Of a stretch of 64,000 bases of DNA, positions 1 through 64,000 are shown piece after piece (positions within the stretch are counted from its first letter, which is position 1; every line of letters begins with the position of its first letter). The translations under genes and the position numbers were made by a program. This DNA is from Actinopolyspora mortivallis DSM 44261 (GTDB taxonomy: Bacteria > Actinomycetota > Actinomycetes > Mycobacteriales > Pseudonocardiaceae), in NCBI RefSeq assembly GCF_000384035.1, contig NZ_KB913024.1, forward strand, positions 3,887,021 to 3,951,020. The letters run 5' to 3'. The notes under the pieces were generated by a model. The model ran no database searches and was not told where the DNA came from. It saw only the letters and a program-made list of their open reading frames with translations.

Positions 1-1
1 C

Positions 2-1243
<1,242 letters not shown>

Positions 1244-1254
1244 CGGCAGGCTCC

Positions 1255-1283
1255 GCCGCACGGTGCTTCCGGCGCCGTGCGGC
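1255..1283. terminator. bidirectional terminator between gdhA and the DUF397 gene
   Basis: Bases 1255-1266 pair with 1272-1283 (12 bp with one G-T wobble) around a 5-nt loop. The hairpin begins 12 nt after the gdhA stop and ends 6 nt before the stop of the convergent gene. There is no U-tract, so it may act as an actinobacterial hairpin-only terminator. Confidence 0.6.
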
Positions 1284-1288
1284 ACCGG

Positions 1289-1489
1289 TCAGCGGTCGAA
1301 ACGCCCCCCGCGCACCGCGTTCAGGAAAGCACCGAAGCCGGAGGCGCCCACCACCAGCACCGGGCCGAAGGCACCGAGCTTGCCGTCCCGCAACCCCCGC
1401 ACACCCCCACAGAAAGCCACCTCGACACAGTTGCCTCCGGCGTCGCTGAAGCTGGACTTGCGCCAAACAGCCGTGGACCAATCAAACAT
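1289..1489 (-). CDS. DUF397 domain protein
   Basis: This is a 66-residue protein that is essentially one DUF397 domain: WRKSSFSDAGGNCVEVA near the N-terminus, a short variable middle, then GPVLVVGASGFGAFLNAVR and a terminal RFD. Such proteins are abundant in actinomycetes, usually next to helix-turn-helix (XRE) partners, and their molecular role is not established. No XRE partner is visible here. The ATG at 1489 is preceded by GGGAGAG at 8-14 nt and places the WRKSSFS motif at residue 9, as is usual. The reading frame continues upstream without stop, but that extension lacks domain similarity and would overlap the next gene. Confidence 0.85.
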   Translation of the reverse strand: MFDWSTAVWRKSSFSDAGGNCVEVAFCGGVRGLRDGKLGAFGPVLVVGASGFGAFLNAVRGGRFDR

Positions 1490-1569
1490 GCGCACCGCTC
1501 TCCCGTTCCCGCTGGTCCGGCACCGCGGCCAGTATCTCGGCCGAGTCCGCCCGGGTCGATCCCCCGTGT

Positions 1570-2292
1570 TCACGACCGTGGTCCCCGCTCGCGGCCCCGC
1601 GTGCGGGCGAGTTCGGCGGCGGCCACCGCACCGCGCCGGTGCGCCGGCGGGGGTTCGGCGAGGGTGATCCCCGCCTCGGTGAGCAGCGACAGGTCCAAGG
1701 TCCACGCGCGGGCCGAACGCCGTTGCCACAGCGCGAACGCCTCGTCGACGTGGGCCTCGGCCTGTTCGACGCTCATCCCGGTGACCGCACGCAGGTGTTC
1801 GAACGCGGCCTCCGCCTGACCACGTACCCGGGCCAGCCCGAAGTGCGTGGTGCGGTGACAGTCGCCGCACAGGCACACCAACCGGCGCAGCGCCTGCACC
1901 GAGCGGGTTTCGTCGTAGGACCAGCGTTCGTGGGCCTCCAGCCACCGTCCGCTCGCCCTGTCCTCACCCCGCCCGCAGATCTCACAGCGATGGCCCGCCC
2001 GACGCAGCAGCATCCGCCGCAGCCGTTCCCAGTCCCGTTCGGCGACGCAGGAGCGGACGTTGGTGAACCAGCACGAGCTGGGCACGAGATCCACGAACAG
2101 TCCGGAACCGAACGTACGGTCCTCGCCCGGCAACGGGTCGGGCACCTCGGGCAACGCCTCCCACGGGCGCAGCGCCTCCATACCCGGACGGGGGGCGTAC
2201 CACCGCCGGGCCGTCGGGTCCCACCGAGCCCCGGCCGCCTTGGCCCGGTCCTTCTCGCCGTAGGGCACGTCCAGCCAGATCCGCTCCGTCAT
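1570..2292 (-). CDS. DUF5710 domain protein with HNH-like cysteine/histidine region
   Basis: The product is 240 residues. The N-terminal 35 residues (RIWLDVPYGEKDRAKAAGAR, then W-D and RRWYAP) form a DUF5710-type module that also occurs in DNA-processing proteins. The middle has paired cysteines (CEICGRGED, later CLCGDCHRTTHF) in an HNH-like arrangement, which suggests metal binding. No catalytic claim is made. The start at 2292 is chosen because GAGGGG lies 5 nt upstream and homologues I recall begin at this point. An in-frame start at 2382 would add 30 residues with another Cys pair (CGWC). It is encoded upstream of the DUF397 gene on the same strand. Confidence 0.7.
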   Translation of the reverse strand: MTERIWLDVPYGEKDRAKAAGARWDPTARRWYAPRPGMEALRPWEALPEVPDPLPGEDRTFGSGLFVDLVPSSCWFTNVRSCVAERDWERLRRMLLRRAGHRCEICGRGEDRASGRWLEAHERWSYDETRSVQALRRLVCLCGDCHRTTHFGLARVRGQAEAAFEHLRAVTGMSVEQAEAHVDEAFALWQRRSARAWTLDLSLLTEAGITLAEPPPAHRRGAVAAAELARTRGRERGPRS

Positions 2293-2385
2293 CTCGCCCC
2301 TCGCATTCCGGAACCATCCTCCCCGCCGGGCCGTCGCCGAGAACGGACAGCGGCACCAACCGCACACCGTCTCCGCCGACACCGC

Positions 2386-2769
2386 TCAGTACGGGCGCTG
2401 CCCCTGGTACGGATGAGCCGGGTAACGCGGAGGCATCCCGCCGTGCTGGGGATAACCGGCCCCCGGGTACGGAACGGGACCGCCGGAGGTGAACGGGGAT
2501 CCGGGCGCACCGTTCGGCGGGAAACCAGCGGACTGCCGTGCCTGGTCCACCAACGACTGTGCTTCCTGTTTGGTGACCTTGCACACGAAACCGCAGAACG
2601 TGCACCGCGTGGTTCGCCTGACGTACAACGGCAGCACTGGGACGAAGAACAGCGTGAACACGGTCAACAGTCTGTCGAGGCCGTGCGCGGTCGGGTTCCG
2701 GCAGTTCGCGCAGAGCAGCGTCAACACGGCCAGTCGTCGCACCATACGCCGAAAACCGAAGATGATCAC
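2386..2769 (-). CDS. small zinc-ribbon protein with proline-rich tail
   Basis: The product is 127 residues. It has a basic N-terminus, a hydrophobic stretch with CANCRNPTAH, a short membrane-like segment (LTVFTLFFVPVLPLYV), then CTFCGFVCKVTKQEA. The two Cys pairs form a zinc-ribbon of the type annotated zinc_ribbon_15. The last 45 residues are rich in Pro, Gly and Tyr (GGMPPRYPAHPYQGQRPY) and look disordered. The start is GTG at 2769 with GGAAGG 8 nt upstream. The function is unknown; a membrane-associated metal-binding role is only inferred. Confidence 0.7.
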   Translation of the reverse strand: MIIFGFRRMVRRLAVLTLLCANCRNPTAHGLDRLLTVFTLFFVPVLPLYVRRTTRCTFCGFVCKVTKQEAQSLVDQARQSAGFPPNGAPGSPFTSGGPVPYPGAGYPQHGGMPPRYPAHPYQGQRPY

Positions 2770-3369
2770 GAAGTCAGCCTTCCGACGAGGAACTCGGTTC
2801 CTGTTTCACCCCAGTGGGAACACAGCACGTCAGGTTTTTTACCACTTCCGTGTTCATGCTCTCCGAAGGAGCGGGTCGACCGACGGGAACAGGACCGAGC
2901 GACCGGCGGGAACCAACCACCGCGAGAGCGGTCAGGCCGCCTTCGTCGCACGTCGCGCACACGGTGGCCCTACTGCGCGCGGCCGGTGGGGTCGCGAACC
3001 GTTGAGACGACCTCCGCTCCGCCCCACCGGACAGGAGGACGTCTCGTCCTCGTCCCGCCTGAGTGGCCGGGGACCGAAGACGACGGGAGTGCCCCGGGCA
3101 TCGGGCTCACGGCATTCGAGCACGAGCTCACCGATACGACACGCCATCGTCGGAACCTGCTTCCAGGGTGGGAACTGTCGGCGGAAAGCACGCGGCTCTT
3201 CCGGGCTCCCGCCGTGGGAACAGGTGAAGACCGGAGTGGACGGGACGAACGGCGGCGAACGATTTTCGGGTCCACGCCGTCGGGAGACACCCGCTCGAAA
3301 AAACGCTTCGGAGGCTCAGACCGTCGACTCGGCTGCGTGTGTCCCGAACGTGCCCCGAGGCCGGGAACG
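2770..3369. other. 600-nt stretch without recognised gene
   Basis: Open frames exist on both strands, as expected at this GC content. None shows a domain, an SD-supported start or compositional evidence of translation. The right end leads into the tRNA-Ala terminator. Confidence 0.4.
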
Positions 3370-3401
3370 AAAAAAGGACCAGGCCGACTGACCTGGTCCT
3401 T
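3370..3401 (-). terminator. rho-independent terminator of tRNA-Ala
   Basis: On the minus strand a perfect 10-bp stem (3374-3383 with 3392-3401, 8-nt loop) is followed by a run of six T residues. It begins 8 nt after the 3' end of tRNA-Ala. Confidence 0.85.
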
Positions 3402-3408
3402 CCGAGGG

Positions 3409-3481
3409 TGGAGACGAGGGGAATCGAACCCCTAACCCCCGCCTTGCAAAAGCGGTGCTCTGCCGATTGAGCTACGTCCCC
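3409..3481 (-). tRNA. tRNA-Ala (UGC)
   Basis: This is a 73-nt cloverleaf on the minus strand. The acceptor stem GGGGACG pairs with CGTCTCC (one G-T pair), there is a D-arm TAGCTCAATCGGCAGAGC, and the anticodon stem CCGCT/AGCGG encloses the loop TTTGCAA. The anticodon is TGC and the T-arm contains GGTTCGATTCC. The CCA end is not encoded beyond the discriminator A. It pairs with tRNA-Ile 287 nt upstream, as is usual near gyrA in actinobacteria. Confidence 0.95.
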
Positions 3482-3584
3482 GTCCGCGCCGCCGGAGCTG
3501 GGGAACCGGGGCACGACAACGGCGCCCGAATCGGTGGCAATCCGACGGATCGACTCCGAAGCAGGGGCGAACCGTGGACTACTC

Positions 3585-3701
3585 TCAGGCCTCCGCCGTG
3601 GCCTCGCGCCACAGGTCGGCCTCCGCCTTGGCCGCACTCTTGCGCCGAACGACGAACAGGACGGCACCGGCAACAGCAGCCAGGATGAGCAGCTTCTTCA
3701 C
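3585..3701 (-). CDS. DLW-39-type small membrane protein
   Basis: This 38-residue ORF on the minus strand lies between the two tRNA genes. It begins GTG at 3701 with a strong AGGAGG 9 nt upstream. The peptide opens VKKLLILAAVAGAVLFVVRR, a single hydrophobic helix flanked by basic residues, and continues into KSAAKAEADLWREATAEA, which contains the Asp-Leu-Trp signature of the actinobacterial DLW-39 family. The position between tRNA-Ile and tRNA-Ala, downstream of gyrA, agrees with that family. No biochemical function is known; a membrane-anchored peptide with the acidic helix in the cytoplasm is inferred. Confidence 0.85.
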   Translation of the reverse strand: MKKLLILAAVAGAVLFVVRRKSAAKAEADLWREATAEA

Positions 3702-3726
3702 TTCGGACGCCTCCTACTACGAACGT

Positions 3727-3759
3727 ATGCCGCCGCCGCGAGAACCGCAGCGGCGGCAT
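3727..3759 (-). terminator. GC-rich hairpin between tRNA-Ile and the DLW-39 gene
   Basis: A perfect 10-bp stem (3727-3736 with 3750-3759) encloses a 13-nt loop just after the tRNA-Ile 3' end. There is no U-tract. It may terminate or set the 3' end of the tRNA transcript. Confidence 0.45.
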
Positions 3760-3767
3760 GTGTCACG

Positions 3768-3841
3768 TGGGCCTAGGAGGACTTGAACCTCCGACCTCTT
3801 CGTTATCAGCAAAGCGCTCTAACCAACTGAGCTATAGGCCC
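3768..3841 (-). tRNA. tRNA-Ile (GAU)
   Basis: This is a 74-nt cloverleaf on the minus strand. The acceptor GGGCCTA pairs with TAGGCCC, the D-arm is TAGCTCAGTTGGTTAGAGC, the anticodon loop carries GAT, and the T-arm has GGTTCAAGTCC. CCA is not encoded. Confidence 0.95.
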
Positions 3842-3972
3842 TGCGTGCGGTCCCTAGATTACACGAGCCGACGATCCCCTTTCAAAGGGGGGTACCCCTC
3901 GGCGTGTCCGCCGAAAGAAAAAGCCGTGACCAGCACTTTCCCTTCCGGTGGCCACCGGGGGCACCCCTTCGC

Positions 3973-4803
3973 TCACTCGCGCTCGGACAGGGTCAGCTCG
4001 ATGCCTCCCACGAAGTCGGCCGCCACGTTGTAGATGAACCCGGCCACCGTGGCCAGGGCCGTGGTCAACACGATGTTCACCGCCCCGATGATCATCGCCG
4101 CTCCGAACACCCTGCTCGGACTGATCAGCGGCTCGGCCAGGGAGTTCTCCGGCTGGGTCAGGTCGCTGAACGTTCCGTTGAGCTGTTCCCAGACCCCCAT
4201 GCCACCGAGCACCCCGTAGAGCACGGCGACGGCGATCATCCACACGAAGAACAGTGTGATGCTCAACACCAGGGACAGTTTGAGCACCGACCACGGGTCC
4301 ACCCGGCGCACCTGCAGGCTCGCCCGCCGCGGCCCCCGGTTGGGCCGCCGCGGGTTGCCCTGGGTGCCCGTGCCCCGCAGGCCCACGCCCGAGCCGAACG
4401 ACACGCTCGAACGCGCCGACTCCGCCGCGGCGGGGCCGTCCTCGGGCGAGTCCGAGTCCCCCCGCAGCGGATGAGGGATCTTGTGGGTGTCCTCGGAGTC
4501 GGACCCCTCACCGTCCGGTCCGCGCCGCCCCTGAGCTGTCGTCACCCGGTCCTCCTCGCCGTCCGCGGCCGCGGACGAGCTCGACGAGTTCGGAACACGC
4601 TGCCACGGCGGCGCCGCCACCGAGGCGTCGACCTCACTGTCGGAGTCGCTCCGGCCGCCCGCGCTCGTCCCGCTGTCGGCGGTGTCGGTGGACATCCCCT
4701 CGGAAACCGAGGTCGCCGTTGTCTCCGTGGTGGTGGTCGAGGTCGTGTCCTGCTCGCCCGTCGAACGGGACTCCGATTCCTGCGGCTTGTCCGAAGATGT
4801 CAC
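3973..4803 (-). CDS. DUF3566 transmembrane protein
   Basis: The product is 276 residues. The first 160 or so are acidic, Ser/Thr-rich and low-complexity (disordered cytoplasmic tail). The C-terminal 120 residues are the conserved DUF3566 unit: RRVDPWSVLKLSLVLSITLF leads into the first membrane helix, and a second helix (AAMIIGAVNIVLTTALATVA) follows an extracytoplasmic loop. Genes of this family follow gyrA in many actinobacteria; the function is unknown. I chose GTG at 4803 because GAAGGA lies 6 nt upstream. GTG at 4836 would add 11 residues but has no clear SD. It lies 51 nt downstream of gyrA and is probably cotranscribed. Confidence 0.85.
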   Translation of the reverse strand: MTSSDKPQESESRSTGEQDTTSTTTTETTATSVSEGMSTDTADSGTSAGGRSDSDSEVDASVAAPPWQRVPNSSSSSAAADGEEDRVTTAQGRRGPDGEGSDSEDTHKIPHPLRGDSDSPEDGPAAAESARSSVSFGSGVGLRGTGTQGNPRRPNRGPRRASLQVRRVDPWSVLKLSLVLSITLFFVWMIAVAVLYGVLGGMGVWEQLNGTFSDLTQPENSLAEPLISPSRVFGAAMIIGAVNIVLTTALATVAGFIYNVAADFVGGIELTLSERE

Positions 4804-4854
4804 GAGCGATCCTTCACTGATCGTCGACTCCGCCACGCGGCCCGCCCGCGTGGC

Positions 4855-7350
<2,496 letters not shown>

Positions 7351-7489
7351 ACCGTCCTTCTTCTCAGTGAGCTGGTGTAGTTCCCGGGCGGACGATCACT
7401 CGCCCACCGCGGTCACACGGTCGTGGGAAATCGGGATCCCGCCCCTCCGCACGGAGCGATGGGCGCCACGGGCGGGGACGTCCCGGGCC

Positions 7490-9793
<2,304 letters not shown>

Positions 9794-10393
9794 TCACCCG
9801 TAGGTGTCACGGGGGCCCCGGCCCGGAACGTGCCGCGGACCCCGGCGCCAGCTCGGCGCGGCCGGACCCTGGACCCGGATCCTCCGAACCAGGTCCCGGC
9901 CGAGTCCGTCGGAGACGCGCCGCACGATCTGGCGTTGCAACAACCGCAACTGAGTGGCCCAGGCGGTGGACTCCGCCCGCACCACCAGCACCCCCTCACA
10001 CAGCTCCACCGGCTCGCTGTGCGCGGCGATCTCCTCACCGACCAGCTCGGTCCACCGGCCGAAGACCTGTCCCCCGGCCAGCCGTTCCGACCAGCCGCGG
10101 TCGGCGGCCATCCTGGAGGCCAGCTCCCCCAACGACTGCGGATCGCGGTCGTCGGAGGCGGCCCCCGACCACCCTCGCCTGCGGCGGGAGCGCGCGGGCT
10201 CCCCACCGGAGGAACGCCGCGTCGTCGTCCCGGAGCGTTCGCGCACCGCGCGCAGCGCGGCCCGGGCGAGGTCGTCCCCGCCCGCTCCGGATCCCCCGGA
10301 GGCGCCACCGCCTCCCCTGCCCCGGTTCCCGGAACCGCCGGAAACCGGATAACCGGTCCCTCCGGAGAAGCCCGCCGGGATCTCATCCGACAT
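9794..10393 (-). CDS. dciA: DciA-like DUF721 protein
   Basis: DciA proteins load or recruit the replicative helicase in bacteria lacking DnaC/DnaI. The 199-residue product has a Gly/Arg-rich N-terminal half. The DUF721 core starts near residue 95: [20 protein letters not shown], then [20 protein letters not shown], and [23 protein letters not shown] at 10393 overlaps the end of recF by 11 nt and has GGGGAGG a few nt upstream, so translation is probably coupled. The longer frame upstream lies inside recF and is not supported. Its place between recF and gyrB is the standard actinobacterial arrangement. Confidence 0.88.
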
Positions 10394-11546
10394 GCCACAC
10401 CTCCCCGTCACGCACGTCGAAACGGACACCGGAAAGCTCGGCCGGGACGTCCTCGGCGACCGCGGCCGTGACCAGCACCTGCTCGGCCCCGGCGACCGAA
10501 CGTGCCAACCGGGCACGACGTCGGGAGTCCAACTCGGCGAACACGTCGTCCAGGATCAGCACCGGTTCGGCACCATCCTCGGCCAGCAGGTGGTAGGAGG
10601 CCAGTCGCAACGCCAGGGCCAACGACCACGACTCCCCGTGGCTGGCATAGCCCTTGGCCGGAAGCCGACCCAGCACGAGTTCCAGGTCGTCGCGGTGCGG
10701 CCCGACCAGGCACACCCGGCGCTCCAGCTCCTGCCCACGCCGCTGCCGCAACCCTTCCAGCAGGGCGGACTCCAGGGCCCGGCGATCGGCCCGCCCCTCG
10801 CCACCCGCCTCCTCACCCGGGAGATCCACACTGCCGCGGTAGACCATTCCAACCGGGTGTTCCGCCGGGTCCTCGGCGGCGGCTTCCCCCGTGGCCACCT
10901 CGGAGTAGCACCGGGCGACGTGCGGAAGCAGGTCGGTGACCAGGTCCAGCCTGCCCGCCAGGAGGTCGGCCCCGTAGCGGGCCAGGTAGCCGTCCCAGAC
11001 CTCCAGGGTGCGCAGCTCGTCGGAGTCGGGCCCTCCGGGACCGGCGGACTTCAGCAACGCACCGCGCTGGCGGATCACCTTCTCGTACTCCGCCCGCACC
11101 CCGGCGTACCGCGGTGCCCTGGCGACCAGCAGCTCGTCCAGGAAACCCCGGCGCTGGCCGGGCTCCCCCCGCACCAGGGTCAGGTCCTCCGGGGCGAACA
11201 GCACCGTCCGCAGCACCCCCAGCAGCTCACGGGGCCGGATCGGTGACCCGCGGTTGATCCGGGCCCGGTTCGACCGGCCCTGGGCGATCTCCAGCTCCAC
11301 CAGCAACTCGCGGTCCTCGTTGACCACCGCGGCCCGCACCACCGCGCGTTCCGCGCCGTGCCGGATCAGTGGCGCGTCCGTGGCCACCCGGTGCGAACCC
11401 AGCGTGGCGAGGTAGCCGAGTCCTTCCACGAGATTGGTCTTGCCCTGCCCGTTGGCCCCGACCAGGGCGGTCGCCCCCCGGGACAGCGCGAGGTCCACGT
11501 GCTGCCAGGAGCGGAAGTCGGTGAGCTGGAGGTGGCGTACGTACAC
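10383..11546 (-). CDS. recF: DNA replication and repair protein RecF
   Basis: RecF is an SMC-like ATPase that works with RecO and RecR to load RecA at gaps. The product has 387 residues. Walker [12 protein letters not shown] lies at residues 30-40, and the Walker B/D-loop region [13 protein letters not shown] near the C-terminus is diagnostic. The start is GTG at 11546 ([14 protein letters not shown]); a good SD is not evident there. It overlaps dciA by 11 nt. Confidence 0.97.
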
Positions 11547-11649
11547 GGCGGCCCCAGTAGTGCCTCGTTGACTCGGTCGTCGTCGGTGTCCGGTCGCCCC
11601 GGGGGGAACCCGGCGTGGACATCCGGCCGACGTCGAGACCGGAGTCGGT

Positions 11650-12537
11650 TCACTCGTCGCTGGACTTCACCGCGTGACCACCGAACTGGTTGCGCAACGC
11701 GGCCACCGCCTTCATCGCGGGCGAGTCCTCCTGCCTGGAGGCGAAACGGGCGTAGAGCGCGGCCGTGATGGCCGGGGTGGGCACGGCGTTGCGGATGGAC
11801 TCCTCCACCGTCCACCGGCCCTCACCGGAGTCGGTGACATAGCCTTCCAACCGCTCCAGTTCCGGGTCCTCCTCCATCGCCCGGACCAGCAGGTCGAGCA
11901 GCCAGGAACGCACCACCGTCCCGTGGCTCCAGGCCCGGATCGTGCCGGCCACGTCGGTGACCACGCCGGAGGCCTCCAGCAGTTCGAAGCCCTCGGCGTA
12001 GGCCTGCATCAGCCCGTACTCGATGCCGTTGTGCACCATCTTCGCGTAGTGCCCCGCGCCGACGGGGCCGGCGTGCACGAACCCCTTGTCGCGGTCCCCC
12101 TCGGGACGCAGCGTGTCGAACACCGGCATCACCCGTTCGACGTCGGCGGTCTCACCGCCCGCCATCAGCCCGTAACCGTTACGCGCTCCCCACACACCGC
12201 CGGAGACGCCGACGTCCACGTACGAGATGCCGCGTTCGGCCAGGAAGTCGGCGTTCTCCCGGTCCTCGGTGTAGGGCGAGTTCCCGCCCTCGACGACCAG
12301 GTCCCCCTCGGCCAGCAGCTCCGCGAGCTCCCGGAGGACGCTTCTGGTCGGTTCCCCGTGCGGCACCATGACCCACACGGTGCGCGGCGGCGTGAGCCCT
12401 TCCACCATCCCCGCCAGCGAGGAGACGTCAGCGACCTGCTGGTCGCGGTCGTAGCCGACGACCTCGTGCCCACCGGCACGCAGCCGTTCGCGCATGTTGA
12501 AGCCCATCTTGCCGAGACCGACCAGACCCAGTTGCAC
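11650..12537 (-). CDS. gnd: 6-phosphogluconate dehydrogenase (decarboxylating), short form
   Basis: This enzyme oxidises and decarboxylates 6-phosphogluconate to ribulose 5-phosphate in the pentose phosphate pathway. The 295-residue length places it in the short class of the family. The N-terminal Rossmann motif is GLVGLGKMG (residues 4-12). The substrate-binding segment [22 protein letters not shown] and the catalytic HNGIEYG region with its Lys ([14 protein letters not shown]) are present. GTG at 12537 has AAAGGAAG at suitable spacing. Its location between dnaN and recF is typical of actinomycetes. Confidence 0.95.
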
Positions 12538-12607
12538 CGAAACTTCCTTTCAACTCCGTTCGTCCCGCGGACGGACCACGGTTTTCACACGGACGTGTCC
12601 GCCCGGC

Positions 12608-13732
12608 TCAGCTCGGCATCCGAACCGGCATGAGCAGGTACAGATAGCCGGGCACGGTCTCCCCTTCGTCGTCGACCGGTTTGAACACGGCGGGCCTGCT
12701 CGACGTGGTGAACAACATGCGCGCGCGGTCGGCCTTCAGCGCGGTCAGCCCGTCCTGCAGGTAGTTCGGGTTGAAGGCGATCGTGAGCGGTTCCCCGTCG
12801 AACTCGACCGGCAGCTCCTCCTCCGCGCTGCCCTCGTCGTCGCCCCCGGCCGTCAGACGGAGGGCGGACTCGGAGAACTCCAGCCGCACCTGGGTTCCGC
12901 GCTCGGCGACCAGGGAGACGCGTTTGATGGCGTCGGTGAGGGCGGCCACGTCCACCACGGCGGAGGCCGCGTGCTCGTCGGGCAGCAGCTTGCGGTAAGG
13001 GGGGAACTCCGCGTCGAGCAGGCGTGTGGTGCTACGCCGCGTCGCTCCGGAGAGTCCGAGCAGCCCGTCCGATGAGGCCAGCGAGAGCTCGACCGTGCTT
13101 CCCGCCCCGCCGAGGGTCTTGGCCGACTCGGAGAGGGTGCGGGCGGGGACCAGCACGGCGGTGTCCTCGACCGAACCGGCGGGCTGCCAGGACAGCTCCC
13201 GCATGGCCAGTCGGAACCGGTCGGTGGCCACCAGGGTCAGCTGGTCGTCGTTGATCTCCACGCGGACCCCGGTGAGCATGGGCAGGGTCTCGTCCTTGCC
13301 CGCGGCCACCGCGACCTGGGAGACGGCCGAGCTGAAGGCGTCGCCCGGCACGGAACCGGCCAGTTCGGGCATCTGGGGAAGCTGTGGATAGTCCTCCACG
13401 GGCATGGTCGGCAGGCTGAAGCGGGAGCTGCCGCAGGAGATACTCACCCGGGAGCCGTCGACGGTGATCTCGACCGGGCGTTGGGGCAGCGCCTTGGTGA
13501 TGTCGGCCAGCAGTCGGCCGGAGACGAGGGTGCGCCCGGTGGACTCCACCTCCGCCTCCACTCCGACCTGGGCGGAGACCTCGTAGTCGAAGCCGGAGAT
13601 GGTCAGTCTGCCCTCGGTCTCGGCATCCAGCAGCATCCCGCCCAGCACGGGAACCGGTGGGCGCGAAGGAAGGCTGCGAGCGACCCAGGAGACAGCATCG
13701 GCGAGACCGTCACGTTCCAGACGGATCTTCAT
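12608..13732 (-). CDS. dnaN: DNA polymerase III beta sliding clamp
   Basis: This is the ring-shaped processivity clamp for the replicative polymerase and a hub for repair enzymes. The 374 residues form three repeated clamp domains: the first begins [20 protein letters not shown], the second contains [17 protein letters not shown], and the third ends [12 protein letters not shown] with the conserved C-terminal M-P-(V/M)-R motif. ATG at 13732 is preceded by AAAGGA. It is the first gene left of oriC and reads away from it. Confidence 0.97.
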
Positions 13733-14788
13733 GAGTGTCCTTTCGGTTCCGCCCTTCCCGACCGTGGTGCCGAGAAGATCCTGATCGAACGGGATGTGGG
13801 TGTACGTGCCGTGGACGGTTGGGGCCGAGCCGTACCCGTGAGCCCCGGTGGGGCGCTGCGCCGGAGACGCTCAAAGCCCGACGGGTCTCCCACGGTAGAG
13901 CGTTGGCTGAGCGCGTACTACGTGGGTCCGCCCCTCGGCGACGTCCTCAGCCGGGGCTTGGGAGCGAGCTCGCGCGCGTTTTCTGCTTCTTCTCTTCCCT
14001 AGAGAGAAAAACAAGTGGAGTTGTCGTAGTAGGGCCTGTGGATGTTGGGGACAGGCCTCGTTTTCGCAGTTCAGTGACCGTACACCGCTGTGGATGTTCT
14101 TGTGGGCAAACTGGGGATGAATCGGCTTCACTGTGGATCGATTTGTCCACAAGCGAAGCTGTCCACAGTTGTGGGGGGTTTGATCCACACTCGCTCCCCA
14201 AGTTTTGCCCAGGTTGTCCCCACTCCCTGTGGACAACCCTGTTTAGCTCGATCAGGTTGTGGATAAATCTGTGGACACCTTGGGGACACCTTGGGGAGGG
14301 TCTGTGGGCAACTGGGGAGAACTTGTGTACGGCATGTGGGTCGTTTGAGCCCTGTCGCTGGTCATCCCTGGGGACATCCGAAGCTGTGCACAAGCCCACT
14401 TCAGGGTGAGTTTCGACCGACTCCACATGTGGAAATTCACATTCGTGTGATTTTTGCGAGGGCTGTACACAGTCCGTGTTCACAGGGTGTGTACAACTCG
14501 CCCCTCCCGTCCGTCGCTCCCCTCGGATGAGCTGGTCACCGCCCTGATCGTGATCGAAGCTACACGTCGTTGCCGGTGGCGGCGAGGATGATCGTCGGCG
14601 TGTCCGCGCAGAACTCCTCCACGGTCGGCGAAGGCACTCGGCCGCGCCGCACGGTCGGGGGACTCCTTCCGCACACACGTCCCCGTCCGCCGCGGAGCCC
14701 GCGGGTGGAGGGGTTCATCCGGGCCCGGTCCGGTCGCCGGTCCCGGGGGCGAGCACCACCGGCTCGGCGGCGCGGAAGCGGGATTTCC
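13733..14788. other. oriC: chromosomal replication origin oriC
   Basis: This is a 1,056-nt non-coding region between dnaN and dnaA. Exact or one-mismatch copies of TTGTCCACA/TTATCCACA occur at 14101-14109 (-), 14143-14151 (+), 14159-14167 (+), 14214-14222 (+), 14228-14236 (-), 14258-14266 (-), 14303-14311 (-) and 14385-14393 (-). Weaker relatives lie at 14037-14045, 14089-14097, 14181-14189 and 14270-14278. The local sequence is poorer in GC around 14240-14270 and 14425-14460, possible unwinding sites. The boxes occur on both strands, as in Streptomyces and mycobacterial origins. No protein gene is supported inside. Confidence 0.93.
14143..14278. promoter_or_regulatory. densest DnaA-box cluster of oriC
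   Basis: Seven box-like sequences fall within 136 bp. They include perfect TTGTCCACA on the plus strand (14143) and the minus strand (14228), and a perfect TTATCCACA (E. coli R1 type) on the minus strand at 14258. The convergent pair 14214/14228 and the adjacent pair 14258/14270 suggest cooperative DnaA assembly. Confidence 0.85.
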
Positions 14789-16648
14789 TCAGAGGAAGGA
14801 GGCCTGCTGCTTGATCCGTGCGGTCAGCTCCTGCACGTGGTCGTAGACCCGCCGCCGCTCCGCCATGGCCTTGCGGATCTTCTTGTCCGCGTGCATCACC
14901 GTCGTGTGGTCCCGGCCCCCGAAGCTCTGCCCGATCTTCGGCAGCGAGGAGTCGGTCAGCTCCCGGCACAGGTACATGGCGATCTGACGGGCCTGGGCGA
15001 GTGCCTTCGTCTTGCCCGGCCCGCACAGGTCGTCCACGGTCACCCCGAAGAACTCCGCGGTCATGGACATGATGGTCTGCGTACTGATCTCCGGCGGCTG
15101 CGCGTCGTCCGGGATCAGATCGCGCAGCACGATCTCGGCGAGCTGCACGTCCACCGGCTGTTGGTTCAGTGAGGCGAAGGCCGTCACGCGGATCAACGCC
15201 CCTTCGAGCTCACGGATGTTGCGCTCGATCCGGGCCGCGATGAACTCCAGTACCTCGGCGGGAGCGGCCAGCCGGTCCTGGGCCGCCTTCTTCCGCAGGA
15301 TCGCGATGCGGGTCTCCAGCTCGGGAGGCTGGATGTCGGTGATCAGTCCCCACTCGAACCTGGTGCGGAGCCGGTCCTCCAGGGTGTGCAGGCTCTTCGG
15401 GGGGCGGTCCGAGGAGACCACGATCTGCTTGTTCGAGTTGTGCAGCGTGTTGAAGGTGTGGAAGAACTCCTCCTGAGTGCCCTCCTTGCCCTCCAGGAAC
15501 TGCACGTCGTCCACGAGCAGCACGTCCACGTCGCGGTAGCGGCGCTGGAAGGCCACCTGCCTGTCGTCCCGCAGCGAGTTGATGAAGTCGTTGGTGAACT
15601 CCTCCGTGGAGACGTAGCGCACCCGCATCCCCGGGAACAGCCGCTGGGTGTAGTGCCCCACCGCGTGCAGCAGGTGCGTCTTGCCCAGCCCGGACTCGCC
15701 CCAGATGAACAGGGGGTTGTACGCGCGGGCCGGTGCTTCGGCCCCGGCCACCGCCGCCGCGTGGGCGAAGCGGTTCGAGGAACCGATGACGAAGGTGTCG
15801 AAGGTGTACTTGGCGTTGAGCCGGGTCTGCGAGGTGGGCGGGCCGTTCTTGGGAGCGGTGTAGGGCTGTCCCTGCTGCTGCTCCGGTTTGTTGTCGCTGC
15901 CGAAGGTGGGCCAGATCTCGTTGGCCGCCTGCAGGGCCTCGCCCTCCTCGTCCTCCTCCGGCTCGGAGGACTCCCCCTCGGCCTCGCCGGGGTTCCTGGC
16001 GGCGGGACCGGTCCCCGACCACGGCGGGTCCTGGGGGGTCAACGGGAGCCGCTGCTGCTCGGGAGGCGTGGCGGGGAGGCCTCCCCCGATGGAACCGGTG
16101 TGGGCGGTGTTGCCGTAGTCCTCGGTCTCGTGGGGGGAGGGGAAGGGCTGGCGCGTCTCGCTCGGCCTGCCGTGCCAGCCCTCCGTACGGATCTCGGGGA
16201 GGTACCCCGTCGAGGCGGTCGAGGCGTGCGGCCCCGGCACGGCGTAGCCGGTCTCGTAGGGCAGTTCCGCCTGGGCCGGCCCCCACTCCTCCCGGTGCTG
16301 GGACTCCTCGGCCTGTTCGGCGGCGGGCTCCTCCTCACCGTCCTCGTCCACGGTGTGGGGCGAGACCGGGCGGGTGGGAGCGGGAACGGCGGTGTCCACC
16401 TTCACGGCCAGGGACACCTCCCGGCCGAGACGACGGGACAGGGCCTCGGTGATCGGGTCGCGCAGGGCGCGTTCGATCGCCTCCTTGGCGAAGTCGCTGG
16501 GCGCGGCCAGCAGCGCCGTCCCGTCCAACAGCCCGATGGGACGGGTCACCCGCATCCATGCGCGCTGCTGAGGTGAGAGCGTTCCAGAAGACAGCTCGTG
16601 CACCACCTCGTCCCAGACTCTGCTGAGATCGGCTTGGTGGTCGGACAC
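14789..16648 (-). CDS. dnaA: chromosomal replication initiator DnaA
   Basis: DnaA is the AAA+ initiator that binds the boxes in oriC and opens the duplex. The product has 619 residues. Domain I covers about 1-85 ([20 protein letters not shown]). Domain II (about 90-275) is long, acidic and disordered, as in Streptomyces. Domain III has Walker [12 protein letters not shown] near 317 and Walker [10 protein letters not shown]. Domain IV has the DNA-binding signature [23 protein letters not shown] at 16648 with a GGGAGGGGG SD is chosen. The frame is open further upstream, but that extension crosses the promoter region and its DnaA boxes. Confidence 0.97.
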
Positions 16649-17144
16649 CGCTGAGCCCCCTCCCCTCGTCGATGCGGGACCGGCTTTCCCCGCCGGCCGG
16701 TTGTCCCACGGAACAGGTCGATTCGGCTGTGCACAACGTGGATCGGACAAGTATCCACATGTTTGTCCACAACGCTGCCGACGGTACGACAGAGTGCCCG
16801 GCACCCGGCGGTCGGGGTTACCGTGTGTGGAGGAGGCGGACACGGCGAAGCCGCCCCTCGACGGGGTGATACCCCGGGTGCGGGAGATCGGGTGGGGGTG
16901 AGTACCCTCGTAAGGTCCCCCGCCGTAAAGTGGGCGTCCCTCTGGTGCGTGTCGGCGACGATTCTCGCGGCACGAGCCTGGTTCGTCCGTGCGGGATCGT
17001 ATGCGTTCGAGTACGTGTCCGACCCTGTCGCGGATGTGCTCGCAGCCGACCGCGAGTGGGCGGGGACACTTGACCGAGCCACAGCGGCCATCTTGTGCCT
17101 TGTTAAGGCGCATGGTTGGCCTGTAGTAACCGGGAGAGCCGACC
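16649..17144. promoter_or_regulatory. dnaA/rpmH divergent promoter region with DnaA boxes
   Basis: A perfect DnaA box TTGTCCACA lies at 16763-16771, with a one-mismatch partner GTATCCACA at 16751-16759, about 105-120 nt upstream of the dnaA start. This suggests autoregulation of dnaA. The remaining sequence serves rpmH on the other strand. No gene is seen. Confidence 0.7.
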
Positions 17145-17288
17145 GTGAGCAAGGGCAAGCGCACCTACCAGCCGAACAACCGCAAGCGGGCCAGGATCCA
17201 CGGCTTCCGGAAGCGGATGCACACCAGGGCGGGCCGCGCCATCGTGGCCGCCCGGCGCCGCAGGGGTCGTAAGCGTCTGACCGTCTGA
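17145..17288 (+). CDS. rpmH: 50S ribosomal protein L34
   Basis: This is a 47-residue, extremely basic ribosomal protein: [20 protein letters not shown], then [20 protein letters not shown] and a lysine/arginine-rich tail. The length and the FRKRM-TRAGR signature are diagnostic of L34. GTG at 17145 is preceded by GGGAGAG. It is the first gene of the rpmH-to-parB run and reads away from dnaA, 12 nt before rnpA. Confidence 0.97.
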
Positions 17289-17300
17289 CCGGGCGGGGCC

Positions 17301-17819
17301 GTGCTACCTGCGACAGCGCGGCTCAGGCGCAGCCAGGACTTCACTCTGGTCATGCGCCGGGGACGTCGAGCCGGCAGGCCACGTCTCGTGGTGCATGCCC
17401 TGCGTCGTGACCCGTCCGCGAGCGGGTCGTACGAATCCCCGCGCGTTCCGGACGGGCAGTCCTCCGGCAACGAAACCGGCGTCGAGAGCGCGCGCGAGAG
17501 ATCCGACAGCTCGCCCACCCTGGGAGCAGCGGAGCATCCCAGGGTGGGTTTCGTCGTCAGCAAGGCCGTCGGCAACGCGGTGCGCCGTCACCGGGTCGCC
17601 CGGCAGTTGCGTCATCTGATGCGGCAGCGCCTCGTGGCACTGCCCGCTGGCACACTGGTGGTGGTGAGAGCCCTGCCGCCGGCCGCGGCCGCCACCAGTG
17701 ACGAACTCGCACGCGATCTGGACAAGGCGCTGCGCAGGCTGCGACTGCCGAATCCGCGCGATGCCGCGGGGGGCAGCGGCGACTCACCCGGTGGTAGCCC
17801 GTCGACGGATCCCGTGTGA
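17301..17819 (+). CDS. rnpA: ribonuclease P protein component
   Basis: This is the protein subunit of RNase P, which matures tRNA 5' ends together with its RNA. The product has 172 residues, against about 115-130 in most bacteria. The family core is intact: [20 protein letters not shown] (8-27), [20 protein letters not shown] (81-100) and [10 protein letters not shown]. The extra length comes from a polar insert at about residues 36-79, between the first strand and the RVGFVVS strand, plus a Gly/Ser-rich C-terminal tail. The start is GTG at 17301. The stop overlaps the yidD start (TGATG). Confidence 0.93.
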
Positions 17820-18139
17820 TGACAGAGCAAGGTTCCGGAGCATCCGCGGCACCGGGAGAACCCGGGGCCCGTCCCGGCCCGGTGGCATGGCTGTTGTCGC
17901 TGCCCGTCCACCTGTATCGCAGGGTCGTTTCACCGCTGCTTCCGCCCATGTGTCGGTTCTATCCGAGCTGTAGCCTTTACGCGGTGGAGGCGTTGCGCAC
18001 CCACGGGGCGTTGCGGGGCGGTTGGTTGACCGTGTGGAGACTGTTGCGTTGCGGTCCCTGGCATCCGGGGGGGCTCGATCCGGTGCCACCTCCGAAGCGG
18101 CACGAACGTGAAGCGGACCGATCCCCCTGCGAGGAGTAG
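17819..18139 (+). CDS. yidD: YidD membrane-protein insertion factor
   Basis: This small 106-residue protein assists YidC-dependent membrane insertion. The diagnostic segment is [20 protein letters not shown] with its conserved cysteines, followed by [18 protein letters not shown]. An amphipathic or hydrophobic helix ([20 protein letters not shown]) precedes it. ATG at 17819 overlaps the rnpA stop by one base. An alternative GTG lies immediately upstream at 17816. Confidence 0.95.
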
Positions 18140-18145
18140 CCCAAG

Positions 18146-19099
18146 GTGCTGGACTTCATAAACTATCCGGTGTCGGTCATCCTGTGGTGCTGGCACTCGA
18201 TCTTCGGGGCGTTGCTGGATCCGGACAGCGGTTTCGCCTGGGCCCTTTCGGTGATCTTCCTGGTTTTCACGTTGCGGGCACTGCTGTTCAAGCCCTTCGT
18301 GCACCAGGTGCGTTCGATGCGCAAGATGCAGCAGGTGGCCCCCCAGATACAGCAGTTGCAGCGGGACTACGCTCACGACCGGCAACGCCTGGCCCAGGAG
18401 ATGCAGCGGTTGCAGTCCGAGCAGGGGTTCAACCCCGTGAGCGGATGCCTTCCGATCCTGGTGCAGATTCCGGTGTTCATCGGGTTGTTCCAGGTGCTGC
18501 GGGGGTTCCAGCCCGGGGAGAACAGCAACTACTTCTTCGGTCCCGAGGGCGTGCGGTCGTTCGTGGACGCACATCTGTTCGGGGCGAGCCTGTCCACCGT
18601 GATGTCGGCTCCCGCCGAGACCCTCGCCAGGTTCGGGACCGACCGTGGCTCGATGCTGCTGGTGGGCGTGCCGTTGATGATCGCGGCGGCGGTGGCCACC
18701 CACTTCACCTCACGTCACTCGGTCGAGCGACAGCGTACGGATCAGCGCTCGTCGGCTCCCGGTAATCCGGCCCAGCAGGCGATGATGAACCGGATGGTGC
18801 TGTGGGTCTTCCCGATGTTCGCGATCATCGGTGGTCCGTTCCTTCCGCTGGCCATCCTGCTGTACTGGCTGGCGAACAACTTCTGGACGCTGGGGCAGCA
18901 GTACGTCGTGTATCGCCGTATCGACCGGGAGGAAGCTCAGCGCGAGGACCAGGAGGGCGCCGCGGTCGTGGAGGGGACCGCCGTCGCCGCCGAGGTCGAG
19001 GACTCCGCGCGGCGCTCCCCCGAGGACGCGCAGACCGAATCGCCCGGAATGCCGGAGGATCGTTCCAGTGCGACGGAACGGCCGGAGGACAACCGGTGA
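18146..19099 (+). CDS. yidC: membrane protein insertase YidC/Oxa1
   Basis: YidC inserts and folds inner-membrane proteins, alone or with SecYEG. The product has 317 residues. The Oxa1 core has five membrane helices, beginning YPVSVILWCWHSIFGALL. The positively charged cytoplasmic hairpin is QVRSMRKMQQVAPQIQQLQ, and the signature SGCLPILVQIPVFIGLFQVL follows. The C-terminal 60 residues are acidic and disordered. There is no large periplasmic P1 domain, which is the Gram-positive type. It lies 6 nt after yidD. Confidence 0.96.
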   Translation: MLDFINYPVSVILWCWHSIFGALLDPDSGFAWALSVIFLVFTLRALLFKPFVHQVRSMRKMQQVAPQIQQLQRDYAHDRQRLAQEMQRLQSEQGFNPVSGCLPILVQIPVFIGLFQVLRGFQPGENSNYFFGPEGVRSFVDAHLFGASLSTVMSAPAETLARFGTDRGSMLLVGVPLMIAAAVATHFTSRHSVERQRTDQRSSAPGNPAQQAMMNRMVLWVFPMFAIIGGPFLPLAILLYWLANNFWTLGQQYVVYRRIDREEAQREDQEGAAVVEGTAVAAEVEDSARRSPEDAQTESPGMPEDRSSATERPEDNR

Positions 19100-19131
19100 A
19101 TCCGTACGCACCTCCAGAGAGGAGACAGGCA

Positions 19132-19695
19132 GTGTCCGAGACCGTGCAGGAAGCCGGCCAGGACGAGCAGCAGTCCGTCTCGGGTGGCGGGACAGAGCAG
19201 CACGCCGATGACGCATCGACGAGCAGGAGCGAGGCCGATCTGGTCCGGGAAGGCGACATAGCCGGTGACTACCTGGAACGGCTGCTGGACCTGCTCGACT
19301 ACGACGGGGACATCGACCTGGACGTCGAGTCCGGGCGTGCCGTGGTGAGCGTGGAGGGTGGCAAGGACCTCGCGAAGCTCGTCGGTTCGGAGGGAGAGGT
19401 GCTCGAAGCCCTCCAGGAACTGACCCGTCTGGCCGTGCAGCAGGAAACCGGTGTCCGCAGCCGGCTCATGCTGGACATCGCCGGGTGGCGGGCGAACCGC
19501 AGGGACGAGCTCAGCGACCTCGGACGCCGTACGGCCGAGAAGGTGGCCGCCACCGGACGGACGCAGCGCCTGCGTCCGATGAGTCCGTTCGAGCGCAAGG
19601 TCGTGCACGACGCGGTCGCGACCGTCTCGGGTGTCACCAGCGAGGGAGAGGGCGAACCACCGAACAGGCGGGTCGTTGTTTACCGGGTCGAGTGA
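19132..19695 (+). CDS. khpB: RNA-binding protein KhpB/Jag (KH and R3H domains)
   Basis: The 187-residue product has an acidic N-terminal tail of about 45 residues. A KH-like domain follows (LLDLLDYDGDIDLDVESG, then GSEGEVLEALQELTRLAVQQ), and the C-terminal R3H domain is LRPMSPFERKVVHDAVATVS with RRVVVYRV at the end. The family binds RNA and influences cell-wall growth in firmicutes; the actinobacterial role is less clear. GTG at 19132 is supported by GAGAGGAGA just upstream; the frame is open further left inside yidC. The stop codon lies inside a perfect 14-bp palindrome (19689-19702). Confidence 0.92.
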   Translation: MSETVQEAGQDEQQSVSGGGTEQHADDASTSRSEADLVREGDIAGDYLERLLDLLDYDGDIDLDVESGRAVVSVEGGKDLAKLVGSEGEVLEALQELTRLAVQQETGVRSRLMLDIAGWRANRRDELSDLGRRTAEKVAATGRTQRLRPMSPFERKVVHDAVATVSGVTSEGEGEPPNRRVVVYRVE

Positions 19696-19736
19696 TCACT
19701 CGGCGCGTACAACGCAAGAACGGCTTTGATGATGAG

Positions 19737-19774
19737 AGGCTGCCCTCGTGATCCGGACATCACGGGGGCAGCCT
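19737..19774 (+). terminator. terminator hairpin after khpB
   Basis: A 16-bp stem (19737-19752 with 19759-19774, one T-G wobble) encloses a 6-nt loop, 42 nt after the khpB stop and just before a parS site. Only a weak T-run follows. Confidence 0.7.
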
Positions 19775-19789
19775 TGTTCGTGTGGCCGT

Positions 19790-19803
19790 GTTTCACGTGA
19801 AAC
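19790..19803. promoter_or_regulatory. parS: parS centromere site 1
   Basis: This is an exact GTTTCACGTGAAAC, the 14-bp ParB-binding palindrome, in the khpB-rsmG intergenic region 16 nt after the terminator. Confidence 0.95.
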
Positions 19804-19980
19804 CGGCGGGATTCCCGCAGCTCGCGCGGCGCTGCCCGCAGCGGATCCGGCAGGGCGAGCGGTGTTCCGGGGCGCCCGCTCCCGCCGAGTGTTTCCGCGG
19901 GAAGTCCCCGGAGTTCCCCGTCGCGAAGCACGACCCCGAACAGTGCACAGCACGAACGCGATCGGAAGGCAGGTCTCGGG

Positions 19981-20772
19981 ATGGTGGACGGATACGAGGA
20001 GGAGGCCGCCGAGCGGTTCTCGGACGAGACGGAACGGCCGGAAGCCGGACAGGGGCTCCCGGACGGCGCCGTCCGGGCGGAGTTGTTCGGTGCACGGGCT
20101 CCACTGGCCGAAAAGTTCGCGGAACGCCTCCTGACAGACGGCATTCAGCGTGGTTTGATCGGACCTCGGGAGGGAGATCGGCTCTGGGAGCGCCATCTGT
20201 ACAACTCGGCGGTGCTCTCGGAGCTGTTACCGGAAGGGGCCACTGTTGTGGATGTCGGATCCGGTGCCGGGTTGCCGGGAGTTCCGCTCGCCATCGCTCG
20301 TCCGGACCTGAGGATCACTCTGCTGGAGCCGATGGCACGCCGGATCACGTGGTTGGAGGAGATCAGGGACGACCTGGACCTGCACGTGACGGTGCTCCGG
20401 GGGCGGGCCGAGGAGTCCGAGGTGCGTTCCCGGCTGCACGACGTCGACTGTGTGGTGGCTCGCGCGGTGGGCTCCCTGGAGCGGCTCACCGCATGGTGTC
20501 TTCCCCTGGTGCGCCCCGGCGGGTGGCTGCTCGCCCAGAAAGGGGCGAGCGCGGAGCAGGAGTTGGACCGCGATCGTGCCGCGATCACACGCCAGGGCGG
20601 TGAGCGGGCCGTGGTGCGGATCTGTGGAGAGTCGGTGTTGCCCTCTCCGGCCAGAGTCGTCGCGATACGACGTACCGAATCCGTCGACCAGGGTGGTGCT
20701 TCCGGGGTGCGCGGGCGTGGTCGTGGCTCGGCGCGTCGGCCCCACAAACGGCGGAAGAGAAAGGAACGGTGA
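19981..20772 (+). CDS. rsmG: 16S rRNA (guanine-N7) methyltransferase RsmG
   Basis: RsmG methylates N7 of the conserved guanine G527 (E. coli numbering) of 16S rRNA using S-adenosylmethionine. The product has 263 residues. The Rossmann SAM motif is VVDVGSGAGLPGVPLAIA, followed by LLEPMARRITWLEE and VDCVVARAVGSLERL. An N-terminal acidic extension of about 35 residues and a basic Arg-rich tail ([11 protein letters not shown]) flank the core. The start is ATG at 19981. Its last 4 bases overlap the parA start. Confidence 0.95.
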   Translation: MVDGYEEEAAERFSDETERPEAGQGLPDGAVRAELFGARAPLAEKFAERLLTDGIQRGLIGPREGDRLWERHLYNSAVLSELLPEGATVVDVGSGAGLPGVPLAIARPDLRITLLEPMARRITWLEEIRDDLDLHVTVLRGRAEESEVRSRLHDVDCVVARAVGSLERLTAWCLPLVRPGGWLLAQKGASAEQELDRDRAAITRQGGERAVVRICGESVLPSPARVVAIRRTESVDQGGASGVRGRGRGSARRPHKRRKRKER

Positions 20773-21773
20773 CGGTGAATCCGGAATCGAACCAGCCCGG
20801 GGTTTCACGTGAAACATGGCGGAGTTCCGTGGGAGGTATGCGCTTCCCGGACGTGGCGGGTGAGGGCGCCCGGGCCGAGGACACGGAGGTGGAGGAGTTC
20901 GGCTGGAACCCGCTCATGGCGGAGGCCAGGCGGTCGGCGAAGGCCCGGGACCCGGAAACCAACCCCCTCCCCCGGCCTGATCGGCGGCGGATCATGACCG
21001 TGGCCAACCAGAAGGGCGGTGTGGGGAAGACGACGAGCACGGTGAACCTGGCCGCCGCCCTGGCGGTCCAGGGACTGAAGGTGCTGGTGGTCGATCTCGA
21101 TCCGCAGGGGAACGCGAGTACCGCGCTGGGGGTGAACCACCATTCCGGAGTGCCCTCTGTGTACGAGTTGCTGCTCGGTCGGGTCGGGGTGGCCGAGGTG
21201 GCGGCCACGAGCACCCAGTCCGAGCGACTGGCCTGCGTTCCCGCCACCATCGATCTCGCGGGTGCCGAGGTCGAGCTGGTCACGATGGTGGCTCGTGAGG
21301 CGCGGCTGCGTCAGGCGCTCAACCCGGAGGTGCTGGACGAGCTCGACTACGACTACGTGCTCATCGACTGCCCGCCCTCCCTCGGGCTGCTCACGGTGAA
21401 CGCGCTCGTCGCCGCCCACGAGGTGGTGATCCCGATCCAGTGTGAGTACTACGCTCTGGAAGGGCTCGGACAGCTGCTGAAGAACATCGAACTGGTGCAG
21501 GCGCACCTGAATCCGAATCTGGGGATCTCCACGGTGTTGCTGACCATGTACGACGGCCGGACGAAACTGGCCGAGCAGGTCACCGAGGAGGTGCGGGGCT
21601 ACTTCGGGGACCGGGCGTTGCGCACGGTCATCCCCCGCAGCGTGAAGATTTCCGAGGCACCGGGGTACGGACAGACCATCCTCAGCTACGACCCCGGTTC
21701 CCGTGGTTCGATGAGTTATCTGGACGCGGCGCGTGAGATCGCCGAGCGAGGGACGGAGAGGGAGACGGCATGA
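20769..21773 (+). CDS. parA: chromosome-partitioning ATPase ParA
   Basis: ParA is a Walker-type ATPase that moves ParB-parS complexes and so segregates origins. The product has 334 residues. The deviant Walker A motif [11 protein letters not shown] lies at 80-90, [15 protein letters not shown] follows, and [20 protein letters not shown] is Walker B. About 70 residues precede the core compared with the minimal Soj protein. GTG at 20769 overlaps the rsmG stop (GTGA) and has AAGGAA upstream. ATG at 20838 is an alternative. An exact parS lies inside codons 12-16, so the sequence GVSRETW is set partly by the DNA site. Confidence 0.95.
20802..20815. promoter_or_regulatory. parS: parS site 2 (inside parA)
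   Basis: An exact GTTTCACGTGAAAC begins in parA codon 12. It supports the view that the N-terminal extension is carried partly for the site. Confidence 0.95.
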
Positions 21774-22765
21774 CCGAACGTCGTGGCGGTCTGGGACGTG
21801 GCCTGGCCGCACTCATCCCCAGTGGTCCCGCCGAGGAGCAGGACGGGGACGCTCCCGGTGCCGACCTCCCGCTGGAGGAACGGACCGAACCCGCGGACCC
21901 CTCCCCCGCGCGGGGCGAGGTTTCACGTGAAACGGAGAGTGGGACGGCCGGAGCGGTGTATCGGGAGGTCGAGACGGCCGCCATAGTCCCGAACCCCCGT
22001 CAGCCACGTCAGGTGTTCGACGAGGAGTCGCTCGCGGAGCTGGAACACTCCATCAAGGAGTTCGGGCTCATGCAGCCGATCGTGGTTCGGGCGCTGGAGG
22101 ACGGACGCTACGAACTCGTCATGGGTGAGCGACGTTGGCGGGCGGCGCAGCGGGCGGAGCTGCCGACCCTTCCCGCGATCGTGCGGCAGACCACCGATGA
22201 CGCCCTGCTGCGGGACGCGTTGTTGGAGAACATCCACCGTGTACAGCTCAACCCGCTGGAGGAGGCCTCGGCCTACCAGCAGTTGTTGGAGGAGTTCGGG
22301 GTCACGCACGACGAGCTCGCGGACCGGCTCGGCCGGAGCAGGCCGGTGGTCACCAACACGATCCGGTTGCTGCGTCTTCCGTTGCCCGTGCAACGGCGGG
22401 TGGCCGCGGGTGTGCTGTCCGCCGGCCACGCGCGTGCGTTGATGAGCCTGGAGGATCCCGGGGCGCAGGAGGAGATGGCCTCCCGGATCGTCGCCGAAGG
22501 ACTCTCGGTGCGCGCGGCCGAGGAGCAGGTGACGCTGAAGAAGGGTGAGGTGGCGGAGAAACCGAAACCCAAACAGCGTTCCCGCATGGAGATCCCGGGG
22601 GCCGAGGAGTTGCAGGAGCGCCTCGGCGACCGTTTGGACACCAGGGTCAAGATCGAGGCGGGACAGCGCAAGGGGCGCATCGTCGTCGAGTTCGGTTCCC
22701 CGGAGGATCTGCACAGGTTGGCTGCTCTGTTGCTCGACGGAGCGGAGCGGGTGGAGGAACACTAG
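21770..22765 (+). CDS. parB: chromosome-partitioning protein ParB
   Basis: ParB is a CTP-dependent DNA clamp that loads at parS and spreads. The product has 331 residues. It begins [15 protein letters not shown], a typical ParB N-terminus that contacts ParA. The CTP-binding region includes [20 protein letters not shown] and [16 protein letters not shown]. The helix-turn-helix for parS follows ([20 protein letters not shown]), and a C-terminal dimerisation domain completes it. ATG at 21770 overlaps the parA stop (ATGA), giving coupled translation. A parS site lies inside codons 51-55. Confidence 0.96.
21920..21933. promoter_or_regulatory. parS: parS site 3 (inside parB)
   Basis: An exact GTTTCACGTGAAAC begins in parB codon 51, where it encodes VSRET within the variable linker after the ParA-binding tail. 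Confidence 0.95.
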
Positions 22766-22887
22766 GACGGATCCGTTCGGAGCCGACGAAGTCCGCTCCG
22801 AAGGGCGGAACGAGCCCTGATCTTGCCGAAGAAGAACCCTTCGGATGTTCCGTCACGGTGACAGTCGACACCGGAACGGGAAGGACT

Positions 22888-22927
22888 CGGTGTCGGCGGG
22901 GGTTCACGTGAAACCCCGCCGACACCG
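22888..22927. promoter_or_regulatory. 40-bp palindrome with parS-like core between convergent genes
   Basis: The centre, TTCACGTGAA at 22903-22912, is the parS core. The full 14-mer GGTTCACGTGAAAC (22901-22914) differs from parS at one base. The flanks 22888-22901 and 22914-22927 are perfect inverted repeats of 14 bp, so the whole 40 bp is a palindrome with one mismatched pair (22902/22913). It lies 122 nt after parB and 9 nt before the ligase stop on the other strand. It can form a strong hairpin in either transcript, so it may serve both as terminator and as ParB site. Confidence 0.8.
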
Positions 22928-22936
22928 GACACCGGA

Positions 22937-23887
22937 TCACGGGTTCCGGGCGATCGCCTGTTCGACCAGGCCGCCGAAGACGTCTCCGAGGGTGCGCCCG
23001 GCCGCCTCCACGGCCATCGGCAGCAGCGAGGTGTTCGTCAGTCCCGGCGAGACGTTCACTTCGAGGAAGTGCACTCGCCCGGCGGTGTCCACGATCGCGT
23101 CCGTCCGGGAGACGTCCCGCAGGCCGAGCAGTCGGTGCGCGGAGACCGCCAGCTCGGAGGCGGCCGTTACGGTCTCCTCCGGGAGTTCGGCCGGGGCCTG
23201 GTAACTGGTCAGTCCCGCCGTGTAACGGGCGGTGTAGTCGAAGATCCCGTTGGAGGGTTCGATACGCACCGGAGGGAGCGCGTGCGGGCCCGTGGCGTCC
23301 TCCACCACTCCGACGGCGATCTCGGTACCCTCGACGAGTTTTTCCACCAGCACCGTCTCGCCGTAGGCGAAGGCTCCCATCATCGCCGAGGGCAGCTCGG
23401 AGCTGTCCCGCACCACCCGGGCACCCAGGGCGGAGCCTCCCTGTACCGGTTTGAGCATCAACGGCAGCCCCAGCTTGGTGACGAGGGCGTCCAGGACGGG
23501 TTGGGCGCCGAGTTCACGGAAGGTGGACTGGGGCAGGACCGCCCACTCCGGGGTGTCCAAACCAGCCCTGGCGAGTTCCGCCTTGGCCGTGGGCTTGTCC
23601 CAGGCGCGGCGGCAGGCCCGTGCGGGGGTTCCCACATAGGGGATGTCCAGCAGTTCCAGTACCGACTGGATCGCCCCGTTCTCCCCCTCCCCGCCGTGCA
23701 GGGCGATGAGCACGGCGTCCGGGCGTTCGTCGCGGAGCCGCCCCAACAGCTCGTGGTCGGCATCCTGTTCGGTCACGGTGCATCCCGCCGACCGGAGCGC
23801 GGCGGACAGTCTCCGACCGGAGCGCAGCGACACGTCGCGCTCGTGTGAGAGTCCGCCGGAGAGCACGGCAACCCAACGTTCGGGCAA
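22937..23887 (-). CDS. D-alanine--D-alanine ligase family protein (ATP-grasp)
   Basis: The family joins two D-alanines for the peptidoglycan stem. The product has 316 residues, normal for Ddl. The N-terminal domain begins VAVLSGGLSHERDVSLRSGR, and the glycine-rich substrate loop is LIALHGGEGENGAIQSVLEL. The ATP-grasp segment is LMLKPVQGGSALGARVV, and the metal-binding end is FLEVNVSPGLTNTSLLPMAV. These fit Ddl, but the usual conserved Arg/Tyr positions could not all be checked by eye. A paralogue elsewhere in the genome may be the main enzyme. It is convergent with parB across the parS-like palindrome. Confidence 0.85.
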   Translation of the reverse strand: MPERWVAVLSGGLSHERDVSLRSGRRLSAALRSAGCTVTEQDADHELLGRLRDERPDAVLIALHGGEGENGAIQSVLELLDIPYVGTPARACRRAWDKPTAKAELARAGLDTPEWAVLPQSTFRELGAQPVLDALVTKLGLPLMLKPVQGGSALGARVVRDSSELPSAMMGAFAYGETVLVEKLVEGTEIAVGVVEDATGPHALPPVRIEPSNGIFDYTARYTAGLTSYQAPAELPEETVTAASELAVSAHRLLGLRDVSRTDAIVDTAGRVHFLEVNVSPGLTNTSLLPMAVEAAGRTLGDVFGGLVEQAIARNP

Positions 23888-24232
23888 TGATGACTCCTAG
23901 ATGGTGCGAGCCCGCTGTGCCCGAACGACTGCTCGGACATCCGAAGTCTTCGCTTCGTCGGGTGAATCTTCCGCCGGGCCGGCGTGTCGGGCAGCCACCA
24001 CCGCGTGCCAACCCTCCTCGGAGCACACGGGGAAACCGCCGTCATCACTCGGTCCGGTGGGCACGGAGGGGCGTCGTTTCCCCGGGCGGGAGTCCTCCCG
24101 CCCGGCCGCTACCGGCCGCGCGGAGAAGTCCGACCCCCGAACGAGAACGGACTCCGAGGGAGTACGGGGCACAGCGGGCTCGTCGGACAGTGACGACTTC
24201 CATGACAGCACGACGGGGCCGCAACGCGGCAC
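23888..24232. other. 345-nt intergenic stretch upstream of the ligase gene
   Basis: The neighbouring genes are both on the minus strand. Short open frames occur, but none has a domain or an SD-supported start. It presumably holds the ligase promoter and the 3' end of the aminotransferase transcript. Confidence 0.4.
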
Positions 24233-25600
24233 TCAGGCCGTGTCGGGCGACGGCGCCTGCGGCCCCGAGATCTCGCGCTGTCCGTTGGAACCGAAGGTGC
24301 TCAGCAGCTCCAGCTCCTCGTTCAACGTGTTGGCCAGCCTGCGCACGCCCTCCCGAATGCGTTCCGGGGTGGGATAGCAGAAGGAGAGTCGCATCTGCCT
24401 GCTGCCGAGCCCGTCCCGGTAGAAACCGGTCCCCGAGGCGTAGGCCACCCGGTTGGTGACGGCCCTGGGCAGCATCGCCTTGGTGTCCACCCCCTCGGGA
24501 GCGGTGAACCACACGAAGAACCCGCCCTCGGGGTGAGTCCAGTGGCAGCCGGGCGGCATGTACTGTTCCAGGGCCTCCAGCATCGCGTCCCGGCGTTGCC
24601 GGTACTGCTCCTGGAAGGTCTTGATCTGGCCCATCCAGTCGTGCGTGCTCAGGTACCGGGACACGATCATCTGGTTCAGCGTCGGGGGACACAACGTGGC
24701 CGACTCGGCGGCCAGCACCAGTTTCTCCCGCACCGCGTGGGGAGCCAGCACCCAGCCGACCCGCATCCCGGAGGCGAACGTCTTGGAGAACGAACCCAGG
24801 TAGATCACGTTCTCCGGGTCCTGGGCCCGCAGCGACGGATGGGTCTGCCCGTCGAAACCGAGCAGCCCGTAGGGATTGTCCTCCAGCACGAGGATGCCGT
24901 GCCGGGAGCAGATCTCCAGGATCTCCGGGCGGCGTTCTGCGGCCAGGGTCACCCCGGCGGGGTTGTGGAAGTTGGGAATCGTGTAGAGCAGCTTGATCTG
25001 CTTGCCCCGGCGGTGCGTCTCGTCGATCGCCTGACGCAGCGCGTCCGGCCGCAGGCCGTGCTCGTCCATGGCCACGTGCACCACATCGGCCTGGTAGGTG
25101 GCGAAGGCGCCCATGGCCCCCACATAGGACGGTCCCTCGGCGAGGACGACGTCGCCCGGGTCACAGAAAATCCTGGTGACCAGGTCCAGCGCCATCTGCG
25201 AGCCCACGGTGACCATCACGTCGTCCGGATGGGCCGAGATGCCCTCCAACGCCATGACCTCGCAGATCTGTTCCCGCAGCTCGGGAACCCCGTGTGCGGA
25301 ACCGTACTGGAGGGCGGACTGTCCCTGCTCCGCGATCAGCCGGGCGACCTCCTGGGACAGGGAGTCCAACGGCAGCGCGGCCAGATTCGGCATCCCACCC
25401 GCCAGGGACACCACCTCCGGCCTGCTGGCCACCGCGAACAGCGCGCGGATCTCGGAGGCCGTCATCCCCGACGTACGCTCGGCGTACAGCTCGGAGTGAG
25501 CGTCCAGACTATCCATGCTGGCCGCGCGCTCGGCGGGAGCGTGCTGCTCGGTCGACTCCGGTTTCGGAGGCTCCTGGGACTGGTTCGGCTGATCGGACAT
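24233..25600 (-). CDS. PLP-dependent aminotransferase (class I/II, 2-aminoadipate/MocR-like fold)
   Basis: The 455-residue product has an extra N-terminal disordered 45 residues. A full fold-type I aminotransferase domain follows: VSLAGGMPNLAALPLDSLSQ, ALQYGSAHGVPELREQI, LLYTIPNFHNPAGVTLAAER, LVLEDNPYGLLGFDG, and the Schiff-base lysine in YLGSFSKTFASGMRVGW. The C-terminal arginine region is QMRLSFCYPTPERI. There is no DNA-binding domain, so it is an enzyme rather than a MocR regulator; the substrate is unknown. ATG at 25600 with GGAG upstream is preferred to 25648. Members of this group often lie next to parAB in actinomycetes. Confidence 0.88.
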   Translation of the reverse strand: MSDQPNQSQEPPKPESTEQHAPAERAASMDSLDAHSELYAERTSGMTASEIRALFAVASRPEVVSLAGGMPNLAALPLDSLSQEVARLIAEQGQSALQYGSAHGVPELREQICEVMALEGISAHPDDVMVTVGSQMALDLVTRIFCDPGDVVLAEGPSYVGAMGAFATYQADVVHVAMDEHGLRPDALRQAIDETHRRGKQIKLLYTIPNFHNPAGVTLAAERRPEILEICSRHGILVLEDNPYGLLGFDGQTHPSLRAQDPENVIYLGSFSKTFASGMRVGWVLAPHAVREKLVLAAESATLCPPTLNQMIVSRYLSTHDWMGQIKTFQEQYRQRRDAMLEALEQYMPPGCHWTHPEGGFFVWFTAPEGVDTKAMLPRAVTNRVAYASGTGFYRDGLGSRQMRLSFCYPTPERIREGVRRLANTLNEELELLSTFGSNGQREISGPQAPSPDTA

Positions 25601-25803
25601 GTCCGCGCTCCAGGGTCGGTGGTGCGCCGCGTGGTCGGCTCCGGCCACGGCACGACGGCCGGGACGGATTAACCGACGATTCTAACCATCCCATCGCGCG
25701 GGGCTCCCGGCCGTGTAACGTGTGCCTCTCCACATCCTGGAGAATAGTGCGCAACATCACTAATCGGAAAAGCGCGTTTCCGTCACGTGGGACGGGAACG
25801 GAA

Positions 25804-25819
25804 CCCGCCACACGGCGGG
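25804..25819 (-). terminator. candidate terminator of cwlM
   Basis: A perfect 6-bp GC stem (25804-25809 with 25814-25819) encloses a 4-nt loop about 30 nt after the cwlM stop on the minus strand. It is short and lacks a U-tract. Confidence 0.4.
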
Positions 25820-25847
25820 GCGGAGGTGCTTTCCGCACCGACGCGAC

Positions 25848-26996
25848 TCAGGCCCCCTCGGCTCTGGTGAGCTCGTAACGCAGCAGGTCGTCGAAGGTGA
25901 AGGTCCCGGTGGGCTGGTCGTCCTTGCCCAGCAGGTACAGCCGCTTCACCGCCACCAGCACGGCTTCGGCCACGGTGTCCCGGAAGGCCGGGTCGAGCAG
26001 CCGGGCGTGGTCGCGCGGATTGCTCAGGTATCCGACCTCCAGCCGCACGGCGGGCATCTTCGTCCAGCGCAGCACTTCCCAGCTCTTCGGGTGGGTGCGG
26101 CAGTCCAACATGCCCGTACGCGCCACGATCTCGCGCTGCAGGAAACCCGCCAGCGCCTCGCCCACGTTCGAGGTGGTCCCGTTTCCCGTGCCGAAGTGGA
26201 AGGTGGCCACCCCCTGGGCCTCCGGCGAACGGTTGGAGTCCACGTGCAGCGACAGGAACAGGTCAGCACCCGCCTCGTTCGCGAAGATCGCCCGGTCGGC
26301 GTCGGGGGGACACGACCCGGGGCCGCGCGAGATCAGCGCCTCCATGCCGGTGGCCACCATGCGTCCTTCGAGGCGTCTGGCGAAGTCCCAGGCCAGATCG
26401 GCCTCGGCCACTCCGTTGACCACGGCTCCCCGGTCGTTGCCGCCGTGACCAGGGTCGATCACGATACGCTTCCCGCGCAGCCTCGGCCCGGCGCGACGGA
26501 CCTTCTCCTGCTCGCGCAGGTACACGGGACGACCCCCGCGGACCTTCGGGGCCAGCTGTTTCAGCGAACGCAGCGTGGCCGGACCGCAGATGCCGTCCGC
26601 GTTGAGCGCGTACTCACGCTGGAAGCTGCGCAGGGCGTGCTCGGTCTGTTTGCCGAAGATCCCGTCGGGACGACCCGCGTCGTAACCGAGTTCGAGCAGA
26701 CGCTCCTGGAGGGCGAACACGTCGTCCCCGCTGACGGGACGCGACACGAAGTAGGCGAGCGAACGGTCCCCGAGCCGCCACTTGGCGTCCGTGAGCGCTC
26801 GGTAGGTGGCAGGCCCCACGACTCCGTCGGTGATCAGGCCCCGTTGCTGTTGGAAGGCCCGTACCGCGTGTTCCACCGACGCGTCGTACGTGGTCGATCC
26901 CGCATGACCGTTCGGCGGTAAGAGACCCAGGGTGACCAGAATGCTCCTGATCTCGGACACTGCCGGGCCTGCGTCACCGCGGTGGAGCAGCTGCAT
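25848..26996 (-). CDS. cwlM: CwlM-type N-acetylmuramoyl-L-alanine amidase homologue
   Basis: In mycobacteria CwlM is a phosphorylation-controlled activator of MurA, the first peptidoglycan precursor enzyme, rather than a secreted hydrolase. This 382-residue protein has two peptidoglycan-binding modules (about 5-70, VRAFQQQRGLITDGVVGPAT; and about 90-145, LRSFQREYALNADGICGPAT). An Amidase_3 domain follows. The zinc ligands and catalytic residues look intact: DPGHGGNDRG, the Glu in GVAEADLAW, SLHVDSN, and LEVGYLSNP. No signal peptide is present, which agrees with a cytoplasmic regulator. The C-terminus (PTGTFTFDDLLRYE) is Thr-rich, possibly a kinase target by analogy. Upstream is the trx operon terminator. 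Confidence 0.92.
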   Translation of the reverse strand: MQLLHRGDAGPAVSEIRSILVTLGLLPPNGHAGSTTYDASVEHAVRAFQQQRGLITDGVVGPATYRALTDAKWRLGDRSLAYFVSRPVSGDDVFALQERLLELGYDAGRPDGIFGKQTEHALRSFQREYALNADGICGPATLRSLKQLAPKVRGGRPVYLREQEKVRRAGPRLRGKRIVIDPGHGGNDRGAVVNGVAEADLAWDFARRLEGRMVATGMEALISRGPGSCPPDADRAIFANEAGADLFLSLHVDSNRSPEAQGVATFHFGTGNGTTSNVGEALAGFLQREIVARTGMLDCRTHPKSWEVLRWTKMPAVRLEVGYLSNPRDHARLLDPAFRDTVAEAVLVAVKRLYLLGKDDQPTGTFTFDDLLRYELTRAEGA

Positions 26997-27276
26997 GCAC
27001 TCCTCGCTCGATTCAGGCGCCGGATAACCGGCGCTAAGGACGTGTCGTTACCCCCAAGTATTCAGTGTATGTGGATGCACTCCGCTCCGAAGTATTGTGC
27101 CCTGCCGCCCGCCGCTCGGCGCCACGGGCCGGGATTTCGAAAGTTCCACCAGGGCACGGGTTCTCCCCTCCCGGAAGGCGGGATCGTCGTGGTCACGGCG
27201 GGCAGCGCCCTTCACGGGCGTCTTCGGTCGTGGGGGACGCACCGTCCGCCGCGTCGGGTTGCGTGCCCGTACCGAA
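26997..27276 (-). promoter_or_regulatory. cwlM upstream region with 5'-UTR hairpin
   Basis: A perfect GCGCCGG/CCGGCGC stem with a 4-nt loop lies at 27017-27034, ending 20 nt before the cwlM start codon. It would sit in the 5' UTR. The flank at 27035-27100 is less GC-rich and is the likely promoter, but no consensus is clear. No gene is seen. Confidence 0.5.
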
Positions 27277-27313
27277 AAACTCCGCCCCGGAAAACGGATC
27301 CGGGGCGGAGTTT
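27277..27313 (-). terminator. rho-independent terminator of the thioredoxin operon
   Basis: A perfect 14-bp stem (27277-27290 with 27300-27313) encloses a 9-nt loop. On the minus strand it is followed by T residues (complement of A27275-27279). It starts 20 nt after the trxA stop. Confidence 0.9.
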
Positions 27314-27333
27314 CGTGCCGACCGCGCGGGTCG

Positions 27334-27660
27334 TCACAGGTAGTCGGCGAGTTCCTCCAGCAGCTGCGCCTTCGGCTTGGCACCGACGATCTGCTTGACC
27401 GGCTCCCCCTGGGAGAACAGCAGCAGGGTCGGCACCGACATCACCTGGTAGTCCCGCGCGACACCGGGGTTCTGGTCGATGTCCAGCTTGGCCACGGTGA
27501 TCTTGTCCTCGTGCTCGGAGGCGATCTCCTCGAGCACGGGGGCGACCATCTTGCAGGGACCGCACCAGGTGGCCCAGAAGTCGACGAGTACGGGTTTGTC
27601 GCTGTTGAGTACCTCACTCTTGAACGAGTCGGAATCGACGGTAACCGGCTTGGCCGACAT
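27334..27660 (-). CDS. trxA: thioredoxin
   Basis: This is a small dithiol reductant of 108 residues. The active site WCGPC lies at 32-36 in VLVDFWATWCGPCKMVAPVL. The cis-proline segment is VMSVPTLLLFSQGEPVKQIV. It corresponds in position to mycobacterial trxC. ATG at 27660 has AAGGAG upstream. It follows trxB by 108 nt on the same strand and shares its terminator, so the two probably form an oxidative-stress operon with trxB. Confidence 0.97.
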   Translation of the reverse strand: MSAKPVTVDSDSFKSEVLNSDKPVLVDFWATWCGPCKMVAPVLEEIASEHEDKITVAKLDIDQNPGVARDYQVMSVPTLLLFSQGEPVKQIVGAKPKAQLLEELADYL

Positions 27661-27768
27661 GTGCTCTCCTTTTCGGTGTTCGGCTCGGTACGGGTGATGG
27701 CCCGGCGACCCCGCCGACGTCCACCGGGTCCTCCCGGCGGACGGTCCGGGGAGGCGCCGCCATCGTCA

Positions 27769-28782
27769 TCAGCGGGCCGCGGCCGCGTCCGTTCCCACGG
27801 TGGGTCCGTACCCGCCTCCGACGAGGTCACTGCTGACCTCGGCTTCGGGGGTGGTGTGTTGGGTGGCCAGCCATCGTTCGGCGTCGATGGCTGCCGCGCA
27901 GCCGGAGCCGGCGGCGGTGACCGCCTGTCGGTAGGTTTTGTCCACCAGGTCTCCGGCGGCGAACACGCCGGGCAGGGAGGTGGCGGTGGTGGGCTGGTGC
28001 ACCCGCACGTAGCCTTCCTCGTCGACCTCGAGCTGCTCGCGTACCAGGGTGCTGCGCGGGTCGTGGCCGATGGCCACGAACATGCCCGTCACGGCCAGCT
28101 CGGACTCGGCGCCGGTGACGGTGTCGCGCACCGTCAGCCCCGAGACGGTGCCCTGGCCGTTGACCGCGGTGACCACGGTGTTGGTGCGCCAGTGGATCCG
28201 CTCGTCGGCCCGGGCGCGGTCGAGCATGATGCGGGAGGCCCGGAACTCCTCACGCCGGTGGATGATCGTCACCGACCGGGCGAACCGGGTGAGGAAGGTG
28301 GCCTCCTCCATGGCCGAGTCCCCGCCGCCGACCACGGCGATGTCCTGGTCCCGGAAGAAGAACCCGTCGCAGGTGGCACACGAGGACACTCCCCGGCCGA
28401 GCAGCTGCTGCTCGCCGGGCACCCCGACGTAGCGGGGGGCCGCGCCCATGGCCAGGATGACCGCCCGCGCCCGGTGCTCGACCCCGTCGGCGACGACGGT
28501 CTTGACCGGCCCGCTCAGGTCGATCCGGCTGGCCTCGGTGGTGCGTAGCTCGGCCCCGAAACGCTGTGCCTGGGATCGGAACTGTTCCATGAGCTCAGGC
28601 CCCATGATCCCGTCGGAGAAGCCGGGGTAGTTCTCCACCTCGGTGGTGTTCATCAGTTCCCCGCCGTACTGGACTCCCTCGAAGACCAGCGGCCGCAACT
28701 CGGCCCGGGCCGCGTACACCGCGGCGGTGTAGCCGGCCGGACCCGAACCAACAATGACCAAATCCCGAACGTCGCCCGTCAC
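27769..28782 (-). CDS. trxB: thioredoxin-disulfide reductase
   Basis: This FAD enzyme passes electrons from NADPH to thioredoxin. The product has 337 residues. FAD-binding [16 protein letters not shown] lies near the N-terminus, the redox-active CATC is at 135-138, and the NADPH-binding motif is [17 protein letters not shown]. The FAD-binding end is [23 protein letters not shown] at 28782 is preceded by GGAAGGGG. A SigR/SigH-like promoter lies about 60 nt upstream. Confidence 0.97.
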
Positions 28783-28839
28783 CGCGCCCCTTCCCTCGGT
28801 AGCGTCTGCGCGGGTTCGGTGTGCCCGCGCCTGTTCGTC

Positions 28840-28867
28840 AACGCGATACTAGGTCCCGGTTGTTCCC
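28840..28867 (-). promoter_or_regulatory. SigR/SigH-type promoter of trxBA
   Basis: On the minus strand GGGAAC (28862-28867) and GTT (28840-28842) are separated by 19 nt. This resembles the GGGAA(T/C)-N(16-20)-GTT promoters used by disulfide-stress sigma factors of actinobacteria, known upstream of trx operons. The start codon is 58 nt further on. Confidence 0.65.
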
Positions 28868-28909
28868 GAGCCGTCCTCACGCGTGCCCCCACCCACATGG
28901 TGGACGGGG

Positions 28910-29719
28910 TCAGTCACCCACGATCGTGTCCGAGAGCGTGGCCGGGTTCCCCGGGCCGCACTCCGGCCCCACGGCCAGCAGCCGGAACGTGCCGACCTCG
29001 CCGGTGGGCAGGACCAGCAACTGGGCGCGACGCCCGTTGAAGACGATCTCCTCGGCTCCCAGCGGCGTGCCCGTGGTGACTCCGTTCGCCCGTAAACACG
29101 CCCTCAGGCTCTCCGGGGCGAGCAGGCTGTCCACGTACTCCTCGGAGGAGAGCACCTCGCCGAACTGCTTGCCGTCGAGCTCGACGCGTTCGCCGGTCAG
29201 TGCCAACGGCCCTTCGGAGGCCGAGGACGTGCCGCCCCCGTCCTCGCTCGGAGGCTGTTCCGCCTGGTGGCTCTCCCGTTCCGGTCCCGGGTACTGGGTG
29301 ACCAGCAGCACTCCGAGTACGGCCGCCGCTGCCGCGGCCAGTCCGGCCCCGAGCACGAGCCCGCGCCCGCGTCGGCGCCCCCGGGCCCGTGCGAGGGAGG
29401 TGACCTCGCCGGAGGACGCCGCGTTCGCCTCCCCAGCGGGAGATTCCCCTCCCCCGGTGGGCAGGGGCTCGGCGGCCAGGGCGTCCTCGACGCGTGTGGC
29501 CACGTCCCCGGGGATCTCGACGTCGGGACAGGCGGCCAGCTCCTGCCTGGTCCGTTCCAGGGCCGTCAACACCGCCCGTGCCCGCGGGTCCTCCTCCGCC
29601 ACGGGCCGGAGTCCTCCGGCCGTCTCCTCGTCGAGGGCTCCCGCGTGCAACTCGGCCAACACGTCCGGGGACCAGTCCGGGTCCCGAGGTGTCCCGGCGC
29701 TCAGCTCCTCGCCACTCAT
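28910..29719 (-). CDS. membrane-spanning anti-sigma factor partner of SigM
   Basis: The 269-residue product has an N-terminal cytoplasmic half (DVLAELHAGALDEETAGGL, then acidic and Ala-rich segments). A basic stop (RARGRRRGRG) leads into one membrane helix (LVLGAGLAAAAAAVLGVLLV). An extracytoplasmic domain follows, with paired cysteines (LRACLRANGVTTGTPLG and VGPECGPGNP). The layout matches regulators that hold an ECF sigma factor at the membrane, and the position matches mycobacterial Rv3912 beside sigM. ATG at 29719 overlaps the sigM stop by 4 nt and has GGAGGG upstream. Confidence 0.8.
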   Translation of the reverse strand: MSGEELSAGTPRDPDWSPDVLAELHAGALDEETAGGLRPVAEEDPRARAVLTALERTRQELAACPDVEIPGDVATRVEDALAAEPLPTGGGESPAGEANAASSGEVTSLARARGRRRGRGLVLGAGLAAAAAAVLGVLLVTQYPGPERESHQAEQPPSEDGGGTSSASEGPLALTGERVELDGKQFGEVLSSEEYVDSLLAPESLRACLRANGVTTGTPLGAEEIVFNGRRAQLLVLPTGEVGTFRLLAVGPECGPGNPATLSDTIVGD

Positions 29720-30324
29720 CGTCCCTCCTGTCGACGTGTGGCCATGTCCGCCTCTGGGACGATCTCGTCCGTGGTGGGGTTCCTCAGGTGACCGAGAAGT
29801 TGCGCGAGTTTCAGCCGACCGCGTGCGCAGCGGCTTTTGACGGTTCCCTCGGCCGCTCCGAGCATCCGCGCCGCCTCCGAGACCGGACAGCCCTCGACGT
29901 CGACGAGCACCACGGCGGCCCGCTGCTCCTCGGGGAGCCGGGACAGGGCCTGGTCCACGACCATCCGGGTGTCGTGTTCGGCGATCGTGTCGTGCGGATG
30001 GGCCGGTTCGGCCGGGCCGCTGTCCGCGAGCGGAACGGTGGCCCGTACCCGCTGCCTGCGCATGCGATCGAGGCAGGCGTTCACGACTATCCGGTGCAGC
30101 CAGGTGGTGACCCTGGACTCGGAACGGAAGGAGCCCGCGTTGCGGAACGCGGAGAGCATCGCTTCCTGCAGCGCGTCGGCGGCTTCGTCCGGGTCCCGCA
30201 TCGTGCGCAGTGCCACGGACCACAGCCGGTCGCGATGCCGCCGGAATAGCTCGGAGAAGGCCTGCCGGTCCCCACGGAGATGGGCCTTCAGGAGGTCGGC
30301 ATCCGAACTGGCGGTTTCAGACAC
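29716..30324 (-). CDS. sigM: ECF sigma factor SigM
   Basis: The product is a 202-residue ECF-type sigma factor. Region 2 reads LLKAHLRGDRQAFSELFRRH, DEAADALQEAMLSAFRNAG and VTTWLHRIVVNACLDRMRR. Region 4 has LSRLPEEQRAAVVLVDVEG and the HTH VSEAARMLGAAEGTVKSRC. Family members control envelope and ESX-related genes in mycobacteria. The start is uncertain: GTG at 30324 gives a normal N-terminus, while GTG at 30333 or further upstream is possible and no strong SD decides. The stop is coupled to the anti-sigma gene (ATGA). Confidence 0.9.
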   Translation of the reverse strand: MSETASSDADLLKAHLRGDRQAFSELFRRHRDRLWSVALRTMRDPDEAADALQEAMLSAFRNAGSFRSESRVTTWLHRIVVNACLDRMRRQRVRATVPLADSGPAEPAHPHDTIAEHDTRMVVDQALSRLPEEQRAAVVLVDVEGCPVSEAARMLGAAEGTVKSRCARGRLKLAQLLGHLRNPTTDEIVPEADMATRRQEGR

Positions 30325-30390
30325 GTCACGCACCCTACTGATCACGTGACAGCACACATCCACCAGATCGGCGATATCCCTCCTACGAAG

Positions 30391-30407
30391 CCGCCCCACC
30401 GGGGCGG
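30391..30407 (-). terminator. hairpin after the pseudokinase gene
   Basis: CCGCCCC (30391-30397) pairs with GGGGCGG (30401-30407) around a 3-nt loop, 12 nt after the pseudokinase stop on the minus strand. There is no U-tract. Confidence 0.5.
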
Positions 30408-30419
30408 GGGCCGAGCGGC

Positions 30420-32045
30420 TCAGGCCGGTGGAGGCGTCCCGAACGGTTCGATCTCGTCGATCTGGGAGCTGTAACCGTCCTCGGTGGAGAGCTTCGTGAT
30501 CCACACGAGCACGTGTGAGGTGCTCTCGTCCGCCTCCACGGGGATCGAGGTGGTCCCCTCGTCGAGTTCACCGCTGCCGATGACCTCGGCCTCGGAGAGG
30601 CTCGGCGAGGTGTCCGAGGCGGCGCGGATCTCGATTTCCGTCCCCGGGCTGGGGGAGGTGATGTCCACCTTGGTGAGCTCGGCGGGGTCGTCCAGGGTGA
30701 GGATGATCCCGATCCCGTTCTTGAACCCGGTGCCCAGCTGGTCGTTGTACCTGTCGGTCTGCCAGTGCGTGGCCGGGTCCCCGTCGTGGACCCTGTCCAC
30801 CTCGTCCCGGTGGTCGCGGTCCCGTTCGGTGACGAACACGTCCGCGTCGGAGACCGAGACGGGCCGTGGCTCGGGGGCGGCCTCGGAGGTCTCGCGGCTG
30901 GTGGAGCCGCGTTCGTCGGGATTCAGCACCACGGGAGGCCCGGAGCTCTCCGTGGGACCGAGGAACATTCCGAGCACCCGGACCGCGATCCACCCGAGCA
31001 CCACCACGGTGAGCACCGCCAGCACGCTCACGCTGAGTGCCAGCTTGCGTCTGCGGCCCGGGTCCGGCTTGGGGTCCTCCCTGCTCCACACCTCGCCGCG
31101 TCCGGCTGGGTCCCCACCGCCGGTGGCCGCGTAGGGGGCGGTGGACTCGGCCTCCTGCTGGGCGTACTGCTCCAGCACCCGCAGCACGGCGGCGCCCGTG
31201 CGCACCCCGCCGGTGGTGCCGTGGTACTCGGGACTGCCGAGTGCCCTGGTGGCCACCGTGGACAGTTCCATGGGGACGGCGGGACGCAGTGTGCGGGGAG
31301 CCACCGCGTTGCCGTCCGAGTCGGCCGGTGCCGAGGAGATCCCCTCGGGAGTCCCGGTCAGGGGCCAGCGGGCGGTCAACAGCAGGTACAGCACCGCGCC
31401 GAGCCCCCGGACGTCGTCCCCGGAACTGGCGCGGGGCATCGGGCCGGGAAAGGCCAACCTGATCTCCCCGGAGGCGGTGACCCGCACCCGCTGGGGGTGG
31501 TCGATCCCCAGCACCAGCCCAGCGTGGTGGGCGGCCTCCACGGCCCCGGCCAGCGGTTGCAGCAGGCGCGCCGCCGCCCCCGGGCTCAGCGGACCGTCCG
31601 AGATCAGCTCGCCCAGATCGCTGCCGTGGGTCCACTCGGCCACCACGATCCCGAGCACGCTCTCCGGGTCGTTGGGCGAGGTGTGCACCACGTCGAGCAC
31701 CCGGGCCACGCCGACGTGGTTGAAGGTGCTCGCGTGCATAGCCCGTTCGAGGGTGCGCCGGGCGTTGCCCGCCTGTTCCGCGTCGGCCCGGTCCCCCACA
31801 ACCACGGTCAGCGCCACGTCGCGGCCGAGCACACCGTCCTTGGCGCGCCAGAGCTGGGCGTTGCAGCGGCTGTCCCAGCCGATCTTGGTGAGCAGCCGGT
31901 AGCGTCCGTGGTCGAGCACCGCTCCCGGTGCGAGCTGCGGATCCGAGTGCGCCGGACTCGGGGTGGTCTCCCGGTGCGCACCCGCGTCGTGCTGGTTGGT
32001 GTACTGCTGTCCGGCACCCGCCTGCCCGGTCGGTTCTCCGCTCAC
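30420..32045 (-). CDS. membrane-anchored pseudokinase linked to MurJ
   Basis: The 541-residue product has a disordered first 40 residues, then a protein-kinase-like domain (about 45-310: LDHGRYRLLTKIGWDSRCNA, ALTVVV in place of the usual catalytic lysine strand, VVAEWTHGSDLGELI). The HRD and DFG motifs are absent, so it is probably inactive. One helix follows (LALSVSVLAVLTVVVLGWIA). The extracellular part resembles a discoidin-like fold (GDPATHWQTDRYNDQ, GIILTLDDPAELTKVDITS). In mycobacteria the same domains are the C-terminal half of MviN (Rv3910), whose phosphorylated pseudokinase recruits FhaA. GTG at 32045 has GGGAGA upstream. Confidence 0.85.
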   Translation of the reverse strand: MSGEPTGQAGAGQQYTNQHDAGAHRETTPSPAHSDPQLAPGAVLDHGRYRLLTKIGWDSRCNAQLWRAKDGVLGRDVALTVVVGDRADAEQAGNARRTLERAMHASTFNHVGVARVLDVVHTSPNDPESVLGIVVAEWTHGSDLGELISDGPLSPGAAARLLQPLAGAVEAAHHAGLVLGIDHPQRVRVTASGEIRLAFPGPMPRASSGDDVRGLGAVLYLLLTARWPLTGTPEGISSAPADSDGNAVAPRTLRPAVPMELSTVATRALGSPEYHGTTGGVRTGAAVLRVLEQYAQQEAESTAPYAATGGGDPAGRGEVWSREDPKPDPGRRRKLALSVSVLAVLTVVVLGWIAVRVLGMFLGPTESSGPPVVLNPDERGSTSRETSEAAPEPRPVSVSDADVFVTERDRDHRDEVDRVHDGDPATHWQTDRYNDQLGTGFKNGIGIILTLDDPAELTKVDITSPSPGTEIEIRAASDTSPSLSEAEVIGSGELDEGTTSIPVEADESTSHVLVWITKLSTEDGYSSQIDEIEPFGTPPPA

Positions 32046-32190
32046 CTGCCGTCTCCCGATTCTTCCCGTCGGCGACAACCCGCCGAACGCGATCCCCGCT
32101 CGTGCCAGGGGCGTCCGCAGCCCGAGACAGCTGCCGTGCTCGTAGGCCCCGCCGTAGAGACTCCCCGTCCGAGAGTACGTGACGCCGCCG

Positions 32191-34074
32191 TCAGCGGCGA
32201 CGCAGCAGACCGGTGATTCGGTCGAACGCGGGGCGCAGTTCGGACACCCGCAGCAGCCACATCACACCGAACACGGCGGTGAGTCCGGTGACACCACCGA
32301 GTACCAGCTGCGCCCACCCGGTCACCGGTCCGGCGGGGAGCACGCCGTGCAGGGCGCGACTGACCAGCCAGGCCAGCACGGCCCCCGCCACCGAGGCGAC
32401 CAGGGTCCGACCGAGGGTGTCCAGGAACCGCCCGCTTCCGAGCGGACCCAGCCGGTGGCGCAGCCACAACTCCCCGACCAGGGAGCCGACCACGAAGGTG
32501 AACGAGTTCGTGAAGGTCAGTGCGACGACCACGTCCCCGGAGGGGACCAGTGCCCCGACCGCGACGGCCATCAGCACCTTGACCACGGTCATCACGACCA
32601 TGATCAACGTGGGGGTGCGGGCGTCCTTCAACGCGTAGAAGGCCCGCATCTGCATCATGGTGATCGCGAACGGCAGCACCCCGAAGGCCGAGACGGCCAA
32701 CGCGATCCCCAGTTGTTCGGTGGAGCCACTGCCGTCCCGCACCGAGAACAGCGCCACCGCCATGGGCACCCCCAGCGCGGTCATCATCGCACTGATCGGC
32801 AGCAGCGAGACCGTGGACATCCTGTTGCCCAGGGACAGGTCGTCGATCATCCGTGCGTGGTCCCGGTCGGCGGCCGCCGCGCTCATGCGCGGCAGGATCG
32901 CCGTCATCACCGAGAAGCCGATCACGCCGTAGGGCAGTTGCAGCAGCATCCACGTGTAGTTGTAGATGGACCAGGCACCCGGGTCGGAGGCGGTGGCCAC
33001 CCTGGACAGCGACAGCAGCCCGATCTGGCTGACTCCGACGTAGCCGAGCATCCACAGCGTCATCCCGCCGAACTCGGACAGTCGGGAGTCCCACCCGATC
33101 CGTGGTCGGAAGCTCAGCCCGGTCCGCCGCAGCGCGGGCAGCTGCACGCAGGCCTGGGCGAGCACACCACAGGTGACCCCGATCCCCAGGGTCAGCAGGT
33201 GGGCGTCGCTCATGCGGACCGGGTTCAGGGTCAGTTCCCCGGGCAGCGCCCGGTAGATCACCAGGGTGACCAGGATGACCACGTTGTTGACCACCGGTGC
33301 CCACGCCGGTGGTCCGAAGACGCGTTTGGACTGCAACAGGGCGCCGAACAGGGCGCTGGCCCCGTAGCACGCGATCTGGGGAAGCAGCAGGTAGGCCAGG
33401 GCGGTGGCCAGTTCGGGACTGGCCTTGTCCCCGTCCCCCATGTACAGCCACACCAGCGCGGGCGCCAGCAGCATGGACAGCAGCGTCCCCACGGCCAGCA
33501 CCAGACCCGCCGCGCCGAGCAGCTTCTGGACGTAGGCCCGGCCGCCGTCCGCGTCGGACTTCTGCGCCCGCACGAGCACGGGCACGATCACACTGGTGAG
33601 CACCCCGCCGATGAGCAGCTCGAAGATGCTGGTGGGCAGGGTGTTCGCCACGGTGAAGGAGTCGTTGACCACCCCGAAGCCCACGGTGTAGGCCAGCACC
33701 AGTTTCCAGCCGAAACCGGTGATCCGACTGACCAGCGTGGCCACGGCCATCGAACCGCTGGCCCTGAGCAGGGACTGCTTGCCCGAACCACCTTCGTCCC
33801 GCGTCGTCTCCGGGGACTCGGCGGTCCCGTCTCCGTGCGACTCGGCCACCTGGGGGATCACCTCGGTGTGTTGTTCGGGGCGCGCCTCGTCCACCACTCG
33901 TCCGAACACCGGGATCGGTTGGGTCGTTTCGGTCGGGTCGCCGGAGGAGCCGTCCCCGCCGAACGGTGGCGTGGGCGCCGGTCCGGCCACCCGCGGAATC
34001 GGCTCGGTGGGATGAGCCGTTTCCGCGCCGGCCTCCCCGGGCCGGAGCGCCTCGGCGCGCTCGTCTCCGTTCAC
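32191..34074 (-). CDS. murJ: lipid II flippase MurJ (MviN)
   Basis: MurJ flips the lipid-linked peptidoglycan precursor across the membrane. The product has 627 residues. An N-terminal hydrophilic tail of about 115 residues precedes the MOP-superfamily core, which starts LLRASGSMAVATLVSRITGF and continues with FELLIGGVLTSVIVPVLVRA. About 14 membrane helices are apparent, ending near LVLGGVTGLTAVFGVMWLLR. The protein stops after the transporter, and the pseudokinase is a separate gene 145 nt downstream. GTG at 34074 has AAGGA 9 nt upstream; TTG at 34077 is an alternative. Confidence 0.94.
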   Translation of the reverse strand: MNGDERAEALRPGEAGAETAHPTEPIPRVAGPAPTPPFGGDGSSGDPTETTQPIPVFGRVVDEARPEQHTEVIPQVAESHGDGTAESPETTRDEGGSGKQSLLRASGSMAVATLVSRITGFGWKLVLAYTVGFGVVNDSFTVANTLPTSIFELLIGGVLTSVIVPVLVRAQKSDADGGRAYVQKLLGAAGLVLAVGTLLSMLLAPALVWLYMGDGDKASPELATALAYLLLPQIACYGASALFGALLQSKRVFGPPAWAPVVNNVVILVTLVIYRALPGELTLNPVRMSDAHLLTLGIGVTCGVLAQACVQLPALRRTGLSFRPRIGWDSRLSEFGGMTLWMLGYVGVSQIGLLSLSRVATASDPGAWSIYNYTWMLLQLPYGVIGFSVMTAILPRMSAAAADRDHARMIDDLSLGNRMSTVSLLPISAMMTALGVPMAVALFSVRDGSGSTEQLGIALAVSAFGVLPFAITMMQMRAFYALKDARTPTLIMVVMTVVKVLMAVAVGALVPSGDVVVALTFTNSFTFVVGSLVGELWLRHRLGPLGSGRFLDTLGRTLVASVAGAVLAWLVSRALHGVLPAGPVTGWAQLVLGGVTGLTAVFGVMWLLRVSELRPAFDRITGLLRRR

Positions 34075-34252
34075 CAACTCAGATCCTTCGTTCGGTGTGC
34101 GCCCCCGTGCGTGTGCGACCCGGCCAGGTTAGCCGAGCGGCACCCGTGGAGTCGCTCGCGTCCGGAGGCAGGCCGCCGAGGGGGTGACTCACCGGGCCCG
34201 CCGTGTGCGGGAGAGGCGGGCCCGTGCGTGGACGTTCCGCCGTGTCACCTTC

Positions 34253-36685
34253 TCAGTCCCGCCGCGGATCACCGTCGGCGGTCGGTTCCCCGGCGGGAGG
34301 AGCCTCCTCGTCGGCGGCCCGGGGGCCGTCCTCTCCGGGAATCTCCCGTCCGGGGGACGCCTCGGGGGCGGTCGGGTTGGCCTGCTCCGCTGTGGCCTCG
34401 CTCTCCTCCGGCGTCGAGGGGGCGGTTCCGCCGTCGCCGCGGGCGCGGAACCGGCGCACGATACGGCGCGCCGACAGCAGCACCAGCAGCGCGGCCCCCG
34501 TGACCGTGAGGATCAGTGGAACGGTGCCGTAGGCGTTCGAGTCCACCCGCATCCGTCTGGTCTGGCCGAGCTTGGTGCCGCCCTCGGTGCGCAGCGTCAC
34601 GTCGACGGTGAACTTGCCCGAGCGCTCGACCGTGGTCTCCGGCAGGAACGGTCTGCTTCCGTTCGCGGGGACCCTGAGCACCCCGAGGTCGTCCACCCGC
34701 ACGCCCGGCGGGGTGTCCACGTGCAGCCTGAACCGCACGTTGACCGGAAGGTCGTTGCGTACCGTGATCGGGATCTTGCTGTTCGAGGAGGTCAGGGTGA
34801 TCTGCCAGTCGAAGTCGGCGATGTGGACCCCGTTCAGCACCCCCTCCACCGTGCGGGCCGCGATCTCCACCCACCGGGACGCGGCCCGCTCGTTGCCGCG
34901 CCAGGCGCTGGAGGCACCGTGCAGCAGCCCGTTGCGCAGCGGTGTGGTCACGCTGGCCGGGTCGACGTTCAGCGCGGGCTCCCGCTCGGAGGCACCGAAC
35001 AACTGGCCCACCCTGTAGTTCTGGGCCGCGAGGTCGTCCAGCACGGAACGGGGGATCTCCCGCCGCGCGCCGCTCTGTGGGTAGGTCAGCGCGACAGGGG
35101 ACGCGGAGTCGCCCGCCGCCGAGGCGGAGGTTCCCGAGGGGGAACCGCCCTCGTCCCGGCCGGCCGCGGACTCCTCGGGCAGCGGCACGGGACGCACGAA
35201 GCCCGCCTCGTCCAGCGCCTTCAGCCCCTCCAGGAAACCGTCCACCTCGTCGCCGTCCAGGTCCCACCGCCGGGGCGGGACGACGAGCGTGGTGCCGTCC
35301 ACGGTGGCCACGGTGCTGCGGAAGGCCAGCGCGGAGAGACCGTTGAGCACCGACGGTGTCCCGTCCCCCACGGGAGTGAGTCCGGTCGAGCCTCCCGCCT
35401 GCTGTCCCCGGGCGGGGTTCAGGGAGTCGGCCACCAGCGGGTCGACCAACCGGGCCGTCGGGGTGTAGTTCCGGTCACCGGTGCGCACCCGCACCGGTTC
35501 CAACGAGCCGGCGGGGGCCGCCAGCGACTCGGGATGCATCAGCACGGTGCGCACCGGGGTGTCGGCCAGGTGGGAGGCCGTGGCACCGTCGAGCGCGCCG
35601 TCGGCGGGCCAGAGCACGTCCTCGCGCACCCGGACACCGAGTTCACGCTCCACCAGCGCGCCGCCGTCCAGTGCACCCCGCAACAGGTCGGGCAACCCCG
35701 CCCGGGCGAGGGCGACCACGTCCGCGTCGCTGTACGGGAGGGCGATCACACAGCGTCCCCGTACGGTCTTCCGCAGCTCGTCCAGCCAGCGTTTCGCCGC
35801 TTCCGCTCCGCCTCCGGCGACGAGTTCGTCGTCCTCGCCGCGCACCTGGTACCCCCGCGCCATGGCCCGGGCCGTGACGATCAGGTCGGGGTCGATGACC
35901 AGGCAGATCCCCTCGCCCAGCTCCGAGTCGGCGGGAACCTTCTCGGAGAGGGAGCGGACCAGCTCGAACAGGCGTCCTCCGGGGGCCAGCGTGGTGGCCA
36001 GCCGGTCGTCGGTGAGGATCGTCGGTCGGCCGGGCAGCTGTTCCTGGGCCAGGTGGGGGCGGTCCACCAGCGGGATCAGCGTGGTGATCCGCGTGCTCCG
36101 CTCCGGCGGCGCGGCCGAGCGCCCCGGCAGGGACAGCACGGGCAGCATGAAGTGTTCGGTGGCCACGCGGGCCCTGCGCCCTGGGGCCAGGTCCCCGTTG
36201 ACGTTCAGCAACAGCGGATACACCCCGGGGCGGTCGAGGCCCAGCCCGTCCGGGCCGTTGCCGGTCAGCTCGACACGCAGCTCGAACCGGGACCGCTGTC
36301 CGGGTCCGATGCGCTGGGCTACCGTGGTGAAGTGGGTGCGGGTGGAGGTCGTGGCGTTCGCGCGCAGCGCCGTGACCAGGCTGGCCCGCGTGGCCCTCGG
36401 CTCGCCCCGCTCCAGCCGCATCTGCAGGTCGCTGACCGGCCGACCGCCGGTGTTGTACAGCGCCCCGCTGATTCTGAGCGTCTTCCCGGAGCCCTCACGC
36501 ACCACCTCGGGCGTGACCGAGGACACGTCGATGCTGATCCGCCCGTCCGACTGCGCGCCCGCCTGGGGCACGACGGGGGTGAGCACCGTCAGCAGCGCCC
36601 CCACCACGAGAACCAGCGCGGTTCTCAGCGGTGTGCGCACGCGCGCGGGGATCCGGGGGAACGCGTTGCCCGGCCGGGGGCTCAT
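34253..36685 (-). CDS. DUF6049 secreted/membrane protein
   Basis: The 810-residue product has an N-terminal signal peptide (hydrophobic [20 protein letters not shown], cleavage likely after QAGAQ). A large extracytoplasmic region follows, with Ig-like segments near both ends ([40 protein letters not shown]) and a middle of about 450 residues. A membrane helix near 740-755 ([20 protein letters not shown]) leads into an acidic cytoplasmic tail. It is the counterpart of Rv3909 between murJ and mutT4. The function is unknown; an envelope role is inferred from the neighbours. It overlaps the NUDIX gene by 4 nt. Confidence 0.88.
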
Positions 36686-37215
36686 CCGTGCTCCGTCCAG
36701 CTGCCGAACTCCAGGTCGTCCGGACCGCGCCCGAACAACGCGATCGCGTGCCGCACGAGCCTGCGCTCGTCGGCATAGGCCAGAACCCCGTCCAGCTCAC
36801 CCAGCGGCACCCATGCCACCTCGGTGACCTCCACGTCCTCGTCGGAAAGCTCGCCGCCCACGGCCACGAGCAGGAAGTGGTGCACGGTCTTGTGCACCTT
36901 CCTGTTGTCGGCCACGAACCAGTAGTCGATTGTCCCGATCGGGCGAATTACCCGTCCGATGATGCCGGTCTCCTCGGCCACCTCGCGGGCGGCGGTCTCC
37001 TCGGGGGTCTCCCCCGGTTCGATGTGCCCCTTCGGCAGCGACCACAGCAGTCGTCGTTGACGGTCCAACCTCCCGATCACGGCGGCGTGTCGTTTCGACG
37101 CGTCGACCACCAGCCCGCCCGCCGACGTCTCGTCCACCGTCCGCAACCTGCGTCGCCGGCGCGGGCTCCGACGCTTCGGTCTGGATCCGCCGGAACCACC
37201 GGGCGAGGGAGGCAT
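36682..37215 (-). CDS. mutT4: NUDIX hydrolase, MutT4-like
   Basis: The 177-residue product has a basic N-terminal tail ([16 protein letters not shown]) preceding a NUDIX domain: [20 protein letters not shown], then the Nudix box beginning [16 protein letters not shown] and ending REVAEETG. The box is complete (G-x5-E-x7-REUxEExGU), so diphosphate hydrolysis is expected; the substrate is unknown. Position and architecture match Rv3908. ATG at 37215 has no SD but a TACCAT hexamer 7 nt upstream, suggesting a leaderless mRNA. The stop overlaps the DUF6049 start (ATGA), so both are probably cotranscribed with murJ. Confidence 0.9.
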
Positions 37216-37222
37216 ACGACCG

Positions 37223-37436
37223 ATGGTAATGCGATTCGGCGGTCCACCGTCGTTGTCGACGACGCACCGTCGTCCGCCGTGTCGCACGACCACCCCGTTC
37301 CCCGCCCGGCTCGTGGAGCGGACCGGCCACCGCCGATCCTGGCATCGTCGCGGAACGTGTTCACGGGTGGTCGCGCTCGGCGGGATGGCGGCACAACGGT
37401 GACGGTCACCGGCGCGGGAGAGACGGTCGATACCCT
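37223..37436. promoter_or_regulatory. divergent, apparently leaderless promoters of mutT4 and cca
   Basis: On the minus strand TACCAT (37223-37228) lies 7 nt before the mutT4 ATG. On the plus strand TACCCT (37431-37436) lies 8 nt before the cca GTG. Both fit the TANNNT -10 consensus at the distance expected for leaderless transcripts, and neither gene has an SD. No clear -35 elements are seen. Confidence 0.5.
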
Positions 37437-37444
37437 GGTTCACC

Positions 37445-38980
37445 GTGGCCCCATCCGTGTTCGACCCCGCCGAGTCCGACTACGGCCCCTCCGAGCCCCC
37501 CGCGCGGGCGACGGTCTCCGACGCCGAAGCCGCGCGCACGGTGCAGCGCAACGCTGTCGAGGAACTGCTGCGCCGGGCACCGGTGGTGGAGGAGCTGGCG
37601 CGGCTGTTCGCCGCCGCGGGATTCTCGCTCTACATAGTGGGCGGCAGCGTGCGGGACGCGCTGCTGGGCCAGGTCGGCGCGGACCTGGACTTCACCACCG
37701 AGGCACGACCGGAGCGGGTGCTGGAGCTGCTCGACGGCTGGGCCGAGACCGTCTGGGACACCGGCATCGAGTTCGGAACCGTCGGCGCCTACCGCAAGGG
37801 CACCACGGTCGAGATCACCACCTTCCGCGCCGACACCTACGACCGCTCCAGCCGCAACCCCGAGGTGGTCTTCGGCGACTCGATCGACGGGGACCTGCTT
37901 CGCAGGGACTTCACCGTCAACGCGATGGCCGTGGAGCTCTCCCGGCGTGAGTTCGTCGACCCCCACGGCGGTCTGCGGGACGTGATCCGGCAGTGGCTGG
38001 ACACCCCGGCCCCGCCCGAGGAGTCCTTCGCCGACGACCCGCTGCGGATGATGCGCGCCGCCCGGTTCGCCGCCCAACTCGGTTTCGACCCCACGCAGCG
38101 CGTGCTCACCGCGATGCGCTCGATGGCGGCCGAGATCGAACGCATCACCCCCGAACGCGTGCAGACCGAGCTGTCCAAGCTCCTGTGCGGCCGGTACCCC
38201 CGCAAGGGGGTGGAGCTGCTGGTGGACACGGGTCTGGCCGACCACGTGCTGCCCGAGCTTCCCGCCATGAGGCTGGAGATCGACGAGCACCACCAGCACA
38301 AGGACGTGTACCTGCACTCGCTGGTGGTGCTGGACCAGGCCGTGGAGCTGGAGCGGGCCGCCGACCCCGAGGGGGAACCCGACCTGACGCTGCGGCTGGC
38401 GGCCCTGCTGCACGACATCGGCAAGCCCGCCACGCGTCGCTTCGAACCGGGCGGCGGAGTCAGTTTCCACCACCACGAGGTGGTCGGCGCCAAGATGGCC
38501 CGCAAACGGCTGCGGGCGCTGCGTTACTCCAAGGAGATCGTCTCCGACGTCTCCGACCTCGTCTACCTGCACCTGCGCTTCCACGGCTACGGCGAGGGGA
38601 ACTGGACCGACTCGGCCGTGCGGCGCTACGTCAACGACGCGGGCCACCTGTTGCAGCGGCTGCACAAGCTCGTGCGGGCCGACTGCACCACCAGGAACCG
38701 ACGCAAGGCGCGCGCCCTGCAACGCTCCTACGACGATCTCGAAGCGCGCATCCAGCGCATCGCCGAGGAGGAGGACCTGGCCAGGGTGCGGCCGGACCTG
38801 GACGGCAACGAGATCATCCGACTGCTGGGCATCGAACCGGGGCCGCTGGTCGGCAAGGCCTGGCGGCACCTCAGGGAGCTCCGGCTGGACCAGGGGCCGC
38901 TGGGACGCGAGCGGGCGGTGGCCGAGCTGTACCGCTGGGCCCGCGAGCAGGGAGTCGAACCTCCGGAGGAGCAGGGGTGA
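37445..38980 (+). CDS. cca: CCA tRNA nucleotidyltransferase
   Basis: This enzyme adds or repairs the 3' CCA of tRNAs; the two tRNA genes in this window lack encoded CCA. The product has 511 residues. The polymerase head has [14 protein letters not shown] (63-75) and DLDFTT, and continues through the [13 protein letters not shown] region. A metal-dependent HD domain follows near 320 ([33 protein letters not shown]). This domain order is the actinobacterial PcnA/Cca type. The start is GTG at 37445, probably leaderless. It diverges from mutT4. Confidence 0.95.
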
Positions 38981-39082
38981 ACCCCTTCGGGGGACACGAC
39001 CGTGGGGCGTGTGTCCCCCGGTACGACACCCGGTCACGTTACGGCGGTCCCGAAAGCCGGAAACGGGTGAGATCATGCGGGT

Positions 39083-39655
39083 GTGGGATCCGACGCGGAC
39101 GTGAAACCGGGAACGCTGCTCGTGGCGGCGCCGACCCTGTACGACGAGAACTTCCGCCGCACCGTGGTGTTCGTCATCCACCACCACGAGGAGGGCACGC
39201 TCGGGGTGGTGCTCAACCGACCGAGCGAGATACCGGTGGCGGACGTGCTGCCCAAGTGGGGGGAGTTCTCCAGCGAACCACGTTCCCTGTTCGTGGGCGG
39301 GCCGGTGGACCAGCGCACCGCCATCTGTCTCGCCACGCTGCACACCGGCGTGGACCCCGAGAGCACGGAGGGAATCGTGGGGGTGGACGGACCGGTGGGG
39401 CTGATCGACCTCGACGGCGACCCGGGGGAGCTGGCCGCGCGCACCCGGGGGCTCCGGTTCTTCGCCGGCTACGCGGGGTGGGGGAAGCAGCAGCTGGAGA
39501 GCGAGATCGACCGGGGCGACTGGCACGTGATCCCCGCCCTTCCCGAGGACGTGATCGCCGCCTCCGCCACCGACCTGTGGGGACGGGTGCTGCGCCGGCA
39601 GGGGCCGCCGCTGGCCTTCCTGGCCACCCACCCCGGTGATGTCCAGCTGAACTGA
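39083..39655 (+). CDS. YqgE/AlgH family protein
   Basis: The 190-residue product belongs to the conserved YqgE/AlgH (DUF179) family. The N-terminus reads VKPGTLLVAAPTLYDENFRR, followed by VVFVIHHHEEGTLGVVLNRP, VGGPVDQRTAICL, and FFAGYAGWGKQQLESEIDRG near the end. The fold is known, but a biochemical role is not settled. GTG at 39083 lies 102 nt after cca with no strong SD. It is convergent with the SdpI-like gene. Confidence 0.92.
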   Translation: MGSDADVKPGTLLVAAPTLYDENFRRTVVFVIHHHEEGTLGVVLNRPSEIPVADVLPKWGEFSSEPRSLFVGGPVDQRTAICLATLHTGVDPESTEGIVGVDGPVGLIDLDGDPGELAARTRGLRFFAGYAGWGKQQLESEIDRGDWHVIPALPEDVIAASATDLWGRVLRRQGPPLAFLATHPGDVQLN

Positions 39656-39689
39656 GGGGCCCCGCTGAGCCGTCCGGGCCGGGGAAGGA

Positions 39690-40217
39690 TCACCGCCCCG
39701 ACGGGGAGGTGGTTCCGGTCGAGGAGGCGGAGTCCCGCGTGCCGAGCGCGGCCGCGCAACCTCCCGCCGCCGAACAGATCCCGGCCGCGGCGCAGCCGCC
39801 ACCCGTGGTGGCGGAACCCTCCGTGGACGCCCCCGCCCCGGCGGCGCACACCGAGCACCCCGAGTCCGCGGGCAGGAGTTCGGCCGCCCGGGCCCCGAGA
39901 ACTCCCCCGGCCAGGATCAGCGCCACCGCGCCGAGAGCTCCGACACCGAGGACCAGCCAGCCCGTCGTGCCCGGTCCCAGGGTCGCCGCGAGCGAACCGG
40001 CGACCACGGCCGCCGCCGCCCCGGCGAGGACGGGGGGCGCGGCCACACGGTTGGCGAGGCGGAAACCGTCCGCACTGCGCAACGCGGCCGGGGTGCGCAC
40101 CCCGACGTAGCGGTTGCGCGGCAGCGTGCCGCGCAGTCCCCGCAGGCCCAGGGTCGCCGCGGCCGCTCCGAGCAGCACCAGGACCGCGCACAGGGTGATC
40201 AGGAATGCGAGCTCCAC
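39690..40217 (-). CDS. SdpI-like membrane protein with Cys-rich tail
   Basis: The 175-residue product has a first membrane helix LAFLITLCAVLVLLGAAAAT, then the SdpI/YhfL-type motif LPRNRYVGVRTPAALRSADG with FRLANRVAAPPVLAGAAAAV as the second helix. A third helix is TGWLVLGVGALGAVALILAG. SdpI proteins give immunity to the SdpC toxin in Bacillus, but short actinobacterial relatives have no proven role. The last 60 residues are unusual: low-complexity Ala/Gly with five cysteines (CSVC, GGC, GIC, GGC). The start is GTG at 40217, with the leuS leader region divergent from it. Confidence 0.75.
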   Translation of the reverse strand: MELAFLITLCAVLVLLGAAAATLGLRGLRGTLPRNRYVGVRTPAALRSADGFRLANRVAAPPVLAGAAAAVVAGSLAATLGPGTTGWLVLGVGALGAVALILAGGVLGARAAELLPADSGCSVCAAGAGASTEGSATTGGGCAAAGICSAAGGCAAALGTRDSASSTGTTSPSGR

Positions 40218-40395
40218 CCCGCCAGACTACGACCTCGTCTTCCGCCGCTGCTCGCGGCGCGACAAGCGGGTGCCCCGGAGCATACCGTCCTTCGCCTCCT
40301 GGAGGCGGCCGGGTGAGACTCCCTGTCCGGGATCTGTGGAGGATGGCGGGTCCGCCGCGGTCATCCCGGTACCACCGGGCGTGCTACCCACCGGT

Positions 40396-40501
40396 TATCC
40401 TGGTGACGTGGCCGACACCCGACTTCTTGCCGTGCCGCGCTGAGACGACAGGTTCCTCGGCGCGGCGACCCCTCATGCCCGGACCGGGATGGGGGGTTTT
40501 T
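40396..40501 (+). promoter_or_regulatory. leuS attenuator (promoter -10, leader, protector hairpin, terminator)
   Basis: A -10 hexamer TATCCT (40396-40401) is followed 6 nt later by a short ORF with two Leu codons. Its last codons form the left arm of an 11-bp stem (40434-40444 with 40456-40466, one T-G pair). Directly after it, 40468-40481 pairs with 40486-40497 (one bulged G), and five T residues (40497-40501) complete a rho-independent terminator 83 nt before leuS. This is the layout of ribosome-mediated attenuation. No T-box sequence was found. I could not identify a convincing antiterminator pairing by eye. Confidence 0.7.
40408..40443 (+). CDS. leucine leader peptide upstream of leuS
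   Basis: This is an 11-codon ORF starting GTG and ending TGA: V-A-D-T-R-L-L-A-V-P-R. Both leucines (40423-40428) use CTT, rare in this GC-rich DNA where CTG and CTC dominate. The start lies 6 nt after a TATCCT -10 element, so the mRNA is probably leaderless. The position of the Leu codons, 5-10 nt before the protector hairpin, suits a ribosome stalling when charged tRNA-Leu is scarce. Confidence 0.65.
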   Translation: MADTRLLAVPR

Positions 40502-40584
40502 GGCTTTCGGGACGGCACACCGGACGGTCGTCGGAGAGTGCGGAGGCGAGTCCGGGCGACGAACTAGGGAAGGAAACGCACACG

Positions 40585-43500
40585 ATGAGTGGCGCGGAAC
40601 GGAACTCTCAGAGCACGGAAGGCACGGGCGCCGACGACACCCCTCCCTTCCGCTACACCGCACGGCTGGCGGGCGAGATCGAGCGGGACTGGCAGCGACG
40701 CTGGGAGGAACTCGGCAGCTACCACGCCGCGAACCCGGTGGGGCCGCTGAGCGGGGAGCACGCCGCCGCCGAGAAACTGTTCGTGCAGGACATGTTCCCC
40801 TACCCCTCGGGGGCCGGGCTGCACGTCGGCCACCCGCTCGGGTTCATCGGCACCGACGTCTACGCGCGCTACCACCGCATGTTGGGGCGCAACGTGCTGC
40901 ACACGATGGGCTTCGACGCCTTCGGGCTGCCCGCCGAGCAGTACGCGATGCAGACCGGCACGCATCCGCGCACCACCACCGAGAACAACATCGAGCGCTA
41001 CCTGACCCAGATCCGGCGTCTCGGGCTGGGCCACGACGAGCGACGCCGGGTGGCCACCACCGACGTCGAGTTCTACAAGTGGACACAGTGGATCTTCCTG
41101 CAGATCTTCCACGCCTGGTACGACACCGAGGCCGACGGGGGACGCGGTCGGGCCCGCCCGATCAGCGAGCTGGAGGAGGAGTTCGCCTCCGGTGCCCGCG
41201 CCACCCCGGACGGCACCCCGTGGAACGAGCTGAGCCGCCAGCAGCAGCGTCGCGTCCTCGACTCCTACCGCCTGGCCTACCTCTCGGAGGCCCCGGTGAA
41301 CTGGTGCCCCGGGCTGGGGACGGTCGTCGCCAACGAGGAGGTCACCTCGGAGGGGCTCAGCGAGCGCGGCAACTTCCCGGTGTTCCGGCGCAACCTCAAG
41401 CAGTGGATGATGCGGATCACCGCCTACGCCGACCGCCTCGTCGACGACCTGGACCGGCTGGAGTGGCCGGAGAAGGTCAAGACGATGCAGCGCAACTGGA
41501 TCGGGCGTTCCCAGGGCGCCGAGATCCGCTTTTCCGTGGTCGGCCGGGACGAGACGATCGAGGTGTTCACCACCCGCCCGGACACCCTGTTCGGCGCCAC
41601 CTACATGGTGCTGGCCCCCGAACACCCGCTGGCCGACGGGATCGTCGCCGATCCGGAGGGTTTCGCCGCCTGGCCGGAGGGCACGGACCCGCGTTGGACC
41701 GGCGGTCACGCCGGGCCCGCCGAGGCCGTGTCCGCCTACCGGCACACCGCCTCGATGAAGTCCGAACTGGAACGGCAGGAGAACAAGGACAAGACCGGTG
41801 TGTTCACCGGGCTGTACGCGGTCAACCCGGTCAACGGGCAGCTGGTGCCCGTCTTCGTGGCCGACTACGTGCTGCTGAGCTACGGAACCGGGGCGATCAT
41901 GGCGGTTCCCGGTCAGGACGAGCGTGACTGGGAGTTCGCCGAGGAGTTCGGCCTGCCCATCGTGCGTACGGTGCGCCCGCCGGAGGACTTCGAGGGCGGG
42001 GCCTACACCGGCGACGGGACCACGATCAACTCCTCCTCCGACGACACGGGACTGAGCCTGGACGGGCTGACCGTGGACGAGGCCAAGAAGAAGGTCGTCT
42101 CCTGGCTGGAGGAGAACGGTCACGGCAGGGGCAGCGTGCAGTACAAGCTGCGGGACTGGCTGTTCGCGCGGCAGCGTTACTGGGGGGAGCCCTTCCCCGT
42201 GGTCTACGACGAGGACGGCACCCCGTTGGGGCTTCCGGAGGACCAACTTCCGGTGGAGCTGCCCGAGGTGGCCGAGTACTCGCCGCGCACCTACGACCCC
42301 AACGACGCGGACAGTCGGCCCGAGCCCCCGCTGTCCAAGGCCGAGCAGTGGGCCGAGGTGGAGCTGGACCTCGGCGACGGCCTCCGGCACTACCACCGCG
42401 ACACCAACGTGATGCCCCAGTGGGCCGGGTCGTGCTGGTACCAGCTGCGTTACATCGACCCGGACAACCACGAGCGGTTCGTGGACCCGGACAACGAGCG
42501 GTACTGGATGGGCCCGCGCCCCGACACCCACGGCGCGAACGACCCGGGCGGGTTGGACCTCTACGTCGGTGGGGTGGAGCACGCGGTGCTGCACCTGCTG
42601 TACGCGCGGTTCTGGCAGAAGGTGCTCTACGACCTGGGGCACGTCTCCGCCGAGGAGCCCTACCGGCGACTGTACAACCAGGGCTACATCCAGGCCTACG
42701 CCTTCACCGACTCGCGCGGCGTCTACGTTCCCGCCGAGGAGGTGGAGGAACACGACGGCAGGTACTTCTACGCCGGTGAGGAGGTCACCCGCGAGTACGG
42801 CAAGATGGGCAAGAGCCTGAAGAACTCCGTGTCCCCGGAGGAGATGGCCGACGCCTACGGGGTGGACACCCTGCGGCTGTACGAGATGTCCATGGGCCCG
42901 TTGGACGCCTCCCGTCCCTGGTCGACCAAGGACGTGATCGGCTCGCACCGGTTCCTCCAGCGGCTGTGGCGCAACGTCGTCGACGAGAACACCGGCCAGG
43001 CCCGGGTGACCGAGGAGGAACCGGACGAGGAGCTGCTGCGTGCGCTGCACAAGACCATAGCCGGGGTGCGTGAGGACTACGACGGTCTCCAGTTCAACAC
43101 CGCGGTGGCCAAGCTCATCGAGCTGAACAACCGGGTGACCAAGGCCTACTCCGGTTCGGTGGGACCGCCGCGTGCGGTGATGGAACCGATGGTGCTGCTG
43201 GTGGCTCCGCTGACCCCGCACCTGGCCGAGGAGCTGTGGTCCCGGCTGGGGCACGAGCAGAGCCTGGTGCACGGGCCGTTCCCGGTGGCCGACGAGAACT
43301 ACCTGGTCGAGGACACGATCGAGTATCCCATCCAGTTCAACGGCAAGGTGCGCTCGAAGATGACCGTCTCGGCCTCCGCCGAGCAGGACGAGCTGCGCGC
43401 GGCGGCACTGGCCGACGGCAGGATCAAGGAGCTGTTGGGCGGTGCGGAGCCGCGCAAGGTGATCGTGGTGCCCAACCGACTGGTCAACGTGGTCGGCTGA
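40585..43500 (+). CDS. leuS: leucyl-tRNA synthetase
   Basis: LeuRS is a class I synthetase that charges tRNA-Leu. The product has 971 residues. The HIGH-type motif is HVGH at 80-83 ([17 protein letters not shown]), the editing domain CP1 lies at roughly 280-480, and the KMSKS-type motif is KMGKS near 740. A C-terminal domain ends [17 protein letters not shown] at 40585 with AAGGAA upstream is chosen; an ORF start at 40489 lies inside the terminator hairpin and cannot be used by full-length translation control. It is likely controlled by the attenuator just upstream. Confidence 0.97.
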
Positions 43501-43792
43501 GCTTTCCGGCGCCGTGGGGCTCTCGAGTTCCGTCGCACGGGGCTCGGGGCCACCCCTCTCGGCTGTCCTCCCGGAGTCCGGGCTGGTCGTCGAACCCTTC
43601 CGGCCTGACGGCTGGTTCCGGCCTCCGTTCGCCGCGGGGCGAGTGGTCCACAGTGGTTTCCGACGGTCCTGACGCGACACTCAACCCCCGTCGGGGCCGT
43701 CGCGTCACCCGGGGTGACACACGGAACCCGAAGGTGTGAACGGCTCCGGCTTCGACGGGGAGCCGTCGCACACCGAAAAGGAGTGGATCGCT

Positions 43793-44290
43793 GTGCGTAC
43801 TCGCGCCACCAGAACGGGAGTGACCGGCCTGCTCGGTAGCGGCCTCGTGGCCGCCGCTCTCGTGGTCGGGGCACCCCTGGCCACGGCCGCTTCCTCCCAG
43901 GAGGAGTCCACGATCCCCGTGGCCTCGGAGGAGGAGAACCACCAGGAGGGCACAGACCAGCCGGAAGGTCTGCACGGCACACCCGGGCAGGACGTGATCA
44001 AGGGGCGCGGTGGCTTCGACGTCATCTTCGGAAAGGGAGGTGACGACAGCCTCTTCGGCAACTCCGGTATGGACGTCATCCGGGGTGAGGAGGGAGACGA
44101 CTTCCTCCACGGTGGGCCGGGTGAGGACTACCTCTACGCCGGTCCCGGCGACGACATCGTGATGTCCGACGAGCTCGGCTCCGACGACGAGGCCGACGTC
44201 ATCGACTGTGGCCCCGGTGTCGACCGGTACAACGCCGACCCCGAGGACGAGGTCAGGAACTGCGAGATCCCCTACGACGGCAGGGGCTGA
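43793..44290 (+). CDS. small secreted RTX-type calcium-binding protein
   Basis: The 165-residue product has a Sec signal peptide (TRATRTGVTGLLGSGLVAAA, then LVVGAPLATAAS), followed by an acidic stretch. Five or six imperfect nonapeptide RTX repeats follow (GRGGFDVIFGKGGDDSLFGN, SGMDVIRGEEGDDFLHGG, PGEDYLYAGPGDDIV), which form a calcium-binding beta-roll in haemolysin-type proteins. The C-terminus has two cysteines (VIDCGPGVDRY, RNCEIPY), typical of actinobacterial single-domain members. There is no toxin or protease domain. GTG at 43793 has AAGGAG 9 nt upstream. The function is unknown. Confidence 0.8.
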   Translation: MRTRATRTGVTGLLGSGLVAAALVVGAPLATAASSQEESTIPVASEEENHQEGTDQPEGLHGTPGQDVIKGRGGFDVIFGKGGDDSLFGNSGMDVIRGEEGDDFLHGGPGEDYLYAGPGDDIVMSDELGSDDEADVIDCGPGVDRYNADPEDEVRNCEIPYDGRG

Positions 44291-44605
44291 CGCCGAGACT
44301 TCGTCGTGCCGCCCCGTCCCGGAACCTCCGCGGAACAGCACGGACGGCGGCAGGCCCGACTCGTCGACGGTGTGGAGGGCCACCGCCGGCCGGTTCGATC
44401 CGCTGCGGCGCACCGAGGCGCCGCGTCCGGACGGGGACACGGCCCGGCCGGTGAGTGGTCCGACACCCTCGCCGGCAGCCACGACTGCCGTGCGGGCGGG
44501 AAGCTCGGGGCCACCGCGCTCGGAGTTCCCGGAAGCGCCAGACTGGTTCGGCGCCTCCGCCACGGGGCACCCGGCGGGGCGGTAACCGAACGAGCTGGAG
44601 GGCGT
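44291..44605. other. 315-nt intergenic stretch
   Basis: It lies between the RTX-repeat gene and the acyl-CoA oxidase/dehydrogenase. Open frames continue through it but have no domain or SD. No strong hairpin was found. Confidence 0.4.
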
Positions 44606-46567
44606 ATGCGGATCCCGAGGTTTCCCACGGAGTTCGATCCCACGAAGCTGCGCGAGACACTGGACGGTCGCTGGGGTGAGATCCGTGAACGGGTCCGTGG
44701 CTTCCTGGAGACGGAGCCCTTGCCCCCCGGCGACGGGTTGGACACCGAGCGGCACCGGGAACGGGTGTTCGAGCAGCTGCGGCGGCTGGGCGGCAGTGAG
44801 GTCCCCGCCCTGGGGTTCCCCACCGAGTACGGGGGCCACGGCGATCGCGGCGGTTCCGTGGTGGCCATGGAGATGCTGGCGGGCAACCTCTCGCTGATGG
44901 TCAAGGCCGGGGTGCAGTGGGGGCTGTTCGGCGGGGCGCTGACCGCGTTGGGCACCGAACGGCACCACCGGCGATATCTGGGCTCCGTCATGGACGTGTC
45001 GCTGCCGGGCTGTTTCGCCATGACCGAGACGGGGCACGGCTCGGACGTGCAGCGGCTGGCCACCACGGCCGACTTCGATCCGGAAACCGACGAGTTCGTG
45101 GTGCACACTCCCGACGAGGCCGCCCGCAAGGACTACATCGGCAACGCGGCCAACCACGGGCGGCTGGCGGTGGTGTTCGCCCAGCTGCGCACCCCGGGCG
45201 CGGACGGCTCGCCCGAGGGACACGGGGTGCACGCGCTGCTGGTGCCGATCCGGGACGAGGCGGGTAATCCGAGGCCCGGGGTGACCCTGTCGGACTGTGG
45301 CCGCAAGGCCGGGCTGAACGGGGTGGACAACGGACGGATCGTCTTCGACCACGTGCGGGTGCCGCGCGAGGCGCTGCTGAACCGCTACGGGGACGTCTCC
45401 CCCGACGGCACCTACAGCAGCCCGATCGACGGGGTGAACAAGCGGTTCTTCACCATGCTCGGCACGTTGATCACCGGGCGGGTCTCGGTGGCGGGCACCG
45501 CGGGCTCGGCCACCAAACTGGCGCTGGAGATCGCGCTGCGCTACTCCGACGCGCGGCGCCAGTTCGAGAACCCCGGCACCGGGCGGGAGACACCGGTGCT
45601 GGACTACCTGGCGCAGCAGCGCAGACTGCTTCCGGCCTTGGCCACCTCCTACGCCCTGCACTTCGCCCAGGAGGAGCTGGTCTCCACGCTGCACGACCTG
45701 CACACCGATCCCGGGCGGGACCAGGACGGGCGGGCCCAGCGCGAGCTGGAGTCCCGCGCGGCGGGGATCAAGGCGGTGGCCACCTGGCACGCCACCCGCA
45801 CGATCCAGGACTGCCGGGAGGCCTGCGGTGGGGCCGGATACCTGGCGGAGAACCAGCTGGCCACGTTGAAGGCGGACACCGACGTGTTCACCACCTTCGA
45901 GGGGGACAACACGGTGCTGCTGCAACTGGTGGCCAAGGGGCTGTTGACGAACTACCGGGGCCGCTTCGAGGAGCTGGGCACGCTGGGGATGGCGCGGTAC
46001 GTGGCCGACCAGTTCGTGGGCACGGTGATCGAGCGGACGGCGGCCCGGTCGCTGGTCCAGCGGCTGGTGGACGCCGCGCCCAACCGCGACGAGGAGGACG
46101 TGCTGTTCGACCGGGGTTGGCAGCTGCGGATGTTCGAGGAGCGGGAGCGGCACGTGCTGGACGGGGTGGCGCGCAGGCTGCGCCGCGCCGGGTCCGGGGA
46201 GGCCGACCCCTTCGAGGTGTTCAACGACGCCCAGGACCACGTGCTGCGGGCGGCACGGGCACACATCGACCGCGTGGTGCTGGAGGCCTTCGTCGCCGGG
46301 ATCGACCGGTGTACGGACCCGGAGACGGCCGGGATGTTGGAGCGGCTGTGCGACCTGTACGTACTGTCCAACATCGAGAGCGACCGGGCCTGGTTCCTGG
46401 AACACGAGCGACTCAGCCCGGGGCGGGCCAAGTCGGTGGTGCAGGCGGTCAACGCGTTGTGCGCGCGGCTGCGTCCGCACGCGGTGCGGCTGGTGGAGGC
46501 TTTCGGCACGCCCCGCCAGTGGCTGACCGCGCCGATCGCCACGGGCGAGCAGCCGGGGCTGGGCTGA
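44606..46567 (+). CDS. acyl-CoA oxidase / acyl-CoA dehydrogenase family flavoprotein
   Basis: The 653-residue length is closer to acyl-CoA oxidases than to the 380-residue dehydrogenases. The N-terminal helical domain contains LGFPTEYGGHGDRGGSVVAM. The FAD/substrate region has CFAMTETGHGSDVQRLATTA. The C-terminal half includes ITGRVSVAGTAGSATKLALE, CREACGGAGYLAENQLATLK and TFEGDNTVLLQLVAKGLLTN, all characteristic of the oxidase branch (ACOX). It would catalyse the first step of fatty acyl-CoA beta-oxidation; whether oxygen or ETF is the acceptor cannot be told. ATG at 44606 has GGAGG upstream. Confidence 0.92.
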   Translation: MRIPRFPTEFDPTKLRETLDGRWGEIRERVRGFLETEPLPPGDGLDTERHRERVFEQLRRLGGSEVPALGFPTEYGGHGDRGGSVVAMEMLAGNLSLMVKAGVQWGLFGGALTALGTERHHRRYLGSVMDVSLPGCFAMTETGHGSDVQRLATTADFDPETDEFVVHTPDEAARKDYIGNAANHGRLAVVFAQLRTPGADGSPEGHGVHALLVPIRDEAGNPRPGVTLSDCGRKAGLNGVDNGRIVFDHVRVPREALLNRYGDVSPDGTYSSPIDGVNKRFFTMLGTLITGRVSVAGTAGSATKLALEIALRYSDARRQFENPGTGRETPVLDYLAQQRRLLPALATSYALHFAQEELVSTLHDLHTDPGRDQDGRAQRELESRAAGIKAVATWHATRTIQDCREACGGAGYLAENQLATLKADTDVFTTFEGDNTVLLQLVAKGLLTNYRGRFEELGTLGMARYVADQFVGTVIERTAARSLVQRLVDAAPNRDEEDVLFDRGWQLRMFEERERHVLDGVARRLRRAGSGEADPFEVFNDAQDHVLRAARAHIDRVVLEAFVAGIDRCTDPETAGMLERLCDLYVLSNIESDRAWFLEHERLSPGRAKSVVQAVNALCARLRPHAVRLVEAFGTPRQWLTAPIATGEQPGLG

Positions 46568-47263
46568 ACGTGGGTTCGCCGAGGGGCGACGGCCGGTGTC
46601 CCGGTGTGGGCACGGCAGACACCGAAGGCAGCCGGAAACCATCCTGGATGGAGTTCGTCGAGAGGTTGCGGCGTTGTTCCGGGCCGAGGGAGACGTTCGG
46701 GATCCTGCACTCCCCCTCGTGAGACCGTGCGCGCTCCGCCTGGCTCGTCCGGACGGAAAGCCCAGTTCGGCGGGAGTGTCGATCGTCACGGCGGTGAGAG
46801 TCCGATTCCGCTGACACCCCGTGCGCGTTCGGGGCAGGATATGACCCGGTTTTGGACCGTGAACCGTGTACAGGGGCCGTGTGTCCGCGGCGAGCTCCGC
46901 GAGGAGGCCTCGTTGGGACGGGTACGCGGTCCGCCGGCCGAGACGGTGAGCCGAGGTGACGTCGACGCGGCACATCCGACTCCCGCGTGGTCAACCGGTG
47001 GCTCGAAGTCGGTTCGACTGCACGGCGACCATGAATGTGGGGGAACAACGTCGGGTTCCCGTCGTCCTCGTCGACGACACCGGCCGCTATCGGGTGAGAT
47101 CTCCCGAGGTTGAGCAGCGAGGTGAGCGGCCCCGGTCGTCGGGGCTGCCGGGCGGCCCGTGTGTTCGGTTCCGCCCGGTGACCGGTGTGGGCAGTGGGCG
47201 GACGTGGGTGCGGACAACGCGGACGTGGGCAGTCGGAGTGTGGGAAGGCGGAGCTGAGTGGGC
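46568..47263. other. 696-nt intergenic stretch with 11-bp direct repeat
   Basis: No gene is recognised; the frames present lack domains and good starts. GCGGACGTGGG occurs twice, at 47198-47208 and 47219-47229. The copies are 21 bp apart (two helical turns) and end 34 nt before the lipoprotein start, possibly a regulator site. Confidence 0.45.
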
Positions 47264-47887
47264 ATGAGCATGGCGAGTTGGTTTCGGCGTGGTGGTGTGG
47301 TGGCCGGTGGTGTGGTGGTGAGTGTGCTGCTGGCGGCGTGTTCGGCGGGTTCTCCGGCCGAGCCGCCGTCGGCGAGTGGTGGGCCCACCACCGAGTCGTC
47401 GACCTCCTCGGATCCCTCGGGGGTGGAGATCGCCGACCCGAAGGACGCTATGGCGGTGGACGAGTGCCAGCTGCTGACCGCGGAGGCGGCCCAGAAGGTG
47501 GGGGTACGAGCACAGGGAGAGAAAAAAAAGGAGAACCTGACCCTGCCCGACGAAGATCCGAAAACCTGTATCTGGGAAAGCGCCAGCGGTTCTACCAGTA
47601 TTTTCCTCACTGTTTTGTCTGATCGTTCCATTCAGCAGTACTATGACAATCCGGATTATTTTGTTGATTTCAAGAAGTTGAGGATCGCTGGCTATCCGGC
47701 GGTGCGGGCGAATCAGGATGATCCGATGACCGGGGGTAGTTGTGATGTTTTCCTGGCGTCGAAGCGGAACCAGGTGGTGAAGTCCACCTCTTTCCTGCCT
47801 TCTGACGAGGTGGGCACGGTGGACCCGTGTGAGCTGTCGAAACAGGCGTTGGAGTTGTCGGTGTCCTCCTGGCCGGATGCCGAGTGA
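47264..47887 (+). CDS. DUF3558 lipoprotein
   Basis: The 207-residue product has a lipoprotein signal: basic N-terminus, hydrophobic GVVAGGVVVSVLLAAC with lipobox LLAAC (lipidated Cys26). A Ser/Thr/Pro linker follows, then the DUF3558 domain: ECQLLTAEAAQKVGV, KTCIWES, GGSCDVFLASKRNQ and DPCELSKQALELS, with four conserved cysteines. ATG at 47264 is preferred (GGAG 10 nt upstream); GTG at 47258 is an alternative. The middle of the gene (about 47520-47720) is distinctly richer in A+T and includes an A8 run. It is the first gene of a trio with a PPE-like and an EspG gene. Confidence 0.85.
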   Translation: MSMASWFRRGGVVAGGVVVSVLLAACSAGSPAEPPSASGGPTTESSTSSDPSGVEIADPKDAMAVDECQLLTAEAAQKVGVRAQGEKKKENLTLPDEDPKTCIWESASGSTSIFLTVLSDRSIQQYYDNPDYFVDFKKLRIAGYPAVRANQDDPMTGGSCDVFLASKRNQVVKSTSFLPSDEVGTVDPCELSKQALELSVSSWPDAE

Positions 47888-47905
47888 GAGGAAACGGGGG
47901 AAACG

Positions 47906-49249
47906 GTGTCTTCTGTTCCGAAGATGTGTTACATAAGTCAGGCCCTGCAACTTCGCGCGAACATGGCGGGTTCTGCTGACGCGACGAGTCTGCCTCCCGC
48001 CACGAAGAAGGCGGCCGAGCAGGTGTCGAACTCGGCGGGTGTGTTCCGCGATCTGGTCGGTGAGATCGACTCCGCGTTGAAGGACGCCGAGCGTGCCCAC
48101 ACCGGCCGCGCCGGGGAGGCGGCGCGGGCCTCGATCGCCGAGATCAAGCCGGTCGCGGAGAACGCCGCCAACAATGCCGAGGAGATACACCGCAGGCTGA
48201 CCGAGCAGAACCAGCACCAGCACGACACTTTCTACGCCCTGCCCCAGGAGGGCGGCAAGCTGCCGGACGGGCGTCCGACGCAGATGACCCCTCCGGACAA
48301 GAACTGGGCGGAGGAACACGGCCTCTCCGACATTCCCGGTTTCGGTTGGACCAGTGACTACGAGGAGAAGCAGGAGCGCTTCCAGGCCACCAACGACGAG
48401 GCGCAGCGGGTGATCACCCGCTACAGCGCACAGACCGCGAGCAACACCCACGGGGTCCCCCGGTTCGAGCGGCCCGAGGACTCCGACGGCAGCGGTACCA
48501 CCCGTGCCTCCTACGGGACCAGCGCGGGCGAGGTCATGGGTGGCTCTTCCTTCGGTGGAAGCGCGGCCCCGGCCGGAACGGCCTCGGCGTGGGCGCCCTC
48601 CCCGAGCGGCACAGCGGTCGGCAGTGGGGCGGCAGGCGGCGGCGCGGGCACCGTCGGCGGGGGCGGTCACGTCCCCTCCGGATCCGGTTCGGGCAGCACC
48701 CCGCCCCCGGCCGGAACCGGTTCGGCCTGGTCCGATCCTCCGGGCACGGTGCGCGGACCGGACGGCACGCTCTACCGTCAGGGTCCCGACGGCACCTGGC
48801 AGCGGCAGAACCCGTACAACGGGCGCTGGGCCCCCGCGCCCCACGGCCCGCCCGGTGCGTCCGGCGCCTCCGGAGGAGGAGCACGCGGCGGGGCCGCCGT
48901 ACCACGCGGTGGTGCGGGCTCCGGTGTGGGAGCCGGTGCGGGCGGACGTGCCGGTGGCATCAGCCCGCGCGGCGGGGAACTCGCCCCCGGTGGGCGGGCC
49001 GGAGTCGGCTCGTTCGGCCCTCAGGGCGGCGGCAACGCCTCCGCCTCCGGTGGTGCCGGAGCCGCGGCGGGCCGTGGTGGCGGCATGATGCGCGGCGCCC
49101 CTGTCGCGGGAGGTCAGCAGCAGGGCGGTGAGGACGAGGAGCACGAACGTCCCAGCTGGCTGACGGAGACCGAGGACGTGTTCACCAACGACATGCAACG
49201 CGTCGCCCCGCCCGTGATCGGAGCCACCCCCTACGAACAGGACAGCTGA
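47906..49249 (+). CDS. PPE/WXG100-like ESX-associated protein with Gly-rich region
   Basis: The product has 447 residues. The first 180 or so are helical and resemble the N-terminal domain of actinobacterial PPE-type proteins (EQVSNSAGVFRDLVGEIDSA, EEIHRRLTEQNQHQHDTFYA). Residues 190-410 are Gly/Ala/Ser/Pro-rich and disordered. The C-terminal motif PSWLTETEDVFTNDMQRVAP, then PVIG, is a signature I recognise from Pseudonocardiales proteins of this group. Type VII secretion as substrate is inferred from the neighbouring EspG gene. The start is GTG at 47906, 18 nt after the lipoprotein gene. Confidence 0.75.
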   Translation: MSSVPKMCYISQALQLRANMAGSADATSLPPATKKAAEQVSNSAGVFRDLVGEIDSALKDAERAHTGRAGEAARASIAEIKPVAENAANNAEEIHRRLTEQNQHQHDTFYALPQEGGKLPDGRPTQMTPPDKNWAEEHGLSDIPGFGWTSDYEEKQERFQATNDEAQRVITRYSAQTASNTHGVPRFERPEDSDGSGTTRASYGTSAGEVMGGSSFGGSAAPAGTASAWAPSPSGTAVGSGAAGGGAGTVGGGGHVPSGSGSGSTPPPAGTGSAWSDPPGTVRGPDGTLYRQGPDGTWQRQNPYNGRWAPAPHGPPGASGASGGGARGGAAVPRGGAGSGVGAGAGGRAGGISPRGGELAPGGRAGVGSFGPQGGGNASASGGAGAAAGRGGGMMRGAPVAGGQQQGGEDEEHERPSWLTETEDVFTNDMQRVAPPVIGATPYEQDS

Positions 49250-49327
49250 TCCCGGGTATCCACCGGCGAGCGCCCGTGAGACACCACGCTCGCCGCCCGG
49301 GCACACGCGGACGAGGGAACGAGCGAA

Positions 49328-50158
49328 GTGACGATGACACGCAACCGGATCTCGATCGGCCCGCTCGCGGCGGCCTACCTGTGCGAGCGCTACGACACCC
49401 ACCCGCACCCCATGCTGCGTGTGGGAGCACCGCGGGAGGTGACCGACGAACAGCAGCTCCGCGCGGCCCACGACGCGGGCAGGCGGGAACTCCAGCAGCA
49501 GGGGATGATCGACACCGACGAGGTGCACCCCTTCCTGGAGGACGCCTGGACCCTGCTGTCCCACCCTCCGCTGGCGTTCGGTCTGGCCGTGCGTGACAAC
49601 GACGGCGAGAACTTCAACGCGGTGCTCGTCGAACACGGCCGCAGCACCCTGCGGGCCTACCAGGCCGACGGGCGGGACCACGAGACGCTGGAGGACATCG
49701 TGCTCAGCAGCCACGAGTACGGAGGTCCGGCCGGCAACACCGTCCAGCTGCTCGGCGACCTGCGGGCCGCCCCCGGCGGTTCGGCGAGCCTGCCCACCGA
49801 GCTGCTGGACCGGGCGGGCAAGCACATGGCCGCCGAACCCGGCGGCAGCACACTCACCGCGCTGAACTCCGCCGGAGTGCGGGGTGAGGACGCCCGTGTG
49901 CTGGCCAGGGCGCTCAACAGCACACGTCACCTGGAGGCGCTCATCACCCTGCGCCTCTACGACAACCGGGTGCGCCGTGTCCACACCCTGCCGTTCGGGT
50001 TGCAGGTCTTCACCACCGACGAGGGCGCCTACTTCACCCAGCGCCGGACCGGTGGGGACGGGCGCGAGTGGTTCACCCTGGCCCCCGCCGACGGACGCAA
50101 GGTCACCGCCAAACTCGACGAGATGACCAACCAGCTCCGTGCCTCGCTCCAACGGTGA
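49328..50158 (+). CDS. EspG-family ESX secretion chaperone
   Basis: EspG proteins are cytosolic chaperones that bind PE/PPE-type substrates and deliver them to the ESX (type VII) machine. The product has 276 residues. The N-terminus IGPLAAAYLCERYDTHPHPM, the central FGLAVRDNDGENFNAVLVEH, and the C-terminal part (RLYDNRVRRVHTLPFGLQVF, ending TNQLRASLQR) fit the family. GTG at 49328 has GAGGG upstream. It follows the PPE-like gene by 78 nt. No ESX core components (EccB-EccE, MycP) are in the window, so this is a substrate/chaperone cassette only. Confidence 0.85.
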   Translation: MTMTRNRISIGPLAAAYLCERYDTHPHPMLRVGAPREVTDEQQLRAAHDAGRRELQQQGMIDTDEVHPFLEDAWTLLSHPPLAFGLAVRDNDGENFNAVLVEHGRSTLRAYQADGRDHETLEDIVLSSHEYGGPAGNTVQLLGDLRAAPGGSASLPTELLDRAGKHMAAEPGGSTLTALNSAGVRGEDARVLARALNSTRHLEALITLRLYDNRVRRVHTLPFGLQVFTTDEGAYFTQRRTGGDGREWFTLAPADGRKVTAKLDEMTNQLRASLQR

Positions 50159-50218
50159 CGGCGATCCCGGCGTGCACGGTCGTCGAGCGCGCCCCGCTTC
50201 GTCCGGGCGAGGGACCCG

Positions 50219-50965
50219 TCAGCGCAGTCCCGACTCCGTGGCCAGTTCCACCAGCATCGACTCGAACAGCCGCCCGGCCTCGCTGACGTCGAAGGGGAAC
50301 TGCCCGAAGACCTCCAGCGCCACCTGGCCGTAGAGCCGTGCCCACCAGCGCAGCAGCAGGTACACCGCCTCGGCGCTGAGCGCCTCCCGGGGGATCTCGA
50401 TGCCCTCGGCCGCGAAGGACTCCGCCAGGTCGCGCTGGCTGTCCGCCAGGCCGACCCGCAGCTCGTCCGGCAGGCTCGCGGGAGGTGACTCCGCCACGCC
50501 CTCGGCCATCAGCGGGCCCGCCACCCTCAAGAAGACCCGGCCCAGCTCGTCGTGTCGTTCCGGGCGTCCGGGGGCGTCCCGCTCGGTGGGCGCCGTCTTC
50601 TCCCCCGCTTTCGCCCCGGTGGGGGTGGCGAACACCAGGGCGAACTCGCGCGGGTGTTCCAGTGCCCAGCGCCGGAAACCCCGGCACACGGCGAAGACCT
50701 TGTCCAGCTGGGTCGCGCCGTCCCGCATACTCGCGGTCAGCTCCGCCGACAGGTCCACGCAGACGTCCTCGCTCAGCCGGAACAGCAGTTCCTCCCGGGA
50801 GGAGTAGTAGCGGTACAGCGCCGGGGCGGTGATGCCCATCTCGCGCGCGATGGCGCGCAGCGTGACCGCCTCCTGCCCCTCGCGGACCAGCAGGTTGCGT
50901 GCCCGTCTGCGGATGTCCGGTTCCGTGGTGGACCGGGACGACTCCCGTCGAGCGACTCCGTCCAT
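50219..50965 (-). CDS. TetR-family transcriptional regulator
   Basis: The 248-residue product has an N-terminal HTH: RARNLLVREGQEAVTLRAIA, then REMGITAPALYRYYSSREEL. The C-terminal ligand domain (FRRWALEHPREFALVFATPT; RWWARLYGQVALEVFGQFPF) is of the WHG-like type common in actinomycete TetR proteins. It is divergent from the MMPL transporter gene and probably represses it. An imperfect 15-bp palindrome lies between them. ATG at 50965 has GGAG upstream. Confidence 0.92.
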   Translation of the reverse strand: MDGVARRESSRSTTEPDIRRRARNLLVREGQEAVTLRAIAREMGITAPALYRYYSSREELLFRLSEDVCVDLSAELTASMRDGATQLDKVFAVCRGFRRWALEHPREFALVFATPTGAKAGEKTAPTERDAPGRPERHDELGRVFLRVAGPLMAEGVAESPPASLPDELRVGLADSQRDLAESFAAEGIEIPREALSAEAVYLLLRWWARLYGQVALEVFGQFPFDVSEAGRLFESMLVELATESGLR

Positions 50966-51016
50966 GTGTCACTCCATCGAGTGCTCGCAACGGCGATCAT
51001 CGCTACAGTGGGCGAG

Positions 51017-51031
51017 GTAAACGCCGTTAAC
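51017..51031. promoter_or_regulatory. candidate TetR operator
   Basis: GTAAACGCCGTTAAC is an imperfect 7-1-7 palindrome (one mismatch per arm) in the 122-nt tetR-mmpL spacer, 57 nt before the mmpL start. TetR regulators typically bind such sites next to their own gene. Confidence 0.5.
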
Positions 51032-51087
51032 TCAAGGTTCGGTGGCCGTGGCCACTGTACGGTCCCACGACGTCCTCGGAGGTCCGT

Positions 51088-53247
51088 GTGTTCGGTTCCT
51101 GGGGAAGCTTCGCGCACCGACATCGACTGCCCGTGCTGGTGACCGTCCTGCTCGCCGTCGTGGCGGGCGGGATCTGGGGACTCGGGGTGTTCGACCGCTT
51201 CGCTCAGGGAGGGTACGAATCCCCGAACAGCGAGGCCGCCCGGGCCCAGGAGCTCGCGGACGGAGCCCTGGACTCCGGCGGCGACGTGGTGGTGCTCTAC
51301 GACGTCGGACCCGGCGGGAGCGTGGACGACCCCGCCTTCGGCGAACGCGTCCGCGAGCGACTCTCCGCGCTGCCCGACTCCGCCGTCGAGCGGGTCACCT
51401 CCTACTGGCGGACCCCGAATCCCGCCCTGGTCAACGAGGACGGAACCATCGGGCTGGCCACCATCGAACTCGCCGGGGACGAGGACGACAGGATCGAGGC
51501 CTACGAACGAATCCGGGACGACCTCGACGTCGCCGGGGCCGACACGGACGTGGCCGGCAACGTGCCCGTCCAGGTCTCCATGAGCCGACAGTCCCAGCAC
51601 GACCTGGCCATGGCCGAGGCGGTGTCCATGCCCGTGGTGCTGGTGCTGCTGGTGGTCATCTTCGGCGGGGTGGTGGCCGCCGCCCTACCCGTGCTGGTCG
51701 GCGGCATGGCGGTGTTCGGCTCGTTCGGGCTGCTGCACCTGATCTCGCTGCTCACCGACGTCAACACCTTCGCCGTCAACGTGGCCAGCCTGCTCGGCCT
51801 CGGCCTGGCCATCGACTACGGGTTGTTCGTCGTCGGACGTTTCCGCGAGGAACTGGCCACCGGGGCTGACACCGGCACGGCGGTGCGCCACACCGTGGGC
51901 ACCGCCGGGCGTACCGTGGCCTTCTCCGCCACCCTGCTGGTGCTGGCGCTGGGCACCCTGCTGCTGTTCCCGCAGAGCTTCCTGCGTTCCCTCGCCTACG
52001 GCGGGATGTCCTCGGTGTCCCTGGCCGCCGTGGTCTCCCTGACCGTGCTGCCGGCGATCCTGGGGATGCTCGGCGGGCGGGTGGACGGGCTCGCCGTGCC
52101 GTGGCGCCGTGGGGGACACGACGCCGCGCACGTTCCCGGGCGTGGCTGGTCCCGCTTCGCCTCGGCGGTGATGAGACGGCCTCTGCTCACGGCGGCCCCG
52201 ATCATCGCCGTGCTGCTGTTGCTCGGTGCCCCCTTCCTCGGGGCCACCTTCGGCACCCCGGACGAGCGGGTGCTGCCCAAGGACGACCCGGCCAGGCAGG
52301 GCATCGAGAAACTCCGTTCCGAGTTCCCCGCCATGAGCGGTGACAACGTCCGTGTCGTCGTGGACGGCGGGGACACGCCGCCGCGTCCGCCGGAGGTGCG
52401 GAACTACTCGCGGGAGGTGGCCGAGGTCCCCGGGATCGGCCGGGTACGCCCCGCCGGCGGCTCCGAGGGCGTCGTGGTGCTGGAGGCCACTCTGGAGGGA
52501 GCCCCCTTCGGGGAGCGCGCCAACGAGGCGGTCGACGAGATCCGTTCCCTCGATCCGCCGCCGGACAGCGAGGTGCTGGTGGGAGGGACCACGGCGCTGA
52601 ACCTGGACAGTCTGCGGGACACGGTCGAGACCCTGCCGTGGGTGGCGGCTCTGCTGGTCGGGTCCACCCTGGTGCTCATGTTCCTCGCGTTCGGCTCGGT
52701 GGTGCTGCCGGTCAAGGCCGTGGTGCTCAGCGCGCTGAGCCTGTCCGCCACGTTCGGGGTGCTCACCTGGATCTTCGTCGACGGTCACGGGGCCGGGCCG
52801 CTCAACGTGACCCCGGCGCCGATGTCGGTGGGTGTCGTCGTGCTGATGGCCTCGGTGGTGTTCGGGCTGTCTACCGACTACGAGGTGTTCCTGCTGTCCC
52901 GGATGGTCGAGGCCCGTGCCGAGGGGCGGAGCACCCCGGAGGCGGTGCGCACCGGAGTGGCCCGCACCGGCAGGATGATCACCGCCGCCGCGCTGCTGCT
53001 CATCGTGGTGACCGGGGCCTTCGCGTTCTCCGGGGTGACGATGATGCGGTTCATCGGCGTGGGCATGATCGTGGCGTTGGTGCTGGACGCCACCGTGGTG
53101 CGGATGGTGCTGGTGCCCGCGCTGCTGCGGCTGCTCGGCGACGTCTCGTGGTGGTCGCCGGGCAGGGGACGGCGTGCGCGGCGTGGGGCCTCCGTCGAGC
53201 GTGGGGTCGATGGTTCCCGACGGTCCGAGCCGGAGTCCACACGCTGA
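51088..53247 (+). CDS. MMPL-family RND transporter
   Basis: The 719-residue integral membrane protein has the usual duplicated layout: one helix, an extracytoplasmic domain, five or six helices, then the same again. Signature proton-relay segments are GLGLAIDYGLFVVGRFREEL in the first half and FGLSTDYEVFLLSRMVEARA in the second. Family members export lipids or drugs. The substrate is unknown, and TetR control suggests an inducible efflux or lipid pump. The start is GTG at 51088 (FGSWGSFAHRHRLPVL). Confidence 0.93.
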   Translation: MFGSWGSFAHRHRLPVLVTVLLAVVAGGIWGLGVFDRFAQGGYESPNSEAARAQELADGALDSGGDVVVLYDVGPGGSVDDPAFGERVRERLSALPDSAVERVTSYWRTPNPALVNEDGTIGLATIELAGDEDDRIEAYERIRDDLDVAGADTDVAGNVPVQVSMSRQSQHDLAMAEAVSMPVVLVLLVVIFGGVVAAALPVLVGGMAVFGSFGLLHLISLLTDVNTFAVNVASLLGLGLAIDYGLFVVGRFREELATGADTGTAVRHTVGTAGRTVAFSATLLVLALGTLLLFPQSFLRSLAYGGMSSVSLAAVVSLTVLPAILGMLGGRVDGLAVPWRRGGHDAAHVPGRGWSRFASAVMRRPLLTAAPIIAVLLLLGAPFLGATFGTPDERVLPKDDPARQGIEKLRSEFPAMSGDNVRVVVDGGDTPPRPPEVRNYSREVAEVPGIGRVRPAGGSEGVVVLEATLEGAPFGERANEAVDEIRSLDPPPDSEVLVGGTTALNLDSLRDTVETLPWVAALLVGSTLVLMFLAFGSVVLPVKAVVLSALSLSATFGVLTWIFVDGHGAGPLNVTPAPMSVGVVVLMASVVFGLSTDYEVFLLSRMVEARAEGRSTPEAVRTGVARTGRMITAAALLLIVVTGAFAFSGVTMMRFIGVGMIVALVLDATVVRMVLVPALLRLLGDVSWWSPGRGRRARRGASVERGVDGSRRSEPESTR

Positions 53248-53340
53248 GGGCGGGAGACCCTCCCCGGCCGGAGGGGACCCGGAGGGCGTCGCCGTGACCG
53301 GGTGCGTCATCGTGAGGGGATCCGTCCACGGAGGTGGTTC

Positions 53341-53706
53341 ATGACCGAGCACGACGAGCGCTCCGAGGGCTCCGGAACGGCGGACGGGGCGGGTGTGGTC
53401 GTCTACGCCCGTCCGGGGTGCCCGTTCTGCACCAGGTTGCGTTCCGGGCTGCGCAGGTACGGTGTCGAGTACACCGAGATAGACATCTGGCGGGACGAGC
53501 GGGCTGCCGCGACCGTGCGTTCCCTGGCGGACGGCAACGAGACGGTTCCCACCGTGGTCGTCGGTCCCTGGTCGGGGGTCAATCCGTCCGCGGCCGAGGT
53601 GCGCGCTGCCGCCGCCGAGCACGCTCCCGAGGCGTTGCCCGAGTCCGAACCGGGGTTGGTGGACGGGACGTTGAAAGCGCTCGGGTTGCGGGGTAGGAAG
53701 CGCTGA
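53341..53706 (+). CDS. glutaredoxin/mycoredoxin-like protein
   Basis: The 121-residue product has a glutaredoxin fold beginning VVVYARPGCPFCTRLRSGLR with the dithiol CPFC at 27-30. It is followed by YGVEYTEIDIWRDERAAATV, and the TVPTVVVGPW segment supplies the cis-proline. Actinobacteria use mycothiol, so it may act as a mycoredoxin, though characterised mycoredoxins have a different active-site pair. A C-terminal extension of 30 residues is basic at the end (LGLRGRKR). ATG at 53341 has GGAGG upstream. It follows mmpL by 93 nt. Confidence 0.82.
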   Translation: MTEHDERSEGSGTADGAGVVVYARPGCPFCTRLRSGLRRYGVEYTEIDIWRDERAAATVRSLADGNETVPTVVVGPWSGVNPSAAEVRAAAAEHAPEALPESEPGLVDGTLKALGLRGRKR

Positions 53707-53709
53707 TCT

Positions 53710-53738
53710 CCGCTGAGCGGCACGGAGCCGCTCAGCGG
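53710..53738 (+). terminator. hairpin terminator after the glutaredoxin-like gene
   Basis: A perfect 12-bp stem (53710-53721 with 53727-53738) encloses a 5-nt loop, beginning 4 nt after the stop codon. Confidence 0.7.
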
Positions 53739-54473
53739 GGTTCGCGCGTCGCGTGGTTGGGCCGGGGCCGACCGCACGGGGGGCTTTACGGCCGACCCCA
53801 GCGGTTGTGCTCGTCGGTGGCGCGATACCGACGAACAGCAACCACTCCAGTCTGACGCCTGGGCGGCCGAAAACGATGCGGTTCCGGGCCGAATGACCCC
53901 CGAATGGGGGTGTAATGACCCCGACATCGTGGCCCAGCACGTCTCGTGGAGTGGTGTGGGTCACCCTGCTCCGAACGGCTGGGAGGGGTGTCTCCTCCCG
54001 GGCCCGCCCGTGGGGGCGTGGCGGGATAACAGGGCGCGTCCCCGTGTTCCTCCACGACGCGTCCGCGGGTTCCGCCGCTTGCCGGCAGCGAGCCTGCCCA
54101 GACCGACCGGGAGTCGTTCCGGAGGAGTCAGGCTGGTGTCCACGGGCTCGCCGCCACACACCGCCCGGCGGGGGAGTCCGCCTCCGGCGTGCTCGCCGCT
54201 CGGCAACTGTGCTCGGATGTCCGGTGTTCGTGTCACGTTTCGCTGTGTCATACCCCCAGCCTGCTAGTCAGGAAGGGGGAAGCGGATCCGTGCTGTTACT
54301 CAGGAGTTACCTATTGTCGGGAGTGTTCTGCTCCGAAAGAGTGAAGTAGGAATTCTCCCTGCTTTCGTGCGCGGAGTGCCGACTGGTCGAATCGCGCCAT
54401 GATCCTCGTGCCGTTCCCGTCGGCTCCCGCGGGGCGGAACGCTGGGCATCGCGGTGTCCCCGGAGCGAAAGGT
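53739..54473. other. 735-nt stretch upstream of ptsI, no gene recognised
   Basis: A short CCCCC/GGGGG hairpin lies near 53897-53910. A less GC-rich segment at about 54250-54365 could hold a promoter or a small RNA. No ORF in it has a domain or a supported start. Confidence 0.4.
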
Positions 54474-54487
54474 ATGGTCTAGACCAT
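54474..54487. promoter_or_regulatory. DasR-type dre operator over the ptsI start
   Basis: ATGGTCTAGACCAT is a perfect 14-bp palindrome that contains TGGTCTAGACCA, the core of the DasR (GntR/HutC family) responsive element of Streptomyces. It overlaps a TATGGT -10 hexamer (54473-54478) and the first two bases of the ptsI ATG (54486). Repressor binding would block transcription initiation directly. Confidence 0.8.
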
Positions 54488-56123
54488 GTTGCGATTGAGT
54501 GGTGTCTGTGTCAGCGGCGGGCAGGCCGCCGGGCCCGTCGTGCGGGTGGCGGAGCCCCTGCCCGAACCCCCCTCCACCCCGGCCGTCGAGGACCACGCCG
54601 CTGAGGCGGCGCGGATCGGACCGGCGGCCGAAGCCGTGGCCACCGGCCTGTTCACCCGCGCCGCGGGCGTCGAGGGGGACGCCAAGGCCGTCCTGGAAAC
54701 CACGGCCGCCATGGCCATGGACCCCTCACTGAGCTCGCGCGCCGAACAGCTCGTGCGGCAGCGCTCCCTGCCCGCACCCCGCGCCGTGCTCGAAGCCGCC
54801 GAGGAGTTCGCCGAGTCCCTGCGGGCCACCGGCGGGTACCTGGCCGAGCGGGTGCGCGACATCCACGACGTGCGGGACCGGATCATCGCCGAACTGCTCG
54901 GGGTGCTCGCCCCCGGCGTGCCCACCCTGACCGAACCGAGCGTGCTGCTGGCCCGCGACCTCGCCCCCGCCGACACGGCCGACCTCGATCCCGACCTGGT
55001 GCTGGCCCTGGTCACCGAGGAGGGCGGCCCCACCAGCCACACCGCCATCCTCGCCCGCTCACTCGGCATCCCCGCCGTGGTCGCCGTGCGGGGCCTGCTC
55101 GGCGATACCACCGTCGTGGCGGCCGAGGTCGACGGCGACTCCGGGGCCGTCGCCCTGTCCACCGAGCCGATCGAGGTGCGGTCCCCCGAGCGCCGCTCCG
55201 GAGCGGAGTGGACCGGTACCGGCGGGACCTCGGACGGACACCGCGTCAAGATCCTCGCCAACGTCGGAGCCGCCGCCGAGGCCACCACGGCGGTCTCCCG
55301 GGGCGCGGAGGGCGTCGGACTGTTCCGCACCGAGTTCTGCTACCTGGCCGCCTCGGACGAACCGGACGTCGCCACCCAGCGCGCCGCCTACACGGAGGTC
55401 CTCCGTCCCTTCGCGGGCAGGCCCGTGGTCGTGCGGACCCTCGACGCCGGGGCGGACAAACCCCTCGGGTTCCTGAACACCGCCGAGGAACCGAACCCTG
55501 CCCTGGGCGTGCGGGGAGTGCGGATCGCCTTCGACAACCCCGGGGTGCTGGACCGTCAGCTGGAGGCGATCGCGGCTGCCGCCGACGACTCGGGTGCCGA
55601 GGTCTCCGTCATGGCTCCCATGGTCGCCACCGCCGAGGAGGCGGGCTGGTTCACCGAACGCGCCAGGGCGGCGGGCATCGGACGGGCCGGGGTGATGGTC
55701 GAGGTTCCCGCCGCGGCGCTGGCGGCCCGGGAGCTGGTCGAGGCGGTGGACTTCGTCAGCATCGGTACCAACGACCTGGCCCAGTACGTCTTCGCCGCCG
55801 ACCGCCAGTTGGGCGCGCTGGCCGAGCTGAACGATCCCTGGCAGCCCGCCCTGCTGCGGCTGATCGAACTGGTCGGCCGGGCCGGAACGGACACCGGCAG
55901 GCCCGTCGGGGTGTGCGGGGAGGCCGCCGCCGACCCCCTGCTGGCGCGTGTCCTGGTCGGACTGGGGGTCAGCAGCCTCTCCATGGTGGCCACGGCCGTG
56001 CCCGCCGTGGGCGGGGCGCTGGCCGCGAGCACGCACCGGCAGTGCGCGCGAGCCGCCGAGGCGGCCCTGGCGGCTCCGAACCCCTCCCGGGCCCGTGCCG
56101 CCACCCGCGAAGCCCTGGAGTGA
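54486..56123 (+). CDS. ptsI: phosphoenolpyruvate-protein phosphotransferase (PTS enzyme I)
   Basis: Enzyme I takes phosphate from PEP and passes it to HPr for sugar import. The product has 545 residues. The N-terminal domain starts LRLSGVCVSGGQAAGPVVRV, and the phosphorylated His185 lies in EEGGPTSHTAILARSLGIPA. The PEP-binding barrel has GAEGVGLFRTEFCYLA, VVRTLDAGADKPLGFL and FVSIGTNDLAQYVFAADRQL, and the active Cys motif GVCGEAAADP is near the end. No ptsH is in the window. A TATGGT -10 hexamer lies 7 nt before the ATG and no SD is suitably placed, so it is probably leaderless. Confidence 0.95.
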   Translation: MLRLSGVCVSGGQAAGPVVRVAEPLPEPPSTPAVEDHAAEAARIGPAAEAVATGLFTRAAGVEGDAKAVLETTAAMAMDPSLSSRAEQLVRQRSLPAPRAVLEAAEEFAESLRATGGYLAERVRDIHDVRDRIIAELLGVLAPGVPTLTEPSVLLARDLAPADTADLDPDLVLALVTEEGGPTSHTAILARSLGIPAVVAVRGLLGDTTVVAAEVDGDSGAVALSTEPIEVRSPERRSGAEWTGTGGTSDGHRVKILANVGAAAEATTAVSRGAEGVGLFRTEFCYLAASDEPDVATQRAAYTEVLRPFAGRPVVVRTLDAGADKPLGFLNTAEEPNPALGVRGVRIAFDNPGVLDRQLEAIAAAADDSGAEVSVMAPMVATAEEAGWFTERARAAGIGRAGVMVEVPAAALAARELVEAVDFVSIGTNDLAQYVFAADRQLGALAELNDPWQPALLRLIELVGRAGTDTGRPVGVCGEAAADPLLARVLVGLGVSSLSMVATAVPAVGGALAASTHRQCARAAEAALAAPNPSRARAATREALE

Positions 56124-56130
56124 TCCAGCG

Positions 56131-56158
56131 CCCGACGATCCCGGACGGGATCGTCGGG
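56131..56158. terminator. bidirectional terminator between ptsI and macR
   Basis: A perfect 12-bp stem (56131-56142 with 56147-56158) encloses a 4-nt loop, between the convergent stops at 56123 and 56163. Confidence 0.75.
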
Positions 56159-56162
56159 GAAC

Positions 56163-56837
56163 CTACTCCTCCGGTGTGCCGTCCCGGTCGAGCCCGTGCT
56201 CGATCGCGTACCGCGCCAGTTCCACCCTGTTGTGCAGCTGGAGCTTGCGCAGGGTGGACTGCACGTGGTTCTCCACCGTGCGGTGGGAGATCACCAGCTT
56301 GTTCGCGATCTGCCGCGCGGTCAGCCCCTTGGCCACCTGGCGCAGCACGTCGGTCTCCCGGTCGGTCAGCCGGGGAGGCTGCTGCTCGGAGTCGTCGGGG
56401 TTGACCGCCATGCGCCGGTACTCCCCCAGCACCAGACCGGCCAGACCGGCGGTGAACACCGCGTCCCCCACGGCGGTGCGCCGGATCGCGTCCACCAGTT
56501 CCTCCACGGAGGCGGACTTGACCAGGTAGCCGGAAGCGCCTGCCTTGACCGCCTCCAGCACGTCACCGTGCTCCCCGCTGGCCGAGAGCACCAGCACCCG
56601 GGTTCCGGAGATCTCCTGGGTGATCTGCCTGGTGGCCTCCACCCCCGAGGTGTCCCCCAGGTTGAGGTCCATCAGTACCACGTCCGGCCGCACCGTGCGC
56701 GCGATGCGCAGCGCGGAAACCGCGTCGCCCGTGGTGGCGCCGATCCGGAACCCGCGTTCGGTGAGGTCCCGCGCCACACCGTCTCTCCATATCGGATGGT
56801 CGTCGACCACCATCACCGAAACGTCCGAGCCAGTCAT
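56163..56837 (-). CDS. NarL/LuxR-type response regulator (MacR-like)
   Basis: The 224-residue product has a receiver domain VSVMVVDDHPIWRDGVARDL. The phosphoacceptor Asp is in VVLMDLNLGD, the conserved Thr/Ser in VLVLSASGEHGD, and the Lys in SGYLVKSASVEELVDAIR. The C-terminal LuxR HTH is LTDRETDVLRQVAKGLTARQ, then NKLVISHRTVENHVQSTLRK. ATG at 56837 has GAGGAA upstream and overlaps the kinase stop (ATGA). It probably acts with the adjacent kinase; the targets are unknown. Confidence 0.93.
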   Translation of the reverse strand: MTGSDVSVMVVDDHPIWRDGVARDLTERGFRIGATTGDAVSALRIARTVRPDVVLMDLNLGDTSGVEATRQITQEISGTRVLVLSASGEHGDVLEAVKAGASGYLVKSASVEELVDAIRRTAVGDAVFTAGLAGLVLGEYRRMAVNPDDSEQQPPRLTDRETDVLRQVAKGLTARQIANKLVISHRTVENHVQSTLRKLQLHNRVELARYAIEHGLDRDGTPEE

Positions 56838-58147
56838 GCCGTCGTTCCTCCATGCTGCCCACGTGTCCCTCCCGCGGACCGGCCGTGTTCCGACTCGCCA
56901 CGGGGAAGATGGATCTCCCACTCGGTGCCCTCCCCCTCGGCCGTGTCCAGAGTGATCCTCCCACCCAGACTCTCCACGCGACCACGGATCGAGCGGGCGA
57001 CACCCATTCGGCCGTCGGCGGCGGCCTGCTCCAACCGTCCTTCGGGGATTCCCGGACCGTCGTCGCGGATGCTGAGCACCACCTCCGTGCCCAGGTCCTC
57101 CAGCAGCACCCAGGCGTGCGCGCGCGGTCCGGCGTGCTTGTCCACGTTCTGCAACGCCTCCCGGGTCACCGAGAACAGCGCGGACACGCTCGCCGCGGGC
57201 AGTTCGACCCGGGTGGCCGGCACCGACACGCTGACCCGCTCACTGTCCAATGTGCGCAACTGCGCCGCCAGGTCGGTGCTGCCGCCCACGGACTCGGCGG
57301 GCCCGGTGGAGACCAGCGCGCGCAGTGCCGTCTCCTGTTCCCCGGCCAGGGTCGCCAACTCGGCCGCCTCCCCGCCCAGCTGGCTGCCCCGGCTGCGCAC
57401 CCGGGCCAGCACCTGGAGAACGCTGTCGTGGATGTCGCGGGCCAGCCGTTCCCGCTCGGCCGTGGCCGCCTCGGCCCGCAGCGCCCGCGCCAACCGCTCC
57501 GTGGAGTGCCGGGCCGTGTCCGAGGCCAGTCCCAGCAGCAGACCGATCGCGATGTGCAGCACGGTGTCCATCCACATGTTGGGGTCGATGTAGCCGCGCA
57601 TGGCGAAGTTGGCGGCCGCGGCGGCGACGCCGCTGACGGCCCCGCCGGGCATTCCCCACCGCACCGCGGCCGCCGTCACCATCGAGGCGTGCCAGACGGT
57701 GACCACGGTGGGCAGCCCCAGGTCCAGTTGCCGTTCGGTGAGCACGAAGTAGCACAACGCGAACAGGACCATGGTCACGACCTGGTCGAGAGCCACCATG
57801 GTGTTGGTCCGCCCGGAGGGTTTGCCGTAGCGCCAGCAGGTGAAGGCGGTCCACAGCGCCATCCCCACCAGGACCGCCGTCCCCAGCGCGGGCCTGCGGT
57901 AGTCGGACACCAGCACCACGAACCACACCAGGGCGTACAGCAGGGTGAGGATCCTGAGCCCGTTGTGCGCGCGCCAGAGGGGGATCCGGCCGTCCGGTAC
58001 GGCCTCGCCTCCGGAGGAGGCCTCGCCGGCGGATTCCGGAACGAGTGTGCTCGTCACCAGCCCGGCGGCCCGGCGCGGAGTCGTCCGCCGCCGGGACTCC
58101 TCCGCGCCTCCGCTCGTCTCGGCTTTCCGCTCGCCCGTGCTGACCAA
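56834..58147 (-). CDS. MacS-family sensor histidine kinase
   Basis: The 437-residue product has a membrane domain of about five or six helices starting LWRAHNGLRILTLLYALVWF, which is characteristic of the MacS group. A HisKA_3 phosphoacceptor follows (RERLARDIHDSVLQVLARV), then a HATPase domain (ALQNVDKHAGPRAHAWVLLE, IRDDGPGIPEG, GVARSIRGRVESLGGRITLD). The signal is unknown. The start is uncertain: TTG at 58147 has AAAGGA 9 nt upstream, and GTG at 58057 lacks an SD. It is coupled to the regulator gene by a 4-nt overlap. Confidence 0.88.
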   Translation of the reverse strand: MVSTGERKAETSGGAEESRRRTTPRRAAGLVTSTLVPESAGEASSGGEAVPDGRIPLWRAHNGLRILTLLYALVWFVVLVSDYRRPALGTAVLVGMALWTAFTCWRYGKPSGRTNTMVALDQVVTMVLFALCYFVLTERQLDLGLPTVVTVWHASMVTAAAVRWGMPGGAVSGVAAAAANFAMRGYIDPNMWMDTVLHIAIGLLLGLASDTARHSTERLARALRAEAATAERERLARDIHDSVLQVLARVRSRGSQLGGEAAELATLAGEQETALRALVSTGPAESVGGSTDLAAQLRTLDSERVSVSVPATRVELPAASVSALFSVTREALQNVDKHAGPRAHAWVLLEDLGTEVVLSIRDDGPGIPEGRLEQAAADGRMGVARSIRGRVESLGGRITLDTAEGEGTEWEIHLPRGESEHGRSAGGTRGQHGGTTA

Positions 58148-58577
58148 CTTCGGAAGTCCTTTCCGGTGATGTGCCAAGGGGCCACTCGTGTGGACGGATG
58201 CGGTGGGGGTTCCGTTCCACCCTCCCGGCGACCCGAGGGCTCCCGTGTGGACATCCTCCCCCGGCTCGGGGCACGGGCACGACCCGTGAGCGTCGTCCGT
58301 GCCGGAACCGTGGCCGAGCACACAGCCCCTTCCCCGTCGGACGGGGGAACGGATCCGGCACACCGGAGGAATCCGCCGCCCGAACGTTCGACGGAATTAG
58401 CCCACATCGGCGATCAATCTCCGCGAGCGTCGGTGAAAAGCACCACGTGACGGATCTTGCTGGCAGGGTTGTGGTGATTGTGCACACTGTTTGCCCGGAC
58501 GAGCGCGTTTTCCCCGGGGACGGAATCGTTCCTCCGGGACCGTGTCGAGTCCCGCGGCAGAACCAGGGGAGGAACCA
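58148..58577. other. 430-nt divergent region between the kinase and cyclase genes
   Basis: It should contain promoters for both genes. It is slightly less GC-rich near 58430-58500. No recognised operator or small gene was found. Confidence 0.4.
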
Positions 58578-59774
58578 GTGGGGGAATGGCCACTGTGGAA
58601 ACTGCGGCCCGCGGCCCTGTGCTACGTGCTCCTCGTGCAGTTCGCGGCGGCGTTGACGATCTACGTGGTGGTCGTCACCACCGATCCGCCCACCGGGTGG
58701 GAGCTGTACAGGTTCGGGATGCTCGCCCTCACCGGAGGAGCGGTGATCATCGGAACCTCCCTGTCCATCCAGCTGCGTGAGGGGGTGCGTCGTAATCCCT
58801 GGACGATCCACATCTGCTACCTCGTCGCGGGTCTGTTGCTGCTGCCCCCGAACCTGCTCGTGCTGTTGCTGCTCGGCCCTGCCCTGCACGGAGTTCTCGA
58901 CGTGCGGGAGGCCCCGCACCGGTGGATGTTCATCAACGCGGCCACCGTGCTGGCCACCTTCGCCGCGCGGCTGGTGCTGGGGTGGCACACCCCACGGTGG
59001 ACCCTGCTCGCCCTGCTGGCCTCCTGCACCGTCCTGCTCCTGCTGCGGGCCGTGCTCGTGGCGGTCGGGTTGTGGCTGCGCAGCCCGCAGGCCTCCCGGT
59101 CCGAGATCCTCGGTGACCCCATAGACGTGCTGTTGGGGGTGGTCGCGGTCAGTCTCGGCGCGCTGCTGGCCGTGGCCGTGCAGTACGACCCCGTCAGCGC
59201 GCTGCTGGCGGCTCCGCCCATGGCGCTGCTGGACCTGGCCGGGCAGCTTCCGCAGTGGCGCCGCTCGGCCCAGCGCGACGCCAAGACCGGCCTGATGAAC
59301 GCCGTGCACTGGGAGAAGTTCGCCCGGACCGAACTGGTCCGGGCCCGCTCCCGGAAGGCCCCGGTGTCGGTGCTGTTGCTGGACCTGGACCACTTCAAAC
59401 GGGTCAACGACGAACTCGGCCACCTCGCGGGCGACGCCGCGCTGGCCTCGGTCGCGTTGATGCTGCGCGGCAGCGTGCGCAAGGGGGACCTGGTGGGGCG
59501 CTTCGGTGGGGAGGAGTTCGTCGTGTTGCTTCCGGAAACCGACACCGCGGCAGCCTGGGAGGTCGCCCATCGGATCAGACGCTCCACGGCGGCCCTGTCC
59601 GTCCCGGCCCGGGACACCGCCGGGGTGACCCACGAGCTCGACAACCTGACCATCAGCATCGGTGTGGCCTGCACCGGCACGCTCGGCTACGAGCTCGGGG
59701 ACCTGCTGGTGGCCGCCGACGCGGCGCTGCTCGCGGCCAAGGCCGGTGGGCGCAACGCGGTCAGCCTGGCCTGA
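58578..59774 (+). CDS. membrane-bound diguanylate cyclase (GGDEF)
   Basis: The enzyme makes cyclic di-GMP from two GTP. The product has 398 residues. The N-terminal half has about seven membrane helices (LCYVLLVQFAAALTIYVVVV onward). The C-terminal GGDEF domain reads RDAKTGLMNAVHWEKFARTE, VLLLDLDHFKRVNDELGH and RFGGEEFVVLLPETD. The active-site variant is GGEEF, which is normally active. An RxxD inhibitory site (RKGD) lies exactly five residues before it, so product inhibition is expected. GTG at 58578 is preceded by GGGGAGGAA. Confidence 0.93.
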   Translation: MGEWPLWKLRPAALCYVLLVQFAAALTIYVVVVTTDPPTGWELYRFGMLALTGGAVIIGTSLSIQLREGVRRNPWTIHICYLVAGLLLLPPNLLVLLLLGPALHGVLDVREAPHRWMFINAATVLATFAARLVLGWHTPRWTLLALLASCTVLLLLRAVLVAVGLWLRSPQASRSEILGDPIDVLLGVVAVSLGALLAVAVQYDPVSALLAAPPMALLDLAGQLPQWRRSAQRDAKTGLMNAVHWEKFARTELVRARSRKAPVSVLLLDLDHFKRVNDELGHLAGDAALASVALMLRGSVRKGDLVGRFGGEEFVVLLPETDTAAAWEVAHRIRRSTAALSVPARDTAGVTHELDNLTISIGVACTGTLGYELGDLLVAADAALLAAKAGGRNAVSLA

Positions 59775-59814
59775 CGGCCCGATCCGGCCGGGGCACCGTC
59801 GGCGGCCGCAGCCG

Positions 59815-59841
59815 CCACGGCCACGGGGCTTCGGGCCGTGG
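59815..59841. terminator. hairpin between convergent cyclase and transporter genes
   Basis: CCACGGCC (59815-59822) pairs with GGCCGTGG (59834-59841) around an 11-nt loop, between stops at 59774 and 59854. Confidence 0.45.
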
Positions 59842-59853
59842 TCCCGGGCTCGC

Positions 59854-61011
59854 TCAGGTCCGCGGGTTCGACTCGTCCTCGGTGTCGGTGGAGGTCGTGT
59901 CCGTCTCGGGAGAGGACTCCCCTTCCGGTGGCTTCGTCGCCGTCTCCCCGGCGGCGAGGGCACGCACGGCGGAACTGACCATGGCCAGCACCGGCACGGC
60001 CAGCAACGCCCCGATGATGTCCGCGACGATCACCCCGACGCTGATCGACAGCACCACCGCCAGCGGATGCAGCCGTACGGCGCGGCCGATCAGCAGGGGC
60101 TGGAGCACGTTGCCCTCCAACTGCTGCACCCCGAGTACCACGGCGAGCACCAGCAGGGCCGCTATCGGCCCGTTGGCCACCAGCGCCACCAGGACCGCCA
60201 CCGCGCCGGAGGCGACCGCACCGACGATCGGGACGAACGCGGCGAGGAACACCAGGGCCGCCAGTGGCACCACCAGCGGCACACCGATGATCGCCAGCCC
60301 CACCCCGATACCGAGGGCGTCTCCCACCGCCACCAGGCCGGTGGCCCGGATGTAGCCGACCAGCGACTCGAATCCCCGCGTGCCGGCCAGGTCGATACGG
60401 GAACGAGCCGCCTCGGGCAACGGCCCCAGCAGGAACAGCCAGATCCTCCTGCCGTCGTGCAGGAAGAAGATCAGGGTGAACAGCATCAGCAACATGCCGG
60501 TGAGGAAGTTGCCCACGGTGGTGGCCGTGGACAGCGCCCCGCTGGTCAGCTGTTGCTGGTTGTCCTCCAGCCAGGAGCCCACCTGGTCGATGTATTTGTT
60601 GATCTGTTCCTGACCCAGGTGCAGTGGTCCGCTGGCCAGCCACTCGCGGATGGTGTTCAGGCTCGCGACCAGTTGCCGTTGCAGGTCGGGCAGGCCGGCC
60701 ACGAAGGCGTTGATGACGAAGGTCAGGATCCCGCCGACGGCCGCCAGCCCGCCGACGAGGACGACGGCCGTGGCCAGTCCCCGTGGCACCCGCATTCTGG
60801 TCAGCACCGAGACGGCGGGAGCCAGCAACGCGGAGAACAGCAGGGCGATCGCCACGGGGATCACCACCACCGACAGTTTGCCCACCAACCAGCCGAGGGC
60901 GTAGAGCATTCCGAAGATGACCAGCAGTCGCCACCCGAGGGCCGCCGTGACACGTATCGCGGGGGGGATCCGGGCGATCTCGTCGGAGTTCGTGACCTTG
61001 CTGACGCTCAC
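59854..61011 (-). CDS. AI-2E family (PerM-type) membrane transporter
   Basis: The product has 385 residues. About eight membrane helices are seen, starting LLVIFGMLYALGWLVGKLSV, with an extracytoplasmic loop (about 110-165). The conserved core is FLHDGRRIWLFLLGPLPEAA, then PLVVPLAALVFLAAFVPIVG and VLGVQQLEGNVLQPLLIGRA. The family includes exporters and sodium/proton antiporters, so the AI-2 label should not be read as function. The C-terminal 45 residues are acidic and disordered. The start is GTG at 61011. Confidence 0.9.
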   Translation of the reverse strand: MSVSKVTNSDEIARIPPAIRVTAALGWRLLVIFGMLYALGWLVGKLSVVVIPVAIALLFSALLAPAVSVLTRMRVPRGLATAVVLVGGLAAVGGILTFVINAFVAGLPDLQRQLVASLNTIREWLASGPLHLGQEQINKYIDQVGSWLEDNQQQLTSGALSTATTVGNFLTGMLLMLFTLIFFLHDGRRIWLFLLGPLPEAARSRIDLAGTRGFESLVGYIRATGLVAVGDALGIGVGLAIIGVPLVVPLAALVFLAAFVPIVGAVASGAVAVLVALVANGPIAALLVLAVVLGVQQLEGNVLQPLLIGRAVRLHPLAVVLSISVGVIVADIIGALLAVPVLAMVSSAVRALAAGETATKPPEGESSPETDTTSTDTEDESNPRT

Positions 61012-61440
61012 AGGGCCACACTAGCGGTGCGCGGACGGAGAACGGTGGGACCGATCTCGCCGAGTGGGCCGGCGTCCCGGCACACGGTGGAATTCGTCCC
61101 GGTCAGTCGTGATCCGGGGCGGCTCGGTACCCACCGGCTTCCCAACGTGTGGGCGGGTCGGTGGTTCCGCCCGCTTCCGCGGGTCGTCCTGGTCCGCCGG
61201 CACCGGCAACATCACACGATGTGAGTAAGTCGGTGCGGAACGGATGCGTTGTCCGGGGGTGTTTTGGAAGAGTGATCCTCGGCGATTCGCTGGGAGTGCC
61301 TTCGGCGCGGAGGTCGTGACGACGCGGAAGAGCCCGAGACCGGTGGTTGGTCCCCGTGGGACCGGCCCGGCAGGGCCGCTCGTCCGTCCCTTCGGAGGTG
61401 CTCCGGCGTTGACGTTGTCCGAAGGAGGCCGCTGAGTCCC
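61012..61440. other. 429-nt divergent region
   Basis: It serves the transporter gene (minus) and the secreted-protein gene (plus). TCACA-CGA-TGTGA at 61212-61224 is a short perfect palindrome of unknown meaning. No gene is seen. Confidence 0.4.
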
Positions 61441-62490
61441 ATGCCCGTTGACGATCAGTGCTCGTCGGCGGCCGACCGCCAACGGCGGTGGCTGTACCGC
61501 GCGCTGATCGTGGTGGGTGGCACGGTGGCCGGGATCTCGGCGGCGTGCCTGCTCGGGACCGCCCACGCCGCCTCACCGACCGAGTCGGACACCACGGACC
61601 GGACACCGTCGCGGGCGCAGCGGCAGGCCTCCCCTCAGCAGGAGGCCCGTGCCGACAGCGGTCCGCTGGCCGGGCTGGTCCGTTCCCTGACGGGAGCCAC
61701 GGAACGCCACGACGGCGCGGAGGCCGCTGGGACGACGTCCGAAGCGGAGCACACGCGGCACTCCGAGGAAACCGGGTCGCCGAGCGCGGACAGCCGGCGA
61801 AGCACCACGTCCTCCGCCGAGAGTTCCGGGAAGCGTGACTCCGGGGTGACCACTGTGCTCGATCCCGTCACCGACTCCGTCACCTCCGGGGTGGAGACGG
61901 TGCGGCGGGGTGCCGAACCCGTCCTCGATCCGGTGCGGCGGGCCGCCGACACGGTGGTTTCCGGCACGACCGGGCAGGACTCCCTGACCGGAGCGGTCGG
62001 AGGGGAACTCGAACGGGTGCGTGACTCGCTGGTGACCACCGACTCCCACGAGGCCCAGCGCTCCTCAGAGAGCACGGTCACCCACCCCGCACCCTCCCGG
62101 CCGCGACGGACACCGGACGTCCACACGGAACCGAGGACCGAGCGGACTCCCGAGGCGGAGGCGGACTCGACACGGTCGCGGACACTGACGAACCGTTCCC
62201 CCTCCCTCGCCACTCCGGGAGCCGAACACCTCCTGCCCGAGCGGGCCGTGCGGAAGGAACCCGTCAACAGCAGGCAGCACTCCCTCGATCTTCCCCCCTT
62301 CAGCGGCGGCGGCTGTGCCTGCGGCACCGACACCACCAACCCGAGCGGTGGTTCGGCTTCCGGGATCGGACTGACCGGCTGGGTACCCGCCACTCCCGCC
62401 GTCACCGCCAAGCCGCTCTCCGCGACCGGTTCCGGAACCACTCCCCCCGTGGACACCGAGGGCCCCCAACCGGGCACCACCCCCGACTGA
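61441..62490 (+). CDS. secreted low-complexity protein, unrecognised
   Basis: The 349-residue product begins with a Sec signal: RQRRWLYRALIVVGGTVAGI, then SAACLLGTAHAAS, with cleavage likely after AHA. The mature part is rich in Ser, Thr, Arg, Glu and Pro, without a known domain. It contains a repeated motif around residues 140-185 (TTVLDPVTDSVTSGVETVRR and EPVLDPVRRAADTVVSGTTG) that may form amphipathic helices. The C-terminus carries a lone CACG after GGG and a Pro/Thr-rich end. There is no sortase signal. AAGGAGG lies 12 nt before the ATG, a long spacing. It is probably exported, perhaps wall-associated. Confidence 0.7.
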   Translation: MPVDDQCSSAADRQRRWLYRALIVVGGTVAGISAACLLGTAHAASPTESDTTDRTPSRAQRQASPQQEARADSGPLAGLVRSLTGATERHDGAEAAGTTSEAEHTRHSEETGSPSADSRRSTTSSAESSGKRDSGVTTVLDPVTDSVTSGVETVRRGAEPVLDPVRRAADTVVSGTTGQDSLTGAVGGELERVRDSLVTTDSHEAQRSSESTVTHPAPSRPRRTPDVHTEPRTERTPEAEADSTRSRTLTNRSPSLATPGAEHLLPERAVRKEPVNSRQHSLDLPPFSGGGCACGTDTTNPSGGSASGIGLTGWVPATPAVTAKPLSATGSGTTPPVDTEGPQPGTTPD

Positions 62491-62697
62491 TTCTCGCACC
62501 GCCGCTTTCTTCCCCCTCGTGTGTGCCGGACACGGACCGAGGTGACGGGAAGCGACACGCGGCGACGTCCCCTCCCGACTGAGCGGGAGCCGCCGATCCG
62601 TCGATCGGCGCACCGGACCTTTTTCCTGATTCACCGGAAGGCTTGCGCACAGGGCGTGTCCCTGTGACGTGGGAAGAGAAATCCAAAGGAGAGTTTC

Positions 62698-64000
62698 ATG
62701 CAGAGTTGGGCCAGGCGAGGCGTGCAGGCGGCGCTGGTCACCGGAGGAATGCTCGCGGCAGGCACCGGTGTCGCGTCTGCCTCCGAGAACTGCCCGGAAC
62801 GTCCGACCTCCCCCTTCGGCGGGCCACTGACACCGGCCGAGGCGGCGGGGGACGGCACCCCCAGTCGAAGCGGCGTGTGCTTCGCCGGGGAGCTCTTCCC
62901 AGACACGGAGGAGACCCTGGTGCTGCCCGCCCTGGACGGAGATGGGGAACGGGTCTCCAGGCTGTCCGAGGCCGACACCCTGGTCGGCAGCATCGCCCCG
63001 ATCCGGGAGACTCCGGCGGAGGCGGACAACGAACGCACCCTGCGGATTCCACGTATCACGGACGAACTAGCCCCGGATCTCCCCCGTGAGGAACAGTGGA
63101 TCCCACCCCAGGAACTTCCGGATCCGACCGGGCACTCCGCCCCCTCCGCCGGGCGTGGGGAACCGTGGGGATCGGCCCCGGAGAGCTCGGCCGTGTCCTC
63201 CACGGTTCCCCAGGACAGGGTCTCCGCCTGGACGGCTCCGGCCGAGCGTCCCCGGGCCAGGCACGCGGCCGCCGCCGAGGAGGCGAGACCGGCGGACGGT
63301 CCGCACCGTTCGGTGAGTTGGTCGGGCGCCCTGGCCCACGAGACCGTCCCCGTTTCCGGGCACAGCGGGGAGGAATCCGCCGAGACCGCCAGGCACGCGC
63401 TGGTTCTCCCCGAAGAGGAGGTGAGCGCTCCCGCCTCCTCCTCGCCCGCCGAGGGCATCATCTCGATGTGGCGGGGTTCCGGAGGCATGCTGGACACCGC
63501 CGCGGTGGACCTCACCACGGTGGGATTCGAAACCGGCCCGGACCTGCGCGCCGTTCCGGAACGGGTGCTTCGCTCGGCCGTGTCGACCGACGCCGGGCAG
63601 CGGCGTGCGGTCTCCGAGGAGAAGGCTCCGCTCGACCTTCCCGGTGAGGTGCACCAGCGGGTCGACGAACTTCCCACCCTGCCCGACCCGGCGCTGCTGT
63701 TCCCCACCGAGGACGTTGACGGTGCCGGTGGGTTCCCGCCGGATACCGGGATCTCCTTGTCCGGCGAGGACGAGGCGAACACTCTGGGCGGAAACACCGA
63801 CGAGGTCGGGTCCGCCGCTCTCACTCCCGTTCGGGACTCGGGTGAGGCCGAGGTGACCAGGACTTCGGAAGAGGTGCTGTTCACCCCGGTACCGGAACTC
63901 TCCGAGGTGAGCGTGCGAGTGGTCGACGAACTGGCCGCGGCCGTGCCGGAGCGGCGGGTCGTGACGTCCAACCCGTTCCGGGAGACCACGATCGCGCGCC
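62698..64000 (+). CDS. secreted acidic protein, unrecognised (3' end outside window)
   Basis: The frame is open from ATG at 62698 to the window edge, at least 434 residues. AAGGAG lies 6 nt upstream. A signal peptide is clear: SWARRGVQAALVTGGMLAAG, then TGVASAS. The mature start has two cysteines (ENCPERPTSPFGGPLTPAE; SRSGVCFAGELFP). The rest is low-complexity, rich in Glu, Pro, Ser, Arg and Val, with recurring short hydrophobic patches (LPALDGD, LVLPEEE, LDLPGEV). No domain was recognised. A long open frame on the other strand (62631-63989) is judged a GC shadow because it lacks an SD and a signal. Confidence 0.7.
   Translation, partial: MQSWARRGVQAALVTGGMLAAGTGVASASENCPERPTSPFGGPLTPAEAAGDGTPSRSGVCFAGELFPDTEETLVLPALDGDGERVSRLSEADTLVGSIAPIRETPAEADNERTLRIPRITDELAPDLPREEQWIPPQELPDPTGHSAPSAGRGEPWGSAPESSAVSSTVPQDRVSAWTAPAERPRARHAAAAEEARPADGPHRSVSWSGALAHETVPVSGHSGEESAETARHALVLPEEEVSAPASSSPAEGIISMWRGSGGMLDTAAVDLTTVGFETGPDLRAVPERVLRSAVSTDAGQRRAVSEEKAPLDLPGEVHQRVDELPTLPDPALLFPTEDVDGAGGFPPDTGISLSGEDEANTLGGNTDEVGSAALTPVRDSGEAEVTRTSEEVLFTPVPELSEVSVRVVDELAAAVPERRVVTSNPFRETTIAR

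Follow-up and report, generated by a model that had tools for sequence, protein, structure and literature searches.

A leaderless leucine leader and adjoining terminator before leuS of Actinopolyspora mortivallis: a probable transcription attenuator that looks widely conserved among actinobacteria

Here we present an analysis of the region before leuS in Actinopolyspora mortivallis DSM 44261, carried out within a 64,000-nucleotide stretch of contig NZ_KB913024.1 (positions 3,887,021 to 3,951,020), hereafter the window. The gene product was identified as a leucyl-tRNA synthetase by NCBIfam profile search (TIGR00396, 884.5 bits against a cut-off of 548.4), and its first 172 residues are 93% identical to those of A. 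xinjiangensis LeuS. The nearest upstream open reading frame (39690-40217) is divergent, lying on the minus strand, and has no NCBIfam match, while the last plus-strand gene upstream, of the YqgE/AlgH family, ends at 39655; the hairpin that precedes leuS is therefore unlikely to be the terminator of an upstream transcript. On the 3' side of leuS, positions 43736-44290 encode a small protein with weak, sub-cut-off matches to calcium-binding (RTX-like) repeat families, and two tRNA genes, both on the minus strand, are found at 3409-3481 and 3768-3841 of the window.

The original prediction, made from the letters of this stretch, had placed before leuS a -10 box, a leaderless leader peptide with two rare leucine codons, a stem at the end of its reading frame and a terminator, and every one of these parts was found as described (Table 1). 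The TATCCT box is separated by 6 nt from a GTG that opens 11 codons, V-A-D-T-R-L-L-A-V-P-R, the first residue being read as Met. Stem 1 comprises 11 pairs, one of them G-U, and is followed by a second hairpin (40467-40498) with T residues at 40497-40501, the last of which is 83 nt from the leuS ATG. The description of CTT as rare is correct, since it accounts for 25 of the 1295 Leu codons in the 23 long, high-GC3 open reading frames of the window. We infer that transcription starts at 40408, at or adjoining the GTG.

Table 1. Elements of the leuS leader region, in window coordinates
Feature	Position	Strand	Basis
-10 promoter box TATCCT, without a -35 match	40396..40401	+	read from sequence
Leaderless leader-peptide ORF, GTG at 40408, stop TGA 40441-40443	40408..40443	+	sequence, homologous leaders
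Regulatory codons CTT CTT, the second exactly 5 nt 5' of stem 1	40423..40428	+	sequence
Stem 1, 5' arm, contains the stop codon	40434..40444	+	folds, covarying outer pairs, GCCGCG conservation
Stem 1, 3' arm, adjoins the terminator	40456..40466	+	folds, covariation
Intrinsic terminator hairpin and T5 tract	40467..40501	+	sequence, folds
TG step 10-11 nt past stem 1, speculative hairpin pause site	40476..40477	+	leader statistics
GGCACAC motif 3' of the terminator, candidate second promoter or regulatory site	40514..40520	+	recurrence at leuS loci
leuS, leucyl-tRNA synthetase, regulated gene	40585..43500	+	NCBIfam TIGR00396

The RNA from 40408 to 40510 folds at -53 kcal/mol (z = -3.14), a stability equalled by 2 of 200 shuffles. 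A composite pattern was searched for on both strands: TANNNT, 6-7 nt, an ATG or GTG opening an ORF that spans 6-20 codons and includes Leu-Leu, and then a hairpin with 7 or more pairs and 4 or more T. Its single match in the 64-kb window is at 40408, and 20 shuffles in which letters were mixed inside 50-nt blocks gave no match; the ORF part of the pattern taken alone occurs at a mean of 0.45 per shuffle. A promoter scan of 39000-41500 called no sigma-70 promoter, a -35 match being absent. The terminator scan did not call the hairpin before leuS, probably owing to its interrupted stem, and returned as its sole terminator-like site one elsewhere, on the minus strand.

Leaders of this kind have been reported from Streptomyces. 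For S. avermitilis and S. coelicolor, attenuators of leuS that include antiterminators were predicted in 2005 by Seliverstov et al., the leuS prediction in the accessible text being for Streptomyces only (PMC1262725), and the LeuL2 leader of S. lividans TK24, published in 2021 and having the peptide MRAVRLLLSEPR, is described in the part of the report available to us as leaderless by RNA-seq, with a hairpin and a U stretch, before leuS (PMC8079986). As these leaders were already on record, control of a synthetase gene by such a leader, which the original prediction had thought notable, is not so by itself. The 2005 attenuators, as far as the available text describes them, share with the window a Leu-codon leader ORF and a terminator before leuS; they differ in that an antiterminator hairpin is claimed for the two species, whereas none is conserved in the 140-148 leaders studied here (PMC1262725). 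Judged from its sequence, the window leader would be of the LeuL2 type, with a Leu-run ORF before leuS, leaderless-type -10 spacing, a hairpin with a U stretch and homology over the whole element, although it has two Leu codons rather than three, a GTG start and a longer, interrupted terminator compared with Streptomyces-type leaders. No description of the element in Pseudonocardiaceae was found in the open-access literature searched, and the word "leucine" is absent from the main text, as available, of a 2016 leader paper from the Lyubetsky group (PMC4833913). The kind of element is already known from Streptomyces; what is added here is a wider range than in the literature found, and a sharper geometry. 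A comparative study by Lopatovskaya et al. (2010) reportedly deals with attenuation of aminoacyl-tRNA synthetase operons and may cover more.

To describe that range, we used a covariance model (R1) built from an alignment (A1) of 41 Pseudonocardiaceae-type leuS leaders, the window's included and none from Streptomyces, which had been chosen with a pattern containing CT-codons, CCGCG, CGCGG and CCC. The window leader, itself one of the 41 model sequences, scores E = 8.5e-13. Absence of the leader from close relatives had been named as evidence against the reading of the locus as a leaderless leucine leader peptide with a terminator; the opposite was found, with matches in all 10 Actinopolyspora genomes (the window's own among them) and far beyond, at 57 of the 80 named leuS loci. 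At E <= 0.1 and with strict filters, the model matches in 169 of 394 genomes of the class, from 75 of 138 genera, a count in which some matches are weak or stand before other genes, leuS having been checked for the collected part only. The collected matches number 176, and leuS lies downstream of 156 of these, 152 of them distinct. The S. lividans LeuL2 peptide recurs identically in 10 of the 152 distinct leaders, and leaders with this peptide, none of which is in the model, score 3e-9 to 2e-8 (L116, L124, L126, L128). The leuS leader thus looks like a real and widespread actinobacterial device, not a Streptomyces peculiarity, with a sharply conserved geometry of -10 box, leaderless start, CTT, 5 nt, stem and terminator.

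The 23 named leuS loci without the element belong to Saccharopolyspora (four, L005-L008), Amycolatopsis (two, L058 and L079), Gordonia (ten), Williamsia (two), Lolliginicoccus (two), Hoyosella (one), Speluncibacter (one) and a Mycobacteriaceae MAG (one). Likewise, no model match was obtained in the 20 genomes listed for a different family (f2) within the order, or in 205 further genomes of the 394-genome class sample. In Saccharopolyspora rectivirgula and Saccharopolyspora rosea (L007, L008), the leader is absent and remnants of the terminator hairpin are apparently kept, judged by eye, which suggests that the leader was lost there.

The geometry is best seen in counts over the leaders. All 156 leuS leaders have a TANNNT box 6-8 nt 5' of an ATG or GTG leader start; with the upstream 60 nt shuffled, the count averaged 6.2 and never exceeded 11. 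Because the model used to find the matches contains Leu codons, stem and terminator, the conservation of these parts partly reflects how the matches were selected; the -10 box lies outside the model and is thus independent evidence for leaderless starts. In 144 of the 152 distinct leuS leaders the longest run of Leu codons closes with CTT, and in the other 8 with CTC; the distance from this last codon to the start of stem 1 is 5 nt in 149. When the same distance was read with the stem not parsed, GCCGCG stood there in 143 leaders, a one-base variant in 6 and another sequence in 3. The comparison of leuS upstream regions that had been proposed for the locus shows recurring Leu codons, stem 1 and terminator, and a stop that is either TGA (121 of 152) or TAG (31 of 152).

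Alignment of the 41 model leaders supports stem 1. Pairing is kept in 95.1% of cells and 20 cells are changed on both sides, values reached by no shuffle; of the five measures, one (how many pairs show such a double change) was equalled in 41 of 500 shuffles and the other four in 0-6. It is the outer pairs of stem 1 that covary, and two leaders with altered cores, L170 (GCCACG) and L032 (GCCGCA), carry matching changes in the opposite arm, as seen by eye. A terminator stem is present in all 148 leaders with a parsed stem 1, and in 122 of them at least 4 T occur in the 8 nt that follow it. A CCG[CT]G with a matching opposite arm was a requirement of the parse, and T count entered into its stem score; model and parse thus favour core, stem and terminator, and, with the selection pattern, make the invariant core of the alignments partly a matter of construction. 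In 130 of 148 leaders no more than 1 nt separates stem 1 from the terminator stem; the first TG past stem 1 is found at 10 nt in 82 of the 148, at 11 nt in 25 and nowhere in 21. This adjacency, together with a TG at fixed distance, suggests that stem 1 has a role in termination itself. A TG step 10-11 nt past a hairpin is presumably the geometry of hairpin pauses, and its use as such a pause site here is possible, though speculative.

The best evidence that codons are read comes from matches before other genes, where the codons correspond to the downstream pathway and the architecture stays constant. The model was made solely from leuS leaders, yet 20 of the 176 matches lie where leuS was not confirmed: 8 before cimA, 8 before ilvB, 1 before leuA and 3 others, namely a leuS-like gene at a contig end (L191), a match whose gene is unknown (L203) and one that is probably false (L095). 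Six of the eight cimA assignments (L131, L134, L135, L138, L140, L188, L198, L201) were scanned, with TIGR00977 above cut-off for four near-complete proteins and the best family for two fragments; L140 was assigned from a translated start and L201 from near-identity to L198. Six of the eight ilvB genes were likewise scanned, L143 and L145 being assigned by near-identity to L141 and L144. All eight cimA leaders contain Ile-Ile codons, and five of the eight ilvB leaders read ATT CTC GTA CTT, with related Ile/Leu/Val mixes in the others. An Ile, Leu or Val codon stands exactly 5 nt before the GCGCG of stem 1 in all 16 of these leaders. The leuA leader (L139), MKHLLLIESARH, with codons CTG CTC CTT, a stem and a terminator, does not fit this 5-nt pattern. 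A strict TANNNT box is absent from 16 of the 20 non-leuS matches; boxes with a different first base are seen. No description of an isoleucine leader before cimA was found in the open-access literature searched.

The leuA leader, with its stem and terminator, also departs from the usual description of leaders before leuA, the LEU element. That element (LeuL1) is presented in the available portions of two reports as a pseudoknot in which Leu codons pair with the Shine-Dalgarno site, with no typical terminator (PMC1262725; PMC8079986), and what it shares with the window is that both are leucine-coding leaders of Actinobacteria. A parallel in layout is the Corynebacterium ilvB-II motif, in which a uORF runs across the first hairpin and a terminator follows, and for which, in the text available, reporter data support attenuation (PMC10272879). 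The antiterminator of ilvB-II, as given there, pairs part of the hairpin 1 loop with the terminator 3' arm, a pairing that in the present leaders, Amycolatopsis excepted, is hardly above controls.

Taken together, these results make the leuS leader a probable attenuator of transcription, ribosome-mediated and of the Streptomyces LeuL2 type, of which the start site, the stalling and the effect on termination are the inferred parts. Transcription would begin at or beside the GTG, and a ribosome would load onto the leaderless 5' end and translate the 11 codons. When Leu-tRNA is ample, the ribosome would reach the stop and leave, whereupon stem 1 and the adjoining terminator would form and transcription would end before leuS. 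When charged tRNA for CTT is scarce, the ribosome would stall at CTT. This codon is read by the GAG isoacceptor, which also reads CTC, and its constancy as the sensor suggests that a single leucine isoacceptor is monitored. A ribosome stalled on CTT is expected to have a footprint that reaches across the 5-nt spacer into the first few bases of stem 1. Its front edge would thereby block closing of the stem 1 base, termination would fall and leuS would be made. For the last part of this scheme we favour a stem 1 that may directly aid termination, being adjacent to the terminator, possibly stacked on it and possibly a pause hairpin. The step from an open stem 1 to a loss of termination is the weak one, given that no conserved antiterminator was found.

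The alternative for that step is textbook three-helix attenuation, in which stalling would release the stem 1 3' arm for pairing with the terminator; we regard this as possible, if rather unlikely. In its favour is the pair of antiterminator hairpins given for the S. avermitilis and S. coelicolor leuS attenuators in the accessible text of the 2005 paper (PMC1262725). Six kinds of test on 140-148 leaders found no conserved antiterminator, within the power of the tests, so that the lack of a clear one, already remarked in the original prediction, is apparently a property of the whole class. Folding with parts of the leader masked, as had been suggested, revealed no structure that opens the terminator, which in 148 leaders formed with a probability of about 0.95-0.96 whichever part was masked and of about 0.96 when a ribosome occupied the Leu codon. 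Weak duplexes of the stem 1 3' arm with the 5' arm or loop of the terminator do exist, and their mean of -7.7 kcal/mol could be counted for the three-helix scheme, but against loop shuffles the mean z is +0.41 and z falls below -1 in 3 of 148 leaders. Four-base 2:3 pairing at the terminator base (20 of 148) did not exceed its permuted controls (mean 23.4, maximum 31). When region 1 is fully masked, the leaders whose terminator arm pairs upstream with a probability above 0.3 rise from 10 to 57 of 148, which again favours three helices; the corresponding average, however, is 0.250 for real leaders, 0.257 with swapped loops and 0.318 with shuffled loops. Over all start positions, upstream pairing averages 0.45 and exceeds 0.6 in 29 of 148 leaders, a level close to the 0.46 of E. 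coli leuL, whereas shuffled leaders average 0.60, and in the window leader the terminator 5' arm pairs upstream at no more than 0.16 for any start point.

The E. coli leaders define how far these negatives reach. The maxima of upstream pairing for thrL, leuL, trpL and hisL span 0.46-0.71, and against their own shuffles the values are 0.58 vs 0.33 (thrL), 0.46 vs 0.43 (leuL), 0.71 vs 0.74 (trpL) and 0.58 vs 0.54 (hisL); only thrL clearly beats its shuffles, and the power of the antiterminator negatives is therefore limited. The leader peptide of E. coli leuL, like that of the window, contains Leu codons and is followed by a terminator, but leuL serves a biosynthetic operon, is not known to be leaderless, and shows a rise in terminator-arm upstream pairing from 0.03 to 0.46 on masking. 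Of the marks of a classical trp/leu-type attenuator, the window leader thus has the peptide with cognate codons and the terminator, while an excluding antiterminator was not found, with the limited power just described. Pairing with the 3' arm of the terminator was slightly stronger than controls, both for the stem 1 loop (mean -12.2 kcal/mol vs -11.9 swapped and -11.7 shuffled) and for the leader codon region (-13.6 vs -13.1 swapped), and for the latter reached -16 or lower in 25.7% of cases vs 17.9% swapped and -24 or lower in 4.1% vs 0.4%. With a stalled ribosome in place, a single leader of the 148 showed upstream pairing of the 3' arm above 0.3. The extreme codon-region pairings come nearly all from Amycolatopsis, and this long complementarity is a further point for a three-helix switch; a lineage-specific antiterminator in that genus is possible. 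In four of its leaders (L073, L075, L078, L082), both stem 1 loop and codon region are strongly complementary to the terminator 3' arm, to -30.6 kcal/mol. Covariation over all column pairs of a 140-row alignment offers no antiterminator, the top pairs lying within stem 1 and the terminator only, where the terminator columns were picked by complementarity and their covariation is biased upward. We also considered the resemblance of CTCCTT to the 16S anti-Shine-Dalgarno sequence, an idea that was dropped as Streptomyces-type leaders have CTTCTGCTT.

Other explanations do away with the stalled ribosome, or with its response to charged tRNA. The terminator might be constitutive and the ORF incidental, with leuS driven from a second promoter downstream of the terminator. 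The predicted formation of the terminator under all conditions agrees with this, as does the GGCACAC motif, which is found near the leuS start at 16 of the 80 leuS loci (1 Actinopolyspora, 15 Saccharopolyspora) and is kept in four Saccharopolyspora without a leader. The motif is absent, however, from 45 of the 57 leader-bearing loci (170 nt before to 60 nt after the start of the LeuS match), and an incidental ORF would not retain the -10 box, CTT and the 5-nt spacing across so many leaders, which makes this account improbable. As a candidate recognized from its recurrence, GGCACAC may still be a second promoter and as such a point against exclusive control by the leader. Arrest of the ribosome by a conserved C-terminal Pro-Arg-stop would explain the C-terminal PR shared by 114 of the 152 leader peptides. 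Yet in 28 of the 31 TAG leaders GCCGCG shares only its first base with the stop and, though untranslated, is kept, and the cimA and ilvB leaders end differently. The RNA, not the peptide, is conserved; we consider nascent-peptide arrest very improbable. Least credible of all is a tRNA-binding T-box or another known riboswitch. According to the available text of the 2005 study, synthetase genes of the Firmicutes are mostly under T-box control (PMC1262725), but only about 90 nt separate the inferred start from the T tract. Rfam gives no T-box family match, its only hits at the gathering threshold being the two tRNAs of the window, and nothing to E = 1 in 40300-40640.

We return to attenuation by a ribosome stalled at CTT. 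With no conserved antiterminator found in some 150 leaders, the question arises how such attenuators switch. One answer, which we offer tentatively and hold to be doubtful in this general form, is a modular attenuator that does without an antiterminator. A codon would be set at a 5-nt ruler, the abutting hairpin would boost the terminator, and the stalled ribosome would wedge the hairpin open; the cassette would recur across the class with its codons exchanged to suit the gene, CTT before leuS, a mix of Ile, Leu and Val before ilvB, Ile-Ile before cimA, and perhaps a further version before leuA.

The natural codon swaps, together with natural loss of the terminator, provide a means to answer the question of switching. 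Two Actinopolyspora genomes (L093, L094) have an insertion of about 210 nt exactly at the position of the T tract, which is displaced, and the leuS terminator would thus be dispensable there; like the 23 leuS loci that lack the element and the non-leuS matches with no strict TANNNT box, this counts against the attenuator. The insertion carries the inverted repeat GCCACCTACGC/GCGTAGGTGGC.
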